The translations under genes and the position numbers were made by a program. A model generated the notes under the pieces. It did no database searches and had not been told where the DNA came from. It saw only the letters and a program-made list of their open reading frames with translations. Shown piece by piece: positions 1 through 64,000 of a stretch of DNA of 64,000 bases (its first letter is position 1; the number at the start of each line of letters is the position of its first letter). This DNA is from an uncultured Gemmatimonadales bacterium (GTDB lineage: Bacteria; Gemmatimonadota; Gemmatimonadetes; Longimicrobiales; Gaopeijiaceae), in contig CALFPJ010000057.1 of assembly GCA_937919655.1 (NCBI GenBank), positions 62,001-126,000 on the forward strand, read 5' to 3'.

Positions 1-117
1 AACTGCAACGGGGTCGACGTCAACGACCAGGACAGAAAAGTCATCTTCTGCGGCGAGGTCACGCACGATCGCGTTTCCTACTCTACCACCGCCTAGTACA
101 ACGATCTTCAGGGTCAT
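1..117 (-). CDS. Rossmann-fold dehydrogenase, N-terminal fragment (saccharopine dehydrogenase-like), runs off the contig
   Basis: Only the first 39 residues are in the window; the rest lies beyond base 1. Reading the minus strand from the ATG at 117 gives an N-terminal beta strand (KIVVLG) followed by a glycine-rich dinucleotide-binding turn, GGGRVGNAI, and a second strand ending in acidic residues (VVDVD), the usual NAD(P)-ribose binding position. This is the start of a Rossmann fold. The GGGRVG form is common in saccharopine dehydrogenase-like proteins and in TrkA-type NAD-binding proteins, and the fragment cannot separate them. The gene is divergent from the sigma-factor operon that starts near 235-378. 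Confidence 0.6.
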   Translation of the reverse strand, partial: MTLKIVVLGGGRVGNAIVRDLAAEDDFSVLVVDVDPVAV

Positions 118-234
118 TCTCCCGAATAAGTCCTATTTCTGAACTCGGAATGAGGCAGTTTGCCCTGCCCTGTGCAAGGGGGTGTTCCTTGGGCGTCTCA
201 TAGTCTATGGGTGAACGGCAACGGGAGGCGTGCG

Positions 235-381
235 ATGTGGGCAAGCGAAAAGGAGGATCTTCCTTCTAGGCCGCGGCGTATGTTCCAAGAGTTTCGTGTG
301 CTACCGGAGAACCATGTGGTGTTGATGGAGTTGGATCAGGTGGCGGCGGAAGGATGCCGCGAGGGAGGGGCACGCCGATGA
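235..381 (+). CDS. possible small ORF translationally coupled to the ECF sigma factor
   Basis: A 48-residue frame starts at ATG 235, behind a plausible ribosome binding site (gggaggcg), and its TGA overlaps the sigma-factor ATG as ATGA. That geometry is typical of translational coupling. The product is charged, with no signal peptide, membrane segment or motif that I recognise. It could be a real small protein, a leader peptide setting sigma-factor translation, or chance. The ribosome binding site and the ATGA junction are the only support. Confidence 0.3.
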   Translation: MWASEKEDLPSRPRRMFQEFRVLPENHVVLMELDQVAAEGCREGGARR

Positions 382-884
382 GCGTCGACTGGACCGAGGT
401 CTACAGAGATACCTATCCGGACTTGGTGCGTTTTCTTCACCGGAAGGTCTGGGATCTGCAGCGAGCCGAGGACCTTGCCCAAGAAGCGTTTGTGCGGGCG
501 CTTCGACACGAGCCGAAGAAGCCGCGCCCTTGGTTATTCCAGGTCGCCGCCAACCTGGCTCGAGACGAGGCGCGCACGGTGATCCGTCGCAAGCGGCACC
601 TCACGCTTCTGAAGAGTGAGGTCGAGGAGTTACAGCGAGCCGCCCCCGATCAGAGCGAGACCTTCAGTGAGAAGGAGCGGATGGCGCGCGTCAAAGAGGC
701 GCTTGCTGGAGTCAGTGAGCGAGACAGAGACGTCCTGCTCCTCTGGGATGCGGGACAGAGCTACACGGAAATCGCCAGGCAGGCGGGCCTCGCAGTTGGG
801 GCGGTTGGTACGACGCTCGCCCGAGCGCGCCGGCGGCTGGCTGAGGCATATTCTGAAGGAGAGAAGCTCGATGTCGCACGCTAA
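378..884 (+). CDS. ECF-type RNA polymerase sigma factor
   Basis: A 168-residue sigma-70 family protein of extracytoplasmic-function size, with only regions 2 and 4. Region 2 lies at roughly residues 8-70 and includes the core-binding motif AEDLAQEAFVRAL. Region 4 at about 115-160 carries a helix-turn-helix (SYTEIARQAGLAVGAVGTTL) for -35 recognition. I chose ATG 378 over an in-frame start at 354 because a strong ribosome binding site (gggagggg) lies 7-8 bases upstream of it. The last 14 bases overlap the next gene, a zinc-finger membrane protein, so the pair is a classic sigma/anti-sigma unit that is probably autoregulated. It ends in TAA, one of few such stops here. Confidence 0.92.
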   Translation: MSVDWTEVYRDTYPDLVRFLHRKVWDLQRAEDLAQEAFVRALRHEPKKPRPWLFQVAANLARDEARTVIRRKRHLTLLKSEVEELQRAAPDQSETFSEKERMARVKEALAGVSERDRDVLLLWDAGQSYTEIARQAGLAVGAVGTTLARARRRLAEAYSEGEKLDVAR

Positions 885-2130
885 TGAAGGGGTCCTGCAC
901 GCGTATCTCGACGGCGCGCTCGATGAGCTGCTCGGCGCCGGAGCCCAGGCCACCCGAGACCACATAGCCGGTTGTAGTGAGTGTGCAGAGGTGCTCCACG
1001 AGGCGCGGGCGGTACGCGCGAACGCGATCGCCATCTTGGGCGGGACGCTTCCTTCGGTCGTCATGCCTCCTCTCGAGGATCTACGGGCTCGGGCGGCCGT
1101 GTCAGGTGCGCCGCTCGCCGCGCCGCGCTCAAGGATGTTCAGGGTTCGTTGGGCGGCCTCCGTTGTGATGGCCCTCGGAGCTGGTTGGATGCTCAGGGGT
1201 GACCGCACCGAGATTCTCGGCGTAATGGACGCGCCGACCGAGTCCGCGGTTTCGTTGCCGGCGTTTGTGGTACCGGCCGTGCCGGCCGACGTGGAGAGTC
1301 GCTCAGCCTCGCTCGTTCGTGAGGCTACCCTTAACGCTGAGGTAGGACTGAGCGTCGTTGCGTCCACGAATCTGAGCGAAGAGGCGATGCTGCAAGCACC
1401 GTCCACCTCCAGCGCGCTAGATCGCTCGGTTGTTGCGGCCGTAGCCGAGCCGATTTCGGAAGAAGAGCCGGTGTTCGAGGACGTCATGACTGATCTTCCG
1501 CCCCGCACGGGACTGCGTGAGATGACTGCTGATGTCCCACTGACCTTCGCCGCGGTTGATGCGGTGGATGCCAAGCCGTTCGGGACGTCTCCTCCTGCGT
1601 CCGAAGTTCTTGGCGGCGCTCTCGAAGTGTCCGGGGAAGTGTCCAGGGAAGTGGCCGGAGCGGAGCGTGAGCTGGTTGCCCTCGCGCCGATGAGTACGCC
1701 GGTCGAGGAGAATCGCTCCGTAGAAGAAGGCGTTAGAGCCCAGCGAGCCATGCCTGTAAGCTCGGCCCGGGAGGCGACGGTGGGGCTGGCTTTGGTCGAC
1801 GAGCCGCAGGGCCAGGGTCGTAACGGGCGCAAGCGCAGCGACGACGGTGGGGCCTTCTTGGTGCCCGGATTGGCGTTGATCTCAATCACCAATCTAGGGG
1901 AGGGGGTCATTCCTCTCGGAGCGCATGTGCTTCAGACGCTCGAAGACGGGCAGGTGCTGGAAATGTTCCACCTTCTTGAAGGCGTCGATCCCAACGGGCT
2001 CGAGCCCTTTCCTGAAGACGGCAAGACAGGCGTCATCACGCCCCGCGAGGATGGCTGGTTGATCATGCGTGCGAACCGTTCCGTCGAGGAACTGAAGGCC
2101 TTGATCGCCAGGTTAGACGGGATCTCGTAG
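871..2130 (+). CDS. zinc-finger anti-sigma factor, single-pass membrane protein
   Basis: A 419-residue protein. The N terminus has the zinc anti-sigma pattern: H31-x3-C35-x2-C38 (HIAGCSEC) following an AYLDG helix, as in proteins that sequester ECF sigma factors. A hydrophobic stretch around residues 92-110 (WAASVVMALGAGWML) should cross the inner membrane. The remaining roughly 300 residues form a long, low-complexity, Val/Glu/Ser-rich extracytoplasmic part ending in a more ordered C-terminal domain (about 345-415) that I do not recognise. The start at 871, inside the sigma gene, has a good site (gaaggaga). An open frame continues upstream to 616 but only shadows the sigma gene. Release of the sigma factor probably follows an envelope signal sensed by the C-terminal part. 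Confidence 0.85.
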   Translation: MSHANEGVLHAYLDGALDELLGAGAQATRDHIAGCSECAEVLHEARAVRANAIAILGGTLPSVVMPPLEDLRARAAVSGAPLAAPRSRMFRVRWAASVVMALGAGWMLRGDRTEILGVMDAPTESAVSLPAFVVPAVPADVESRSASLVREATLNAEVGLSVVASTNLSEEAMLQAPSTSSALDRSVVAAVAEPISEEEPVFEDVMTDLPPRTGLREMTADVPLTFAAVDAVDAKPFGTSPPASEVLGGALEVSGEVSREVAGAERELVALAPMSTPVEENRSVEEGVRAQRAMPVSSAREATVGLALVDEPQGQGRNGRKRSDDGGAFLVPGLALISITNLGEGVIPLGAHVLQTLEDGQVLEMFHLLEGVDPNGLEPFPEDGKTGVITPREDGWLIMRANRSVEELKALIARLDGIS

Positions 2131-2152
2131 CCCTTCGCGGCTGTCGAAGCAC

Positions 2153-2190
2153 GCGGCGGGGCGCCACCACTGGTGCCTCGCCGCTTTCTT
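2153..2190 (+). terminator. rho-independent terminator after the sigma/anti-sigma operon
   Basis: A long GC-rich inverted repeat (gcggcg-gggc-gccacca paired with tggtgcctcgccgc, slightly bulged) is followed directly by tttctt. It sits 23 bases after the anti-sigma stop. A second perfect 7-bp inverted repeat, ctcagac/gtctgag at 2192-2210, lies between it and the next start and could belong to that gene's leader. Confidence 0.6.
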
Positions 2191-2231
2191 GCTCAGACTT
2201 CACGTCTGAGAGTCCCAAAACCTGAGAGTTC

Positions 2232-3767
2232 ATGATCATGATTGACTTGCGGGCGGTGCTGCTCGCCCTTCTGGTTCCGGCGACCTTGGCGGCGCAGCAG
2301 GTTGGGCTGGAAGAAGCCGCCGCCACGATTACGCAGGACGACTACGCGTGGCGGGTTGGGGTGATCGCACATGACTCCATGCAGGGGCGCGACACGCCGA
2401 GCCCGGGGCTGGACAAGACCGCCCTATGGATCGCCTCGGAGTTCCGACGCATGGGTCTGCGCGGCGGCGCGGCGGACGGCGGCTTCATCCAGCGCTACCC
2501 TCTGCGTTCGGTGGTCCTGGACGCCGAAGCCTCCCAGATCATGATCGGCAACGAGAGACTGTCGTTTGGTAACGACGTCTTGCCCTTACGTGGCGGCGTG
2601 TCGAACGGGGCTTCTACCGGCGCCGTTGCCCTCATATCCGGTTCGGAGGACTTCGCAACCGGGATCGCGCGCGGCGGCCTTGATGGCAAGCACGTCATTC
2701 TCATCGTGGCGGCAAATGCCGATGGTGCGAGTCGCCAAATGCTCGGTGCATTGCGTGCTTCTGGCGCCCTATCGGTGACGGTCACGAGCGGTGCCGAAGA
2801 TGACGATTGGGATGCAGCAGCCTCACGGGCGTTTCGCCCGTCGGTGCAAAAGGGATGGACCGAGGAGGGGAACGGCGGCAACGGTGCCGCGGCCTTCTCT
2901 CCGCGTCTTCAGGTGAGGGCGCGCGCGGTGGCCGCGGCGCTCCGCCCTCACGGCGTCAACATGGTTCCTCTTCAGGCCCGCGCTGATGGTGCTGTCGAGA
3001 TCCAGGTCCTGGAAGGCCTGGAAATGACCGTGACGCTTGCGGTGCGGGACGAGATGGTCTCCGCACCGAACGTCATCGGCATCCTTGAGGGAAGTGACCC
3101 CGAGCTCAAGGAAGAGTATGTCGTCTTCTCGGGGCATATGGATCATGTGGGGATCGGCGCTCCAGACGCGAACGGTGACTCGATCTTTAATGGTGCGGAT
3201 GACGACGCCTCCGGTACCACTGCGGTCATCGAAATCGCCGAGGCCATGACCTCATTGCCGACGGCCCCGAAGCGCTCGACCCTCTTCCTCTTGGTGAGCG
3301 GCGAAGAGAAAGGGCTGTGGGGCTCGGAGTATTTTGCGGAGAACCCCTCAGTTCCGGTCGGGCAGTTGGTGGCTGATCTGAACACCGACATGGTGGGTCG
3401 TAATTGGCCGGACACGATCGTTGCGATCGGGAAGGAACACTCCGATCTCGGTGCGACGCTGAATCGAGTGAACGGCGATCATCCGGAGCTGAGGATGACC
3501 GCGATCGACGACTTATGGCCCGAAGAGAACTTCTACGCCCGTTCTGACCACTTCAACTTCGCGCGCAAGGGTGTGCCGATCCTGTTCTTCTTCAACGGAA
3601 CGCACACGGACTACCACGGTCGCGACGACGAAGTCGAGAACCTCGACACGGAGAAGGCCGCGCGCATCTCGCGGCTGGTCTTCTATCTCGGTGTCGATAT
3701 CGCGAATGCTCCCGAGCGTCCGAAGTGGAATCCAGAGAGTTACTCGCGCATCGTCTCTGACCGTTAG
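2232..3767 (+). CDS. secreted M28-family zinc aminopeptidase with a PA-type insert
   Basis: A 511-residue exported peptidase. An N-terminal signal peptide (hydrophobic core LLALLVPATLA, then AQQ) precedes an inserted region at about 110-200 resembling a protease-associated domain. The catalytic M28 domain follows, with the dinuclear zinc set visible: H302-x-D304 (SGHMDHVG), GADDDASG, the catalytic Glu pair in SGEEKGLWGSEYF, NTDMVGR, and a final His in GTHTDYH. Length fits secreted M28 exopeptidases. The start could also be ATG 2238. It probably trims N-terminal residues from peptides in the periplasm, in line with several other peptidases in this window. Confidence 0.9.
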   Translation: MIMIDLRAVLLALLVPATLAAQQVGLEEAAATITQDDYAWRVGVIAHDSMQGRDTPSPGLDKTALWIASEFRRMGLRGGAADGGFIQRYPLRSVVLDAEASQIMIGNERLSFGNDVLPLRGGVSNGASTGAVALISGSEDFATGIARGGLDGKHVILIVAANADGASRQMLGALRASGALSVTVTSGAEDDDWDAAASRAFRPSVQKGWTEEGNGGNGAAAFSPRLQVRARAVAAALRPHGVNMVPLQARADGAVEIQVLEGLEMTVTLAVRDEMVSAPNVIGILEGSDPELKEEYVVFSGHMDHVGIGAPDANGDSIFNGADDDASGTTAVIEIAEAMTSLPTAPKRSTLFLLVSGEEKGLWGSEYFAENPSVPVGQLVADLNTDMVGRNWPDTIVAIGKEHSDLGATLNRVNGDHPELRMTAIDDLWPEENFYARSDHFNFARKGVPILFFFNGTHTDYHGRDDEVENLDTEKAARISRLVFYLGVDIANAPERPKWNPESYSRIVSDR

Positions 3768-3785
3768 CGCGAGCGGAGCTGGCTC

Positions 3786-4856
3786 ATGGCATTCGGTGAC
3801 GAGAGCTTTCTCGACCTGATCGCGGCATGGGATGGGGCGGGTGTAGTGGTCCACTTTGACCAACCCACGGGAAGTTGGATTTTCATCGCGATCCACGACG
3901 CCACCCTGGGTCCGGCCACCGGCGGGACCCGCATGAAGGTCTACTCGCGGCCTGAGGAAGGGCTCCGCGATGCACTTCGACTGGCCAGCGGGATGACAGC
4001 CAAGTGGGCCTCCGTTGATCTGCCGTTCGGCGGCGGCAAGGCCGTATTGGCGACCCCGGGTCCGCTAGAAGGTCGGGAGCGTCAAGGGCTACTCCGACGC
4101 TACGGAGCGCTACTCAACACGTTGGACGGGGCCTTTGGAACCGGCGAGGACTTCGGCACGACGCCCGATGACATGCTCGAGATCGCTTCAGTGTCCGGTC
4201 ACGTCGTCCAGGTGCATGGCAGCGCCGGTGGACCCAGCGACCCGGGGCCGTTCACGGCCTTGGGCGTGTTTGCCGGAATGCGGGCGGCGCTGGAGCAAGT
4301 CCATGGGCAGTCGTCGTTGGATGGACGGACAGTGCTCATCCAAGGTGTCGGTGACGTCGGCGCCCCACTCGCTCGGCTTGTTTCCAACGCGGGCGGTAGC
4401 GTGCTGCTGTGCGATATCGATTCCGACCTGGCGTTTGCCCTCTCCGTTGAGTTCGGCGGGAGCGTGGTGAAGCCGGAAAACGTCTACCGGACCCCGTGTG
4501 ACGTGTTCGCGCCGTGTGCCCTTGGCGCGATCCTGAACGGATCGACGATCCCCCTGCTCCAGTGTCGCGTGGTGGCGGGTTCTGCCAACAACCAGTTGGA
4601 GACAGATCAGGACGCGGAACGACTTCACGAGCGAGGCATCCTCTATGCGCCCGACTACGTGATCAATTCGGGCGGCGCGTTGGCGTTCGGCCTGATTCAG
4701 CTCGGCGCTCACGATGTTGAGGTGCTGGAGACGCGCGTCAAAGGCATCGGGGGAATGCTCGCTGAGATCTTCGCGGATGCCTTGGTCCACGATGTGTCGC
4801 CGGTACATTCCGCCCGGCGGCGGGTCGAGCGGGTTCTCGCCAAGGGCCGAGGCTAG
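3786..4856 (+). CDS. leucine dehydrogenase (Glu/Leu/Phe/Val dehydrogenase family)
   Basis: A 356-residue NAD-dependent amino-acid dehydrogenase that deaminates branched-chain amino acids oxidatively to 2-oxo acids and ammonia. Landmarks are GPATGGTRMK near residue 45, the catalytic lysine loop DLPFGGGKAV near 80, GTGEDFGTTPDD near 120, and the Rossmann motif GVGDVGAPLA near 190. GSANNQL and the NSGGA segment near the C terminus bind cofactor and substrate. Length and motifs fit leucine dehydrogenase better than the longer glutamate dehydrogenases. It starts 18 bases after the M28 peptidase stop, so the two may be co-transcribed: peptide hydrolysis followed by amino-acid deamination. Confidence 0.9.
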   Translation: MAFGDESFLDLIAAWDGAGVVVHFDQPTGSWIFIAIHDATLGPATGGTRMKVYSRPEEGLRDALRLASGMTAKWASVDLPFGGGKAVLATPGPLEGRERQGLLRRYGALLNTLDGAFGTGEDFGTTPDDMLEIASVSGHVVQVHGSAGGPSDPGPFTALGVFAGMRAALEQVHGQSSLDGRTVLIQGVGDVGAPLARLVSNAGGSVLLCDIDSDLAFALSVEFGGSVVKPENVYRTPCDVFAPCALGAILNGSTIPLLQCRVVAGSANNQLETDQDAERLHERGILYAPDYVINSGGALAFGLIQLGAHDVEVLETRVKGIGGMLAEIFADALVHDVSPVHSARRRVERVLAKGRG

Positions 4857-4901
4857 GCTCCTGTGCGTCCCCTTTCGGGGACACTATTCCCTATATGAGA
4901 A

Positions 4902-4940
4902 AAGCCCCGGGGTGCATCGCACCTCGGGGCTCTCTTTTTT
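4902..4940. terminator. strong intrinsic terminator between convergent genes
   Basis: A 13-bp stem (agccccggggtgc / gcacctcggggct) with an ATC loop is followed by ctctttttt. The opposite arm is preceded by aaa, so it can also stop transcription of the minus-strand STAS gene. A smaller perfect hairpin (gtcccc-tttc-ggggac, 4867-4882) lies just upstream. Confidence 0.9.
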
Positions 4941-4955
4941 CGCCCAGTCACCGCG

Positions 4956-5255
4956 TCAGTGAATCTCGGGGGTGCCGGGGTAATGGCGGAACAGGTGGTC
5001 TAGTCCTAATCCCCCTAAGACGCGTGCCGTGTGCGGGTCGATCGCGCGTATCCAAACAAGCTCATCAGGCGGGGTTTGTAGCCGAGCGGTGAGGATTAGA
5101 GCCAAGTCGGCGACATTGGGGCGGCGAAGCCCGCTGAAGTCGAACACGACATGGTTCACAGAAGGCGATACCTCTTCGCCGACTTCGACCTTCGTGATCG
5201 CGGCCCGGACACGCTGGTCAAAGCTGTTTCCGTTCGTTTCGTCGTTGGCGCTCAT
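4956..5255 (-). CDS. STAS-like domain protein
   Basis: A 99-residue single-domain protein with the layout of anti-sigma-factor antagonist (STAS) domains: a central strand NHVVFDFSGLRRPNVADLAL, where canonical proteins have VDLSGVxFIDSSGLA, and a C-terminal helix ending GLDHLFRHYP, typical of STAS. The DSSG serine that partner kinases phosphorylate is replaced (PNVAD), so control by phosphorylation is unlikely. ATG 5255 has a good upstream site (gaaggaggc-type). It is divergent from the gene at 5464. The assignment rests on pattern similarity only. Confidence 0.55.
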   Translation of the reverse strand: MSANDETNGNSFDQRVRAAITKVEVGEEVSPSVNHVVFDFSGLRRPNVADLALILTARLQTPPDELVWIRAIDPHTARVLGGLGLDHLFRHYPGTPEIH

Positions 5256-5463
5256 CGCTGCCTCCCTTCGTCAGAGTCCCTTTGTCGTCCTCGGCTGCAT
5301 AGTCTCATTAATCAAGAGTCGTGCCACGCGAACGACGTTACATCCTGCCATCGTGACAGAAGCTCGTGACCGGTTCGGGGCGATACGATGGCGAAACGTG
5401 CCGCTCTGGCCCGAATCGTGTATTAGGGGAAGATTAGTGGGTCCGGTTATTGAGGGAGGGCGT

Positions 5464-6006
5464 GTGGAATTGATTCGAAGGTCGGGGCTGTTTGTGCTGA
5501 CGGCGTGCGCGTTGATGGCTGGTGATGTCACTGCGCAAGCTGGGAGTGAGCATGAGGACGCCTACTTCAGAGCGGTCGCCGAGTTCTTTCGTTTGCCGGC
5601 CCCAGAAATCGCGATACTTCGGGATTGGGGTATTCCGGCCGATGAGGTTCCGGTCGTCCTTTTCGTGGCGAACCGCGCTGGTGTTTCCCCGGAGGCGCTG
5701 GTCGCGCTGAGGGAGTCGGGGCAGCGCTGGGAATCCCTCGTCGTGCGGTATCGGGTCAGCGCCGAGGTCCTCCACCTCCCGGTCCCGGACGGGGACTCTG
5801 CCGGTCGCCTTCAGGCACTCTATGAGCGGTATAGGAGCACGCCGCTGTCACAGTGGAGTGCTCTGGCGCTCAGCGACGGGGAGGTGATCGCCCTGGTCAA
5901 CGTGCGACTTCTGTCCCAAGCTCTCGGCGTCACTCCCTCAGAGATCCTTCAGAAGGCCGGTTCGTCGACCTCGTTTGTCGTGCTATTCGGCCAACTCATC
6001 CGGTAG
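5464..6006 (+). CDS. secreted protein of unknown function
   Basis: A 180-residue protein. I start it at GTG 5464 because a strong site (gagggaggg) lies 3-11 bases upstream and the following residues form a signal peptide (LIRRSGLFVLTACALMAG, then TAQAGSEHED). The open frame extends far upstream without coding character. The mature part is mostly helical, with repeated hydrophobic/acidic periodicity and a region (PADEVPVVLFVANRAGVSPEALVALR, shown here only as a landmark near residues 55-80) suggesting short helical repeats. I do not recognise the family. It immediately precedes the nitroreductase gene with no gap. Confidence 0.6.
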   Translation: MELIRRSGLFVLTACALMAGDVTAQAGSEHEDAYFRAVAEFFRLPAPEIAILRDWGIPADEVPVVLFVANRAGVSPEALVALRESGQRWESLVVRYRVSAEVLHLPVPDGDSAGRLQALYERYRSTPLSQWSALALSDGEVIALVNVRLLSQALGVTPSEILQKAGSSTSFVVLFGQLIR

Positions 6007-6015
6007 GTGTCCCGC

Positions 6016-6687
6016 ATGGTCCGCGCCCGTTTCGCACCTCTCTCCACATACCGCGAGCTCTCTCCCGAGGAGATGCTGCAAGCGGCGGACGATTTCCTCT
6101 CGGTCATGAGGCGCCGTCGTACCGTTCGTGATTTTTCCGACCGGCCCGTGCCGAAGGACGTTTTGGAAAGGTGCCTTCTGGCGGCGGGTACCGCCCCCAA
6201 CGGCGCGAATCGTCAGCCGTGGCGTTTCGTCGTCGTGGGCGATCCGGAGATCAAGGCGCAGATCCGGGCGGGGGCGGAGGAGGAGGAGGCGGAGTTCTAT
6301 AGCGGCAAAGCGCCGCCAGAGTGGATCGAGGCCCTTGAACATCTGGGCACCGACGAGCACAAGCCGTTCCTTGAGCGAGCGCCTTGGCTCATCGTGATCT
6401 TTGCCGAGAGCTACGAAGTGATGCCTGATGGGGGAAAGGCGAAGAACTACTACGTGTCGGAGTCGGTTGGCATCGCCACAGGTATGCTGATCACCGCCCT
6501 GCATCACGCGGGATTAGTCACGCTCACGCATACGCCGTCGCCCATGAAGTTCCTGAATACCGTGCTGCATCGGCCCGAGAATGAACGACCCTTCCTCATC
6601 CTCGTATGTGGTTATCCAGAGGAGGGTGCGACGGTCCCGGATATTTCGAAGAAGTCGATCGACGAGATCGCGGTTTTCGTCGAGTAG
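6016..6687 (+). CDS. nitroreductase-family flavoprotein (iodotyrosine deiodinase-like subgroup)
   Basis: A 223-residue FMN-dependent oxidoreductase. [15 protein letters not shown] near residue 32 is the FMN-phosphate-binding start of nitroreductases, [19 protein letters not shown] is the second FMN contact, and the C-terminal [11 protein letters not shown] and [10 protein letters not shown] segments match the deiodinase-like branch. In bacteria such proteins usually reduce nitro, halogenated or quinone-like substrates; the substrate here is unknown. GTG 6007 is an alternative start directly after the preceding stop. I prefer ATG 6016, which has taggtg about 7 bases upstream. Likely in an operon with the flanking genes. 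Confidence 0.85.
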
Positions 6688-6695
6688 CCACTGAC

Positions 6696-8615
6696 ATGGC
6701 CCGAGACATCTCTGGAGCGAGCAGTAGCGGGGAGGCCACGCGGAGGTTTACGCGGGCCTTGCTGCGGGACTTGCAGGCCCTTGAGCGGATGGTTGAGCGA
6801 AACATGTTTGAGGCAGGCGTCCGACGGATGGGCATCGAACAGGAGATGTTCTTCGTCAACCGGGGCTGGCATCCTGCACCGGTCGCCCTTGAAGTCCTCG
6901 CTCAACTGGATGGGCCGTTCACGACTGAACTGGCGCTCTTTAACTTCGAGGCCAACGTAGAACCCTTGGTGCTCGAAGGACCGTGTTTCACCGCGCTTGA
7001 GCGCCGAATTGACGAACTACTCGCTGAGGTGCGGCGCGCGGCGCTCACCGTGGGCGCGGAGGTGATACTCACCGGCATTCTCCCGACCCTGACGAAGTCG
7101 GATATGTCCTTGGACAACATCACCCCGCGGGCCCGGTACTATGCGCTCAACCACGCCCTCTCCCACAGCGATGGTGGGGAGCCGAGGCGGCTCCGAATCG
7201 AGGGCGCGGACGAACTGTTCATCCAGCATGACTCGGTGATGCTGGAGGCTTGTAACACGAGCTGTCAGGTGCACCTTCAGGTCGAGCCGAGCGAGTTCGC
7301 CAAGATGTACAACGCGGCCCAATTGGTCGCTGGCCCGGTGCTGGCGGCGGCGGTGAACTCTCCCGTCCTGTTCGGCAAACAACTCTGGAGTGAGACACGG
7401 ATCGCCCTCTTCCAACAGGCCGTCGATACCCGCAAGGGTATGGTGCACCTTCGTGACCTATCTCCCCGTGTCCGGTTCGGTGACCGTTGGGTGGAGGAGT
7501 CCGTCACAGAGCTGTTCGAAGAGGACATTGCCCATTTTCGAGTACTCCTAACGCGGGACGTGGAGGAAGATCCGATTCAGGTCCTACGAGACGGTGGGAT
7601 CCCTCAACTGCACGCGCTTCAGATGAACAATAGTACGGTCTACCGATGGAACAGGCCTTGTTACGGCGCCGGGAACGGAAAGCCGCATCTCCGCATTGAA
7701 TGCCGGTTCATTCCGGCGGGCCCCTCTGTGGCCGATGAGGTCGCCAACGCGGCTTTCTGGATCGGGCTGGTTCTCGGTGTGGCGGGCAGGTACGGGAACG
7801 TGGCGCGGAGCATTGACTTCGAGGAGGTGAAGACGAACTTCTTGGCCGCCGCCCACAGTGGTCTCAAGGCCGGATTCCGGTGGATCGACGGCGAGACCTA
7901 CAGTGCGAAAGATTTGATTTTGAGAGAGCTGCTCCCGCTGGCGCGGGAAGGGCTGGCTGGGACGGCTGTGGATCCCTCGGACATCGACGAATATCTCTCG
8001 ATCATCCAAGGTCGGACTGAGACTGAGAATACCGGATCGCGTTGGATTCTGCGGTCGCTGTCCGGCATGAAGGATCGAGGTTCTCGAGCAGAGCGGCTTG
8101 CTGCGGTCACGGCAGCCACGGTAGCGCGGCAAAAGACGCGAATTCCTGGACACCTTTGGGAGCCGGCCAGCATTCGCGATGCGGGCGGCTGGAGGCTGAA
8201 TTACGTGCGTGTCGAGCAATTTATGACCACGTCGCTGTTCACCGTTCACGAGGACGAACTGGTGAGCATGGTGGCGTTTCTGATGGATCGAAAACAGATC
8301 CGACATGTTCTCGTTGAGGACGACCTCCACAACCTCGTGGGTATGGTCTCGTACCGTTCCGTCTTGCGGCTGATGGCCGATAGCTTCGACAGTTCAGCCG
8401 ATGCGGCCCCTCCGGTTAGTCTCATCATGGAGAGGGACCCGGTGAAAGTGGGTCCCGAGACCGCGACACTCGAAGCCATCGACCTGATGAGGCACCACAA
8501 GGTCTCCTGCTTGCCAGTGGTTTCGGACGGCAAATTGGTCGGTATTGTAAGTGAACGAGATTTTCTCGTCGTGGCGTACGAACTTTTGCAAGAGAAACTG
8601 GCGAGAGATGCCTGA
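6696..8615 (+). CDS. GCS2-like glutamate-cysteine ligase domain fused to a CBS-domain pair
   Basis: A 639-residue two-part protein. Residues about 30-480 resemble the GCS2/YbdK-type carboxylate-amine ligase fold: GIEQEMFFVNRGW near 48 for the metal-binding Glu pair, NFEANVEP, SCQVHLQV near 220, and LRIECRFIPAGPS near 360. Residues about 508-639 are two CBS motifs (EQFMTTSLFTVHEDELV; LVGIVSERDFL), which normally bind adenosyl nucleotides and regulate enzymes. The ligase may therefore make a gamma-glutamyl thiol or amide under adenylate control; that is inference. ATG 6696 follows the nitroreductase stop by 8 bases. An upstream in-frame start at 6606 would overlap the nitroreductase gene and is less likely. 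Confidence 0.78.
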   Translation: MARDISGASSSGEATRRFTRALLRDLQALERMVERNMFEAGVRRMGIEQEMFFVNRGWHPAPVALEVLAQLDGPFTTELALFNFEANVEPLVLEGPCFTALERRIDELLAEVRRAALTVGAEVILTGILPTLTKSDMSLDNITPRARYYALNHALSHSDGGEPRRLRIEGADELFIQHDSVMLEACNTSCQVHLQVEPSEFAKMYNAAQLVAGPVLAAAVNSPVLFGKQLWSETRIALFQQAVDTRKGMVHLRDLSPRVRFGDRWVEESVTELFEEDIAHFRVLLTRDVEEDPIQVLRDGGIPQLHALQMNNSTVYRWNRPCYGAGNGKPHLRIECRFIPAGPSVADEVANAAFWIGLVLGVAGRYGNVARSIDFEEVKTNFLAAAHSGLKAGFRWIDGETYSAKDLILRELLPLAREGLAGTAVDPSDIDEYLSIIQGRTETENTGSRWILRSLSGMKDRGSRAERLAAVTAATVARQKTRIPGHLWEPASIRDAGGWRLNYVRVEQFMTTSLFTVHEDELVSMVAFLMDRKQIRHVLVEDDLHNLVGMVSYRSVLRLMADSFDSSADAAPPVSLIMERDPVKVGPETATLEAIDLMRHHKVSCLPVVSDGKLVGIVSERDFLVVAYELLQEKLARDA

Positions 8616-8631
8616 AGCCGATGTCGGAGTG

Positions 8632-9828
8632 ATGGAGCTAGAGTCCGGACAGATGCCGTACGACCGCTTCCTAGGTTGAGGCCGCGGCGACCGCCCTGGA
8701 CCGTCGCTGATTTGCGTGGGTGGACTCCACGGGAACGAACCAGCGGGCGTGTACGCACTAGAACGTGTGCTCGCGGCCCTCGAGTCTCGATCCTCCGCAC
8801 TGACAGGTGAGTTTGTGGCCCTGGCTGGGAATCGTGCGGCGTTGGCGAAGAAGTGCCGGTTCGTCGACCGAGATCTCAATCGTGCTTGGACTGACGAGCG
8901 CCTGGCACGACTCCGTGCTGAGGACTCGCTAGGCTTGGAATCGGAGGACCACGAGCAGCTTGAGCTGCTTAGTACGCTAGACCAGGTCGTCACCGACGCC
9001 CGTGGAACGGTTTACGTGTTGGACCTACACACCACTTCAGGACTCGGCGGCACGTTCTCCACCTTCGGAGATTCCCTCCCCAACCGGGGCTTCGCGGAGC
9101 ACATCCCGGTGCCGATGGTGTTCGGACTCGAAGAACTCGTGGAGGGGGCGCTCCTCGCTTTCTTGGGTGAGCACGGACTTGTTGCGATTGCGGTCGAAAG
9201 CGGCCAACACGATGAGGCACTGTCGGTGGATCGCGCCGAGGCCGCGATTTGGATCGCCATCCGAAGCGCCGGGCTCCTCGCCCCCGCTGATGTCCCGGAA
9301 GCGGGTGTCGGCCAGGCGTTCCTGCGGGCTGAGACTGCGGGGCTCCCCCATGCCGTCGAGATGCGATTCCGCTACGACGTCGATCCCGACACGCAGTTCG
9401 CGATGAAGCCCGGGTACAAGAACTTCCTGTCCGTCAAACAAGGAGAGACGATCGCCAGTGATCGACACGGGGACATCGTGGTGAGCGAGGATTCGCGCTT
9501 GTTGATGCCGCTGTACTAACAGCAGGGGGACGATGGCTTCTTCCTCGTACGCGAGTTCAGTCCCTTCTGGCTCCGCGTTTCGTACCTACTCAGACGGGCC
9601 CGCGCGGATCGGTTCGCGCGCTGGCTCCCTGGGGTCCGTCAGGATGCCGGTTCGCCAGACACGTTGTATGTGAATCGGCGGGTGGCGCGCATCTACGCGT
9701 TGCAGCTCTTCCATCTGCTTGGGTTCCGCAGCGTCGAAGACACCGGTGATCATCTCGTGGTCCGTCGGCGTCGATTTGACGAGGCGCGGTTCATTGCCCG
9801 CGGACCTTCGCCAGAAAAGCTCGGATAG
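8632..9828 (+). pseudogene. succinylglutamate desuccinylase/aspartoacylase-family gene interrupted by two in-frame stops
   Basis: One reading frame of 399 codons from ATG 8632 to TAG 9826-9828 encodes a complete zinc carboxypeptidase-like protein, except for TGA at 8677-8679 and TAA at 9517-9519. Before the TGA: PYDRFLG. After it: GRGDRPGPSLICVGGLHGNEPAG with the zinc-binding HGNE, then VLDLHTT (third zinc ligand) and the catalytic region AVESGQHDE. After the TAA the frame continues as QQGDDGFFLVREFSPFW and on to a leucine/arginine-rich C terminus, as I recall for this family. No frameshift occurs. The longest uninterrupted piece is 8716-9519 (GTG start), which lacks the first strand and the C-terminal part. 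It follows the GCS2-CBS gene by 16 bases. Confidence 0.7.
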
Positions 9829-9840
9829 GGTGCCGTCGGA

Positions 9841-10512
9841 ATGTGCGGTCGCTTCACGTTGGCTCAGGACGAACAAACGCTCTTAGAGGCGTTTGATATC
9901 CCAGCGCTGGCGTTCGACCTGGTGCCGCGTTTCAATATCGCTCCAGGACAGTCAGCTATCGTCGTCGCCCAGGACCGGAGCGGACGTAGGGCTGGTATGC
10001 TACGATGTGGGCTCGTCCCGGCGCGGGCCGATGATCTCGGGGCAGGCTTTATCAATGCCAGAGCGGAGACCGTTGCGTCGAAACCCTCCTTCCGGGAGGC
10101 GTTCGCCCGGCGACGGTGTCTGGTCCCGGCCGATGGCTTCTATGAGTGGCGACGGGCCGGCGAGGCGAAAGAAGCTCGCTGGTTCCACCCCGCGCAGGAG
10201 GCCCTTTTTGCGTTTGCTGGAATCTGGGAGTCATGGAGGCGCCCCGGAGCCGAGCCCCGCCACACCTTTGCGATTCTCACGACGGCGGCCAACGATGATG
10301 TGCGTCCCACGCATCACCGGATGCCCCTGCTCGTGATGGCAGCGGACCGAGACGCTTGGTTGGATCGTGATACGGATGCCGTTCGGTTGGCGTCGCTTCT
10401 GGGTGCGGCGCCGGAGAGCCGCATCGTGTCGCACGCCGTATCGATGCGTGTGAACCGAGCAATCGACGACGACGCGGCTCTGATTGTGCCGCTCACGGAG
10501 TTAGCCGACTAA
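9841..10512 (+). CDS. SRAP/YedK-family abasic-site DNA-protein crosslinking protein
   Basis: A 223-residue SOS-response-associated peptidase (HMCES/YedK) homologue. These proteins shield abasic sites in single-stranded DNA by a thiazolidine link to Cys2. The sequence begins MCGRFTL, so Cys2 is exposed after Met removal. Other conserved points are FNIAPGQ near 36, NARAET near 73 (active-site Asn), PADGFYEW near 97 (catalytic Glu) and HHRMPLL near 160 (His). The normally conserved Trp of the RWGLVP motif reads Cys here (RCGLVP), a one-base change. It starts 12 bases after the preceding broken gene. Confidence 0.92.
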   Translation: MCGRFTLAQDEQTLLEAFDIPALAFDLVPRFNIAPGQSAIVVAQDRSGRRAGMLRCGLVPARADDLGAGFINARAETVASKPSFREAFARRRCLVPADGFYEWRRAGEAKEARWFHPAQEALFAFAGIWESWRRPGAEPRHTFAILTTAANDDVRPTHHRMPLLVMAADRDAWLDRDTDAVRLASLLGAAPESRIVSHAVSMRVNRAIDDDAALIVPLTELAD

Positions 10513-10676
10513 CACGGTGTCCGGTGGACGTCACGATGTCGGGCTTGTCGAGAATGACTTTCCCCGGCGGTGGTGCTCAGAAGCCTACTTCGAGCTGATC
10601 GTCTGGGCTGAGTGACATTGCGCTTGGGGTCGGGCCGCCCAATCTGCGCCCCGCACCTGGCGAATAAGGAAGACAC

Positions 10677-12338
10677 TTGCCCAAGGACATCGTCATATGC
10701 GCCGACGGCACCGGAAACACGGTGGTGCGTGGACGAGGAACCAACGTCTTCAAGCTATTCGAAGCCGTGGACATTAACGGCCATCGGAAGATCTCGGGGC
10801 GGACACCTCAGGTCGGCTTTTACACGGACGGTGTCGGCACCGAGGGGAATCAGTATGCCCGCTTGTTAGGGAGCTTGTTCGGATTCGGATTGAAGCGAAA
10901 CGTTCTTCACCTGTACCGCGACCTCGCCCACAGTTACGAGCCGGGTGACAAGATTTTCATGTTCGGCTTCAGTCGCGGTGCGTTCACCGTACGCATGTTG
11001 GCGGGGTTGATCGACGTCTGCGGGGTGCTACGCGTCGAAGAAACGGAAGGTGACTCGGCCCTCCTTAAGCGTTATTCGAATCTCGCATATGACGCGTATC
11101 TGGCGATCCAACCGACCACGCTAGAGGGTCGAATCAAGTGGGGACGTAGCACCAAAGCGGCATGGCTGAGGTTCGCAGAGCTACGCGACAAGGTGTCCCA
11201 GCACCCGACTCCCATTGAATTCATAGGGGTTTGGGACACGGTGGGGGCGCTTGGTTTTCCCATCGAGAAAGTCGCCACGTTTTGGAACCGGCACATCCGC
11301 CGCTTCCAGTTTGCGCGCACGGACGTGAAGGAGAACGTCACGTGTGCACGACACGCACTTTCGATCGATGATGCGCGCGCGAGCTTCCATCCGATGCTTT
11401 GGAACAACACGGGGCACGCCGACACCAAACAGGTGTGGTTCGCCGGCGTTCACGCGAATGTGGGTGGAGGGTATCCCAAACAGGGGATGTCCTTGGTGAG
11501 TCTCGATTGGATGATGGCGGAAGCGGAGGCGCGCGGGCTCGTGTTCATCGACTCTCTACGCGATCAGTATCGCGACGCTCAAAACGTCCACGATCACATT
11601 TATGACTCTCGGGCCGGGCTCAGGACCTACTACCGCTTCAAGTTCAGGGATCTCGACAAAATTTGTAAACAAGCGGACGTGCCCCTTCGCATTCACGAGA
11701 GTGTGGGCGAACGCATCTTCATGGGGACCGAGCTTTATGCTCCTGGCAACGTTCCCAGCGACTTCGAGATCGAGCCCTATCGACCGGGTGACCTGGTCGG
11801 ATGGTGGGTTGCCAGGCTTCAGCATATCACACACAAGACGGGTGATGGGGAGGACCTCCTAGATGACGTCTCGGTGTGGCGATTCCTGAAGAAGGGATGT
11901 TACTGGGGGATGTTGGTCGCCACGATGCTGATCGCCGTCGAGCTTGGCGCGGACGCATGGGCCGCATCCGCAGGGCCTGCACGTACGGGTTTGGATCAGC
12001 TCCTTCTTGCGGTTCAGGACACGACGGGAACGCTCTCCATGTTTGAGCGAGGGAACAGGGAGGCGTCCGAGTTGACCGGTCAGGGCCTCGCCTATTCGCT
12101 CAGTGCGCCGGGTATCGCCGGCGTCGTCTATCGAGTGGTCGAGGCCGCTCTTTTACTCGTCGGCGTAGCAATGACGTTCTACCTGATCTCGATTCTGGCC
12201 CGGGAGCGCATCTACGGGCACTTCCGCGAGAAGTGGTTCCAACGTGTGTTGGCCGCGAGGAATCTCAGGCTGCCGCCGGACTACCCGCGCTCTGCGGAAG
12301 CGCTTGCCGCACGGGCCGCGCGGGACCCGGCACCCTAG
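10677..12338 (+). CDS. DUF2235 alpha/beta-hydrolase-like protein with C-terminal membrane segments
   Basis: A 553-residue protein starting at TTG 10677 behind aaggaag. The N terminus has the DUF2235 signature (VICADGTGN, then YTDGVGTEG) and the nucleophile elbow GFSRGAFTVR near residue 103, with GVWDTVGALG near 185 and a His in GVHANVGGGYP near 262. These match the Tle1-like phospholipase fold found in T6SS effectors and in stand-alone membrane proteins. Two hydrophobic segments near 410-430 and 485-510 suggest a membrane-anchored C terminus. No T6SS genes are nearby, so a housekeeping or lipid-related role is more likely than an effector; the substrate is unknown. Confidence 0.82.
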   Translation: MPKDIVICADGTGNTVVRGRGTNVFKLFEAVDINGHRKISGRTPQVGFYTDGVGTEGNQYARLLGSLFGFGLKRNVLHLYRDLAHSYEPGDKIFMFGFSRGAFTVRMLAGLIDVCGVLRVEETEGDSALLKRYSNLAYDAYLAIQPTTLEGRIKWGRSTKAAWLRFAELRDKVSQHPTPIEFIGVWDTVGALGFPIEKVATFWNRHIRRFQFARTDVKENVTCARHALSIDDARASFHPMLWNNTGHADTKQVWFAGVHANVGGGYPKQGMSLVSLDWMMAEAEARGLVFIDSLRDQYRDAQNVHDHIYDSRAGLRTYYRFKFRDLDKICKQADVPLRIHESVGERIFMGTELYAPGNVPSDFEIEPYRPGDLVGWWVARLQHITHKTGDGEDLLDDVSVWRFLKKGCYWGMLVATMLIAVELGADAWAASAGPARTGLDQLLLAVQDTTGTLSMFERGNREASELTGQGLAYSLSAPGIAGVVYRVVEAALLLVGVAMTFYLISILARERIYGHFREKWFQRVLAARNLRLPPDYPRSAEALAARAARDPAP

Positions 12339-12352
12339 AAAGCTGTTGAAGC

Positions 12353-12384
12353 CCAAAACGGGGCCCGCTCGAGCAGCGTTTTGG
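12353..12384. terminator. candidate bidirectional terminator between convergent genes
   Basis: An 8-bp perfect inverted repeat ccaaaacg/cgttttgg flanks gggcccgctcgagcag, which itself contains the palindrome gctcgagc. It lies between the DUF2235 gene and the convergent methyltransferase gene, where a bidirectional terminator is expected. There is no external U-run, so this is tentative. Confidence 0.4.
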
Positions 12385-12393
12385 ACGCGAGGC

Positions 12394-13062
12394 CTAGCTC
12401 TCGGCAGTCCTGTGAAAGATGGCCACGGTCTCGGACGGTGTTTCCAGAATCCATCCGTAAGCTTGGGCGATCCATTCCAGTGTCTCCGTTCGGTAGAACG
12501 CCACGTGCGTGGGGTCCCGAGCGTACCACCAATCCGGAAAGCCACCATCGTCATCCATACGCTGAGTCATGATCCCTAGCCAACCAGGACTGCGGAGTAG
12601 GGTGGAGAGGCGATGGAAGTCCTCACCCGGGTGGAAGAAGTGCTCGGCCGTTTCGGTGCAGGTCACGAAATCATAGTGGCGCTCGAGTACCGCCCTGTCC
12701 GGGGCGAAAAACGGATCATACAGCGACATGAAGAAGCCACGCTCTTCCATCATGACGGAGAGTGTGGGCCCCGGTCCCGATCCGAAGTCCAGGCCGTGCA
12801 TGCCTTCCGTGAGTCGTTCGGCCAATGGAACCGCCAGTCGGTCGAGGAAGGCCCGATAACGGCGATCTGCGGGGTCGTTCTCATGGGTCTCGTACCTCGC
12901 CCGCTCTTCCACCGGAGACAGTCGGTCAGCCGGATGGAGGAAGGTGAGGAGGCAGGTTGGGCATCGGAGGTAGCGGCGAGCGCCGACCTCCGCGAAGCGG
13001 CCTGCAGCGGAGCCAGTACAAAGGGGACAGTCCAAGGGGGCGTCGCTCATTTGTTGTGTCAT
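12394..13062 (-). CDS. class I SAM-dependent methyltransferase with an N-terminal zinc ribbon
   Basis: About 222 residues. The N terminus carries two Cys pairs (CPLC and CPTC) spaced like a zinc ribbon, followed by a methyltransferase core with motif I GLDFGSGPGPT near residue 95 and DFVTCTETAEHFFHP near 135, where the acidic and aromatic residues follow the usual motif IV position. This arrangement is common in methyltransferases linked to surface polysaccharides or modified metabolites; the substrate is unknown. ATG 13062 is chosen over an upstream in-frame TTG 13077. It is the last gene of a minus-strand run with the lipoprotein and D-aminoacylase genes. Confidence 0.82.
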   Translation of the reverse strand: MTQQMSDAPLDCPLCTGSAAGRFAEVGARRYLRCPTCLLTFLHPADRLSPVEERARYETHENDPADRRYRAFLDRLAVPLAERLTEGMHGLDFGSGPGPTLSVMMEERGFFMSLYDPFFAPDRAVLERHYDFVTCTETAEHFFHPGEDFHRLSTLLRSPGWLGIMTQRMDDDGGFPDWWYARDPTHVAFYRTETLEWIAQAYGWILETPSETVAIFHRTAES

Positions 13063-13091
13063 AGACTCCGATCCCAACCGGTGGTGGACGT

Positions 13092-13862
13092 CTAACGCCA
13101 GGTCACTTCCATCGCGAAAAAGTGATCGAAGACCTCTCTCGTCGGACGATTCACGTCATTGGTCTCAGGGCTGCGGATGTAGAAATCGAGCTGCATCTGT
13201 GCGGGGTTCACCGAGCCCGCTTCCGCCCCCGCTCCGCCCCGTACCACGAGCGACTCTCGGTCACGCATACCTTGCGTGACCATGAAGTGAATCTGGTATT
13301 CTTCATGCAACGGTTGTCCGTTGAGCGTTGCGCTTCCCCAACCCCAACCCGCCACGTACAGAAGGCTCTTAGGCCAGTTGGCGTCGCCGCAGCCGGCGTT
13401 GCCGTGCTCGTACAGGAAGGCAGCGATTCCGCCATCATGACACGGTGAGAACTCTTCGAATCGGTCGAGCGCGACGACGTAGCGGCCCTCCGGAAGGTCC
13501 AGGGTCGCACTGAAGGTTCCGGTATTGGCGCGCTCGTCCAAATCGAAGTCGATCGTGCCGGTCACGGGGCGCACATTACTGGCGTCGTCACCCAGGTGAT
13601 CCCAGGGAGAGACGTCGGCGAGCGTGCCCACCTGAAAGATGCGCTGGCCGCTGACGATGAAACGGCCGTCGTAGTCTGCGTGTTGTTCCGGGGTGTAGAG
13701 CCCCATGCCAGTGCCGGGCTGGTAGCGGGCGCCGGGCTCTTGGGCGACTACGACCGACACCCCGGCCATGGACGAATTGACGGGTGGTTCAGTACATGCC
13801 AAGAAGGTAAGCGTCGCCGCCACTGCCAAGGCTCGACCGGTGAAAAAGCGGGAGCAGATCAC
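13092..13862 (-). CDS. lipoprotein of unknown function
   Basis: A 256-residue exported protein. The N terminus (RALAVAATLTFLAC) is a signal peptide ending in a lipobox, LTFLAC, so it should be lipid-anchored. The mature part is rich in beta-strand-like segments (GTIDFDLDERANTGTFSATL near 110), which could form a beta-sandwich, and ends FFAMEVTWR. I do not recognise the family. GTG 13862 overlaps the TGA of the upstream amidohydrolase as GTGA, so the two are translationally coupled and probably functionally linked. Confidence 0.7.
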   Translation of the reverse strand: MICSRFFTGRALAVAATLTFLACTEPPVNSSMAGVSVVVAQEPGARYQPGTGMGLYTPEQHADYDGRFIVSGQRIFQVGTLADVSPWDHLGDDASNVRPVTGTIDFDLDERANTGTFSATLDLPEGRYVVALDRFEEFSPCHDGGIAAFLYEHGNAGCGDANWPKSLLYVAGWGWGSATLNGQPLHEEYQIHFMVTQGMRDRESLVVRGGAGAEAGSVNPAQMQLDFYIRSPETNDVNRPTREVFDHFFAMEVTWR

Positions 13863-15595
13863 GATTGGGGCTCGTCTGAGATCGAGGGGGGGCCACCCTT
13901 GCGAGAGGTGATCACCTTGCCTGGCAGCGTGAGGAGGATCTCGCCGTTTTCCACCACGAATTTCCCATTCACGATGACGTGGTCGATTCCCGCAGCGTGT
14001 TGATGGGGGTCGAAGAAGGTGGCCTTGTCGGCGATCGTTTCCATATCGAACACCACCAGGTCTGCCCAGTAGCCCTGGCGGATTTCACCACGGTCGCGCA
14101 GCCCCATGATGCGGGCTGGCAGGGAGGTCTGGGAGCGGATGGCCGCCTCCACGGACAGGGCCCCAGCCGTGAGCGCGTATTGGCGGATCTTCCGGGGGAA
14201 GGTGCCGTAGAAGCGCGGGTGAACGGATCCGTCTGTCGGCAAAGCGATGCCGCCGTCAGAGGCGGTCGCGACCCAAGGTTGTGCCGCGTAGTTCTCGACG
14301 TCGATCTCTGACATGGAGAATCCTCGCATACGGCCGCCGCCCATGACTTCCGGGTCACCCTTGAGCTGAAGATCGATCGCGGTCTGCACGTCCGCTGTGC
14401 CCCACGCTTTTGAGACCTCCGCAAGAGTCTTGCCGATCAAGTCTTCGTCCGGATAGTCCATGATCATCACGCGCTCAGCACCACCACGGCGGCGAATCTC
14501 GTGTGCCACGTCTTGTCGGACCTTAGCCTCCTGCCCGGCATTCGCCATCGCGAGGCGGAACATCGTGCCCGGCGGGCGGCCTTCCCGTGGCCGTGTGGCG
14601 TCGGGGTCTCGCAGCGCCCAGCGCGGGATCAGGACCGTGCCGCCGTCTGAGCCGCTCGTGGCATAGGGATACTGATCTGCCCAGATCCGTACACCCTCCT
14701 CACGCGCGCGTTGAATGAGCTGGATCGCTGAACCACTCGATCCCCAGAAGTGCGCCCCCTTGGCTTTGATATGTGATGCCACGACGCGAGCGCCCGAGCT
14801 GCGACCGATCTCGATCGTCTCCATGATCGCGTCCTGGAGGGTGGGTGGGCCGGGCGCGTCTTGGCTCGGCCAGAACCACATGGGGTCCGCGCCTTCGGAG
14901 CGCTCGTGCGAGATGTAGACGCCGTCGTAGGGGAGCAACTCCTTGGCCATCTCCGAGATCTCGGCGGTGGTGCTCCAGCGGCCAGGCTCGTACTCGAGGC
15001 CGGCTGACATTCCTACGGCGCCCTCGGCAAGCGCCTGAGCGACGAGTTCCCGCATTTGCTGCGTCTCCGCCGGCGTCGAGGGGCGCTGGGCGTCGTCACC
15101 CATGACCTGGGCGCGCACGGTTCCGTGCCCCACCATCATCATGACGTTCGGGCCCACGCCCTGGCGTTCAAGAAGTGCTCGCTGGTCGCCGATGGGCCAC
15201 GGAGAGCGCCCGTCGTGATTCACGACGACCGTCGTCACTCCCTGAGACACAATGTTTGGCGCGGCCTTGCGGCCAATGGAGTCCGTCCGGATCGTCGCGC
15301 CGCCAATTCGGGCGCTGCCGTCGTCGGCGTGGGAGTGGATGTCGATGAATCCGGGGGATACGTACCGACCCGTAGCGTCGATCACGCGATCGGCGCGCGC
15401 ACCGGTGAGATCGCCGATTGCCGTGATGCGGCCGTCCCGAACACCTACGTCCGCGCGAAACCACGGATTCCCGGTCCCGTCGAGGACCCTACCGCCCTGA
15501 ATGAGAAGGTCGAAAGGGCCCGAGTCTTGGGCGGAGGCCGGGAGGGCGGAAACCGCGGCAACGATCACCGCAGCCAGGAAAAGGCGCCTGGGCAT
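13859..15595 (-). CDS. secreted amidohydrolase, D-aminoacylase/N-acyl-D-amino-acid deacylase type
   Basis: About 578 residues with a signal peptide (RRLFLAAVIVAAVSALPASAQ). It belongs to the composite-domain metal-dependent hydrolases: LIQGGRVLDGTG is the N-terminal beta-sandwich start, FIDIHSHAD the HxH metal site, GLEYEPG and YISHERSEG the second metal region, and ASHIKAKG another His. The C-terminal VATASDGG holds the conserved Asp. The family deacylates N-acyl-D-amino acids or related amides; export suggests a role in using peptidoglycan-derived or environmental D-amino-acid derivatives. ATG 15595 is preferred to GTG 15604 because it gives the cleaner signal peptide. Confidence 0.88.
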   Translation of the reverse strand: MPRRLFLAAVIVAAVSALPASAQDSGPFDLLIQGGRVLDGTGNPWFRADVGVRDGRITAIGDLTGARADRVIDATGRYVSPGFIDIHSHADDGSARIGGATIRTDSIGRKAAPNIVSQGVTTVVVNHDGRSPWPIGDQRALLERQGVGPNVMMMVGHGTVRAQVMGDDAQRPSTPAETQQMRELVAQALAEGAVGMSAGLEYEPGRWSTTAEISEMAKELLPYDGVYISHERSEGADPMWFWPSQDAPGPPTLQDAIMETIEIGRSSGARVVASHIKAKGAHFWGSSGSAIQLIQRAREEGVRIWADQYPYATSGSDGGTVLIPRWALRDPDATRPREGRPPGTMFRLAMANAGQEAKVRQDVAHEIRRRGGAERVMIMDYPDEDLIGKTLAEVSKAWGTADVQTAIDLQLKGDPEVMGGGRMRGFSMSEIDVENYAAQPWVATASDGGIALPTDGSVHPRFYGTFPRKIRQYALTAGALSVEAAIRSQTSLPARIMGLRDRGEIRQGYWADLVVFDMETIADKATFFDPHQHAAGIDHVIVNGKFVVENGEILLTLPGKVITSRKGGPPSISDEPQS

Positions 15596-15649
15596 GTCAA
15601 TCACGTGGGTTGAGGGTCGGAAATCCCTCAGATCGTATGCGCTCCCTGA

Positions 15650-16768
15650 CTAGCCCGCTACTTCGTCGAACGCCTCGCGCAGCAACCCGAGCCCTTCCAG
15701 CAATTCTTCCTCAGGATTTCCAAAGCCGATACGCAGGTAGTGGTCCATGCCGAAATGATCGCCTGGCACGACCAGGACTCCCTTTTCCGTGCGTAACTTT
15801 TCCGCGAAATCGGTCGAGTTCACGGCCGCGCTGTAATGCGCGTAACAGATCGCGCCTGCATCTGGAGCTCGATATCTGAAGCGACCGTCCTGACCGGCCA
15901 TCCACTGCTCAAGGAGTCCGAGGTTCGCGCGCACGATCCCGCGCGTGCGAGCTACGATCCGCTCGCGGGTGCCGGATTCCAGCGCGACACACGCGAGTGC
16001 GTCGGAAACGGAGGCGGGCGCGATGGTCGTGTAGTCCGTGCGGCCCCAGAGCCGGTTCACAAGCTCGGACGGTCCAAGGACCCAGCCAAGTCGAAGGCCG
16101 GGCAACCCATAAGCCTTAGACAAAGAGTTGGTGATGAGGACTCGGTCGTGGCATCCCCAGAACGAACGCGTCGTTGCATCGTGGGTCTCTGCTCCGGCGT
16201 ACACCTCGTCCGCCATGATCCACGCTTCGTGCTTCGCGGTGAGCGCTGCGATCGCGTCCATCGACGCGTCGGAGAGTGCCGCACCGGTCGGGTTGTTCGG
16301 GTTGGTGATCAACACGAAACGAGCGCCGTCTTCGAGCGCCTTCTCCAAGGCGGCCAAGTCCGGCTGCCAACCCTCTTCCTCAATGAGGTTCACCGGCAGG
16401 ATTCGGCCGTCGAACGATTCCATCAAGCCGGGGACCTGCCCGTAGGTCGGCAACACCACGGCAGCCTTGCCTTCGGTCTCAAAGAGGTGCCAGAAGCACG
16501 TGAAGTTCGCTTCCGCTCCACCAACCGTGACGAGCACATTGGCTTCGGTCGCATCGGTGTAAAGGGAGGCGATACGCTCGCGCAGCAGGTCCGAGCCGTT
16601 GGATTGCCCGTACCCCAGGCGGATGTCCCCGACGTCGGTGTCTTTGTCCGCGATCTTGAGCAGTTCGTTCACGGTCAGCGGGTGCACACCACTCTCGGAG
16701 AGGTTGATGCGAACGCGATGTTCATACGTCGACTGATACCGCTCCATGCGGAAAGGGACGAAGCGCAC
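15650..16768 (-). CDS. class I/II PLP-dependent aminotransferase
   Basis: A 372-residue fold-type I enzyme. ITNPNNPTGAA near residue 160, MADEVYAG near 190 (cofactor-binding Asp and Tyr), and SLSKAYGLPGLRLGW near 225 (Schiff-base Lys and the Arg motif) are all present. The C-terminal RIGFG holds the carboxylate-binding Arg. The donor and acceptor cannot be read from the sequence; it resembles the general aspartate/alanine branch. I start it at GTG 16768 because gaggagga lies 7 bases upstream; an open frame runs to 16855 with no site. It is divergent from gpmI, with about 100 bases holding both promoters. Confidence 0.87.
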   Translation of the reverse strand: MRFVPFRMERYQSTYEHRVRINLSESGVHPLTVNELLKIADKDTDVGDIRLGYGQSNGSDLLRERIASLYTDATEANVLVTVGGAEANFTCFWHLFETEGKAAVVLPTYGQVPGLMESFDGRILPVNLIEEEGWQPDLAALEKALEDGARFVLITNPNNPTGAALSDASMDAIAALTAKHEAWIMADEVYAGAETHDATTRSFWGCHDRVLITNSLSKAYGLPGLRLGWVLGPSELVNRLWGRTDYTTIAPASVSDALACVALESGTRERIVARTRGIVRANLGLLEQWMAGQDGRFRYRAPDAGAICYAHYSAAVNSTDFAEKLRTEKGVLVVPGDHFGMDHYLRIGFGNPEEELLEGLGLLREAFDEVAG

Positions 16769-16861
16769 CTGATTTCCTCCTCGAGGGTTGAGCTCGGTCA
16801 CCACCGTGTGGGTGTTTCCGGTACACCAGACTAGGGCAGCGAGCGTGCGGCGCAAGCTGTT

Positions 16862-16872
16862 AAGATATTCGG
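16862..16872 (+). promoter_or_regulatory. -10-like element directly ahead of gpmI (possible leaderless start)
   Basis: TAAGAT at 16862-16867 lies 5 bases before the gpmI ATG, and no ribosome binding site is visible between. A transcript starting from this -10 element would begin at or next to the start codon. There is no clear -35 hexamer. Confidence 0.3.
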
Positions 16873-18408
16873 ATGAAGAACGTCCTCCTCGTCATCCTGG
16901 ACGGTTGGGGCCACTCAGACTTCGGTGACCCCCCGAACCCAGCCAATGCGGTCGAACTCGCGCGGGTGCCACGCTTCCGCGCGCTCTACGACACATTCCC
17001 GCGTACGCGGCTCGCGTGCTCAGGCGCTGACGTCGGTTTGCCGGATGGGCAAATGGGGAATTCCGAGGTCGGTCACCTCAATCTTGGGGCGGGCCGCATT
17101 ATCTATCAGGACATCGCCCGGGTAGACCGGGCCGTCGCTGACGGTACCCTGGGCGAGCGCCTCGACTTGGTAGGTATGACCGCTCGGCTGCGGGAGCGAG
17201 GCGGCAAGCTACACGTTGTCGGCCTCGTTTCGGACGGTGGTGTGCATAGCCACCTGAGGCACTTCGAGGCTTTGATGGACCTGGTGCCTCCGGACCTGCC
17301 AGTGCGCCTGCATTGCATCACTGATGGGCGCGACACCTCACCCACAGGTGGTGTGGATTACGTGGGCGTGCTCGACGCCCTCTGCGAGCGCAGCGACGCT
17401 TGGGCGCTTGCGTCCGTGGTGGGCAGGTACTGGGCCATGGACAGGGACAAGCGTTGGGAACGGACTCAGCGGGCGCTCGACCTCATTGTCGGTGGGCGCG
17501 CCGACGCCTGGGCCGACTCGGCGGCCGACTCACTCAAAGCGAGTTATGCGGCTGGTGTGACGGACGAGTTCGTCGAACCGACCGGGATCCGTGGCGTGGG
17601 TGAAGCCGGCGTCCGCGCTGAGGACACGGTGCTACTGCTCAACTTCCGCTCGGATCGCATGCGGCAATTTGCGGCTGCGTTGGCCGTTCCCGACTTCGAT
17701 GGGTTCGCAAGAGCGGGCGACATTCCGGCCGAGGTCGTGACGCTGACGCGGTATATGGAGGGGCTGCCGGTGCGCGTCGCGTTTGCGCCCGAACCGATAG
17801 AGGCGTGTCTCGCGGAGGTGCTGTCAGGAGCGGGCAAAAAGCTGTTGAAAGTCGCGGAGACGGAGAAGTACGCGCACGTCACGTACTTCTTCAACGGCGG
17901 CGAGGAGGCGCCCTACGAAGGGGAGGACCGCTCGCTGGTGCCGTCGCCCAAGGTCGCCACCTACGACTTGCAGCCTGAGATGAGTGCGTCCGGTGTCGCC
18001 GCCGCAGTGGAAGCGGGCATCCGTGGCGCAAAGTACCAGTTCATTTTGGTCAACTTCGCCAACCCTGACATGGTCGGGCACACCGGATCGATACCTGCCG
18101 CCTCCAAGGCCGTCGAGACCGTGGACGCCCTCCTCGGGGGGCTCGTTGACCTCATCCATGAGCAGGGTGACTGGGTCGCGCTAGTGACCGCGGATCACGG
18201 CAACTGTGAGCGCATGCTCGACGAGCACGGCCACGTGCACACGGCCCACACGACGGAGCCGGTCGACTTCATTGTGGTCGACCCCTCACACACTGGGCAC
18301 CACATCCTGGGCTCAGGTCGGCTCGCGGACGTTGCGCCGACGGTTCTTCACTTCATGGGCATCCAGGCGCCCGCGGTCATGACCGGCCGCAGCCTGGTAG
18401 GTGATTGA
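16873..18408 (+). CDS. gpmI: 2,3-bisphosphoglycerate-independent phosphoglycerate mutase
   Basis: A 511-residue two-metal enzyme interconverting 3- and 2-phosphoglycerate in glycolysis and gluconeogenesis. VLLVILDGWGHS at the start carries the metal-binding Asp. GQMGNSEVGHLNLGAGR near 60 contains the phosphoserine nucleophile. CITDGRDTSPTGG near 150, FRSDRMRQ near 258, FANPDMVGHTG near 395 and VTADHGNCE near 440 supply substrate and metal contacts. Length fits the family. Its stop is 1 base from the TPR gene start. Confidence 0.97.
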   Translation: MKNVLLVILDGWGHSDFGDPPNPANAVELARVPRFRALYDTFPRTRLACSGADVGLPDGQMGNSEVGHLNLGAGRIIYQDIARVDRAVADGTLGERLDLVGMTARLRERGGKLHVVGLVSDGGVHSHLRHFEALMDLVPPDLPVRLHCITDGRDTSPTGGVDYVGVLDALCERSDAWALASVVGRYWAMDRDKRWERTQRALDLIVGGRADAWADSAADSLKASYAAGVTDEFVEPTGIRGVGEAGVRAEDTVLLLNFRSDRMRQFAAALAVPDFDGFARAGDIPAEVVTLTRYMEGLPVRVAFAPEPIEACLAEVLSGAGKKLLKVAETEKYAHVTYFFNGGEEAPYEGEDRSLVPSPKVATYDLQPEMSASGVAAAVEAGIRGAKYQFILVNFANPDMVGHTGSIPAASKAVETVDALLGGLVDLIHEQGDWVALVTADHGNCERMLDEHGHVHTAHTTEPVDFIVVDPSHTGHHILGSGRLADVAPTVLHFMGIQAPAVMTGRSLVGD

Positions 18409-18409
18409 G

Positions 18410-19249
18410 ATGGAAGTACAAGCACTGCTGGCGCGTTCGCTTCAGTTCGCTGACGACGGGGACTGGGCCACCGCGGCAGAGGTTCTGCGCGAACAGCTGA
18501 GCGACTTCGAGGAAGACGCTGCGGTCCATTGCTGGCTCGCGGTGGCTGAGCGGGAATTGGGCCAAGAAGGCGTCGCTTACGAGCTGTTCAAGAAAGCCCT
18601 GTCGCTCGGCCCCGAGGATCCAACGGTGCTTGCGACGATCGGAAATGGCATCGCCGCGTTCGACGACCCGGAAGCCGTGGACGCACTCAAGAACGCCGCC
18701 CTCATTGGGCCGGACCTATCGCTCACTCGACTTCTTTATGGGGCCTATCTGTCTCGTGAGGGCTTTCATGAGTGGGCCATCGAGCAGCTCATCGCCGCGC
18801 GTGAGATCGACTCAAGTGATCCACAGATCGCTTACGAGATGGGCGTAGCGTACGCGCTCTCCGGGGACATTGACCGCGCGACGGATGTGATGGCCGAGGC
18901 GGTCACACTCGACCCCGATGATGGCTGGACTCGAGTGGTGTTCGGCCTCTTGTTGCTGGAAGACGGCCGGGCAGAGGAAGCATCTGGCGAACTGTCCGAA
19001 GGTGCGCACAGACTCCCCGAGGACATTGAGGCTCAGATGTTAGCCGCGTTGGCCGCGGCCGCGGTCGGGTTGGATGACATCGCCTACGAGATGGTCGAGC
19101 GCGGACGAATGAGGGCCGCGGATGGAGACCTCGCGCTCGTCAGTTCGGTGGAAGAGCATGTCGACAGCGGCGCGGATGTCTCTGCTATCTTCCTCGCAGA
19201 GGACGTCGCCCCGGATGCACTTCGGTCACGACTCCTTGAACGTCCTTAG
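18410..19249 (+). CDS. tetratricopeptide-repeat protein
   Basis: A 279-residue soluble protein built of helical TPR-like repeats (for example AVHCWLAVAERELGQEGVAY near 40 and QIAYEMGVAYALSGDIDRA near 140). No signal peptide, enzyme motif or membrane segment is evident. It is probably a scaffold for protein-protein contacts. ATG 18410 is one base past the gpmI TGA; GTG 18401 is an alternative that would overlap gpmI. Co-transcription with gpmI is likely; a functional link is not established. Confidence 0.78.
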   Translation: MEVQALLARSLQFADDGDWATAAEVLREQLSDFEEDAAVHCWLAVAERELGQEGVAYELFKKALSLGPEDPTVLATIGNGIAAFDDPEAVDALKNAALIGPDLSLTRLLYGAYLSREGFHEWAIEQLIAAREIDSSDPQIAYEMGVAYALSGDIDRATDVMAEAVTLDPDDGWTRVVFGLLLLEDGRAEEASGELSEGAHRLPEDIEAQMLAALAAAAVGLDDIAYEMVERGRMRAADGDLALVSSVEEHVDSGADVSAIFLAEDVAPDALRSRLLERP

Positions 19250-19287
19250 CTAAGACCGCAGGTCATCCCAACCCAAGGAAGCCGATC

Positions 19288-20565
19288 GTGAGCCGACTGA
19301 CGATTCCCATTGAGCGCCATCGACTGGAAAACGGGCTCAGGATCGTCCTGTCGCAGGATCGGACGGTGCCCGTGGTGGCGGTCAATTTGTGGTACGGCGT
19401 CGGGTCACGGAACGAACCCAAGGGTAAGACCGGATTCGCACACCTATTCGAGCACATGATGTTCCAGGGCTCGGCACACGTGCCTAAGAACAAGCACTTC
19501 GAGCTTATTGAACGCGCCGGAGGGACGCTCAACGCGACGACCTGGTTCGATCGTACGAACTACTTCGAGGCGGTCCCGTCACACGAACTCGAACTCGCGC
19601 TCTGGCTCGAGTCCGACCGAATGGGCTGGATGCTCCCGGCGATGGACCAGGAGAAGCTCGACAACCAGCGCGAGGTTGTGAAGAACGAGAAGCGGCAGCG
19701 CTACGACAACCAACCCTATGGAGACTGGGACGAACGCCTGCAGGCACTCGTCTATCCTGCGGAGCATCCCTACCACCACAGTGTGATCGGCTCTATGGAG
19801 GACATCGACGACGCCACGCTCGACGACGTCGCGCAGTTCTTCGAGACGTTCTATGTGCCGAACAATGCGGTGCTGACGATCGCAGGGGACTTTGACCGCG
19901 ACCACGCCCTTGGCCTCATCGATCGCTACTTCGGCGATATCGCGAAGGGTGCGGACATTCCGGTCCTTCCGGGTGACCCGAACATCGCCCCGTTGATTGG
20001 CGAAACGGTGCGCGAACACGTGATTGCCGATGTACCCCTCACCCGCGTGATCATGGCGTTTCGGGTGCCTCCGTATTCGTCCGAGGATTTCGCTGTGGCT
20101 GAGGTCGCTCGGAGCTTACTCGGGATGGGCCGTGCGTCGCGCCTGTATCGGCGTTTGGTCCGAGAGAGCCGGGTCGCGAATAGCGTCGTCACCTACGTGT
20201 TCCCCGTGCTGTCTGGCGCGGCCATGCTCTTGGTTTGGGCGACTGGATATCCGGGGACGAGTCCGCAAGAACTCGAAGACGCCCTCTCGGAAGAGCTGGC
20301 GGGGCTCGCTGAGGCGGAGGCCCACGAAGTCGAACGCGCCATCGCGCTCACCGAGACCGACCTGGTCCGGGCACTTGAGCGGATGAGCGAGCGCGCAGAT
20401 CTGTTGTCGATGTTCGAGTTGTACTTCGATGATCCAGGTCGGATCAACAGCGAACTTGACCGTCTCCGAGCCGTGTCGGTCGAGCAAGTCAGAGACTTCG
20501 CGCGCAGCCACCTCGGCCCGAATAACCGCGCCGTGCTGGTGTATGAGCCCAAGGAGGCGGTATGA
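19288..20565 (+). CDS. M16-family zinc peptidase, catalytic partner
   Basis: A 425-residue M16 (insulinase/processing-peptidase) protein. The inverted zinc motif HLFEH at about residue 54 and the downstream Glu in NQREVVKNEKRQR near 130 form the active site; GTLNATTWFDRTNYFE is typical. No signal peptide is apparent. GTG 19288 has aaggaag upstream. The next gene overlaps by 4 bases and encodes an M16 protein without the zinc motif, so the two probably form a heterodimer like mitochondrial processing peptidase or bacterial PqqL-like pairs, in which the clam-shell closes around unfolded peptides. Confidence 0.92.
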   Translation: MSRLTIPIERHRLENGLRIVLSQDRTVPVVAVNLWYGVGSRNEPKGKTGFAHLFEHMMFQGSAHVPKNKHFELIERAGGTLNATTWFDRTNYFEAVPSHELELALWLESDRMGWMLPAMDQEKLDNQREVVKNEKRQRYDNQPYGDWDERLQALVYPAEHPYHHSVIGSMEDIDDATLDDVAQFFETFYVPNNAVLTIAGDFDRDHALGLIDRYFGDIAKGADIPVLPGDPNIAPLIGETVREHVIADVPLTRVIMAFRVPPYSSEDFAVAEVARSLLGMGRASRLYRRLVRESRVANSVVTYVFPVLSGAAMLLVWATGYPGTSPQELEDALSEELAGLAEAEAHEVERAIALTETDLVRALERMSERADLLSMFELYFDDPGRINSELDRLRAVSVEQVRDFARSHLGPNNRAVLVYEPKEAV

Positions 20566-21914
20566 GCACCCTAGACCGCATGCAGCAGCCCGCGAGTGGT
20601 CCTGTCCGAAGCTTCGAATTCCCAGAGGTCGACCGGCGTAGGTTGCTGAACGGCATTGACCTGAGAGTGGCACGCCTGTCCAGGCTACCTATGGTCAGTG
20701 TGAACCTCTTTGTGCGCGCGGGCGAAGCGGGCCTCTCCGAACAGCGGGCTGGCCTTGCCGTGCTCACAGGGGACGCGCTGGAGGGCGGCACACAGAGGCG
20801 ATCTGGGTCGGAGTTGGCCGAGGCGCTTGAGGGTCTTGGTGCGCGGCTTGGCGTCTCGACGGGGTGGGAGGGGACCAGCATTTCGCTGTCGTGCCTGGCC
20901 GACCGACTTGAGGAAGCACTCCCGCTACTCGCGGAGACGTTCCTTGAGCCCGACTTCCCGACTGAGGAGGTAGACCGGGTCCGCGAGCAAGAATTGGCGG
21001 CGATCCGTCAGCGCGAGATGGACCCAGCTTCTTTGGCCTCGGATGAGGCGGTCCGCCGCTTCTTCGCAGCAGGTCAGCCCTACGCCCGCCCGCAAGGCGG
21101 CACAGAAGCGTCCGTGTCCTCCGTGACCCGTGACCACATGCGCGGCTATGCCGATGCCTGTTATCGCCCAGGGGAGGGGGGGCTCGTGATCGTTGGAGAT
21201 ATCGACCCCAACGAGGCCGAAGCGCTTGCGCTCAATTGCTTGGGTGAGTGGACGGGGGAACCGGCGGGGGTCGCCGGCTTCGATCCCCGACCCGCTCGCC
21301 AGGATCGAAAAATCTGGGTCGTGGACCGGCCAGGCTCGGTTCAGTCTGAGATCAGGGTAGGGCACGTCGGCACGGCGAGAGACACGCCAGACTATTTTCC
21401 GCTGTCCGTAGCAAATATGCTGCTCGGTGGCACGTTCACGAGTCGACTCAACCTGAATTTGCGCGAAAAGAACGGCTTCACCTATGGCGTGCGCTCCGGA
21501 TTTTCATTTCGCTCCCGGCCAGGACCGTTCCAGGTTTCAACCTCTGTGGGCACGGAAGTGACCGGGCCAGCGGTGCGCGAGATCATGCACGAATTGGAGA
21601 ATCTCGTTGCCGGTGGCCCGACCGACGAAGAAGTCGCGGCCTCTCGGGACTTCGCGGCCGGCATCTTCGGACTGCAAATGGAGACGGCTGGCCAGATCGC
21701 ATCACGTGTGACTCAGTGTGTGGTGTATGGCCTGCCCGACGACTACTACCACCGATACCGAGACAACGTCCGAGCCGTCACCACCGAACAGGTGGCTGAC
21801 GCTGCACGGAGCCACATTCGGCCTTCGGAGGCTCAAATTGTGGTTGTGGGTGCCGCGGATGAAATCGTGGGGCCCCTCGAGGCGCTTGGACTGGGGCCCG
21901 TCGAAGTCGTGTAG
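20562..21914 (+). CDS. M16-family peptidase-like protein, non-catalytic partner
   Basis: A 450-residue M16 homologue whose ATG overlaps the preceding TGA (ATGA). The region where the HxxEH motif should lie reads EQRAGLAVLTGDALEGG, so zinc ligands are absent. The C-terminal half keeps the family's substrate-binding Arg/Tyr-type motif (NLREKNGFTYGVRSGF near 305). In other bacteria such inactive subunits pair with an active M16 subunit encoded next door, as here. Confidence 0.9.
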   Translation: MSTLDRMQQPASGPVRSFEFPEVDRRRLLNGIDLRVARLSRLPMVSVNLFVRAGEAGLSEQRAGLAVLTGDALEGGTQRRSGSELAEALEGLGARLGVSTGWEGTSISLSCLADRLEEALPLLAETFLEPDFPTEEVDRVREQELAAIRQREMDPASLASDEAVRRFFAAGQPYARPQGGTEASVSSVTRDHMRGYADACYRPGEGGLVIVGDIDPNEAEALALNCLGEWTGEPAGVAGFDPRPARQDRKIWVVDRPGSVQSEIRVGHVGTARDTPDYFPLSVANMLLGGTFTSRLNLNLREKNGFTYGVRSGFSFRSRPGPFQVSTSVGTEVTGPAVREIMHELENLVAGGPTDEEVAASRDFAAGIFGLQMETAGQIASRVTQCVVYGLPDDYYHRYRDNVRAVTTEQVADAARSHIRPSEAQIVVVGAADEIVGPLEALGLGPVEVV

Positions 21915-22010
21915 AACTTCGGGTGCGGCCCGCTCCGCGCCTTAAACAACCTTCTTGTCGGCTCGCGCATCCAACTTCCCGGAGCGCAGCCGGTCCTCAC
22001 GGGGTGTCAC

Positions 22011-22592
22011 ATGTCTATGGAAAGACCCGCCGAAGCCGTTGGATTAATCGAGAGCCGGTTGATTCATGATGGACGCATTAAGGTGAGTGTGGATCGAGTG
22101 CGTTTCCCGGATGGATCCGAAGGGGAATTGGAGATGATCCGCCATCCTGGGGCGTCGGCTGTGCTGCCGGTCTGGGGCTCACTCGACGAGCGTGACCCCG
22201 AGGTGGTGCTCATTCGCCAGTACCGATATGCGACCGACGGATACATCTACGAAGTGCCCGCGGGCACCCCAGACTATGTGGGTGAACCGTGGGAGACGTG
22301 CGCGCATCGAGAACTCGAGGAGGAGACGGGTCTTCAGGCCGGCAAGATGCTCCGGCTGACGGAGATCTACACGACGCCCGGCTTTACAGACGAAGTCATT
22401 CACCTCTTCGTGGCCACGGAGCTGAGTGAAGGTTCGGCCAATCTGGACGCAGATGAGTTCCTCGAGGTATGCCGATTCAGGTTGTCAGAGGTCCTGGAGA
22501 TGGTGCGGACCGGGGAGATTTCGGACTGCAAGAGCGTGGCAACGATTATGTGTGCGGCGCAATTCGTCATTGGACGTGATCCGGCTGCGTAG
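22011..22592 (+). CDS. NUDIX hydrolase, ADP-ribose pyrophosphatase type
   Basis: A 193-residue protein. The Nudix box reads G-TPDYVG-E-PWETCAH-RELEEETGL near residues 84-108, with one more residue than usual between the first Gly and Glu. VLIRQYRYATDGYIYEVPAG upstream and YTTPGFTDEVIHLF downstream are typical of ADP-sugar pyrophosphatases that hydrolyse ADP-ribose to AMP and ribose-5-phosphate. ATG 22011 or 22017 could start it. The neighbours do not hint at a more specific role. Confidence 0.88.
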   Translation: MSMERPAEAVGLIESRLIHDGRIKVSVDRVRFPDGSEGELEMIRHPGASAVLPVWGSLDERDPEVVLIRQYRYATDGYIYEVPAGTPDYVGEPWETCAHRELEEETGLQAGKMLRLTEIYTTPGFTDEVIHLFVATELSEGSANLDADEFLEVCRFRLSEVLEMVRTGEISDCKSVATIMCAAQFVIGRDPAA

Positions 22593-22795
22593 GGAGTCCG
22601 CATATGGTCTCGCGGTTGCGGCGGGCCCGCATGTCACATCAGCCGCGTTCGAGCGTCCTATGTAGTGGACGATGATGTGCAGGAACGGCGACCGGGCGGG
22701 GTTCTCCGCGTGGCACGTTGCCTGCAGTGGGAAACAAGGAAGCGGGGAGTTGCCCTGTCAGACTGGCGGGAAAACGACGAACGCGGAGGGGAGAC

Positions 22796-23449
22796 ATGGC
22801 TAGGGTTCGTAAGAAAGAGGTGGTCGAGATTCGCCCAGGGACGGGAGAGTCACGTGAGCATCGACTGAAGCTCAAGGAGATCACCGATTCCGAGGTCGTA
22901 CAGGCTTCGCTGGACGGTGACACTCGGGCGTTCGGTGAGCTTGTCCGTCGCTATGACCAACGCCTGCTCAACTTCGTTTACCGGACGATCGGTGACCGCG
23001 AGCGTGGGCAGGACCTTGTCCAGGAGACGTTCGTTCGGGTTTACCGGCACCTTCATCGCTTCGACCAGGCGAAGAAGTTTTCGACGTGGATCTACACGAT
23101 CGCGAGCAACCTGGCGAAGAACGAGCTGCGAAATCGGTCTAGGAACCCGCTGGTTCTGTTCCAGACCATCAGGAAGAACTGGGAAGCGGATCACAGGCCG
23201 CTCGAATGGGAGGACACCCAGTACAAACCGGATGACCTGTTCCGTCAGCGTCACCTGCGTGCCAAGGTCGAGGAAGCCGTGAAGCAGCTGCCGGAGCACC
23301 ATCGCATCGTGTTTGTGTTGAGGGAAATGGAAGGGAAGACCTACGAGGAAATCGCCGACATCACGGGCTGCAACCTCGGCACCGTGAAGAGCCGACTCAA
23401 CCGGGCGCGTAACAACTTCGCCCAGATCGTCGCACCGTTAATCGACTGA
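22796..23449 (+). CDS. ECF-type RNA polymerase sigma factor (RpoE-like)
   Basis: A 217-residue sigma factor with region 2 at about 40-110 (FGELVRRYDQRLLNFVYR, and RGQDLVQETFVRVYRHL for core binding) and region 4 at about 155-205 (TYEEIADITGCNLGTVKSRL helix-turn-helix). A basic N-terminal extension of about 25 residues is unusual. ATG 22796 is chosen because of the ribosome binding site ggagggga; the longer open frame to 22718 has none. The next gene encodes a zinc-finger membrane protein, the likely anti-sigma factor, separated by 141 bases that contain a strong hairpin. Confidence 0.93.
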   Translation: MARVRKKEVVEIRPGTGESREHRLKLKEITDSEVVQASLDGDTRAFGELVRRYDQRLLNFVYRTIGDRERGQDLVQETFVRVYRHLHRFDQAKKFSTWIYTIASNLAKNELRNRSRNPLVLFQTIRKNWEADHRPLEWEDTQYKPDDLFRQRHLRAKVEEAVKQLPEHHRIVFVLREMEGKTYEEIADITGCNLGTVKSRLNRARNNFAQIVAPLID

Positions 23450-23516
23450 TGTCGTCCTAGTTGACGGGCGTTCCGGCGCCTTCGACGTGATTCAGGTGGG
23501 AGAGGGGATGCGGGGA

Positions 23517-23544
23517 GGCCCCGCCGGGCAAGCTCGGCGGGGCC
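23517..23544 (+). other. strong GC hairpin between sigma and anti-sigma genes
   Basis: A perfect 10-bp inverted repeat (ggccccgccg / cggcggggcc) with an 8-base loop. It lacks a U-run, so it is not a standard terminator. It could stabilise or process the transcript or lower anti-sigma expression relative to sigma. Confidence 0.5.
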
Positions 23545-23590
23545 GACGTGTGTATGGAACCTGCCTACGACCGCGGCAGTATGAACCCCT

Positions 23591-24160
23591 ATGAACTGCT
23601 CCGATTACGTGGCCAACTTCTCCGACTTTTTGGACGGCACTGCGCCCGCGGACGAGATACGGCTGTTCGAGGCTCACGTGGAGGGATGTGCGGATTGCCG
23701 TCGCTACCGCGAGGTCGTGCAGCGAGGATCTGAGGTACTGCGTATGCTCCCGGAGCCGGAGTTGACTGAGGACTTCGCACCGCGACTCCGGCGTAGGCTG
23801 TACCAAGTTCCTCATCACGGCGCGCTAGCTTCTGGGGCCTCCGCGACGCCCGCAATGACGGTCGTTGGCATGGCGATCTTGCTCACGGCCATCGCATGGT
23901 CTCCCGCATTGAAGGGGGTGCCGCAGATTGAGATGGCGCCCATCGTGGTCGATCGGCCGGCCCCGCGTCGCCCGACGAGCCTTCCCTTTAGGCCTGTGAA
24001 CGCGATGCCGGCCGACATGCCCGAGCGGCGCCCGCTTGCCGACTTGGAGGGAGGCCTCTGGGACGACTCCCAGGCTCTGATGTACGAATACTCCCCGCTG
24101 TCGCAGCGGTACCGGCAACGCGCGGCAGTGCGTGGAACGGGTACCGATCGAGACCGCTGA
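23591..24160 (+). CDS. zinc-finger anti-sigma factor (zf-HC2 type), membrane-anchored
   Basis: A 189-residue protein. MNCSDYVANFSDFLDG starts a zf-HC2 domain, completed by HVEGCADC (H-x3-C-x2-C) near residues 29-36. A hydrophobic stretch near 88-105 (TVVGMAILLTAIAW) is the likely membrane anchor. The proline/arginine-rich C terminus would lie outside the cytoplasm. It should bind and hold the sigma factor encoded just upstream. The ribosome binding site is weak, which fits lower expression than the sigma factor. Confidence 0.83.
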   Translation: MNCSDYVANFSDFLDGTAPADEIRLFEAHVEGCADCRRYREVVQRGSEVLRMLPEPELTEDFAPRLRRRLYQVPHHGALASGASATPAMTVVGMAILLTAIAWSPALKGVPQIEMAPIVVDRPAPRRPTSLPFRPVNAMPADMPERRPLADLEGGLWDDSQALMYEYSPLSQRYRQRAAVRGTGTDRDR

Positions 24161-24225
24161 CGCCGCCTGCGCTGCGACAGTGTCGGATGTGAGCGGCGTA
24201 TATCGGCAATGGTAGTGTTTCCCCG

Positions 24226-25254
24226 ATGTCCTTTGCCCCCGACATTGTAGGCGTGACCAGTCAAGCTCTTCCTCCAGCTCTCACCCGTGCCCGCGGCGGG
24301 GCGTTCTACCTGCACGGCGAAGATCTCTTCCTGAAAGAGGCGGCGGTGAAGGCGTTGATTGCCGCGCACATCGACGAGGCGACCCGGGACTTCAACCTCG
24401 ATTCACTGCGGGGTACCGATGTCGACGCGGAAACGCTCGCCTCGATTCTGGCCACGCCGCCGATGATGGCGGAGTGGCGTGTCGTGGTGCTTCGCGAGAC
24501 CGAGGGGCTGGCGTCGAGCAAGCACGCTCGCGACACGCTGCAGGCGATCGCAAAGAGTCCGCCGCCGGGTCTCGCACTCATCATGAGTTGTACGGTGCCA
24601 CAGGGGTCGAAAGCCAAATTCTATTCGGAGCTGGCGAAGGCTTCTCAGTCGGTGGAGTTCGCGGCGTTTACGGAGGCGGATGTCCCGGGCTGGATCATGG
24701 AGCGCGCGCGCACGGTTCATTCTGTGGAGTTCAGCGTGGACGCCGCGCAGGCGCTTGGTGCGGCGATCGGGACCGATCTCGGCGTGCTGGCTAAGGAACT
24801 GGAAAAGTTGTCTGAATTCGTCGGGGAGCGTGCGACGGTCACGGTGGCCGACGTGGAGGCCGCGGGAACTCATCTGCCCACCCAGGATCGATGGAGGTGG
24901 TTCGATCTCGTGGGCGATCGACGTTTCTCGGATGCGATTGACGGGCTCCACGTACTCTTGGGCCAGGGTGAGTCCGGTGTCGGTCTGGTGATTGGCCTGA
25001 CCACGCAGTTCCTTCGACTCGGTGTGGCGTCCGAAGGGGGCTCTCGTGAACTGGAAGGAGTTCTGCCTCCGCATCAGCGGTGGTTGGCCAGCCGCATTGG
25101 GACGCAGGCCAAGAGATGGCCACGTCGCGAAATCGAGGCTTCCCTGGAGGGCCTTCTGCGTGCGGACCGCCTGCTGAAGTCGAGCCCCCACACAGACCTT
25201 CACTTCCTTGAAGAATGGCTGTTGGCCCTTTGGGCCCGAGCCGAGGTCGCATGA
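24226..25254 (+). CDS. holA: DNA polymerase III delta subunit
   Basis: A 342-residue clamp-loader subunit that opens the beta sliding clamp. AFYLHGEDLFLKEAAVKAL near residues 26-45 is the characteristic N-terminal start with a degenerate P-loop; DFNLDSLRGTDVDAETL and PPMMAEWRVVVLRE follow as in HolA. The C-terminal collar region includes LLRADRLLKSS. Length matches the family. The next gene overlaps by 4 bases. Confidence 0.9.
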   Translation: MSFAPDIVGVTSQALPPALTRARGGAFYLHGEDLFLKEAAVKALIAAHIDEATRDFNLDSLRGTDVDAETLASILATPPMMAEWRVVVLRETEGLASSKHARDTLQAIAKSPPPGLALIMSCTVPQGSKAKFYSELAKASQSVEFAAFTEADVPGWIMERARTVHSVEFSVDAAQALGAAIGTDLGVLAKELEKLSEFVGERATVTVADVEAAGTHLPTQDRWRWFDLVGDRRFSDAIDGLHVLLGQGESGVGLVIGLTTQFLRLGVASEGGSRELEGVLPPHQRWLASRIGTQAKRWPRREIEASLEGLLRADRLLKSSPHTDLHFLEEWLLALWARAEVA

Positions 25255-26102
25255 AACGCGTCTATCTTGGCGGGCTATTGGCTGGGGTTGTCCTTCTTGG
25301 GGCGGCGGTGCCGGTCCTATCGGCTCAGTCAGGCGAACTTGATGCGGTCGCGGCGTTGGTGCGTGCTGGGCGGGCTCAGGAAGCACGAGCGGAACTGTCG
25401 GCGTGGTGGGATGACGGGCGTTCTGGAGCGTCACGCGCCGATGCACAGAGAGGGCTTTGGCTCCGAGGGCGCCTCACGGAAGACCCGGACCAGGCGGCCC
25501 GTGACTATCGCCGTCTCATGGTGGAGTATCCTGGTGGACCCTTTACCGACGGGGCCCTGTTCCGGCTTGCGCAATCAGCCTTCGCGAATGGCGATGGCGA
25601 GGCCGCCCGTGCCCTCATGGCATCTCTGGCGCGCGACTACTCCGGATCGGCCGTCATGCGCGAGGCTGAGACTTGGTTCGTCGGCGCTGGGGCGCCCGTG
25701 CCTCCCTCCACGGCGATGCCGATCCCTGAGGACGACGAGCCTCAACCGTTACCCGCCGCCGCAGAAGCGGCCGCGTCCCCGCCTACCGTTGCCGCAGGTA
25801 CGGACTCTCCGCGAGCCTCCGGCACTTCAGGGCGGTATTCCGTCCAATTGGGCGCTTTTTCCAGCCTCGAGAGGGCAGAGTCGGTCAGGTCCAGGGCTCA
25901 GGATGCCGGATTAGATGTTCGGACAGTTAGTGTTCGGGGTAGCAGCCTGCTCCACGTGAGGGTCGGACGATTTGACTCATCGGGGGAGGCGAGTGTCTTT
26001 TTCCGCAGGGTCACTGGTCTCGGATTCTCCGCGGCCGTGGTGCGTGACGCCGATAAAGAGGAGAAAGCGCGAGCGCGATCATTGGAGCATCCTCCTAGCT
26101 GA
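25251..26102 (+). CDS. secreted SPOR-domain protein with TPR-like helices
   Basis: A 283-residue protein whose ATG overlaps the holA TGA (ATGA). It has a signal peptide (YLGGLLAGVVLLGAAVPVLSAQ), a helical region at about 25-140 resembling TPR repeats (FRLAQSAFANGDGEAARALM), a Pro/Ala-rich linker, and a C-terminal SPOR domain at about 200-270 (RYSVQLGAFSSLERAES, LLHVRVGRF). SPOR domains bind denuded septal peptidoglycan, so a role at the division site or in envelope remodelling is likely. The receiver-domain gene begins inside its last 59 bases in another frame. Confidence 0.85.
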   Translation: MKRVYLGGLLAGVVLLGAAVPVLSAQSGELDAVAALVRAGRAQEARAELSAWWDDGRSGASRADAQRGLWLRGRLTEDPDQAARDYRRLMVEYPGGPFTDGALFRLAQSAFANGDGEAARALMASLARDYSGSAVMREAETWFVGAGAPVPPSTAMPIPEDDEPQPLPAAAEAAASPPTVAAGTDSPRASGTSGRYSVQLGAFSSLERAESVRSRAQDAGLDVRTVSVRGSSLLHVRVGRFDSSGEASVFFRRVTGLGFSAAVVRDADKEEKARARSLEHPPS

Positions 26103-26619
26103 GGACAATGATGATCACGCATTATTGATCCAGATGGCGCTTGAAAGAGCGAGCCGCATTCCTGTTGAGGTCCATCGGGCCCGCAATGGGGATGAGGCGA
26201 TCATCATGATTGAGGATCTTGTTCCCGATCTCATCCTCCTCGACCTCAGGATGCCTGGGCGCACGGGGCATGAAGTCCTTGAGGCCATCAAGGGTGACGA
26301 TGAGTTCCGCCGCATTCCTGTCGCGGTGCTCACTTCGTCCGATCGAGACGAAGATGTTTCCCAGAGTTATGGCCTGGGCGGCAACCACTTTATTACCAAG
26401 CCGGAAAACCCGGCAGAACTGGAGGAGCGGCTCCGGTCCCTGCTCAAGAATGTGGAGGAGTTGTCGTCGGTCCGGCGCGGTAGCGGGCGCCTAGAGGCGA
26501 CCGCTGTCAGCGCTTTGAACGCGGGCAGCGTGGCGGCCAGACAGTTCTTCTTATGGCTCGCGCTTGCAGTCGTGGTCGTGTTCCTCGTGGTCTTCGCCTA
26601 CTCGCTGGGTGTGATCTAG
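26044..26619 (+). CDS. response-regulator receiver domain with a C-terminal membrane anchor
   Basis: About 191 residues. SILLAEDNDDHALL (acidic pocket), DLILLDLRMPG (phosphoacceptor Asp), VLTSSD (switch Thr/Ser) and HFITKP (Lys) give a complete receiver domain of the Rcp1/CheY-like single-domain type. There is no DNA-binding domain. After a short linker the last 25 residues are strongly hydrophobic (LALAVVVVFLVVFAY), a single tail-anchor helix. The only start I can find is GTG 26044, inside the SPOR gene and with no convincing ribosome binding site; the true start could be non-canonical. Confidence 0.75.
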   Translation: MTPIKRRKRERDHWSILLAEDNDDHALLIQMALERASRIPVEVHRARNGDEAIIMIEDLVPDLILLDLRMPGRTGHEVLEAIKGDDEFRRIPVAVLTSSDRDEDVSQSYGLGGNHFITKPENPAELEERLRSLLKNVEELSSVRRGSGRLEATAVSALNAGSVAARQFFLWLALAVVVVFLVVFAYSLGVI

Positions 26620-26626
26620 CAGACTG

Positions 26627-27601
26627 TTAAGAAGTTCGCTTGCTCTTCGAGACCTCTGCCACATGTAGGAGACCCGCGCCGGGGTAGACCAGCGGGTTGA
26701 CTGCGTGGCCTAAGACCACTCCGGCCACGGGACTACGTACGGTCGTGTACTTCGCGTCTGCCGGGTCCGCGATCACACCGACTCGCTGACCCTTCGTCAA
26801 CAGCGCACCGAGTTGGATCTCAAGGCGGAAGATTCCGCCTCGGGGGGCCCGAACCCATGTCGTCGAGCGGGCCTCGAGAGGCGGCGTCTCGCGGGGAGGC
26901 GGCGGGTCCGAGATCATCCCCAGTGCACCGAGGACGCGCAGCGCACCGGCGGTGCCCGCCTCGACCGCCGCCGTACTGAATCGGCGGGGCTCCCCACCCT
27001 CGAAGAGCAGGATCGTCTTGCTGCGTCGCAGAGCGGTCTCCCGGAGCGTGCCCTTGATCGTCGCCGAGTGAAGCATCACGTCCGGACCGAACGCCAGCGC
27101 GAGTCGGCGGGTCTCGTCGTCGTCCATGTTTCCGCGGATTTGCGGCAAGTTCGTGCGGTCGTCTGAGCCGGCGTGGAAATCGATCCCGTAATCACAACGG
27201 TCCACAACGGTGTCGACGAAGAGTCGGGCGAGCCGGGCCGCCAAAGAGCCCCTCGAAGAGCCAGGGAATGAGCGGTTGAGGTCGCGACGATCAGGGAGGT
27301 AGCGGGATCCGGTCACGAACCCGAACACATTGACGACCGGGACGGCGAGTACGGTCCCTGCCATCTTCTTCGGCTTCAGGGCCTCGAGGACGTGGCGGAT
27401 GACGGCGACACCCACGATTTCGTCACCGTGAATCGCCCCGCTCAGCCAGATGACTGGGCCCGGTTTGGCCCCGTGCGCGATCTTGATCGGCAGCGTCATT
27501 TGGGTGCCTGAGGGGAGTCGTCCCGCGTGGATCTCAAACTCGCGAAGGCTGCCTGGGGCGATCTCTTCTCCCCCGAAAAAGTAGGGTTCGGTAGTCATCA
27601 T
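26627..27601 (-). CDS. succinylglutamate desuccinylase/aspartoacylase-family zinc hydrolase
   Basis: A 324-residue protein. LSGAIHGDEIVG near residue 53 has the HxxE zinc ligands, YLPDRRDLNRSFPG near 105 the substrate-binding Arg/Asn residues, and IDFHAGSDDRTNLPQ near 140 the third zinc ligand. ILLFEGGEP near 193 supplies the catalytic Glu. The C-terminal part (RAPRGGIFRLEIQLG to HAVNPLVYPG) is the beta domain found in AstE-like proteins. Unlike its relative at 8632-9828, this copy is intact. The substrate is unknown. It converges on the receiver gene with only 7 bases between. Confidence 0.87.
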   Translation of the reverse strand: MMTTEPYFFGGEEIAPGSLREFEIHAGRLPSGTQMTLPIKIAHGAKPGPVIWLSGAIHGDEIVGVAVIRHVLEALKPKKMAGTVLAVPVVNVFGFVTGSRYLPDRRDLNRSFPGSSRGSLAARLARLFVDTVVDRCDYGIDFHAGSDDRTNLPQIRGNMDDDETRRLALAFGPDVMLHSATIKGTLRETALRRSKTILLFEGGEPRRFSTAAVEAGTAGALRVLGALGMISDPPPPRETPPLEARSTTWVRAPRGGIFRLEIQLGALLTKGQRVGVIADPADAKYTTVRSPVAGVVLGHAVNPLVYPGAGLLHVAEVSKSKRTS

Positions 27602-27770
27602 CTGTCCGTGTTGGCGGCGGTGTGGGCGATGGCGCCCGTCGGTGCGCCTTGGGCGAGTTGGCTGATGCTAGGGAGTCGTAGGCCGCTTTCCATGGTATCT
27701 CCGGGTCGTTTTTGGCCGAGAACTCTAGCTGGCGGGCACCCGATCTGGCCAGTGATCTTCGGGGCCTGCC

Positions 27771-27803
27771 TTGAGCGGTCGGCGGTTGCCTCTACTTTGA
27801 CGC
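27771..27803 (+). promoter_or_regulatory. sigma-70-type promoter of mutS, apparently leaderless
   Basis: TTGAGC (27771-27776) and TACTTT (27793-27798) are separated by 16 bases and match a vegetative promoter. The mutS ATG lies 5 bases after the -10 hexamer with no ribosome binding site between, so the transcript probably starts at or within 2-3 bases of the ATG. Confidence 0.45.
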
Positions 27804-30425
27804 ATGGCCGGAGACGACACACCTCTTATGCAGCAATGGCGGGACGCCAAGTCTCGCCATCGTGACTCACTTCTTTTTTTCCGTGTGGGAGACTTCTACG
27901 AGCTCTTCCATTCGGATGCAGAAGAGGGCTCACGTTTGCTCGGGCTCACCCTCACCTCACGAAATAATGGGGCGGCGGCGAAGGTCCCGCTTGCTGGAGT
28001 TCCGGCGAAAGCGCTAGAGGACTATCTGGCGAGGCTGGTTCGGCTGGGGCGGCGCGTGGCGATCTGCGATCAAGTGGAAGATCCAGCGGACGCGAAGGGC
28101 ATCGTCCGGCGCGAGGTCACTGAGATTGTGACGCCCGGAACGGTTCTTGCCGACGGACTGCTGAGCGAACGCCGCAACAACTTCGTAGTTGCAGTGGTTC
28201 AGTCGCCGGATGCGGCGTTCGCGATTGCGGTCCTGGATGTCTCGACTGGGGAACTGTCCGCGCAGCGGGTGGCGGCGTCGGAACTCCGGGCTGAGTTGGG
28301 TAGACTGGAACCGGCAGAGTTGCTCCTGCCCCGCTCGTTGGAAGGCGTCAGGGAGATCGATGCGGCGGCACCGTCCACGGCCATCGCTCGCACGTACAGA
28401 GACGACTGGATGTTCGAGATCGACGTCTCGACTGACGAACTGCTGCGCGTCTACTCGGTTCAGTCTCTGGACGGCCTGGGAGTCCAGTCTGGTGACACCG
28501 CCCTGGTGCGTGCCGCTGGAGGGCTGATTCAGTACTTGAGGGAGATCCGACCGTCGGGGGTGACTCACCTCAAGCCACTTCGGCTGCGTCGCCCTGGCAG
28601 CGTCATGCTCCTCGACGAAATGACGCGAAGAAATCTCGAACTCATAGAGCCGCTCCGCTCGGGTGAGGACGGCGGCACGCTTCTTAACGTGATCGACCTC
28701 TCCGTGACGGCGATGGGGGGGCGACTGCTGCGACGCTGGATTCTCGAGCCCCTCGTGGTGGCCCAGGAGATCTGGTCACGGCAGGCGGCTGTGCAGGAAC
28801 TCGTAGAGCGCCCCGAAAAACGCGACCGTGTGCGCACCGCGCTCGCGGGGGTGACCGACCTCGAACGCCTCGCGGGCAAAATTGGCACGGGCCGTGTGGG
28901 TCCACGTGACCTTCACGGACTGCGGCGTTCCTTGGAGCGGTTGCCTGACGTACGGGAAACGGGTGAGGGGCTGGAAGCAGACATGACCCAGAGCCTCACT
29001 GGCGGGCTCGACTGCATGGAAGAGGTACTCGAACTCCTGCGCGAGGCCATCGCCGACGAACCGCCGGCGACGCTTCAAGAAGGGGGCGTCATCCGCAGCG
29101 GCTGGTCCGCTCAGTTGGACGACGTACGAGCGGTGCGAGATGGCGCGCGTGACTTCATCGCGAGCCTCCAGGCGCGGGAGCGTGAGCGGACAGGCATCTC
29201 GACACTCAAGGTCGGCTTCAATCGCGTGTTCGGGTATTACCTGGAGGTCACCAAGACCAACCTCGCCAAGGTGCCCGATGATTACGTCCGCAAACAGACG
29301 CTGACGAACGGCGAGCGTTATTTCACGCCGGAGCTCAAGGAGTGGGAAGAGAAGGTTTTTGGGGCTGAAGACAGGATTGGGCAGCTCGAGACCGAATTAT
29401 TCAGTGATGTGCGTGCACGGGTCTCCGGGGCGGTGGTCCGTCTTCAGGACTCGGCGGCCCGCGTTGCGGCCCTCGACGTGCTTGCTTGTTTTGCTGAGGT
29501 GGCGATCAGACGTGGTTACGTGCGTCCCGAGGTCCATACCGGCTTCGACTTAGAGGTGCGAGGCTCTCGCCATCCTGTCGTCGAGACGATGATGCCGCGT
29601 GAGGACTTCATTCCCAACGATCTCGTGTTGGACGACGACGGGTGGATTGTTGTACTCACCGGCCCGAATATGGCGGGCAAGAGCACTGTGCTACGCCAGA
29701 TCGGGCTCGTTCAATTGCTGGCCCAGATCGGAGCCTTCGTTCCGGCGGACTATGCGCGACTGCCCATTGCCGACCGGATATTCACCCGCGTGGGGGCGTC
29801 TGATAACCTCGCCCGCGGTCAGTCGACCTTTATGGTCGAGATGAGTGAGACCGCTGCCATCGTGCATAGCGCGACGAACCGGAGTTTGGTGCTTTTGGAC
29901 GAGATCGGTCGAGGTACCTCCACCTACGACGGAGTGTCGATCGCCTGGTCTGTCACTGAGCACCTTCACGAGGTCATTGGCGCCAAGACGATCTTTGCGA
30001 CCCATTATCACGAGTTGACGCAGTTGGGTGACCTGCTCGCCGGGGTGAAGAACATGAACGTCTCGGTGCGCGAGGTCGGGGAGGACATCGTGTTTCTCCG
30101 GAGGCTCATGGACGGCGGAGCGGACCGCTCCTACGGAATCCAGGTGGCAAGGCTAGCGGGTTTGCCGAATGACGTGGTCGCGCGAGCACGGGAACTTCTC
30201 ACCGAGCTAGAGGGAACACATACCGGGGGAGGAGAGGGCCTCGGACGGCACGGCGCGCACCGTCCTCGCTCGGAGGCCCCACCTGACCAGTTGTCCATGT
30301 TTCACATTGAGCATCCAGTGGTGGATCGTCTGCGCGCCCTGGACCCAGACGGCCTGGCGCCCAAGGATGCTCTCGATCTCCTCTACGAGCTGAGGAGAGC
30401 CGCGAAAGGCGGCGGAGAGGCGTGA
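27804..30425 (+). CDS. mutS: DNA mismatch repair protein MutS
   Basis: An 873-residue full-length MutS. The N-terminal mismatch-reading motif is FRVGDFYELF (Phe-x-Glu) near residue 33. The ATPase has Walker A GPNMAGKST at about 621-629, Walker B LVLLDEIGRGTSTYDG and the ATHYHEL switch. The C-terminal part includes RSYGIQVARLAGLP and a shortened linker before the tail. It recognises mispairs and recruits MutL; mutL is not in this window. The next gene overlaps by 4 bases. Confidence 0.98.
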   Translation: MAGDDTPLMQQWRDAKSRHRDSLLFFRVGDFYELFHSDAEEGSRLLGLTLTSRNNGAAAKVPLAGVPAKALEDYLARLVRLGRRVAICDQVEDPADAKGIVRREVTEIVTPGTVLADGLLSERRNNFVVAVVQSPDAAFAIAVLDVSTGELSAQRVAASELRAELGRLEPAELLLPRSLEGVREIDAAAPSTAIARTYRDDWMFEIDVSTDELLRVYSVQSLDGLGVQSGDTALVRAAGGLIQYLREIRPSGVTHLKPLRLRRPGSVMLLDEMTRRNLELIEPLRSGEDGGTLLNVIDLSVTAMGGRLLRRWILEPLVVAQEIWSRQAAVQELVERPEKRDRVRTALAGVTDLERLAGKIGTGRVGPRDLHGLRRSLERLPDVRETGEGLEADMTQSLTGGLDCMEEVLELLREAIADEPPATLQEGGVIRSGWSAQLDDVRAVRDGARDFIASLQARERERTGISTLKVGFNRVFGYYLEVTKTNLAKVPDDYVRKQTLTNGERYFTPELKEWEEKVFGAEDRIGQLETELFSDVRARVSGAVVRLQDSAARVAALDVLACFAEVAIRRGYVRPEVHTGFDLEVRGSRHPVVETMMPREDFIPNDLVLDDDGWIVVLTGPNMAGKSTVLRQIGLVQLLAQIGAFVPADYARLPIADRIFTRVGASDNLARGQSTFMVEMSETAAIVHSATNRSLVLLDEIGRGTSTYDGVSIAWSVTEHLHEVIGAKTIFATHYHELTQLGDLLAGVKNMNVSVREVGEDIVFLRRLMDGGADRSYGIQVARLAGLPNDVVARARELLTELEGTHTGGGEGLGRHGAHRPRSEAPPDQLSMFHIEHPVVDRLRALDPDGLAPKDALDLLYELRRAAKGGGEA

Positions 30426-30832
30426 AGACAGCCGAATTGAGAGCGCGAAGCGCCTACACCCGTTCCGTCGTGGGCGTGGCATTGCTCGCGGCGATTTCGT
30501 GTGGAGGTGAGGGTGAGATCGAACAGCCCACGCCACTCTATACTCAGATCCCCATCGAGTATCCGATCCAACTGTGGGATCAGAATATGGAGGGGGAGAC
30601 GCTGCTGCGGGTGCGCGTCTCCGATGTCGGTTCCGTCGAGGAAGTCGAGATCATAGAGTCGTCGGGATATGCCGCCTTCGATTCGGCGGCCGTCTCGGGT
30701 GCGCGTGACCTACGCTTCAAGCCAGCGCGCCAGGACGGAAAGCGGATCGAAGTGTGGGCGAAGGTGCCGGTGCACTTCTCCAAGAGGCCCCGACCTGACA
30801 CGGCCCGCATGTTGCCCACCCCTAAGTCCTAA
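30422..30832 (+). CDS. TonB C-terminal-domain lipoprotein
   Basis: A 136-residue protein whose GTG start overlaps the mutS TGA. The N terminus has a hydrophobic stretch ending LLAAISCGG, a lipobox-like site, so it may be lipid-anchored. Residues about 55-120 resemble the TonB C-terminal domain: LLRVRVSDVGSVEEVEII, SSGYAAFDSAAV and LRFKPARQDGK, the usual SSG-x5-D-x-AA...F-P-A pattern. Such proteins normally contact TonB-box peptides of outer-membrane transporters, but no ExbBD or receptor gene is nearby, so its partner is unknown. Confidence 0.75.
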   Translation: MKTAELRARSAYTRSVVGVALLAAISCGGEGEIEQPTPLYTQIPIEYPIQLWDQNMEGETLLRVRVSDVGSVEEVEIIESSGYAAFDSAAVSGARDLRFKPARQDGKRIEVWAKVPVHFSKRPRPDTARMLPTPKS

Positions 30833-30862
30833 CAGTCCCTTTTTTTATTTGCCGGAGCCCGG

Positions 30863-32248
30863 ATGACGCAGCGTCACGCTCAGCCCTATGAAAGTGTTCT
30901 CGAACTGATCGGCTGGACTCCGATGGTCAGACTGACCTCGGTCACAGATGGGGCGCGCACGCCGGTCTATGCGAAATGCGAGTTCATGAACCCCGGTGGT
31001 TCCATCAAGGACCGCATTGGGCTGGCGATGCTGGAGGCCGCGGAGAAGGACGGTCGGCTGAAGCCGGGTGGCACGATCGTCGAGGCCACGGGTGGCAACA
31101 CAGGACTCGCGCTGGCGATGGCAGCCTCCCTCAAAGGCTATCGCTGCATCTGCACGATGCCCGACAAGATGAGCTCCGAGAAAGTGAAGCTGCTGCGTGC
31201 CTTCGGAGCCGAGGTCATCATCACGCCGACGGCAGTCGCCTCCGACCACCCGGATCACTATCTGCAAAAAGCGCGGGCGATTACCGCAGCAACGCCAGGT
31301 GCGGTAATGGCTGACCAGTTCTACAACCAGGCCAACCCCGAAGTCCACCGTGACACGACTGGGCGCGAAATCTGGGAGCAGAGCGACGGTCGTGTGACGC
31401 ACTTCGTGGCCTCGGCGGGAACGGGTGGCACCATCACGGGTGTGGGGCGCTACCTGAAGTCCAAGAATCCAGATGTGAAGATCATCGGCGTGGATCCCGC
31501 AGGCTCGATGATCGCGGCGTACTTCAAGACCGGCGAGAAGGTCGACGGCCACCCCTACAAGGTCGAGGGTATTGGCAACGACAAGATTCCGGGCACGCTC
31601 GATCTAGACGTCGTGGACGAGTTCCGGGCGCTAGACGATGGCCCCGCTTTCAGGATGGCGCGACGATTGGCGCGCGAAGAAGGCTTGTTCGCGGGTGGAT
31701 CGTCTGGGCTCTTGGTGCACAGCGCGGTCGCCATCGCGGCCGAGATCGACGACCCTGACGCGTTCGTGGTCACGCTCCTTCCCGACGGGGGAGAGCGCTA
31801 CCTCAGCAAGATCTATGACGACGACTGGATGCGGGAGAACGGCTTCCTCGAGCGCCCGAAGCGCGTCAGCGCGCGGGAGCTCGTAGATGCGAAGGCGTCC
31901 TCGGCGGGGCCGTTGATTACCGTTGAGCCTACGACTTCGATTCGTATCGCGCTGTCCGCGATCACGGCGCACGACATCGGTCAGCTTCCAGTGATCTTGG
32001 GAGGGTCGTGTGTGGGGGCGATCAACGAGACGCGGCTCATGGCGCAGGTCATTGAAGACCCGCTTCTGCTTGATAAGCCTGTAGAGATCGTGATGGCGTC
32101 GCCGTTCCCTGTCATTGATGGGCACGTCGATTCAGAGGAAGTGCGTCAGCTCCTCACGCGCGGAAACGCGGCCTGTCTCGTAAGCGACGGCGGCAAATTG
32201 GTCGGTATCATCACCCGCTACGACGTCGTGCGAGCGCTGACCGCATGA
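30863..32248 (+). CDS. cystathionine beta-synthase with C-terminal CBS domains
   Basis: A 461-residue fold-type II PLP enzyme. The cofactor Lys is K49 in GGSIKDRIG; GGNTGLALA near 77 and SAGTGGTITG near 185 hold the PLP phosphate, and GGSSG near 273 is the last cofactor loop. Residues about 340-461 contain two CBS motifs ending KLVGIITRYDVV. This is the architecture of cystathionine beta-synthase, which condenses homocysteine and serine in transsulfuration; a cysteine synthase activity cannot be excluded. The ddl gene overlaps its stop by 4 bases. Confidence 0.9.
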   Translation: MTQRHAQPYESVLELIGWTPMVRLTSVTDGARTPVYAKCEFMNPGGSIKDRIGLAMLEAAEKDGRLKPGGTIVEATGGNTGLALAMAASLKGYRCICTMPDKMSSEKVKLLRAFGAEVIITPTAVASDHPDHYLQKARAITAATPGAVMADQFYNQANPEVHRDTTGREIWEQSDGRVTHFVASAGTGGTITGVGRYLKSKNPDVKIIGVDPAGSMIAAYFKTGEKVDGHPYKVEGIGNDKIPGTLDLDVVDEFRALDDGPAFRMARRLAREEGLFAGGSSGLLVHSAVAIAAEIDDPDAFVVTLLPDGGERYLSKIYDDDWMRENGFLERPKRVSARELVDAKASSAGPLITVEPTTSIRIALSAITAHDIGQLPVILGGSCVGAINETRLMAQVIEDPLLLDKPVEIVMASPFPVIDGHVDSEEVRQLLTRGNAACLVSDGGKLVGIITRYDVVRALTA

Positions 32249-33261
32249 GGATCGCCGTCCTGATGGGCGGCACGTCGGACGAGCGTGACGTGTCGCTCTC
32301 GTCTGGTGCCGAGGTCGCACGGGCCCTGAGGGCGGTGGGGCATGACGTCGTCGCGGTGGATACCGCGCGCGGTATCCTGGGTGTCGGAGAGGAACAGCGT
32401 CTCCTCAGCGACGGGGTCCGAGCGGCTCCGCCCCTTAACGCAGAGTTGGAGGGCCTAGATGAGGGCCACACCGTGGCGCTCACCCGGGATCCCAGTCTGG
32501 GCCAGATCGACGTGTTCTTTTTGGCGTTGCACGGCGGTTCTGGCGAAGACGGCACGATCCAGGCCCTCCTCGACGTGGCGGGTGTGGCGTATACGGGGAG
32601 TGATCGTCTCGGGTGCTCCCTCGCGATGGACAAGGAGGTCACCAAGCGACTTCTGCGTGATGCCGGAATCCCGACACCGGATTGGCTGGTCGGCGAACCC
32701 AGCGCGGACGAGGTGGTCGAGGCGCTGGGCCTCCCGGTGATCGTCAAGGCATCCGGTGGTGGCTCGTCGCTTCGGCTCGTGCTGGCTCATGACCGAGAGG
32801 AACTCGAGAGCGCGATCGAGGCCAGTCGCACTTGGAATGACGTCGTGCTCTTTGAGCGATACCACCGGGGTCGCGAGTTGACCGTGGGGGTTCTGGGAGA
32901 CGCGACCTTCCCCGTGGGTGAGATCATTCCCGAACACGAAATTTTCGACTACGAGTGCAAGTATCAGCCGGGCTTGGCCCAAGAAATTTTCCCCGCTGAC
33001 ATCTCCGATGACATCTCGCGGACGCTCCGAACTCTCGCGCTGCAGACCCACCAGGCGCTCCGCATGCGAGACTACTCACGTATCGATTTTATTGTGGATG
33101 AGAATGGTCAGCCGTGGTGTCTCGAGGCCAACGCCTTGCCTGGGATGACCGCGAACAGTCTTCTACCCAAGGCGGCCAGGGCGGCCGGGACGAGCTTCGA
33201 CGACCTTTGTGATCAGATCGCGATGCTCGCCGCAGCCAGGAAGAAGCCCGATCGTTCGTAG
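32245..33261 (+). CDS. ddl: D-alanine--D-alanine ligase
   Basis: A 338-residue ATP-grasp enzyme joining two D-alanines for peptidoglycan precursors. IAVLMGGTSDERDVSLSSG is the N-terminal substrate loop, ALHGGSGEDGTIQ the conserved helix start, VIVKASGGGSS the ATP-grasp lysine, and IDFIVDENGQPWCLEANALPG near 275 gives the metal-binding Asp and Glu, with the Asn in LEANALPGMT. It is coupled to the cystathionine beta-synthase gene by an ATGA overlap. Confidence 0.95.
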   Translation: MRIAVLMGGTSDERDVSLSSGAEVARALRAVGHDVVAVDTARGILGVGEEQRLLSDGVRAAPPLNAELEGLDEGHTVALTRDPSLGQIDVFFLALHGGSGEDGTIQALLDVAGVAYTGSDRLGCSLAMDKEVTKRLLRDAGIPTPDWLVGEPSADEVVEALGLPVIVKASGGGSSLRLVLAHDREELESAIEASRTWNDVVLFERYHRGRELTVGVLGDATFPVGEIIPEHEIFDYECKYQPGLAQEIFPADISDDISRTLRTLALQTHQALRMRDYSRIDFIVDENGQPWCLEANALPGMTANSLLPKAARAAGTSFDDLCDQIAMLAAARKKPDRS

Positions 33262-33394
33262 AGTGACTTAGAAGTCTAGGCGTGCTCTCAGGGGCCGTTG
33301 GAAAATTGCAGTGGCCCTCGACTACACAGGAACCCGAGTTCCGAGCGGGGGTTGGATAGACCCCCCCGGGCGACACGGAAAGACACGAGGAAGA

Positions 33395-34228
33395 ATGGCA
33401 TACTCAGCTAGAAGCTTCGGATTCAGCTTCATGCTCACCCCCATGGTGAAGCGGCTGATGATTGCCAGTACGGTGGTGTTTTTCGTGACCCTTCTGGTCG
33501 GACAGTCGTTCATGTTCGATTGGTTTGCGTTTCAACCCACGCGGATCTTCTTCAGGCCCTGGGGCCCAGTCACCTACATGTTCCTGCACGGCGATCTTAT
33601 GCATCTCGCCGTGAACATGTTGGTGTTGTTCTTTTTCGGTCCGCCGCTCGAGGGCCGTTGGGGCGAGCGGGAGTTTCTGCGTTTCTACGCGATCTGCGGG
33701 TTGGGCGGCGTGGCGCTCAGCTATGTGTTCCTGCCCGTCGCAGTGGTGGGCGCTTCCGCAGCGGTTTACGGGATCATGCTGGCGTTCGCCATGAACTGGC
33801 CAGACGCCCCCATCTACGTTTGGGGAATCTTCCCGATCAAGGCCAAATACCTGGTAGGCTTCTTCTTCGTGCTGAGTCTCCTGAGCGCGATGCAGGGCCC
33901 AGACGGGGGCATTGCGCACTTCGCGCATCTCGGGGGCCTGGCGTCGGCGTTTATCTATCTGAAGTCAGACTGGCGTCCTGGGCAGCGACTCCAGGGCTTC
34001 AAGAGGGCGACGGTGCGATCTCGGCGCCTCGCGATCGTCCCGCGCGACGAAGCCGCCGCTGAAGAGCCCGTCGTGGGACCATCGGCGCGCCGGCATGAGG
34101 AAGACCCCGCTCTATACGACCGGGTCGACGCTGTTCTTGACAAGATTTCAGCAGAGGGAATGGCGTCACTTACGCCGGCTGAGTTGAAGCTCCTGGACGA
34201 GGTGTCGAAGAAACATCGGACGAACTAG
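33395..34228 (+). CDS. rhomboid-family intramembrane protein
   Basis: A 277-residue protein with about six membrane helices. GDLMHLAVNMLVLFFFGPPLE is the L1-H2 motif with His and Asn, VVGASAAVYGIML holds the candidate catalytic Ser, and HFAHLGGLASAFIYL the His of the dyad. The serine motif is GASA, not the usual GxSG; the Ser itself is kept, so activity is possible but uncertain. The C terminus is a soluble tail of about 80 residues ending in a motif (SLTPAELKLLDEVSKKH) common in rhomboid proteins of this lineage. ATG 33395 has gaggaag upstream. Confidence 0.85.
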   Translation: MAYSARSFGFSFMLTPMVKRLMIASTVVFFVTLLVGQSFMFDWFAFQPTRIFFRPWGPVTYMFLHGDLMHLAVNMLVLFFFGPPLEGRWGEREFLRFYAICGLGGVALSYVFLPVAVVGASAAVYGIMLAFAMNWPDAPIYVWGIFPIKAKYLVGFFFVLSLLSAMQGPDGGIAHFAHLGGLASAFIYLKSDWRPGQRLQGFKRATVRSRRLAIVPRDEAAAEEPVVGPSARRHEEDPALYDRVDAVLDKISAEGMASLTPAELKLLDEVSKKHRTN

Positions 34229-34311
34229 GAGCATGTTTGTGCGACGCTCTCTTGGGCTGCTCGGCCCGCCTGTGTCCAAAGCCCTTTCCAACCGTTGATT
34301 CCTTCCAGTGA

Positions 34312-36579
34312 GTGATGATGTCTAAGTTGAGGCTTTCCTCCAGTACCGTCCTGTTGAGCGTCTTCCTGTCCGCCTGTGGTGGGTCTGCGGCCTCGGTGCC
34401 TCTGCCTCCCGCGCCTGTGATTGATGCTCCCGCCGTAGTGCCGATGCCGGCGGAGGCTCCGATCACGGCGCCTGCCCCGTTTGTGTTTGGGGTGGACTTC
34501 GACACCGTCCGTGCCGGAGCCTTCGATCAGGGCAAGATGTGGACGTTTGAGTCCCCTCCGGTCGACTACATCGAGGCGACCTACGGATTCCGGCCCGACG
34601 CGGCGTGGTTCGAAAGGGCCCGCTTGGGGGCGCTCCGTATTCCGAGCTGCTCGGCGTCGTTTGTCTCGCCCAACGGGCTCGTGATGACGAACCACCATTG
34701 CGCGCGTGAGTTCGTATCGCAGGTCTCAGGCGAAGGAGAGTCCCTCCTCGACGACGGGTTTGTCGCGAGCGATCTCGCAGACGAACGAGCAGTGGAAGAT
34801 TTCGAAGCAGACCAGTTGGTCGAAATCGTGGACGTTACCGAAGAGGTGAACGCGAGCCTCGATGCCCTGCCTTCGGAGGAGCGAAGCGACGCGCGCGAGG
34901 CTCTGCTGGAGGAAATAGAGGCACGGATCTTGGACGGGCGGGGCGGAGAAGATGCGGGCTTCGCGGTCGAGATGATCTCGCTCTACAACGGTGGGCGCAC
35001 CTCGGCCTACGTCTTTCGGCGTTATACCAACGTGAAGCTGGTCATGGCGCCGGAGGTGCAGATCGGCTTCTTCGGTGGCGATGCGGACAACTTCACCTAT
35101 CCGCGCTACAACCTCGACTTCTCGTTTTTTCGTGTATACAACGACGATGGGAGCCCGCTCTCCACAGAACACTATTTCCCGTTCGACGCCGATGGCCTAG
35201 CCGAAGGCGACCCGGTCTTTATTGTCGGGAACCCAGGTACGACGCACCGGTTGCAGACCGTTGCCGAATTGGAGTTTCGCCGGGATATCCAGGACCGCTC
35301 CTTGCTTGAGTTGTTCCGCTCTCGTATGGCGATCCTCGACGAGTTTATCAGGGCCCATCCGGAAGAGGCCGAAGAGCGTGACCTCCGCAATGAGTACTTC
35401 AGTCTCAGCAATTCTGAGAAGGCCTATGCCGGTCAGATCGGGGGGTTGCAGGACCCCATCATCATTGCGCGGCGGATGGACACCGAGCGCTCGTTTCAGG
35501 ATGCAATTGCGGCTGACGCGGATCTGAGCGCGCGTTATGGAAGCCTGGTGGCAGATATGGCGGATTTGCAGGAGTTCAAGCGCGGGTCCGCGGGTGTAAT
35601 TGGCGCCTTTTCTGCGTTTGGCAACCCGTATTTGGACGCCTCCACCTTAATCCGTGGATTCTTCGCGCTTCAGGTGATCGCCATGCGTCAGGGCGGCGCG
35701 CCTGCCGAAGACGTCGATGAGATGATGGATGTCGTGCGAGGGACGCCGGACATGCCGGCCGAGCTGGATGCGGCGCTCATGGCCGCTCGATTCCAGGACA
35801 TAATCGATTACCTCGGGCCGGATCATCAGGCCGTGACACAACTCCTGAACGGGAGCACGCCGTTGGAGGTAGCCCGAGGTGTCATTACCGCGTCCGTGAT
35901 GTCCGACTCGGCCCGGGCGGTCTCCGCGCTCGACAATGGGACGGCGTCGCCTGCGGACGCCTCCGTTCAGGCGGTGATTGCGTTCCTGCCCCCCTTCCTA
36001 GAACTCAACTCATTGTTCGTGGAGACGGGTTCTCAGGAGGCAGAGATTTCGGCGGCGCTGGGCCGGGCTCGCTACGAGGTCTACGGCACGGACGTGCCGC
36101 CGGACGCGACGTTCTCGCTCAGGATCGCCGACGGGGTGGTCAGCACCTATGCGTACAACGGCACGGTGGCGCCGCCCTTCACCTCGATGTATGGGCTCTA
36201 CGACCGGCACTTTTCGCACGTTGGCAAGGAGGACTGGGCCCTGCCGGGTCGGTGGCTTCCTGCGCCCGCAGCGTTGGACCTGTCCACGCCCATGAACTTC
36301 GTGTCGACGGCCGACATCATTGGCGGCAACTCAGGTTCGCCGGTGCTGGACCGCGATCTTGAGGTGGTGGGTGTGGTCTTCGACGGTAATATCGAGAGCC
36401 TACCGGGGGACTACATCTACCTTCCGGAACTCAACCGTTCTGTTACCGTGGACGTGCGCGCGATCCTCGAAGCCCTAGCTGAGGTGTACGACCTTGATCG
36501 ACTCGTGCTTGAACTCACCACGGGTGCCCTGGTCGCGACAGAAGCCGAGGCCGATCGGGGAGGGTCCGATGGCCGATAG
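34312..36579 (+). CDS. S46-family dipeptidyl-peptidase (DPP7/DPP11-like), lipoprotein
   Basis: A 755-residue exported serine peptidase. The N terminus has a lipobox (VFLSACGG) followed by a Pro/Ala-rich linker. GLVMTNHHCAR near residue 125 carries the catalytic His, GDADNFTYPRYNLDFSFFRVY near 255 the Asp, and GGNSGSPVLD near 668 the nucleophilic Ser of this chymotrypsin-fold family. The family removes dipeptides from peptide N termini in the periplasm or at the outer membrane. The start may be 34312, 34315 or 34318, which are consecutive ATG codons or near it. Confidence 0.93.
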   Translation: MMMSKLRLSSSTVLLSVFLSACGGSAASVPLPPAPVIDAPAVVPMPAEAPITAPAPFVFGVDFDTVRAGAFDQGKMWTFESPPVDYIEATYGFRPDAAWFERARLGALRIPSCSASFVSPNGLVMTNHHCAREFVSQVSGEGESLLDDGFVASDLADERAVEDFEADQLVEIVDVTEEVNASLDALPSEERSDAREALLEEIEARILDGRGGEDAGFAVEMISLYNGGRTSAYVFRRYTNVKLVMAPEVQIGFFGGDADNFTYPRYNLDFSFFRVYNDDGSPLSTEHYFPFDADGLAEGDPVFIVGNPGTTHRLQTVAELEFRRDIQDRSLLELFRSRMAILDEFIRAHPEEAEERDLRNEYFSLSNSEKAYAGQIGGLQDPIIIARRMDTERSFQDAIAADADLSARYGSLVADMADLQEFKRGSAGVIGAFSAFGNPYLDASTLIRGFFALQVIAMRQGGAPAEDVDEMMDVVRGTPDMPAELDAALMAARFQDIIDYLGPDHQAVTQLLNGSTPLEVARGVITASVMSDSARAVSALDNGTASPADASVQAVIAFLPPFLELNSLFVETGSQEAEISAALGRARYEVYGTDVPPDATFSLRIADGVVSTYAYNGTVAPPFTSMYGLYDRHFSHVGKEDWALPGRWLPAPAALDLSTPMNFVSTADIIGGNSGSPVLDRDLEVVGVVFDGNIESLPGDYIYLPELNRSVTVDVRAILEALAEVYDLDRLVLELTTGALVATEAEADRGGSDGR

Positions 36580-36829
36580 CTTGTCCAATAGCCTCGCCAG
36601 CGTCTGCTCAAAGGCGTTTATTTCACAGCGTTGTACCGGTAGGCGATGACCGGTGAGGCCGGTTGTTTCGATCCCAACATCATGGGCAACACCTTCCGGC
36701 GCAGGAGCTAATCCGGGCGGCTCGCCGGGGGTGAAACACCCCTCTAATTTGAATCCCCAAGTGATTGAAGCGGGGCCCTCTGCCGTAAGGCGGGGGGCCT
36801 CGAATCATCAATATTTGGGAGGATTCGGA

Positions 36830-38911
36830 ATGGCAGCGGCCAAGGAGTACACCACCGACTACATCCGCAACGTCGCGGTTCTCGGGCACGGTGGGTCCGG
36901 TAAAACGAGCCTTGTCGACGCGCTCTGTTTCGTTTCGGGCACCTCCAATCGGCACGGAGATGTGGGAGATGGGACTGCCCTCACGATGCACACCCCAGAA
37001 GAACACACCCACGAGATTTCAATCCAGATGACGCCGGCGTATGCCGAGCACCGTGACACGAAGATCAACCTCCTCGACACGCCGGGATTCCTGGACTTCA
37101 TGGGTGAGACCCTGGCGGCGGTACGGGTGGCGGACGCAGCCATCATTGTGGTGAGCGCCACCGCGGGGGTCGAGGTGGGCACCGAGCGTGTTTGGGAGTA
37201 CTGCGAGGCCCGAGGGATTCCTCGAATATTTTTTGTCTCCATGATGGACAAGGATCTCGCCGACTTCGACCGTGTGTTCAAGCAAATCAAGGAGCTCTCG
37301 GCGAGCGCGATGCCTGTGGAGATCCCGATAGGCGAAGGCGCTGACTTTTCCGGGATCATCAACCTCTTCAGTGAACGAGCGCATATGTTCACGAAGGGCA
37401 CGACGACTGGGGAGTACACGGAGGGCGACATTCCCGATTCGCTCAAGGACAAGGAGGCGCAGTGGGAGACCGAGTTGCAGGAGGCTCTCGCCACCACCAA
37501 TGAGTCGTTGCTCGAGACGTATCTAGAGGGCGGGCACATCTCCCGGGAGGAGGCGATCGATGCCATGGCGCTCAGCATGTCTCGGGGTGAGGTCGTTCCC
37601 GTCTTCTGCGGCTCCGGCACCCTCACATACGGAGTTCGTGCGCTGCTGAGGAAGCTGGTCGAGCTATGTCCCAGTCCCGCCGAAGCGCGTCGTGAATTTG
37701 TTGGCGATACCCAGTTGGTCGCTGACGATGATGGGCCCTTGGCAGCACTGGTATTCAAGACCGCCGCAGAACCACACGTCGGGGAGCTTTCCTTCTTCCG
37801 TATCTTCTCGGGTTCGGTGGCGAGCGGAGTGGAGGTCGTCAACGCGTCTGACGGTCAAGCCGAGAAGCTCAATCACTTGAGCATTCCGATGGGCAAGGAA
37901 CGGCATGAGGTGACCCGGCTCCACGCGGGTGATATCGGCGTGGTGGCGAAGCTGAAGCACACGCACACGAACGACAGTCTGAACCAAAAGGGCCGCAATC
38001 TGGCGCTAGAGAAGATCCAGTTTCCGGCGGCTGACATTTCGGTCGCCATCAAGGGTGTGACCCGCGCCGACGAGGACAAACTCGGTGAGGTGATTCCGAA
38101 GCTGCATGAGGAGGACCCGACCTTTTCAGCGGCGTTCAACGCTGAACTCCACCAGACCATCGCGCGAGGCACGGGGGAGATGCATCTGGAGATTCAGTTT
38201 GAGCGTATGGCAAGAAAGTACGGTGTGAAGGTAGAGACCGAGCAGCCCCGCATTGCCTACCGTGAGACCCTTTCCAGGACCGCCGAAGGGCAGGGGCGGC
38301 ACAAGAAGCAGTCGGGTGGCCGAGGTCAGTTCGGTGACTGCTGGATTCGTTTGTCACCCAAGCCGACTGGAGCCGGCTACGAGTTTGTGGATTCCATCAA
38401 GGGAGGCGCCATCCCAGGCAAGTACCTCCCGTCGGTGGACCGGGGCATTCAGGAGGCTGCGGAGCGGGGCGTGATTGCGGGGTTCCCTCTCGTCGACTTT
38501 GCGGCGGAATGTTACGACGGGTCCTACCATGCGGTCGACTCGTCTGATATCGCGTTTAAGATGGCGGGCGCAGCCGCGTTCAGGTCCGTCTCGGAGAAGT
38601 GCGGACCGCAGCTTTTGGAACCGATCATGGCGGTTGCGGTGACCACGCCGGACTAATACGTGGGGGACATCATGGGTGACCTGACGTCTCGGCGCGGAAA
38701 GGTGCAAGGGATGGATCCATTAGGTGGGCGCACCACGATTCATGCGATGGTGCCTGAGGCCGAGCTTTATCGTTATGCGGCCACGCTGAGGTCGATCACT
38801 CAGGGACGTGGGCACCACGAGCGTAAGGTGGCAGGATACGAGCCGGCGCCGCCCGACGTTGCGAAAAAGGTCGCTAAAGAGCGGGCCGCGGCAGCCGCTG
38901 AGGCGCACTAG
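36830..38911 (+). pseudogene. elongation factor G paralogue (EF-G2-like) interrupted by one in-frame TAA
   Basis: A 694-codon frame from ATG 36830 (site ggagga) encodes a full EF-G-like GTPase: P-loop GHGGSGKTSL, LLDTPGFLDF (G3), VSMMDKD in the G4 position where EF-G has NKxD, then domains II-IV. At 38654-38656 a TAA sits between TPD and YVGDIMGDL, a segment highly conserved in EF-G where Glu is usual. The frame resumes unchanged to TAG 38911 and encodes most of domain V. Without readthrough, the product would end after 608 residues. The G1 sequence GHGG and the divergent switch region suggest an EF-G2-type paralogue, not the main translocase. Confidence 0.8.
38672..38911 (+). CDS. EF-G domain V fragment, possibly made by re-initiation
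   Basis: After the internal TAA, an ATG at 38672 follows gtgggggac by 3 bases, and GTG 38660 is also in frame. Either could begin a peptide of 79-83 residues (GRTTIHAMVPEAELYRYAATL region) covering EF-G domain V. Whether a free domain V complements the first part is unknown. This entry is the second piece of the interrupted gene, not an independent gene. Confidence 0.45.
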   Translation: MGDLTSRRGKVQGMDPLGGRTTIHAMVPEAELYRYAATLRSITQGRGHHERKVAGYEPAPPDVAKKVAKERAAAAAEAH

Positions 38912-38936
38912 CACACTGCTGAAGAGCGACCAGGGA

Positions 38937-38974
38937 ACGAGCGGCGGCGCGACTTGGGTTGCGGCGCCGCTCGT
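38937..38974 (+). terminator. long hairpin downstream of the EF-G paralogue
   Basis: A 14-bp inverted repeat with one mismatch (acgagcggcggcgc / gcggcgccgctcgt) and a 10-base loop. It lies 25 bases after the EF-G stop and before a convergent gene. There is no U-run, so it is a terminator-like or 3'-end-protecting structure. Confidence 0.45.
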
Positions 38975-38982
38975 CGCGAACG

Positions 38983-39033
38983 GGCCGACGCGCATGGCCG
39001 ACGCGTAGGGCGACGCGTATGGCCGACGCGGAT
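38983..39033. repeat. short tandem repeat, four units of 12-13 bp
   Basis: Four near-identical units follow one another: ggccgacgcgcat, ggccgacgcgta, gggcgacgcgtat, ggccgacgcggat. The array lies in the gap between the EF-G paralogue and the convergent DUF1569 gene, directly after the hairpin at 38937-38974. No protein is encoded. Confidence 0.75.
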
Positions 39034-39055
39034 GAAAGGGGACCCGATGTGGGTG

Positions 39056-39511
39056 TCAGGCTCCGAATTGCCGCAGGTGATGGTCGAGGTGGCGATATCC
39101 CCACCGACCCCATTCGCCGGGTGTGAGGTGGCCAAAGGCCGGGTGAGGGGCCAGGCGTTCCCCCTTCGACGAGACGAAGCGGACCACAAGCGCCTCAAGC
39201 GCCCCCATATCTTTAGCGAAGTCACCGGGTGGGGTGCCGCCCTGCTCCTGATCGAATTCGGGCAGCGTCTTGGCCCCGTGGGGCCAGGTGATCGGAAGGC
39301 TGAGCGCGGCGAAACGGATTACGGTACGGTAGAGAACCGTCCCGATTCGCCTGGACGGAAGATCACCGAGACTTGCCCTGAAGGCGTCACTCAGGTGGCA
39401 AACGGCGCCGTGACAGGACATTCGGCCCCACTGCCGCTGCGCGTCAGGCGTCAGGTGACCGAGCCTTGCGGTCACCTCGCGACAGTCTGCGGAATTGAAG
39501 ATCGAGTTCAT
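39056..39511 (-). CDS. DUF1569 / DinB-like protein
   Basis: A 151-residue soluble protein. WGRMSCHGAVCHLSDAFRASLGD near residue 30 and the C-terminal HPAFGHLTPGEWGRWGYRHLDHHLRQFG are the DUF1569 landmarks: scattered His residues of a DinB-like four-helix bundle, which often binds metal. The function is unknown; DinB-like proteins are often thiol-dependent transferases. Translation most likely starts at ATG 39511 (NSIFN); an open frame to 39766 has no family similarity. It is divergent from sdhC. Confidence 0.75.
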   Translation of the reverse strand: MNSIFNSADCREVTARLGHLTPDAQRQWGRMSCHGAVCHLSDAFRASLGDLPSRRIGTVLYRTVIRFAALSLPITWPHGAKTLPEFDQEQGGTPPGDFAKDMGALEALVVRFVSSKGERLAPHPAFGHLTPGEWGRWGYRHLDHHLRQFGA

Positions 39512-39688
39512 GGTGGGAATTTTGCGGCTGTCGCTGCGAATGCCAAATGTGGGCCGGTTTGGACGTTGCCGTGGGCGCCATTGTCGGCATATTACCATGA
39601 CCCGCCAAGTTGTTGAAATCGACGCAGTTCGACCCCTTTGAAGCCTGCAACTTTCATCCGGTGCTGAAGCACTGTAGAAAGGTGATCC

Positions 39689-40501
39689 ATGCCGTCCAAA
39701 GTCACTGCCCTTCCGGTCAAACGAACCTTCGGGCAGACCATGCGCGACGATGCGTGGTGGGTGCAACCCGTCATCGTCTTCATCGGTTTTTCAGCCTTCA
39801 TCGTGTACTCGACCTGGGCTGCGTTCCAGGGTGTGAACTACATGTCGGGGAACCTTCTGTCGCCGTTTTACTCTCCGGAGATCTGGGGTAGCTCGCACCA
39901 CGCGATGATCCAGGCGGATGGCCCTCCAGGGTGGTGGCCAGGATTCATGCCGTATTCGCCGGCGTTCCTGATCTTGTGGGCGCCCGTGAGCTTCCGATTG
40001 ACGTGCTATTACTACCGGGGGGCCTACTATAAGGCGTTCTGGGCCGACCCGATCAACTGTTCAGTGGGTGAGCCCCGCAACAGCTACCTAGGCGAGCGGC
40101 ATCTGCCGCTGATCGTCCAGAATCTCCACCGCTACACGATCCCGTTTGCGTTCTTGTTGCTCGTCTTCCTGACGCACGATGCCTGGAAGGCACTTTGGTT
40201 CGAGGTCGAGGGGGTGGGCGGTGAAGAATTCGGCGTGAGCATCGGCACGATCGTTCTGACGCTCAATGTAATTTTCCTGAGCAGCTACACCTTCGGGTGC
40301 CACTCCATACGCCATCTGGCTGGCGGTGCGATCGATGTCCTGTCCCGTCGGCCCGTCCGGAAGGTCGCGTACGACTGTATCACCTGCCTCAACAAGCGAC
40401 ACATGATGTTCGCGTGGATGAGTCTGATTTGGGTTGGATTCACCGATGTCTACGTCAGGATGTGCGCGATGGGTATCTGGGTTGACTGGAGGCTCTTCTA
40501 A
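39689..40501 (+). CDS. sdhC: succinate dehydrogenase membrane anchor subunit, large single-subunit type
   Basis: A 270-residue protein with about five membrane helices and several in-helix His residues (SSHHAMIQ, QNLHRYTIPF, FGCHSIRHLAGG, NKRHMMFAW) that could ligate heme b. It is about twice the length of classical SdhC or SdhD and resembles the single roughly 270-residue anchor of the mycobacterial Sdh1 complex, which has the same gene order C-A-B. A ribosome binding site (aaaggtg) precedes ATG 39689. Its TAA overlaps the sdhA ATG. Confidence 0.82.
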   Translation: MPSKVTALPVKRTFGQTMRDDAWWVQPVIVFIGFSAFIVYSTWAAFQGVNYMSGNLLSPFYSPEIWGSSHHAMIQADGPPGWWPGFMPYSPAFLILWAPVSFRLTCYYYRGAYYKAFWADPINCSVGEPRNSYLGERHLPLIVQNLHRYTIPFAFLLLVFLTHDAWKALWFEVEGVGGEEFGVSIGTIVLTLNVIFLSSYTFGCHSIRHLAGGAIDVLSRRPVRKVAYDCITCLNKRHMMFAWMSLIWVGFTDVYVRMCAMGIWVDWRLF

Positions 40502-42321
40502 TGGCCGACCACAAGGTAGTCGAGCACGATGTGCTCGTGATCGGGGCGGGCGGCGCCGGCCTTCGGGCGGCGATTGAGGCAGCTTCAGCCGGGGTTTCGG
40601 TCGGGCTGATTTGCAAGTCGCTTCTCGGGAAAGCCCACACGGTGATGGCGGAGGGCGGCGTGGCCGCAGCGCTCGCCAATGCCGACGAACGCGACAGTTG
40701 GAAGGTCCACTTCGCCGACACCATGCGCGGGGGGCAGTACCTCAACAACTGGCGCATGGCAGAGTTGCACGCCAAAGAGGCTCCAGACCGAGTCCGCGAG
40801 TTGGAGGGGTGGGGCGCGCTTATGGATCGAACGCCCGACGGGAAGATGAACCAGCGCAACTTCGGTGGTCACGCTTATCCACGCCTGGCCCACGTCGGAG
40901 ACCGAACCGGCCTGGAGATGATCCGTACGCTCCAGGACCACAGCATCCATCAGGACATCGACGTCCACATGGAAGTCACCGTGCACAAGTTGTTCAAGGA
41001 CGGTGATCGGGTTGCCGGCGCATTTGCCTACGACCGGGGCACCGGCGAATTCATGGTCTTCAAGGCGAAGGCCGTGGTGATGGCCACCGGTGGTATCGGC
41101 CGGGCCTTCCTGGTGACCAGCAACAGCTGGGAGTACACCGGAGATGGCCACGCCCTCGCGTATCACGCGGGTGCCGAATTGGTGGACATGGAGTTCATCC
41201 AGTTCCATCCCACCGGCATGGTCTGGCCCCCGTCCGTGCGCGGGATCCTTGTCACAGAAGGTGTGCGCGGTGAAGGCGGCATCCTGAAGAACAGCGAAGG
41301 CAAGCGCTTCATGTTCGATGACATCCCGCCGCTTTATCAGGGCTCGACGGCGGACACGCCGGAAGAGGGCTGGCGGTATGTCATTGGCGATCGCGACGCG
41401 CGTAGACCACCTGAGCTGCTCACGCGAGACCATGTGGCCCGCAAGATCACGAAGGAAGTCAAAGAAGGCCGGGGGAGCCCGCATGGAGGAGCCTTCCTCG
41501 ACATCGCCTGGATCAAGGAGCACATCAAAGACTCCGAGGCCCATATCAAGAAGAAACTCCCGAGCATGTATCACCAGTTCAAAGAGCTGGCCGGCATCGA
41601 CATCACGAAGGAGCCGATGGAGGTGGGCCCAACCACGCACTACGTGATGGGCGGGATCAAGGTGGATGGAGACACTCAGATGGCGACCACGGTGCCTGGA
41701 CTTTTCGCGGCGGGTGAGTGCGCGGGAGGCCTACACGGTGCGAACCGTTTGGGTGGAAACTCGTTGTCCGACCTCTTGGTGTTCGGGAAACGCGCGGGTG
41801 AATACGCGGCCAAGTTTGCTCAGGAGAACCCGAGCTTCACGGTCAGTGACGATCAAATTGCTGTCGCAGAGGCAGAGGCGATCGCCCCGCTGTCACGCGA
41901 TCCCGGCGCCGATGTGGGTCCGTACCGGCTGCAGGCGGAGCTACAGAAGCTCATGCAGGACAAGGCGGGGATTGCTCGTGAGGAGGAGGGGCTTAAAGAG
42001 GCTCACGAGGAGCTTCTTCAACTCAAGGCACGGGCGGAAGTCATGGGCTCGGGTGGCAGTCGGGACTACAACCCGGGTTGGCATACCGCGCTCGACCTTC
42101 ACAACCTGATGACGGTAGCCGAGGCGGTTGTTGTCGCGGCCGAGGCGCGTCAGGAGAGCAGAGGCGCACACTCGCGGATCGACCATCTCGAGAAGAAGAA
42201 AGAGTGGGGCACCTTCAACCACGTGATCAAGAAGGGCTCGGGTGGAGAGATGGAGATCCGTCGCGAACCGATCCCAGAAATTCGTCAGGAACTCAAAGAC
42301 ATCATCGAGGAGCAGGGCTGA
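40501..42321 (+). CDS. sdhA: succinate dehydrogenase/fumarate reductase flavoprotein subunit
   Basis: A 606-residue flavoprotein. VLVIGAGGAGLRAAIEAA is the FAD-binding dinucleotide motif, SLLGKAHTVMAEGG holds the usual His for covalent FAD (the AHTVMAEGG form), and FIQFHPTG and TEGVRGEGGIL are substrate-domain motifs. The catalytic Arg lies in the HGANRLGGNSLSDL region near 415. It oxidises succinate to fumarate and passes electrons to SdhB. It overlaps sdhC and sdhB by 1 base on each side. Confidence 0.96.
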   Translation: MADHKVVEHDVLVIGAGGAGLRAAIEAASAGVSVGLICKSLLGKAHTVMAEGGVAAALANADERDSWKVHFADTMRGGQYLNNWRMAELHAKEAPDRVRELEGWGALMDRTPDGKMNQRNFGGHAYPRLAHVGDRTGLEMIRTLQDHSIHQDIDVHMEVTVHKLFKDGDRVAGAFAYDRGTGEFMVFKAKAVVMATGGIGRAFLVTSNSWEYTGDGHALAYHAGAELVDMEFIQFHPTGMVWPPSVRGILVTEGVRGEGGILKNSEGKRFMFDDIPPLYQGSTADTPEEGWRYVIGDRDARRPPELLTRDHVARKITKEVKEGRGSPHGGAFLDIAWIKEHIKDSEAHIKKKLPSMYHQFKELAGIDITKEPMEVGPTTHYVMGGIKVDGDTQMATTVPGLFAAGECAGGLHGANRLGGNSLSDLLVFGKRAGEYAAKFAQENPSFTVSDDQIAVAEAEAIAPLSRDPGADVGPYRLQAELQKLMQDKAGIAREEEGLKEAHEELLQLKARAEVMGSGGSRDYNPGWHTALDLHNLMTVAEAVVVAAEARQESRGAHSRIDHLEKKKEWGTFNHVIKKGSGGEMEIRREPIPEIRQELKDIIEEQG

Positions 42322-43064
42322 TGAAGACCGCTACGTTCAAGGTCTGGCGCGGCAACTCGGATGGCGGCGACTTCCAGTCATACGAGGTAGAGCTAGACCA
42401 CGGGTACGTGGTGCTGGACGCGATTCACCAGATCCAGGCTGAACAGGCCAACGACATGGCCGTGCGTTGGAACTGTAAGGCGGGCAAGTGTGGATCGTGC
42501 TCTGCCGAGGTCAACGGACAGCCACGGCTGATGTGCATGACCCGTTGTGACGACCTGGACTTGGACAAGCCCGTCACGGTCGAGCCAATGCGGACGTTCC
42601 CCGTGATCAAGGATCTGGTCACGGACGTGTCGTGGAATTACGAGGTGAAGGCGTCGATCGCGAAGTTCGCGCCCAAGCCGTCCGACCAAGACGACGGTAC
42701 GTGGTACATGGAGCAGTACGACGTCGAGCGGCCTCAGGAGTTCCGGAAGTGCATCGAGTGCTTCTTGTGCCAGGACGTTTGTCACGTGCTGCGGGATCAC
42801 CACATGCACGACGAATTCGCCGGGCCGCGCCACTTCGTATACACGGCGAATATGGAGATGAACCCGATCGACGTGGGCGATCGGGTTGTATCGCTCCGCG
42901 ACGAACTGGGGCTCGGCTACTGCAACATTACAAAGTGCTGCACCAAGGTTTGCCCTGAAGGGATCGCGATCACTGACAACGCCATCATCCCCCTGAAAGA
43001 GCGGGTGGTGGATCGTTCATATGATCCGATCGCGGCATTGATCAGCATGGTGAAGGGCGGGTAG
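42321..43064 (+). CDS. sdhB: succinate dehydrogenase/fumarate reductase iron-sulfur subunit
   Basis: A 247-residue protein with three cluster motifs: [21 protein letters not shown] near residue 55 for [2Fe-2S], [13 protein letters not shown] near 145 for [4Fe-4S], and [14 protein letters not shown] near 200 for [3Fe-4S]. I start it at ATG 42321, which overlaps the sdhA stop; the frame continues upstream to 42078 only as a shadow. It completes the sdhCAB operon. Confidence 0.96.
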
Positions 43065-43108
43065 CGCACGACTTTCTCCGCTCTTCACGTTATCGCCGAG
43101 ACGCCCAT

Positions 43109-44143
43109 ATGGAATTAGGCCTCTGCACTTTTGCGGAAGTCCCGCTCGACCCCGCCACCGGGAGCCCGACGGGGTCCGGCCTGCGTATGCAGCACCTGCT
43201 CGAAGAAATGGCGCTGGCGGACCAGGTCGGACTCGACGTCTTCGCCATAGGTGAGCACCACCGACCGGACTTCATCATCTCGTCCCCGGCCGTGGCGTTG
43301 GCCGCCGGTGCCGCGCTGACGAAGAACATTCGTCTCAGCAGTGCCGTGACGGTCTTGAGCTCGGACGACCCCGTGCGGGTTTTTCAGGACTTTGCCACGC
43401 TCGACCTGATTTCAGGCGGGCGCGCGGAGATCATGGCGGGGCGAGGGTCGTTCATCGAGTCGTTTCCGCTCTTCGGATATTCGCTCGACGACTACGATAC
43501 ACTTTTTTCCGAAAAGCTCGAGCTGCTTCTCAAGCTTCGCGAGGGCGAACACACCACCTGGAGTGGCCGACACCGATCGCCGCTTCGCGAACAAGGGGTG
43601 TATCCGCGTCCCGAGCAGCAGTCCCTGCCCGTATGGGTTGCGGTGGGAGGAACACCCCAATCCGTCCTTCGCGCCGCCACCCTCGGTCTGCCTTTGGCGA
43701 TTGCCATCATCGGCGGCGAGCCCGAGCGCTTTGTCCCCTTGGTGGATCTATACCGTGACACGGCGACACGGGCTGGGCACGATGCGTCCAAGCTGCCCAT
43801 CAGTATCAACTCACACGGCTTCATCGCTGAAGATTCGCAGGACGCGAACGACACGTTCTTTCCACCTTATGCCGAGATGATGACGCGCATTGGCCGCGAG
43901 CGTGGCTGGCCGCCGACCACACGGGCTCAATTCGATTCCATGGTGTCACCGCGAGGAGCGTTAGCGGTCGGCGACCCGCAGCAGGTCATCGACAAGATTC
44001 TTTTCCAATATGAGATCTTCAAGAACGACCGTTTCTTGGTTCAGATGGCGTTCGGAAACGTGCCGCACACGAAGCTCATGAAGGCGATTGAGCTTTTTGG
44101 GACAGTCGTGGCCCCGGCGGTGAGGAAGGCGACGGCGGGCTGA
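43109..44143 (+). CDS. LLM-class flavin-dependent monooxygenase
   Basis: A 344-residue luciferase-like TIM-barrel protein. [11 protein letters not shown] near residue 48, [34 protein letters not shown] near 80-115 (given only as position markers) and [17 protein letters not shown] near 170 are typical of bacterial LLM oxidoreductases that use FMNH2 and oxygen. No partner reductase is adjacent. The substrate is unknown; alkane, sulfonate or aldehyde oxidation are all possible. Confidence 0.88.
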
Positions 44144-44170
44144 TTCGTAGCGGGCGCCGGTAGTGGCCCC

Positions 44171-44176
44171 TAAATT
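44171..44176 (+). promoter_or_regulatory. -10-like element upstream of the acetamidase gene
   Basis: TAAATT in the context ccccTAAATTGGAG lies 27 bases before the TTG start. Similar elements precede other genes here (ctTAGATTGGGG at 51702 ahead of tdh, tgTATATTGGGG at 57552 ahead of oleA). No -35 hexamer is evident. Confidence 0.3.
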
Positions 44177-44203
44177 GGAGCCTTCCCTCTACCTGGATTC
44201 GTC

Positions 44204-45232
44204 TTGGAACTCATTCGCTACGTCGCCGGGCCGCTCGCTGCGGCGGCCCTGTACGCACTTCTTCCGGCCGCGCCGGTTGCCGCCCAGACTACGCATCGCC
44301 TAGAGGCGGGGCCCTCCACGGTTGCGTTTGGACACTACGACCCGGCGAAGCCAGGGGTCCTACGCATCGCCTCCGGAGACATCGTCGAAGTCACGACGAT
44401 GCTCACGAGCAACCCCACCCGCCTGCAGGATATGGGCCTGCCGGCCGACGAAGTGCAGCCCGAGTTGGCTGCCATCTATGACCAAGTTACCGACCGGGGG
44501 CCAGGTGGCCACATCCTCACCGGCCCGATTCACATTGAGGGCGCGCGCCCGGGTGACGTCCTCGAGGTGCGCATTCTGGACGTGGGGTACTCGGTGGGGT
44601 ACGGCTACAACGGCTGCAGCGGTTTCGTGCGGGACCTGTGTGACGAGGACGTGCGTTCCCGGCTCATTCGCATGGACCGCGATGCCAACACCGCGGAGAT
44701 CGTGCCGGGCATCACCGTACCGCTGAGGCCGTTTTTCGGCAGCATGGGTGTCGCACCCCCGCCGGATTCGGGACGTGTGAGCAGCAATCCGCCTGGCCGA
44801 CACGCCGGCAACATGGACAACAAGGAGCTGGTCGCGGGCACGACGCTCTTCATTCCGGTCTGGGTCGAGGGCGCGCTCTTCGAGGTCGGGGACGGCCACG
44901 CGGTACAAGGCGACGGCGAGGTGGACCAAACGGGACTCGAGACGTCGCTTGAGGGTCGGCTCCAGTTCGTCGTCCGCCGCGATATGTCCATCGACTGGCC
45001 ACGGGCTGAAACGCCGACGCATCACATTCTCATGGGCTTTGACCCAGACCTGGAGAAAGCCACCGAGATCGCGATCCGGGAGGGCGTCGAGTTTCTTCAG
45101 GAGCGTGCGGGCCTGAGCAGCGGTGAGGCCTACGCGGTCATCTCCATGGCGGCGGATCTACGAATCACTCAGTTGGTCGACGGCAACAAGGGTGTGCATC
45201 TCATGATTTCGAAGACCCTTCTCCCAAGGTAG
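44204..45232 (+). CDS. secreted acetamidase/formamidase-family protein
   Basis: A 342-residue protein with a signal peptide (AGPLAAAALYALLPAAPVAAQ). The body matches the FmdA/AmdA family: GPIHIEGARPGDVLEVRI near residue 110, NMDNKELVAGTTLFIPVWVEGALFEVGDGHAVQGDGE near 205-240 (marked only by position), and a C-terminal MAADLRITQLVDGNKGVH. The family hydrolyses formamide, acetamide or related amides in a zinc-containing site. Export is unusual for this family but recurs in soil and marine bacteria. The start is TTG 44204. Confidence 0.87.
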   Translation: MELIRYVAGPLAAAALYALLPAAPVAAQTTHRLEAGPSTVAFGHYDPAKPGVLRIASGDIVEVTTMLTSNPTRLQDMGLPADEVQPELAAIYDQVTDRGPGGHILTGPIHIEGARPGDVLEVRILDVGYSVGYGYNGCSGFVRDLCDEDVRSRLIRMDRDANTAEIVPGITVPLRPFFGSMGVAPPPDSGRVSSNPPGRHAGNMDNKELVAGTTLFIPVWVEGALFEVGDGHAVQGDGEVDQTGLETSLEGRLQFVVRRDMSIDWPRAETPTHHILMGFDPDLEKATEIAIREGVEFLQERAGLSSGEAYAVISMAADLRITQLVDGNKGVHLMISKTLLPR

Positions 45233-45240
45233 GGTCGAGC

Positions 45241-45276
45241 GGCGTGGCGCCCCGATCTTCCGGAGCGCCACACGCC
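45241..45276. terminator. bidirectional terminator between convergent genes
   Basis: A GC-rich inverted repeat ggcgtggcgc / gcgccacacgcc (one bulge) with a 14-base loop sits between the acetamidase stop and the fhs stop, which converge. The plus-strand side is followed by cttactcc, not by a clean U-run. Confidence 0.5.
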
Positions 45277-45288
45277 CTTACTCCAATG

Positions 45289-46980
45289 CTAGAACATCCC
45301 GACGACGTTGCCGTCGTCGTCGATGTCGATGCGGGTACCTCCGGGCGTTTTGCCTAGGCCCGGCATGGTCAGGATATTCCCTGCCAAGGGATAAACGAAC
45401 CCGGCGCCCACTGCCACGCGCGCGCTACGCACCACGAACCTGTACCCGGTGGGTCGCCCCTTGAGCGCGGGGTCATGCGAAAGGGAATACTGAGTTTTCG
45501 CCATGCAGATCGGCAGCTTGCCGAAGCCGTCTTTCTCAAACTGCGCGAGTAGTTCCTCCGCTTCCGGCTCGTAGTCCACCCCGTCCGCACCGTAGATCTC
45601 GGTCGCGAGGGTCTCGATCTTTTCTTTGAGGCTGGCTTCGTCGGGGTACAGCAGCTTGAAGTGGCTCTCTTCTTCGCAGGCCGCGACGAGCGCGTGGGCG
45701 AGCGCTTCTCCTCCCTTGCCGCCATCCGTGAACATCGTCGACACGTGCGCGGCCGAGGCCCCGGCCGCGAGGGCGGCCTTCCGGATCAACTCGATCTCGG
45801 CCTCGGTGTCGGTCGGAAAGACGTTGATCGCCACCACCACAGGAATGCCGAACTTGCGCACATTGCCGATGTGCGCCTCGAGGTTGCACATGCCCGCCGC
45901 CAGCGCATCGAGGTCTTCCTGAATGAGGCCTTCGGGGAGGGGCTTCCCGGGAGTGATTGCGAAACGGCCGCTGTGCATCTTGAGCGCCCGCACAGTCGCG
46001 ACCATGAGGGCTGCGTCCGGCTCCAGGCCCGAGGCGCGGCACTTGATGTCGAAGAACTTCTCGGCGCCCATGTCAGCGCCGAAGCCTGCCTCCGTAACCA
46101 CAATGTCCGCAGTGCGCAGGGCGATGCGGTCAGCGATGATGGAGCTGTTCCCGTGTGCGATATTCGCGAAGGGACCCGTGTGCACGATGGCCGGGGTGCC
46201 TTCCAGGGTCTGCATCAGGGTCGGCTTGAGGGCGTCCTTGAGGACGGCTGCCATGGCGCCCGCGACCTTGAGGTCTTCTGCGGTTACCGGCGTGCCCGTA
46301 GATGTGTATGCGACGACGATGGTACCCAAACGTCTGCGGAGGTCTTTGAGGTCCGTGGCGAGTCCGAGAATCGCCATGATCTCACTGGCAGATGTGATGT
46401 CGAATCCGCTGTTGTGGGGCGTACCGTTCTTTTCGCCACCACGCGCCACCTCAATGTGGCGGAGCGCCCGATCGTTGACGTCCATGACGCGGCGCCACGT
46501 GACGCGTTCGACGTCGATGTCGAGCTCATTGCCGTGGAAGATGCTCGCGTCCAAGAACGCCGAACACAGATTGTGGGCTGACGTGATCGCGTGAAAGTCA
46601 CCGGTCAGGTGGAGGTTGAGTTCCTCCGGGGGAACGACCTGCGAATAGCCCCCACCGGCGGCACCGCCCTTGATGCCGAATACCGGACCCATCGAGGCCT
46701 GGCGGATCACGCAGCAGGTACGCTTGCCGATCCGATTGAGCGCCTGTGAGATACCCACGGTATGGACCGTTTTTCCCTCGCCCAGCGGAGTCGGTGTGAC
46801 CGCCGTCACGACGATGTACTTACCGCGCTCGCGGGTCTCGGGCCTGTTGAGCATGTCGAGCTTGATCTTGGCCTTCGTGTCTCCGTACATCTCCAGGTCG
46901 CTCGTAGAGAGGCCGAGACGCTCCGCGACTTCACCTAATGGGCGAAGGGGGATGGAACGGGCAATTTCCTGATCATTCAT
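45289..46980 (-). CDS. fhs: formate--tetrahydrofolate ligase
   Basis: A 563-residue ATP-dependent enzyme making 10-formyl-THF from formate. TPTPLGEGKTVHTVG near residue 60 is the nucleotide-binding loop; RQASMGPVFGIKGGAAGGGYSQV, LTGDFHAITSAHNL and TEAGFGADMGAEKF are strongly conserved landmarks, and the C terminus ends PGLGKTPGGTRIDID as usual. It feeds one-carbon units to purine, serine and methionine metabolism. A -10-like TAAGAT (47020-47025 on the minus strand) lies about 40 bases upstream. Confidence 0.97.
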   Translation of the reverse strand: MNDQEIARSIPLRPLGEVAERLGLSTSDLEMYGDTKAKIKLDMLNRPETRERGKYIVVTAVTPTPLGEGKTVHTVGISQALNRIGKRTCCVIRQASMGPVFGIKGGAAGGGYSQVVPPEELNLHLTGDFHAITSAHNLCSAFLDASIFHGNELDIDVERVTWRRVMDVNDRALRHIEVARGGEKNGTPHNSGFDITSASEIMAILGLATDLKDLRRRLGTIVVAYTSTGTPVTAEDLKVAGAMAAVLKDALKPTLMQTLEGTPAIVHTGPFANIAHGNSSIIADRIALRTADIVVTEAGFGADMGAEKFFDIKCRASGLEPDAALMVATVRALKMHSGRFAITPGKPLPEGLIQEDLDALAAGMCNLEAHIGNVRKFGIPVVVAINVFPTDTEAEIELIRKAALAAGASAAHVSTMFTDGGKGGEALAHALVAACEEESHFKLLYPDEASLKEKIETLATEIYGADGVDYEPEAEELLAQFEKDGFGKLPICMAKTQYSLSHDPALKGRPTGYRFVVRSARVAVGAGFVYPLAGNILTMPGLGKTPGGTRIDIDDDGNVVGMF

Positions 46981-47122
46981 GAGTTGGGCAGTCGCAGCTT
47001 GAGTTTTTTGGAGCGGGACATCTTAGGGCCGGATCACGAATCAGGCCACTGGAGCATTTGCGCGTCAGGACTTACTCTCTTGTTGTTCGGTAGCCGAGTT
47101 TGACCCCGTGATGTGACGACCG

Positions 47123-48744
47123 GTGCAGATCAGCCCAACGAGTCCAGAGACCCACGCGAGCGCCTCGGTGTTCGTCATACTCGGACTCGTTCTACTTGTG
47201 GTCGCCTTCGCCGCTTGGCGCCCGACTCCGGCCGGAGTGTGGCACGATGACGGCGTGTATGTCATGGTGGGTAACGCGCTGGCGGCGGGAGATGGCCTGC
47301 GGTACTCAGGCGTGGTAGGCGCACCGCCCGCGGCGAAGTCCCCCCGCTTTATTCAGGCGTGACTGCCATCCTTTGGCTCATGTTTGACAATCTCGGCACA
47401 GTGACGCTCGCCGCACAGATGTTGAATCTTGTCTTGATGGGAGGCGCGGGCGCGCTCATGGCGTGGGCGTTACACGTCCGAGCAGGTCTCCCCAGACCAT
47501 GGGCTCTCGCCGCGGGACACTGATGGCCTTTCGCCTCGGCCGATGTGCTTCGATTCGCCCTGATCCCCCTCTCGGAGCCTCTGTTCGTGCTCCTACTCAT
47601 GGGGGCTTTGGCCGCTTGGCCTGTAGGGGCGCACGGCGACCCACTTCGTCGTCGGTCTGGACTGGTCTCTGTCTTGATGATCTTGCTTGTGCTCACCCGC
47701 TCAGCTGCAATCGCGCCGATGGTTGGCTTTGCGATCGCCCTTGTCCTGGCGGGTCAGGTGCGACGTGCGATTGTCCTGCTAGGGCCCGCAGCGCTCGTGG
47801 CCCTGGCGTGGGGCACATGGGCCGCCGCGCGAGTGGTCGAGATCCCGGAAGGGATGAGGGACGTGCTCGGCCCGTACACAGGTTGGCTGAGCCAGCAGTT
47901 GTTGGGCGACCCTGCCGGTTTCTCCGGGCGAATGCCCGCGCATATCGAGGCCGTCGCGGGGCGGGTCGCGGCTCTCCTGATGCCCGGCGTACCGAGCGTC
48001 CTCGGGGGGTTCGTCCTCGCGTTGCTTTTGCCCCTTGTCGCGGTGGGTTTTCGCGGCATGCTCCGGCGGTTCCCTCCGTTCGCATGGGCCGCGGTAGCTT
48101 ATCTCGGGCTGCTGCTTCTGTGGCCCTACGTAGACGGTCGATTGGTGGCCCCCCTACACCCATTCTTGGTCACGTTCATTCTTGTGGGTGCCGCCGACGT
48201 GGGTCGATCGCTTCGTGCTCCGAGAATGTCTCGGATCCTCAGGGCTGTGGTCGTGGGCTGGGTTGGGGCGTACACGCTCGGAACCGCCAGCCGGGTCGCT
48301 TCCGGGTGGCCGGTCAGGCCCTATCGAATTCGCGCCGAGCAGCTTGCGCTCGCGCTTGAGGCTGTGGAGCGGACCGCGACCGCCGACGCGATTGTGGGTG
48401 CGCCGGAGTTCTGGCCTGCTCTTCACCTTCACGGTGGCTGGACGGTGACCCCGAGCGCCCCCTTTAGGCCGATAGGAGAAGAAGGCATCGCGCCCGTCTG
48501 GGGCTCTCCGGACGAGCAACTGAGGTTGTGGGAAGCCACAGGGGTCAGTCATCTACTCTTGGAGAGTCGTGGCCAGATCCACGGGGCGGCGTTGGACAGC
48601 CTAGAAGCCCGTTGTCCTGGCTCAGTGGACCTGGTGGCGGTACTGCCCCCGCAGATGCTGGTGCGCACGCATTGGGAGGCCTGTGGCCCTGAGCGCCGGG
48701 CAGCGCCCCCCCCTCCCCAACCCCCCGCCAACCCCATAGGTTGA
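47123..48744 (+). pseudogene. glycosyltransferase-like multi-pass membrane protein, frameshifted and with an in-frame stop
   Basis: The N-terminal part starts at GTG 47123 and reads into a C6 run at 47341-47346. Adding one C restores the frame as KSPPLYSGVTAILWLMF, a segment typical of GT39/GT87-like enzymes. In that downstream frame the coding then meets TGA at 47521-47523 before continuing as WPFASADVLRFALIPLSEPL to the stop at 48744. HDDGVYV near residue 42 matches the acidic loop after helix 1 of PMT-type transferases. The later part has about eight membrane segments and a soluble C-terminal domain. At least two lesions make it non-functional as sequenced. Confidence 0.7.
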
Positions 48745-48749
48745 TAAAG

Positions 48750-50840
<2,091 letters not shown>

Positions 50841-50971
50841 CTCCCGAGACTGGGTAGACGTTGGTGTGTGAGACGCTCAGCCGACAGGCGATTTGTACGG
50901 CCCATCCGCCGAGCACTCACGGACTCTGTCCGGCGCACGAAGTGCTAGCCACGCCGATCTCGGGCTTCTCC

Positions 50972-51475
50972 TCAGCTCTGGCAGGGAACCAGTACCTTGG
51001 GGAGTACGTCATCGAAGAACTTCTTCGCCAAAAACCAGCTCGACGCCTGGTTCGCCGCACCCTTGATGACCACTGCAATACGGAGGTCTCCCTTCAGGGC
51101 CACGAACTCATGCCCGGCCGAGATCTCTTCGAAGGACACCGGCCAACCTGAGGTCTCGTGCAGGACCATGCCGGACCGCTCGTAGTGCGCTTTCATTGCC
51201 TCTGCGGACTCACCGAGGAACGGATCGTTGTGTGGCTCAATAGAGACCACCGCCCACTCAGCAGGGGTGGTGCCCTCGGCAGCCCGGTAGCTGGCCGGGC
51301 GATATAGGTTGGTGAGGCAGCCGTCGCGGGAGTCGTAGAACTCTCGCGTCAAGCCAGCGACCTCGTTTGGGAACAGCGTGCTGAGCTCGGGTGATGGCCC
51401 CGTCTGGCACATTTGGGCCTGGATCGGAGCGGCTACGGCGACGATGAGTAGAAGCGTCAAGAATGTGGTGCGCAT
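50972..51475 (-). CDS. secreted protein of unknown function
   Basis: A 167-residue exported protein. ATG 51475 has the site ggaggcgg and starts a signal peptide (TTFLTLLLIVAVAAPIQAQ). The mature part has two widely spaced Cys residues near each end (QMCQTG, DGCLTN, VLVPCQ) and ends in KKFFDDVLPKVLV. The body has a mixed alpha/beta character. I do not recognise the family. The upstream spacer holds the 7-bp inverted repeat acacacg-atca-cgtgtgt at 51500-51517, a possible operator. Confidence 0.7.
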   Translation of the reverse strand: MRTTFLTLLLIVAVAAPIQAQMCQTGPSPELSTLFPNEVAGLTREFYDSRDGCLTNLYRPASYRAAEGTTPAEWAVVSIEPHNDPFLGESAEAMKAHYERSGMVLHETSGWPVSFEEISAGHEFVALKGDLRIAVVIKGAANQASSWFLAKKFFDDVLPKVLVPCQS

Positions 51476-51499
51476 GACACCGCCTCCAATTGTGATTGG

Positions 51500-51517
51500 A
51501 CACACGATCACGTGTGT
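51500..51517. promoter_or_regulatory. inverted repeat, possible operator
   Basis: A perfect 7-bp palindromic pair acacacg / cgtgtgt around atca, in the leader of the minus-strand secreted-protein gene. It has the size of a dimeric regulator site, but no regulator gene is adjacent. Confidence 0.3.
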
Positions 51518-51701
51518 GGGAGGATGCATAGTGTTGCGACAAAACTGCACGGATCCACCTAAGAAATTTAGTGGATTGAGGCCGGCAGATTCCTTGACAT
51601 GGTTGTCAGGAGAATCTCTCGGCGTCGCTCCGCTCGAAACCATACCCCTACCCATTCGGCGGCTGTGCCATGGGCACTAACAGATTCCGGTTCTACCACA
51701 C

Positions 51702-51707
51702 TAGATT
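51702..51707 (+). promoter_or_regulatory. -10-like element upstream of tdh
   Basis: TAGATT in the context cacTAGATTGGGG lies 39 bases before the TTG start of the threonine dehydrogenase gene. No -35 hexamer is evident. Confidence 0.3.
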
Positions 51708-51746
51708 GGGGCCGGTTGTGACATTTCACCCCGGAGTCTATCTCCC

Positions 51747-52682
51747 TTGAAACGCATTCTCGTGACCGGAGCCGGTGGGCAAATCGGTTCGTGGCTGGTT
51801 CCGAAGCTCCGTGAGGCCTACGGCGACGACAACGTACTCGCGACCGACGTCAGGCATCTCGGAACGGAGATGACCGACGCGGGGCCTTTTCAGGTGCTCG
51901 ACGCGACAGATCCGCGTGCCGTTGGCCAGGCGGTGATGCGCCACGACGCCGACGTGGTCTACCACCTGGCCGCGATTCTGTCAGCGGTAGGGGAGCGCGA
52001 CCCGCGCCTCGCTTGGCATGTCAACATGACCAGCCTGGAGGCGGTCCTCGAGGTAGCCAGAGAGCAGAAATGTGCTGTATTCACGCCCAGTTCCATTGGC
52101 GTATTCGGCCCGGAGACGCCCAAGAGCCCGACCCCGCAGGACACGTTGATGCGGCCGGCGACCATTTATGGGATCACCAAGGTCGCGGGTGAGCTTCTCT
52201 GTGATTATTACCACGCCAAGTACGGCGTGGACACACGGGGGGTGCGTTTCCCCGGTCTTATTTCCTACGGTGCTCCTCCCGGCGGAGGTACCACGGACTG
52301 GGCCGTCGACATTTTTTATCAGGCGGTCGCGCACGGGAGGTACACCTGCTTCCTGGGTCCGGATACACAACTTGACATGATGTATATGCCGGACGCGGTG
52401 ACCGCAGCCATGCAGGTCATGGAGGCGGACCCGGCGAAACTTCTACATCGCAACGCGTTCAACGTCACGGGCATGCAGCTGGCGCCCGAGACTCTCGCCG
52501 CTGAGATCCGCAAGCACATCCCTGGCTTTACCATCGATTATGACATCGATCCCGTACGCCAAGGCATCGCCGAGTCGTGGCCCGACCGCATCGACGACAC
52601 CGCGGCCCGAGAGGAGTGGGGCTGGGATCCCGCTTTTGGGGCCGCCGCCATGACCGAAGACATGCTCAAGCACCTTAAATAG
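51747..52682 (+). CDS. L-threonine 3-dehydrogenase, NAD-dependent epimerase/SDR type
   Basis: A 311-residue extended SDR. RILVTGAGGQIGSWL is the NAD-binding Rossmann motif, YHLAAILSAVGE near residue 72 and IYGITKVAGELLCDYY near 140 (Tyr-x3-Lys) complete the active site, and ISYGAPPGGGTTDWAVD near 170 is typical of the SDR-type threonine dehydrogenase. It oxidises threonine to 2-amino-3-oxobutyrate, the substrate of the next gene's product. The start is TTG 51747. The pair is probably one operon. Confidence 0.9.
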   Translation: MKRILVTGAGGQIGSWLVPKLREAYGDDNVLATDVRHLGTEMTDAGPFQVLDATDPRAVGQAVMRHDADVVYHLAAILSAVGERDPRLAWHVNMTSLEAVLEVAREQKCAVFTPSSIGVFGPETPKSPTPQDTLMRPATIYGITKVAGELLCDYYHAKYGVDTRGVRFPGLISYGAPPGGGTTDWAVDIFYQAVAHGRYTCFLGPDTQLDMMYMPDAVTAAMQVMEADPAKLLHRNAFNVTGMQLAPETLAAEIRKHIPGFTIDYDIDPVRQGIAESWPDRIDDTAAREEWGWDPAFGAAAMTEDMLKHLK

Positions 52683-52694
52683 AAAGAGTGGACC

Positions 52695-53927
52695 ATGCCC
52701 GTTGATAGACTGAGTGCCCTACTCCTTGCCCACGTAAAGGGCCTCGAAGAAGCCGGCACCGCCAAAGGGAATGAGACCGTGGTCGTCGGCGTGAGGCCTC
52801 CCTCGGGAGACCGGGGCCCGCGCTTCCTACTTCGCGGGGAAGGGGACAAAGAGTTCATTCGCATGAACTCGAACTCTTATTTGGGGATGGGGCTTCGTCC
52901 CGAGGTGATCGAGGCGGAGGAGCACGCGACGAGGGCGTTTGGAGCGGGCCCGGGCGCGGTGCGCTTCATCTCCGGCAGCTACGAGGCGCATCTTACGCTA
53001 GAGGCGAAGCTGGCCGAATTTCACGGCCGTCCAGCGGCGATGATCTTCTCTTCCGCCTATGCGGCGATCGTGTCCACGATCACGCCTCTGGTCACGCCCG
53101 AAACCGTGCTCGTCTCCGACGAGTTGAACCACAACAGCATCATCAACGCGATGAAGCTCAGTCGTCCCGCGGGCAAGTCTATCTATGCCCACAACGACCT
53201 CGACGCGCTCGATCGGGGCCTTGAGGAGTGGAAGGGAAAAGCGAAGCGGGCGATCGTTGTGACCGACGGCATCTTCTCCATGCGGGGCGATCACGCGCCC
53301 GTCGACAAGATCATGGAGATCTGCGTCCGGCACGACGCGGACTACGAGGAGAACGTCGTGCTCGTGGTCGATGACTCGCACGGTGTGGGCTCATTTGGCC
53401 GCACCGGACGGGGAACTGAGGAGTACACGGGCAGCGCGCCGGTTGACGTGCTCGTGGGCACGCTCGGCAAGGCGTTCGGCGTGAATGGCGGTTACGTGAC
53501 GGCTGACGAAGCGACGATCCGCTTTCTGCGGGAATCGTCTCAGATGTACATCTATTCAAACCCGATCACCGTAGGAGAGGCTGCGGCCGCGCTGCGCTCG
53601 CTAGAGATCGTGGACAGCCCCGAGGGGGAGGCGCTTCTCGTCCGCTTGAGGTCGCTCACCAAACGTTTCGAGGACGGACTCGCTCGGGTGGGTATCGAGA
53701 CCATTCCGGGCGAGCATCCGGTCGTCCCTATGATGATTCGCGACACGCAAGGGACGCGCGACCTCGTGAGCTATCTCTACGACAACGGAGTCCTCGTCAC
53801 AGGGCTCGCGTACCCGGTGGTGCCTCGTGGCGATGAGGAAATTCGGACTCAGGTCAACGCGGACCACACGGAGTCCGATATCGACCATGTGTTGAAACTT
53901 CTGGAGTCATATCAGGGAAGTCGGTAG
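52695..53927 (+). CDS. kbl: 2-amino-3-ketobutyrate CoA ligase (glycine C-acetyltransferase)
   Basis: A 410-residue alpha-oxoamine synthase. SNSYLGMGLRPEVIEA near residue 57, FSSAYAAIVSTI, DELNHNSIINAMKLS near 140, VVDDSHGVGSFGRTGRG near 225 (PLP Asp and His) and GTLGKAFGVNGGYV near 255 (Schiff-base Lys) are present. It splits 2-amino-3-oxobutyrate with CoA to glycine and acetyl-CoA. The tdh gene immediately upstream makes this assignment much more likely than 8-amino-7-oxononanoate synthase. Confidence 0.92.
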   Translation: MPVDRLSALLLAHVKGLEEAGTAKGNETVVVGVRPPSGDRGPRFLLRGEGDKEFIRMNSNSYLGMGLRPEVIEAEEHATRAFGAGPGAVRFISGSYEAHLTLEAKLAEFHGRPAAMIFSSAYAAIVSTITPLVTPETVLVSDELNHNSIINAMKLSRPAGKSIYAHNDLDALDRGLEEWKGKAKRAIVVTDGIFSMRGDHAPVDKIMEICVRHDADYEENVVLVVDDSHGVGSFGRTGRGTEEYTGSAPVDVLVGTLGKAFGVNGGYVTADEATIRFLRESSQMYIYSNPITVGEAAAALRSLEIVDSPEGEALLVRLRSLTKRFEDGLARVGIETIPGEHPVVPMMIRDTQGTRDLVSYLYDNGVLVTGLAYPVVPRGDEEIRTQVNADHTESDIDHVLKLLESYQGSR

Positions 53928-53972
53928 TGTAATAGAGCCTTCTAGGCACCATCTCAGCATCGAGGTTGCTCC

Positions 53973-54389
53973 GTGGAGTCGCAAAACGACAAGCCTACCG
54001 TCTTTTTCATGGTGGCCGTCATGGCCTTCGCCATTGTCCTCGTTGACGACCGCTGGGTCCGAGTCGGTCTCGGTCTACTGCCCGCGCTCCTGCTCGCGCA
54101 ACGCGCACTGCAGGGTTCGGGTCTGGGCGGAGTGTCTGAGCGGCGCATTGGGGCCGCCGAGCGGGGGCCCTCAGAGCGCCGTGGCGACGATCAGGTCCGT
54201 GGGCACATCGACGACCTGCTGAAGCATTTTCGAGAGTTCTACACGGCCTGCCACCTGATGTCTGTCGGTCAGCTTGAGCCCGCTGAGGCGAAGGATCTGG
54301 TCCCCGGCATCGAGCGCCGCTTGAACACGCTTTTGGCTCAGATCACTGAGACCGCGAAAGCGAACCAGCCGAACGGAGAAAGACCATGA
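53973..54389 (+). CDS. small membrane protein of unknown function
   Basis: A 138-residue protein starting at GTG 53973. Residues about 9-40 are hydrophobic (VFFMVAVMAFAIVLV and VGLGLLPALLLAQRAL), forming two close helices or one hairpin. The rest is charged and helical, with a possible coiled coil near 80-130. No family is recognised. Its TGA overlaps the ATG of the next gene, so the two are coupled. Confidence 0.6.
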   Translation: MESQNDKPTVFFMVAVMAFAIVLVDDRWVRVGLGLLPALLLAQRALQGSGLGGVSERRIGAAERGPSERRGDDQVRGHIDDLLKHFREFYTACHLMSVGQLEPAEAKDLVPGIERRLNTLLAQITETAKANQPNGERP

Positions 54390-55564
54390 AGCAGGGCGCG
54401 AGTCTGAGCCGCCGTGCCGTTCTAAAAACAGCCGTGGCGGCGGTGGGTGCGACGCTGTTCGCCCCGCTCGTGTCCCGCGGACGGTACCAACTCTTTGCGT
54501 GGTCACCTCGGGAATATTCTGCACGCTGTATCGACCTTGTGCGGGGGTCGCTCGTCATCGACATGCTCGGCCTCACGTCGCTCAACAGTGAGACGGAGGC
54601 GCGATGGGGTCCTGGAATGGACGGGATGACAGACGAGGACGTCGCCCATTTCCGCAATTCCGGGATCGACGTATTCCATATCGCGTCGGGCGTTGGCGGC
54701 CGGACCCAGCAAGAGGCCTACCAAAATGTGCTCGCCTTTGTCGGCCACTACGACTCGATCGTTGCGAACCGACCAGATGTTTTCGTGCGCATCGATTCAG
54801 CAGCGGATCTTGCATCGGTGCACGGGTCGGGTCGCAGCGGCATCTTGATCGGCATTCAGAACTCCCAGCATTTTCGGAATCCGGACGACGTCAACACGTT
54901 CCACGCTCTCGGTCAACGCGTGAGCCAGCTCACTTACAACTCCCGCAACATGATCGGGAACGGGTCAACAGAGCGCGTCGACGGGGGCATCAGCGACTTT
55001 GGCGTGGGCATCGTAGCGCGCATGAATGAGGTAGGCATGGCGGTCGACGTCTCGCATTCCGGAGATCAGACGACGTTGGACGCCTGTGAAATCTCGGCCC
55101 GACCGGTGCTCTACACCCACTCGAACGCCCGCGCGCTCAATCCCGGGCATCCTCGGTGCAAGACCGACGAGGCGATTCTGCGTATGGGCGCGACCGGAGG
55201 TGTGATGGGAATTACCGGCGTGCGCAACTTCGTGAAGGGCCGCGAGCCAACCACCGTCGAGGACTACATCAACCACTTTGATCATGTTCGCGACCTGATC
55301 GGCATCGAGCATCTCGGCATCGGCTCAGATATCGATCTGTTCGGATACGATGACATGCCGCCGGAGGCGTACGCGCGACTCAAGGCGAACTACAAAGACT
55401 CTTACGCGTTCCGCGACAAGATCGACATCGACGAAATTGCGCATCCGCAGCGCATGTTCGACGTGACTGAGGGGCTCATTCGGCGTGGATATACCGACGC
55501 GCACATCCGCGGGATCCTGGGCGGCAACTTCCAACGCGTCCTAGGTGAAATCTGGAGCGTGTAG
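54386..55564 (+). CDS. M19-family (membrane dipeptidase)-like protein
   Basis: A 392-residue exported protein with a twin-arginine-like signal (LSRRAVLKTAVAAVGATLF). The amidohydrolase barrel includes NSRNMIGNGSTERVDGGISDFG, VDVSHSG, THSNARALNPGHPRCKTD and LGIGSDID, all M19 landmarks. The N-terminal H-x-D pair that binds zinc in renal-dipeptidase-type enzymes is not present (the corresponding segment reads VIDMLGLTSLN). It therefore either binds metal differently or has lost dipeptidase activity. ATG 54386 overlaps the previous stop. Confidence 0.87.
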   Translation: MKQGASLSRRAVLKTAVAAVGATLFAPLVSRGRYQLFAWSPREYSARCIDLVRGSLVIDMLGLTSLNSETEARWGPGMDGMTDEDVAHFRNSGIDVFHIASGVGGRTQQEAYQNVLAFVGHYDSIVANRPDVFVRIDSAADLASVHGSGRSGILIGIQNSQHFRNPDDVNTFHALGQRVSQLTYNSRNMIGNGSTERVDGGISDFGVGIVARMNEVGMAVDVSHSGDQTTLDACEISARPVLYTHSNARALNPGHPRCKTDEAILRMGATGGVMGITGVRNFVKGREPTTVEDYINHFDHVRDLIGIEHLGIGSDIDLFGYDDMPPEAYARLKANYKDSYAFRDKIDIDEIAHPQRMFDVTEGLIRRGYTDAHIRGILGGNFQRVLGEIWSV

Positions 55565-55597
55565 TCGAACGCCGCTGTGCTCGCTCGCGGCCGCACA

Positions 55598-56192
55598 CTA
55601 AAGGTTCGCAGTCCAAGGGGTGGACTCACCCCGGATCATCGCCTCCAGAGTGTATTTCGGGCACACGTAGTCTCGGACGAAGTCCATGAGTCCGGTCGCG
55701 GCGCCCCGGAGTGCGGCTTCAGTGCCCGCGTCGGTGCAGATCCCGTCTGCGGTGAACGCCGCCCGCACACCCGCCACAGACACGGCGCCCGGTACGACGA
55801 CCGCGCCAACATGGGCGCAGATGCCGCGCAGCTGCTCGAGCGACTTGATCGCGCCGATTCGCCCAGCAGCGACGCCCACCAGCGCGATCGGTTTCTTCGC
55901 CAATACCGAGGGGAACCCGAGGTTTTCGATGATCAGCTTGGACATCGACGAGAACGACCCGTGGTACTCTGGCGTCGCGAGGATCACGCCCGTGCACTCT
56001 TCGACGGCGGCCTTGAGCGCCACTGCATCCGCGGTGGGTTCCTGACCTGGGAAGGACAACGCCATGTTGCGCGCGTCGAAAAGGGTGACCTCCGCACCGC
56101 GGCCGCGAAGTTCATCACAAACCACACGCGAGCGCGTGCGATGTGTAGTTGTCGGGACGGCTGGTTCCTGAGATGGCGACCAAGGGCTTCAT
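55598..56192 (-). pseudogene. NAD(P)H-dependent FMN reductase with a one-base frameshift near the N terminus
   Basis: From ATG 56192 the first 22 residues read PLVAISGTSRPDNYTSHALA, the flavodoxin-like phosphate loop (GTSR). One extra base at 56126 then shifts the frame. Past it the protein continues as VVCDELRGRGAEVTLFD and holds LATPEYHGSFSSMSKLIIENLG (conserved PEYHGS loop) and VGVAAGRIGAIKSLEQL to the stop at 55598. Without the lesion it would be a normal NADPH-FMN reductase of about 190 residues. The fragment with a GTG start at 56125 lacks the phosphate loop. It converges on the M19 gene. Confidence 0.72.
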
Positions 56193-56333
56193 GCAGGAGG
56201 CCGGAGGCAGGAGAGGTTGGGTCTGCGAAGATGCCTGTGGGACTTGGTGCGACGCAAATGGGCCGCGCCGCGCCGCTCAACTTCTACCTTTCCTTGGCAG
56301 CCGCTTCGCCACAGATTCGAATGAAGCCCTCAA

Positions 56334-57503
56334 GTGTCCTCCCATTCATGCCAGATGACCTATCCCCGTGACCCGGACGTTGCCTCAATGCGGCTACTGG
56401 ACGAGGCGTCCGACCTAGTCTTCGAGGTCGGGCCGTTCGCTATCGCTCGCATGGGTCCTGACTTCCGGGTGGAGCGGGCAAGCAAGCGCTTCTGTGAACT
56501 CCTGGGTTACACCGAGGAGGAGCTCCGAGGGAAGACATTCCCCGAGCTCACACATCCCGATGATGTTCAGGGGAACGTCGAACTAGCGGAGCAGGCCCTG
56601 CGTGGAGACCTCACCCACTACACCGTGGAAAAACGGTATCTGAAGAAGTCGGGAGAGGCGGTGTGGACCCAGCTTACGGCCACATACGTCCGGGACGGGA
56701 CCGACGGGTCCGTCCATGGTCTCGCCATGATTGAGGACATTTCTGAACGCAAGGCATCCGAGGAGCGTTTTGTGGCCCTGCACGAGGAGCTCAAGGGGCG
56801 CATTACGGAGCTGGAGGCTTCCAATGTGGCTCTGGCCAAGGCGAACAAGGAACTGGGGACTTTCAGCTCCAACGTTTCGCACGACCTCAAGGGACCCCTG
56901 ATAAGCATCGCTCAGTTCAGTCAGATCCTTCTGGGGCGCGAGACTGGCCCAATCAACGACGCGCAGGATGAAATGCTGCGCCGGATCCGCAATGCGGGAC
57001 TCCAAGCGAAAAATATCATCGATGACCTGCGAGACCTTGCCGATGTCACCCGTCGTGAAATCTTCGCGGAGGAAGTCGACATGTCCGCGATGTGTTGGAC
57101 GATCATTGAGGACTTGCGCGGTCTCGCGCCGGAGCGGGATGTGACCTTCGATATCCGGCCAGACCTGAGGGTGTACGCCGACCCCGCGTTGCTGCGACTC
57201 CTCATGGTGAACCTCATTCAGAACGCGTGGAAGTACAGCGCCCCGAAGGCGCACGTCACGATCCAAGTGGGGGTGGAACGCGGATCACTGGGAACGATCT
57301 TTTTCGTGAAGGACGATGGTATCGGGTTCGACAACGAGCATCGGGAGCGCATCTTCCAGGCGTTCGAGAGGCTCCACACACATGAGTTCGCAGGAACGGG
57401 GCTCGGCCTGGCTACCGCCCAAAGGATCGTTCAGCGCCATGGGGGAGACATTTGGGCTGAGGGTGTACCCGGCGAGGGAGCCACGTTCTGGTTCTCGATG
57501 TAG
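56334..57503 (+). CDS. PAS-domain sensor histidine kinase
   Basis: A 389-residue soluble kinase without membrane segments. A PAS domain occupies about 30-145 (ERASKRFCELLGYTEEELRG and DISERK at its end). HisKA is at about 170-245 with the phosphorylated His in SSNVSHDLKGPL, and the ATPase at about 275-385 has the N box VNLIQNAWKYSA, DDGIGFD and GTGLGLAT. No response regulator gene is adjacent. The start may be GTG 56334 or ATG 56352. Confidence 0.92.
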   Translation: MSSHSCQMTYPRDPDVASMRLLDEASDLVFEVGPFAIARMGPDFRVERASKRFCELLGYTEEELRGKTFPELTHPDDVQGNVELAEQALRGDLTHYTVEKRYLKKSGEAVWTQLTATYVRDGTDGSVHGLAMIEDISERKASEERFVALHEELKGRITELEASNVALAKANKELGTFSSNVSHDLKGPLISIAQFSQILLGRETGPINDAQDEMLRRIRNAGLQAKNIIDDLRDLADVTRREIFAEEVDMSAMCWTIIEDLRGLAPERDVTFDIRPDLRVYADPALLRLLMVNLIQNAWKYSAPKAHVTIQVGVERGSLGTIFFVKDDGIGFDNEHRERIFQAFERLHTHEFAGTGLGLATAQRIVQRHGGDIWAEGVPGEGATFWFSM

Positions 57504-57551
57504 TCATGAAGGGATATCTCGCTCGCGCCTCCTCATAAGCCAGGGCGCCTG

Positions 57552-57557
57552 TATATT
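57552..57557 (+). promoter_or_regulatory. -10-like element upstream of the ole cluster
   Basis: TATATT in the context ccTGTATATTGGGG (extended -10, TG one base upstream) lies 89 bases before oleA. No clear -35 is visible. It lies after the histidine-kinase stop, so the ole genes probably have their own promoter. Confidence 0.35.
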
Positions 57558-57646
57558 GGGGCAGCACACAGGCGAGGGCCGTTTCGCGCCCGCCCCTGGG
57601 GCCCTTCGATACACCAGCCCTGTCACGCAAGAACTACGAGGTCTTA

Positions 57647-58663
57647 ATGCGGTTCCAGAACGTCTCGATTGTCGGAGTTGCTCACGTCGATGCCCCGTTG
57701 CGCATTACGTCAGCTGAGCTCGATGATCGCTTGGCGTCCACCTACGCGCGCATCGGCGTGCAGGCTGGACTGCTTGAAGGCCTCTCCGGCATCGTCGCGC
57801 GGCGATTCTGGGATGAAGGCGTGCAGCCGAGTGACGCCGCGACCCTAGCGGCAGAGAAAGTACTGGCCGATACGGGTATCGATCGCTCCAAGATCGGCAT
57901 CTTGGTGAACACCTCGGTTTGTCGGGACTACATCGAGCCTTCCACCGCCTGCCTGGTGCACGGCAATCTGAAGCTGTCCCCAGAATGCATGAACTTCGAC
58001 GTGTCGAACGCCTGCCTCGGCTTCATCAACGGCATGAAGATCGTCGGCAACATGATTGAGCGGGGCCAGGTGGACTATGCCATCGTGGTGGACGGCGAGG
58101 GCAGCCGCTTCGTGATCGAGAAGACGCTTGAGCGCCTCCTCGCGCCCGACGCGGACGAGCAATTGTTCCGCGATAGCTTCGCCACCATGACCCTGGGTTC
58201 GGGGGCCGCGGCCATGATTCTCGCCCGCTCTGACCTCGTCCCGGGGGGACACAAGTTTCTGGGTGGCGTTGATCTGGCGGGCACGGAGCACAACCGCCTC
58301 TGTATGGGCCAGCCGGACTGGATGCGCACCCGCACCGGGGAGCTGCTCGTTGCGGGCCTTGGCCTCGCCAACAAGACCTGGCAGAAGGGCAAGGATGAAC
58401 TGGGTTGGTCGTCGGATCACTTCGACGAATTGGTGCTGCACCAGGTCAGCCGCGTCCACACCGAGCGTCTTGTCGGCCTGCTAGGCCTCGACCTCGACAA
58501 GGTGTTGGCGATCTACCCGGAATTCGGCAACATCGGCCCAGCGTCGGTTCCCATCGTGCTTTCCAAGGCGGTGGAGGCGGGCCGCGTGGTAGCGGGTAAG
58601 AAAGTTGCCCTGATGGGCATCGGCAGCGGCTTGAACGTCTCTATGGCCGAGTTGGTCTGGTAG
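57647..58663 (+). CDS. oleA: OleA, acyl-CoA head-to-head condensing thiolase
   Basis: A 338-residue thiolase-fold enzyme resembling FabH. C123 in SNACLGF is the acyl-binding cysteine, E97 in YIEPSTA is the glutamate specific to OleA (it activates the second substrate), and H265 (LHQVS) and N295 (GNIGPAS) complete the site. OleA condenses two acyl-CoAs to a 2-alkyl-3-oxoalkanoate, the first step of long-chain olefin synthesis. The E97 motif and the three following genes distinguish it from FabH. Confidence 0.92.
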   Translation: MRFQNVSIVGVAHVDAPLRITSAELDDRLASTYARIGVQAGLLEGLSGIVARRFWDEGVQPSDAATLAAEKVLADTGIDRSKIGILVNTSVCRDYIEPSTACLVHGNLKLSPECMNFDVSNACLGFINGMKIVGNMIERGQVDYAIVVDGEGSRFVIEKTLERLLAPDADEQLFRDSFATMTLGSGAAAMILARSDLVPGGHKFLGGVDLAGTEHNRLCMGQPDWMRTRTGELLVAGLGLANKTWQKGKDELGWSSDHFDELVLHQVSRVHTERLVGLLGLDLDKVLAIYPEFGNIGPASVPIVLSKAVEAGRVVAGKKVALMGIGSGLNVSMAELVW

Positions 58664-58665
58664 GC

Positions 58666-59565
58666 GTGCAGGTACCTCGCGCGCTCTATCCCTTCCAGAG
58701 CCACGAGTTCGATCTCGAAGGACTGCGCTACCACTATCTGGATGAGGGTAGCGGCGAGCCGTTGGTGATGGTCCACGGTAATCCGTCATGGTCGTTCTAC
58801 TACCGGCACCTCGTGACGGGCCTGAGTGACCGGTACCGCTGCATTGTGCCAGACCACATCGGCTGCGGCCTCTCGGACAAGCCGTCTGATGATCGTTACG
58901 ACTACCATCTAGAGCGCCGAGTCGATGACCTTGAGGCGCTGCTCGAGCACCTGGACGTGACAAAAGACGTCACGCTGGTGCTTCACGATTGGGGAGGGAT
59001 GATCGGCATGGCGTGGGCGCAGCGGCATCCGCAGGCCGTTCGTCGGTTGGTGCTGCTCAACACCGCGGCTTTTCATCTCCCCCCGACCAAGCGTGTGCCT
59101 TGGCAGTTGCGCCTGACCCGCACGCCGCTGGGTACGGTTCTGGTGCGAGGGTTGAACGCGTTCAGCTTGGGCGCGGCCTATACCGGCGTCACGCGCCGCC
59201 CGATGAGCCGCGAGGTGCGCGAGGCCTACTGTGCGCCGTACGACAGTTGGCAGAACCGGATCGCCACGTTGCGTTTCGTGGAAGACATTCCCCTCTCGGC
59301 GTCGGACCGTGGCTACGACCTGATCAGTGATGTAGAGGCGAGCCTGGAGGGGCTTCGCGACCGACCGGCGCTCATTTGTTGGGGCGAGAAGGACTTCGTC
59401 TTCGATAAGCTTTTTCTTGCCGAGTGGGAGAAGAAGCTGCCCCAGGCAACCGTGCGGCGCTTCTCGGACTGCGGCCACTACGTGCTCGAAGACGCGCCCG
59501 AGGAGATCCTCGATGAGGTGAATCGTTTCCTTGCGGCGAACCCCCTGGAGTCCGTGGTCGTATGA
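58666..59565 (+). CDS. oleB: OleB, beta-lactone decarboxylase
   Basis: A 299-residue alpha/beta hydrolase related to haloalkane dehalogenases. D108 in LHDWGGMIG is the nucleophile and H271 in SDCGHYVLED the base; the oxyanion loop is HGNPSWSF. In the Ole pathway it decarboxylates the beta-lactone to the final cis-olefin. The gene starts 2 bases after oleA (GTG 58666) and overlaps oleC by 4 bases. It is separate from oleC, unlike the fused oleBC of many Actinobacteria. Confidence 0.9.
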   Translation: MQVPRALYPFQSHEFDLEGLRYHYLDEGSGEPLVMVHGNPSWSFYYRHLVTGLSDRYRCIVPDHIGCGLSDKPSDDRYDYHLERRVDDLEALLEHLDVTKDVTLVLHDWGGMIGMAWAQRHPQAVRRLVLLNTAAFHLPPTKRVPWQLRLTRTPLGTVLVRGLNAFSLGAAYTGVTRRPMSREVREAYCAPYDSWQNRIATLRFVEDIPLSASDRGYDLISDVEASLEGLRDRPALICWGEKDFVFDKLFLAEWEKKLPQATVRRFSDCGHYVLEDAPEEILDEVNRFLAANPLESVVV

Positions 59566-61220
59566 GCGAGGGGCCGGCGAACATTGCGGCAAAGCTGACC
59601 GACGTCGCGAAGCTGCGTCCCGATGTCCCCGCCATCTATTTTCCGGAGGGACGCAGCCCCGACGGCAAACGGATCTATAGCCACTACACCTACGCCGAAC
59701 TCGACCGCGAGAGCGACCGCATTGCCGCTGGCTTGGAGGCTGTGGGAATCGGGCGGGGTATACGTACGGTTCTGATGGTGCGCCCCAGCCTTGAGTTCTT
59801 CGCGCTCACCTTCGGCATCTTCAAGGCCGGCGCCGTGCCGGTCATGGTGGATCCGGGGCTAGGGCGCAAAAACGTCAAGAACTGCCTCGTCGAATCGGAA
59901 CCCGAAGCCTTCATCGGCATCCCGGTGGCGCACGCGGCGAGGCTGGCGCTGGGGTGGGGTAGGCCGACGCTCCGTCGCATGGTGACCGTTGGGCGACGGT
60001 GGTTCTGGGGAGGGCACACCCTGGAAGACGTGAGGCGCCTCGGCGAGGCGGCGGGTCCGTACTCGATGCCGGCGACCCAGCCCGAGGATACCGCGGCGAT
60101 CCTCTTCACGAGCGGCAGCACTGGACCCCCGAAGGGTGTGGTTTACCAACACCGTCATTTTCTCGCCCAGGTAGATAGCATTCGCCAACACTACGGGATC
60201 GAACAGGGTGAGGTCGATCTGCCCACGTTCCCCTTGTTCGCGTTGTTCGATCCGGCGTTGGGCATGACGACCGTGATCCCCGACATGGATCCGACCCAAC
60301 CCGCGCATGTGGACCCGAAGCTCATCTTCGAGGCTATCGAAGACTTCGGCGTGACCAACATGTTCGGTTCGCCGGCGCTCCTGAGGACGGTGGGGCGCTA
60401 CGGCGCGGCACACGGGACCCGCCTGCCGACGTTGCGTCGCATCATCTCGTCTGGCGCTCCGGTGCGGGCGGACGTCATGGAGCCCTTCCTCACCATGCTT
60501 GAGCCTGACGCGGCGATTCACCCGTCCTACGGGGCCTCGGAGTGTCTTCCGGTCACATCGATTTCCAGCCATGAGGTGCTGAACGAGACGCGCCATATGA
60601 CTGACCAGGGCGCGGGCATCTGCGTGGGACGGCCCGTGGAGGGGATGGACGTACATATCATCCGCATTACGGACACGCCCATCGAGCGCTGGAGCCAAGC
60701 CGAGGAATTGCCGACAGGGGAAATCGGTGAAATATGCGTGCGCGGTCCCGTGGTCACGGAAAGCTATTACCGTCGCGAGGAGAGTACCGCGCTCGCCAAG
60801 ATCGAAGATGAAGAGGGTGGCCTGTTTCACAGGATGGGGGATGTTGGGAACCTGGACGCGCAGGGCCGCCTCTGGTTCTGCGGCCGCAAAGGTCACCGCG
60901 TGGAAACCGCGGCAGGGGTGCTGTTCAGCGTGCCCTGCGAAAACGTCTTCAATCCACACGCCGCAGTGGCCCGTACGGCGTTGGTCGGCGTGCGTGTCGG
61001 TGGACAGACCGTGCCGCTCCTGTGCGTGGAGCTTGAGGCAGAGCACCGTGGGACCGATCCCGAGGTACTCATGTCAGAACTGCGCGCCTTGGGTGCGGGT
61101 GTGGCGCACACACGCGGCATTGATCGCTTCATGATTCACTCGGGCTTCCCGGTGGACATCCGCCACAACGCCAAGATTGGGCGTGAGGCGCTGGGCCGCT
61201 GGGCGCAGGGGCGGCTGTGA
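59562..61220 (+). CDS. oleC: OleC, beta-lactone synthetase (AMP-ligase family)
   Basis: A 552-residue ANL-superfamily enzyme. LFTSGSTGPPKGVVYQH near residue 185 is the phosphate loop, YGASECLP near 323 and the Asp in RMGDVGNLDAQGRLWFCGRKGH near 425 follow. OleC converts the 2-alkyl-3-hydroxyalkanoate to a beta-lactone with ATP. The C-terminal lysine is in HNAKIGREAL. Position between oleB and oleD and length support the assignment over acyl-CoA synthetase. Confidence 0.9.
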   Translation: MSEGPANIAAKLTDVAKLRPDVPAIYFPEGRSPDGKRIYSHYTYAELDRESDRIAAGLEAVGIGRGIRTVLMVRPSLEFFALTFGIFKAGAVPVMVDPGLGRKNVKNCLVESEPEAFIGIPVAHAARLALGWGRPTLRRMVTVGRRWFWGGHTLEDVRRLGEAAGPYSMPATQPEDTAAILFTSGSTGPPKGVVYQHRHFLAQVDSIRQHYGIEQGEVDLPTFPLFALFDPALGMTTVIPDMDPTQPAHVDPKLIFEAIEDFGVTNMFGSPALLRTVGRYGAAHGTRLPTLRRIISSGAPVRADVMEPFLTMLEPDAAIHPSYGASECLPVTSISSHEVLNETRHMTDQGAGICVGRPVEGMDVHIIRITDTPIERWSQAEELPTGEIGEICVRGPVVTESYYRREESTALAKIEDEEGGLFHRMGDVGNLDAQGRLWFCGRKGHRVETAAGVLFSVPCENVFNPHAAVARTALVGVRVGGQTVPLLCVELEAEHRGTDPEVLMSELRALGAGVAHTRGIDRFMIHSGFPVDIRHNAKIGREALGRWAQGRL

Positions 61221-61245
61221 GCGGCGCGTATCGGAGGAATAGGCG

Positions 61246-62253
61246 ATGACCGTGCTGGTCACCGGTGGTGGTGGTTTCGTAGGCACGGAAGTGTGCCGGC
61301 AGCTGACAGCTAGCGGCGTAGGCGTCCGGAGCTTCGCCCGCTCCCACTATCCAGTGTTGGACGCCATGGGCGTCGAGCAGGTGCAGGCAGACCTCGCCGA
61401 CCCCACAGCTGTCAGAGCAGCGGCCGCGGGGTGTGAGGCTGTCTTCCACGTGGCAGCGCGCGCAGAGATGGCCGGCCCAGCCGACCTGTTCCATCGTGTG
61501 AACGTGGTGGGCACGCGCAACGTCATTGCCGCGTGCCGGGCGCAGGGCATCAGCAAGTTGATCCACACCAGCACGCCGTCGGTCGTGCACGACGGCGGTC
61601 ATGCCAGTGGGCTCGACGAGAGCGCCCCCTACGCCACCAAGTTTCTCGCCCACTACCCGCGAACCAAGGCGATCGCTGAGCAGGAAGTCCTCGCCGCCAA
61701 CGATGCGACTCTGGCCACCGTGGCCCTGAGGCCACACCTGGTCTGGGGACCCGGCGACCCTCACTTCCTGCCGCAACTGGTTGCTCGCTCCCGGTCCGGC
61801 GAGTTGCGGCTTGTGGGCGACGGTAGCTCGTGGGTCGACTCAGTCTTCATAGAAGACGCTGCCCGCGCGCATGTGTTGGCTTTTGAGCGACTTGCCGTCG
61901 GCGCACCCTGTGCGGGCCGAGCGTACTTCATCACGCAGGGTGAGCCGCTGCCGATGCGCGAGCTTATCAACGCACTTTTGGCTGCGTGCGGAGAGCCGCC
62001 GGTCGAGCGCAGCGTGCCTCCTGCAGTGGCCTGGTTCGCGGGGGCCGTCTTTGAGACGCTGCACGCCGTTCTGCGGAAAGAGGGTGTGCCACGCATGACG
62101 CGGTTTGTGGCCCGGCAGCTATCGACCGCGCACTACTTCGACATCTCGGCGGCGCGGCGGGACCTGGGGTATGCGCCCGCCTACAGCATGGAGCAGGCGT
62201 TGGCGAAGCTGCGGGCGTTTTGGGATGCGGAGCGCGCGCAGGGGAACCGGTGA
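61246..62253 (+). CDS. oleD: OleD, NADPH-dependent 2-alkyl-3-oxoalkanoate reductase
   Basis: A 335-residue extended SDR. VLVTGGGGFVGTEV is the NAD(P) motif, YPRTKAIAEQEVL near residue 143 gives Tyr-x3-Lys, and ALRPHLVWGPGD near 165 is typical of the 3-beta-HSD branch. OleD reduces the oxo acid made by OleA to the 3-hydroxy acid used by OleC. It closes a complete oleABCD cluster; ggaggaat precedes ATG 61246. Confidence 0.9.
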   Translation: MTVLVTGGGGFVGTEVCRQLTASGVGVRSFARSHYPVLDAMGVEQVQADLADPTAVRAAAAGCEAVFHVAARAEMAGPADLFHRVNVVGTRNVIAACRAQGISKLIHTSTPSVVHDGGHASGLDESAPYATKFLAHYPRTKAIAEQEVLAANDATLATVALRPHLVWGPGDPHFLPQLVARSRSGELRLVGDGSSWVDSVFIEDAARAHVLAFERLAVGAPCAGRAYFITQGEPLPMRELINALLAACGEPPVERSVPPAVAWFAGAVFETLHAVLRKEGVPRMTRFVARQLSTAHYFDISAARRDLGYAPAYSMEQALAKLRAFWDAERAQGNR

Positions 62254-62325
62254 CGCAGTCGGTGGCGGGCTCCGCCTAGTTCCGGGCCGACATCAGGCGT
62301 GCGTGCCAGCCGAGGCAGTGTCCGC

Positions 62326-62535
62326 CTATTCAGAAGCGCGGTAGGCCAACTCGACCCATGCCAGCAATTCGGAGTCCACCTCCGCAGCGTCTGTCAGCTT
62401 CACCTTTTACTGACACATTCCACCGGGCTTCTGAGCGAGGAGCCGGTCCGTCCCCTCGATGGCCTTCATGTTCAGGCCCACTTCGAAATTGCTCCAGTAG
62501 AGGATGATCTCGCAGCGGTGCTTACTCGTCTGCAT
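62326..62535 (-). pseudogene. hicB start fused to a DUF5655 C-terminal fragment, with an internal stop
   Basis: From ATG 62535 the frame begins KHRCEIILYWSN, close to the start of HicB antitoxins, then continues FEVGLNMKAIEGTDRLLAQKPGGMC, TAA (62407-62409), KVKLTDAAEVDSELLAWVELAYR. The part after YWSN resembles the C terminus of DUF5655 proteins (VGLN, MC, then TxxxVDxELxxW). I infer that a deletion joined the two genes. It is not functional as sequenced. Confidence 0.45.
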
Positions 62536-62783
62536 TGCTCACCAGCCCGTAGTTCACGATGATGGTTCGAACGTCCTTCACCTGGTAGGACTTCGCCTTC
62601 GAGCCAACCGGCTGAAGATTCAGGATCTCAGCGACGTCGTCATGATTGAATGATATGGTGACTTCCCTTGATACGCTCCTGGAAGCCCAGCGCCAGCAGC
62701 AACGTCCTCAGGTCGCCGAACAGGATGTTCGCATCCGAGCCGCCCCGGAGCACCTTCGCGAGTGTCTTCTTTTAGTTGGTCAC
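62522..62783 (-). pseudogene. hicA toxin remnant, frameshifted
   Basis: From GTG 62783 the frame meets a TAA three codons in, then reads KKTLAKVLRGGSDANILF, LLLALGFQERIKGSHHI. One extra base (62651) shifts the frame before FNHDDVAEILNLQPVGSKAKSYQVKDVRTIIVNYGL. This is the HicA mRNA-interferase family, with the catalytic GSHHI. Two lesions disable it. The adjacent hicB start supports a former hicAB pair. Confidence 0.6.
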
Positions 62784-62812
62784 GCTTCTAAGCTAATCCT
62801 ACGATCGGGGCA

Positions 62813-63136
62813 TCACGATGGGTCCATGGGACGGGGCCCGCCGGAGCGTCGGAGACCCGGGGCACCGAAACCCTCGCCGCGGTGGATAGCGCTGGCCGTG
62901 GCGATTCCACCACCGATCGCTGCCCCCACGAAGCAGGTCGGACATAGCTCGAAGGGGTCCAAGAAATTGATTGGATCCCCGTTCGCGTACCCGTAGAGAT
63001 TCAGCCCACCAGCGAACCCGAAGGGGTCTTCTTGGGTGAACTGCCCACTCTCTGGATCGTAGTACCGGTTACGTCGAGCAGCTAGCCAGTCTCGCACCCC
63101 TTGGCGCAGCCCCCCATCCCCTGCACAATGCTGCAT
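62813..63136 (-). pseudogene. RHS-repeat core and C-terminal tip fragment
   Basis: The 107-residue frame from ATG 63136 contains RNRYYDPESGQFTQEDPFGFAGGLNLYGYANGDP, the RHS-associated core motif (position 22-55), followed by a 50-residue variable tip beginning LCPTCFVGAAIGGG. The YD-repeat shell that normally precedes it is missing, because the upstream side is the M20 peptidase gene. It is the displaced 3' end of an RHS gene. The tip has no recognisable toxin motif. Confidence 0.65.
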
Positions 63137-63169
63137 CCTTGATCGCTCGGAAGTCTCTCAGAGCCCCAT

Positions 63170-64000
63170 ATGCGCAAACGCCTCCTTTTCCCCCTCGTTC
63201 TATCCGCCCTCTCGTGGTCCGCACCACTCCTGGCCCAAACGCCGGACTTTCGTACTGCGGGTCACGAGGCTGTCGCGCTCCTCCAGGGCATGGTGCGCAT
63301 CGACTCTAGCTCACCGCCCGGCAACGAGACTCAGGTGGCCGAGTTCATCCAGGGCGTTCTCGCTGCGGAAGGCATTGATTCCAATATCTATGAGATGGAG
63401 GTAGGTCGCGGAAACCTCGTGGCCCGGATTCCGGGAAACGGATCCAAACGTCCGATCCTGCTCATGGGGCATATCGACGTGGTGGGCGTGGAGCGCGACA
63501 TGTGGTCGGTCGATCCGTTTGCTGGCCTGATCCAGGATGGGTACCTGTGGGGAAGGGGCTCGCAGGACGACAAGGGCATGACGGCGAGCGCCTTGCAGGT
63601 GTTCCTCATGATCGCTCGTGCGGGTGTTGAGCTCGATCGAGACGTCATCTTCATGGCCAACGCCGGTGAGGAGGGGGACGCCCACCTTGGCGTCGAATTC
63701 ATGATTGCCGAGCACTTCGACGAGATCGATGCGGAGTTCGCGTTGAACGAAGGCGGCGGCATGACGCTGATTGGCGACGATGTGACCATGGTCTCGATTG
63801 CGACGACCGAGAAGGTCAGCACCCGTATGCGGCTCATCGCCAGCGGCGTGTCCGGGCACGGCTCGCGACCCCGTCCGGACAACGCGATCGTCGCTTTGGC
63901 CAAGGCCGTCGCGAAGTTCGATACCTGGCAGCCACCCATGCGATTGAATGCGACGACGCGTGAGTACTTCCGCCGCATGGCGGAGATCGTAGACCCAGAG
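63170..64000 (+). CDS. secreted M20-family metallopeptidase, 3' end beyond the window
   Basis: The first 277 residues are present and in frame to the end. A signal peptide (LLFPLVLSALSWSAPLLA, then QTPDF) precedes the catalytic domain. MGHIDVVGVE holds the first metal His and Asp, WGRGSQDDKGM the bridging Asp, and NAGEEGD the Glu-Glu pair with the general base. SGVSGHGSRP near 228 starts the dimerisation domain. It is a periplasmic carboxypeptidase or deacylase of the M20 family, with the last third missing. Confidence 0.92.
   Translation, partial: MRKRLLFPLVLSALSWSAPLLAQTPDFRTAGHEAVALLQGMVRIDSSSPPGNETQVAEFIQGVLAAEGIDSNIYEMEVGRGNLVARIPGNGSKRPILLMGHIDVVGVERDMWSVDPFAGLIQDGYLWGRGSQDDKGMTASALQVFLMIARAGVELDRDVIFMANAGEEGDAHLGVEFMIAEHFDEIDAEFALNEGGGMTLIGDDVTMVSIATTEKVSTRMRLIASGVSGHGSRPRPDNAIVALAKAVAKFDTWQPPMRLNATTREYFRRMAEIVDPE

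Follow-up and report, generated by a model that had tools for sequence, protein, structure and literature searches.

The locus examined here raises the question of whether a gene with two in-frame stop codons has been lost, has been misread in the assembly, or is still translated in some form. It lies on the plus strand of the window, by which we mean the whole 64,000-nucleotide stretch analyzed (positions 62,001 to 126,000 of contig CALFPJ010000057.1) from an uncultured Gemmatimonadales bacterium. The interrupted frame and its parts are as follows.

8632 to 9828, plus strand: interrupted gene of the AstE/AspA superfamily (AspA), presumed pseudogene, 399 codons.
8677 to 8679, plus strand: first in-frame stop, TGA, codon 16, at a site that varies among relatives; the aligned residue of the modelled orthologue belongs to its first beta strand.
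9517 to 9519, plus strand: second in-frame stop, TAA, codon 296.
8716 to 9519, plus strand: longest remaining open reading frame, GTG start, 267 amino acids; it keeps H33xxE36, H133, and E189 and lacks strands 1 and 2 and everything past codon 295.
9520 to 9825, plus strand: remnant 3' of the second stop, 102 codons, covering the final strand of the core as well as the C-terminal subdomain; 72% identical to the relative G008.

Translation of the plus strand from 8632 to 9828 placed stops only at codon 16, at codon 296, and at the terminal TAG (9826). Codons 11 to 385 matched the nearest relative, G008, at 66% identity (E value of 3e-162; 65 to 66% overall) and in the same frame across both stops. 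Matches in the same frame across both stops were also obtained for codons 9 to 397 in a second genome (G048) and for codons 10 to 397 in a third (G043), and no frameshift was needed to align codons ~10 to ~397 with intact relatives. The first-pass annotation had described a continuous 399-codon frame that reads like its family before, between, and after TGA 8677 and TAA 9517, and the unbroken alignment to intact relatives agrees with this description. The peptides flanking the stops (PYDRFLG-stop-GRGD and LMPLY-stop-QQGDDGFF) were also as it gave them. Judged from these alignments, the similarity of the frame through both stops is far beyond chance. A start at ATG 8632 leaves only 15 codons before the TGA, and the TAA falls in the most conserved tail motif of the family, LMPLYQxxGxDGFF.

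The piece from 8716 to 9519 passed the curated cut-off of PF24827 (56 versus 25 bits). Scored with the interrupted piece only, it missed the NCBIfam cut-off for aspartoacylase proper (NF002601; 49.8 versus 180 bits), and the AstE cut-off was missed as well (32.7 versus 305.65 bits). We therefore class the gene as a member of the AstE/AspA superfamily only and assign it to neither enzyme; in this sense, the PF24827 match bears out the earlier designation as aspartoacylase family. H33, E36, H133, and E189 are present in the window, all in strongly conserved columns, and we take H33/E36 (HxxE) and H133 to be the zinc ligands and E189 to be the catalytic glutamate, as in the established family. 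The intact orthologue from G008 was modelled with AlphaFold2 (AF2; pLDDT of 90; pTM of 0.91), and the model had the AstE/AspA fold (Foldseek E value of 3e-15 to 1yw6; TMt of 0.63). Its best PDB matches were 1yw6 (succinylglutamate desuccinylase), 3cdx, and 6twm (DoeB), and it carries a C-terminal subdomain beyond that fold. Most likely, the gene encoded a zinc-dependent amidohydrolase of the AstE/AspA fold.

Codons of the window were placed on this model with an alignment offset of nine (window versus G008). The TGA maps to the strand at residues 22 to 27. GTG 8716, the only common in-frame restart, falls after two strands (E22-27 and E30-39), and the TAA maps before core strand E310-317. According to the model, both truncations would remove core strands, and neither would resemble a natural form.

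We then surveyed the family of genomes to which this one belongs. The gene was present in 66 of 121 genomes (its own and 65 others), and none of the 65 other carriers had an internal stop in the catalytic part that was searched. A single match was found in its own genome, with no other functional copy. In an alignment of 61 homologues, the residue aligned with codon 16 was R in 16 and otherwise W, S, D, H, K, or others, with Cys in none; codon 296 could be scored in 60, of which 58 had Q. Except for three rows with an unresolved start, relatives begin 6 to 24 residues before codon 16. A complete relative ending at 9517 would have made the second stop a natural terminus. We looked for one in this alignment and found none: the shortest complete relative goes 14 residues further and most go ~85 to 110 further, so this stop stands as a lesion and a natural short form ending there was rejected. 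Defining strongly conserved columns as those at least 90% conserved (n = 45), the window matches 44, as good as intact relatives, and its sole mismatch is the TAA.

The first-pass annotation had also proposed that an intact relative within the window could cover for the loss of AspA.

26627 to 27601, minus strand: intact, DoeB-like paralogue of the AstE/AspA superfamily; neither an orthologue nor an evident backup.

This gene belongs to a different subfamily, closer to DoeB, and shares 34% identity with the interrupted gene over 74 residues only. Moreover, a good homologue of it occurs in 10 other genomes, and 8 of these also have an intact AspA gene. Since this distant paralogue is usually found together with intact AspA, we rejected it as a stand-in.

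The genes around AspA form a cluster, and its two members that flank AspA in the window are intact.

6007 to 6687, plus strand: nitroreductase/BluB-like gene, part of the conserved gene order.
6606 to 8615, plus strand: intact upstream partner, in which a GCS2-like ligase domain is combined with two CBS domains; its true start is probably near 6693.
9841 to 10512, plus strand: intact gene for SRAP (SOS response associated peptidase), the downstream partner.

Gene order in the family is conserved from nitroreductase through GCS2-CBS to AspA, and SRAP comes next in many genomes; from these comparisons, the order GCS2-CBS, AspA, SRAP appears to be old. In two genomes of two other genera (G004 and G007), GCS2-CBS adjoins SRAP and AspA is cleanly absent. 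Trees of GCS2 and of SRAP place these two as sisters nested among AspA-bearing genomes, so that AspA was lost here and not gained late elsewhere. The only other genome of the same genus (G001) is without GCS2-CBS, AspA, and SRAP, and AspA is absent from the 11 listed genomes of genus g12. The loss of AspA elsewhere with its neighbours kept indicates that it is dispensable. A reverse loss was observed in G043 (L063), where nitroreductase, AspA, and SRAP are kept and GCS2-CBS is missing from between them. Just downstream of the cluster in the window (10677 to 12338, plus strand) lies a gene whose product has a catalytic domain of the Tle1-like phospholipase type (PF09994).

The age of the lesions was judged from the rest of the gene. 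The terminal branch of AspA measured 0.419, compared to 0.413 in its sister G008, and shows no acceleration; the same comparison for GCS2 gave 0.231 and 0.238. Third-position G+C was 0.72, like that of the neighbours. As far as the gene trees can tell, relaxed selection leaves no branch signal, the decay being too young to see. Furthermore, the identity that the codons past 296 still share with G008 suggests that this region was under selection until recently. We employed a simple neutral mutation model with an assumed spectrum and indel rates of 0.05 to 0.2 per substitution. Under this model, two nonsense mutations predict ~38 missense changes, ~4 of them at conserved columns, and 2 to 10 frameshifts, and the probability of seeing neither a conserved-column change nor a frameshift was ~0.02 to 0.05. 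The scarcity of other damage points to very young lesions, to an error at one stop or at both, or, least probably of all, to a gene that is still translated. The low probability leaves room for youth or for luck, because such genes were singled out for examination by their unbroken frame.

The tRNA set comprised 44 genes found with Rfam and one tRNA-Sec, with anticodons assigned by ARAGORN. Among these 45 genes, there was no suppressor tRNA for TAA or TAG (anticodon TTA or CTA), and suppression was rejected on this ground. The tRNA-Sec (UCA) lies at L146:211-304, and to judge by its genes this genome seems to use selenocysteine, so that TGA would not always be a stop here. Selenocysteine at TGA 8677 was rejected because the aligned residue is never Cys. 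Reassignment of the code was rejected as well, because TGA and TAA both end ordinary nearby genes. Two likely selenoprotein genes were observed elsewhere in the genome, each with TGA at the active-site Cys: one AhpC/TSA-like (L074:16504, plus strand; motif HW-TGA-PWC) and one OsmC-like (L088:5023, minus strand). Both families are among the selenoproteins of an ocean survey (PMC2398784).

A scan of 0.5 Mb of this genome for in-frame stops revealed at least five other genes that carry them, some also frameshifted.

Window 36653 to 38910, plus strand: EF-G paralogue; TAA at 38654 just before domain V, with EFG_IV before and EFG_C after in the same frame.
Contig C57, L055:1804-3216, minus strand: SNF-family sodium symporter; one in-frame TGA at C57:42655, both halves matching PF00209.
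Contig C57:58419-58864 (L091): LolD/MacB-type ABC ATPase; clearly a pseudogene, with both a TAA and a frameshift.
Contig C21, L088:2206-2635, plus strand: Ser/Thr kinase gene; TAG, TAA, and a later frameshift.
Contig C15:84041 (L076 near 4041), minus strand: GT2 glycosyltransferase; TAG in place of the PLYNE-motif tyrosine.

Relatives of the EF-G paralogue run through its TAA site, and the genome has an intact main EF-G at another location. Conversely, no stops were found in six RND pumps (~6,000 codons) or in about 42 of about 44 ABC ATPase domains. The clustering of lesions in few genes, frameshifts included, favors true decay, and the genes with a single stop (EF-G paralogue, SNF symporter, and GT2) are compatible with occasional errors as well. 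The literature on nonsense pseudogenes in such genomes offered nothing useful.

Together, these results suggest that AspA is most probably a very young (unitary) pseudogene. Decay, sequencing error, and readthrough had been left side by side in the earlier reading; recent decay accounts best for stops that are absent from relatives in a gene that is otherwise family-like. An artefact, in which either stop or both would stem from substitution errors or from the consensus of mixed strains and the living cell would have an intact gene, is unlikely, with a small share of the probability. The assembly is a draft of 114 contigs (94.8% complete and 2.1% contaminated), the remainder of AspA is without decay, and the three single-stop genes are otherwise intact. 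However, a gene hit twice by nonsense errors is improbable where the RND pumps and nearly all ABC domains are free of stops, and the other broken genes hold multiple lesions with frameshifts, resembling real decay. Deamination of the ancient-DNA type was rejected as the sole cause, since stops at tyrosine positions reveal lesions other than C-to-T changes.

The lack of frameshifts and the retention of all conserved sites could also be explained if both stops were read through or recoded and the full-length enzyme were made, in a genome that has tRNA-Sec and at least two likely selenoproteins. Nevertheless, neither stop occurs in any relative, the residues aligned with the TGA never include Cys, the TAA is unreadable by tRNA-Sec and has no matching suppressor, and neighbouring ordinary genes terminate with the same codons. 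Readthrough thus fared poorly and is extremely improbable, and we give the same slight weight to leaky, low-level termination in this lineage, by which nonsense-only genes (AspA, the EF-G paralogue, the symporter, and GT2) would stay selected and accumulate. Hardly more probable is a shortened functional protein of 267 amino acids from GTG 8716 to TAA 9517. Its reading frame is open and all of the zinc and catalytic residues are kept, but natural homologues are longer at both ends, the model indicates that strands E22-27 and E30-39 and core strand E310-317 would be missing, and the sequence past codon 296 was selected until recently.

According to the pseudogene reading, AspA would be the former middle gene of the old GCS2-CBS, AspA, SRAP cluster. 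Translation from ATG 8632 would be halted by the TGA after its 15 codons. An internally started product would lack the first core strands, and the TAA at codon 296 would cut off the C-terminal subdomain together with the last strand of the core. The stops would then be real in the organism and a functional product would not be made, a loss presumably tolerated because the step performed by AspA is dispensable in this lineage. Most likely, this is ordinary gene loss, caught early, in one of several broken genes of the genome. For annotation, the locus should be taken neither as two short proteins nor as a functional aspartoacylase. Alongside the relatives from which AspA is cleanly deleted, it presents one gene in three states at the same locus: intact, freshly broken, and gone. 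Moreover, with several nonsense-bearing genes, the soundness of the draft is worth checking before its gene content is cited.

The interrupted gene shares with the AstE/AspA superfamily (PF24827; succinylglutamate desuccinylase, aspartoacylase, and DoeB) the HxxE...H zinc motif and the late Glu, and its modelled orthologue in G008 shares the fold. Unlike relatives of the Bacteroidota type, it has a C-terminal subdomain of ~85 residues. It resembles UGA-recoded selenoprotein genes in that TGA is one of its stops and a tRNA-Sec is present in the genome, and it differs from them in the aligned residue, which is never Cys, and in the second stop, TAA. Its two nonsense lesions are accompanied by unusually little further damage for a unitary bacterial pseudogene. 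In other respects, it is like such pseudogenes made by nonsense mutation: a single-copy gene with in-frame stops, intact orthologues, and intact neighbours, and one that other lineages have deleted.
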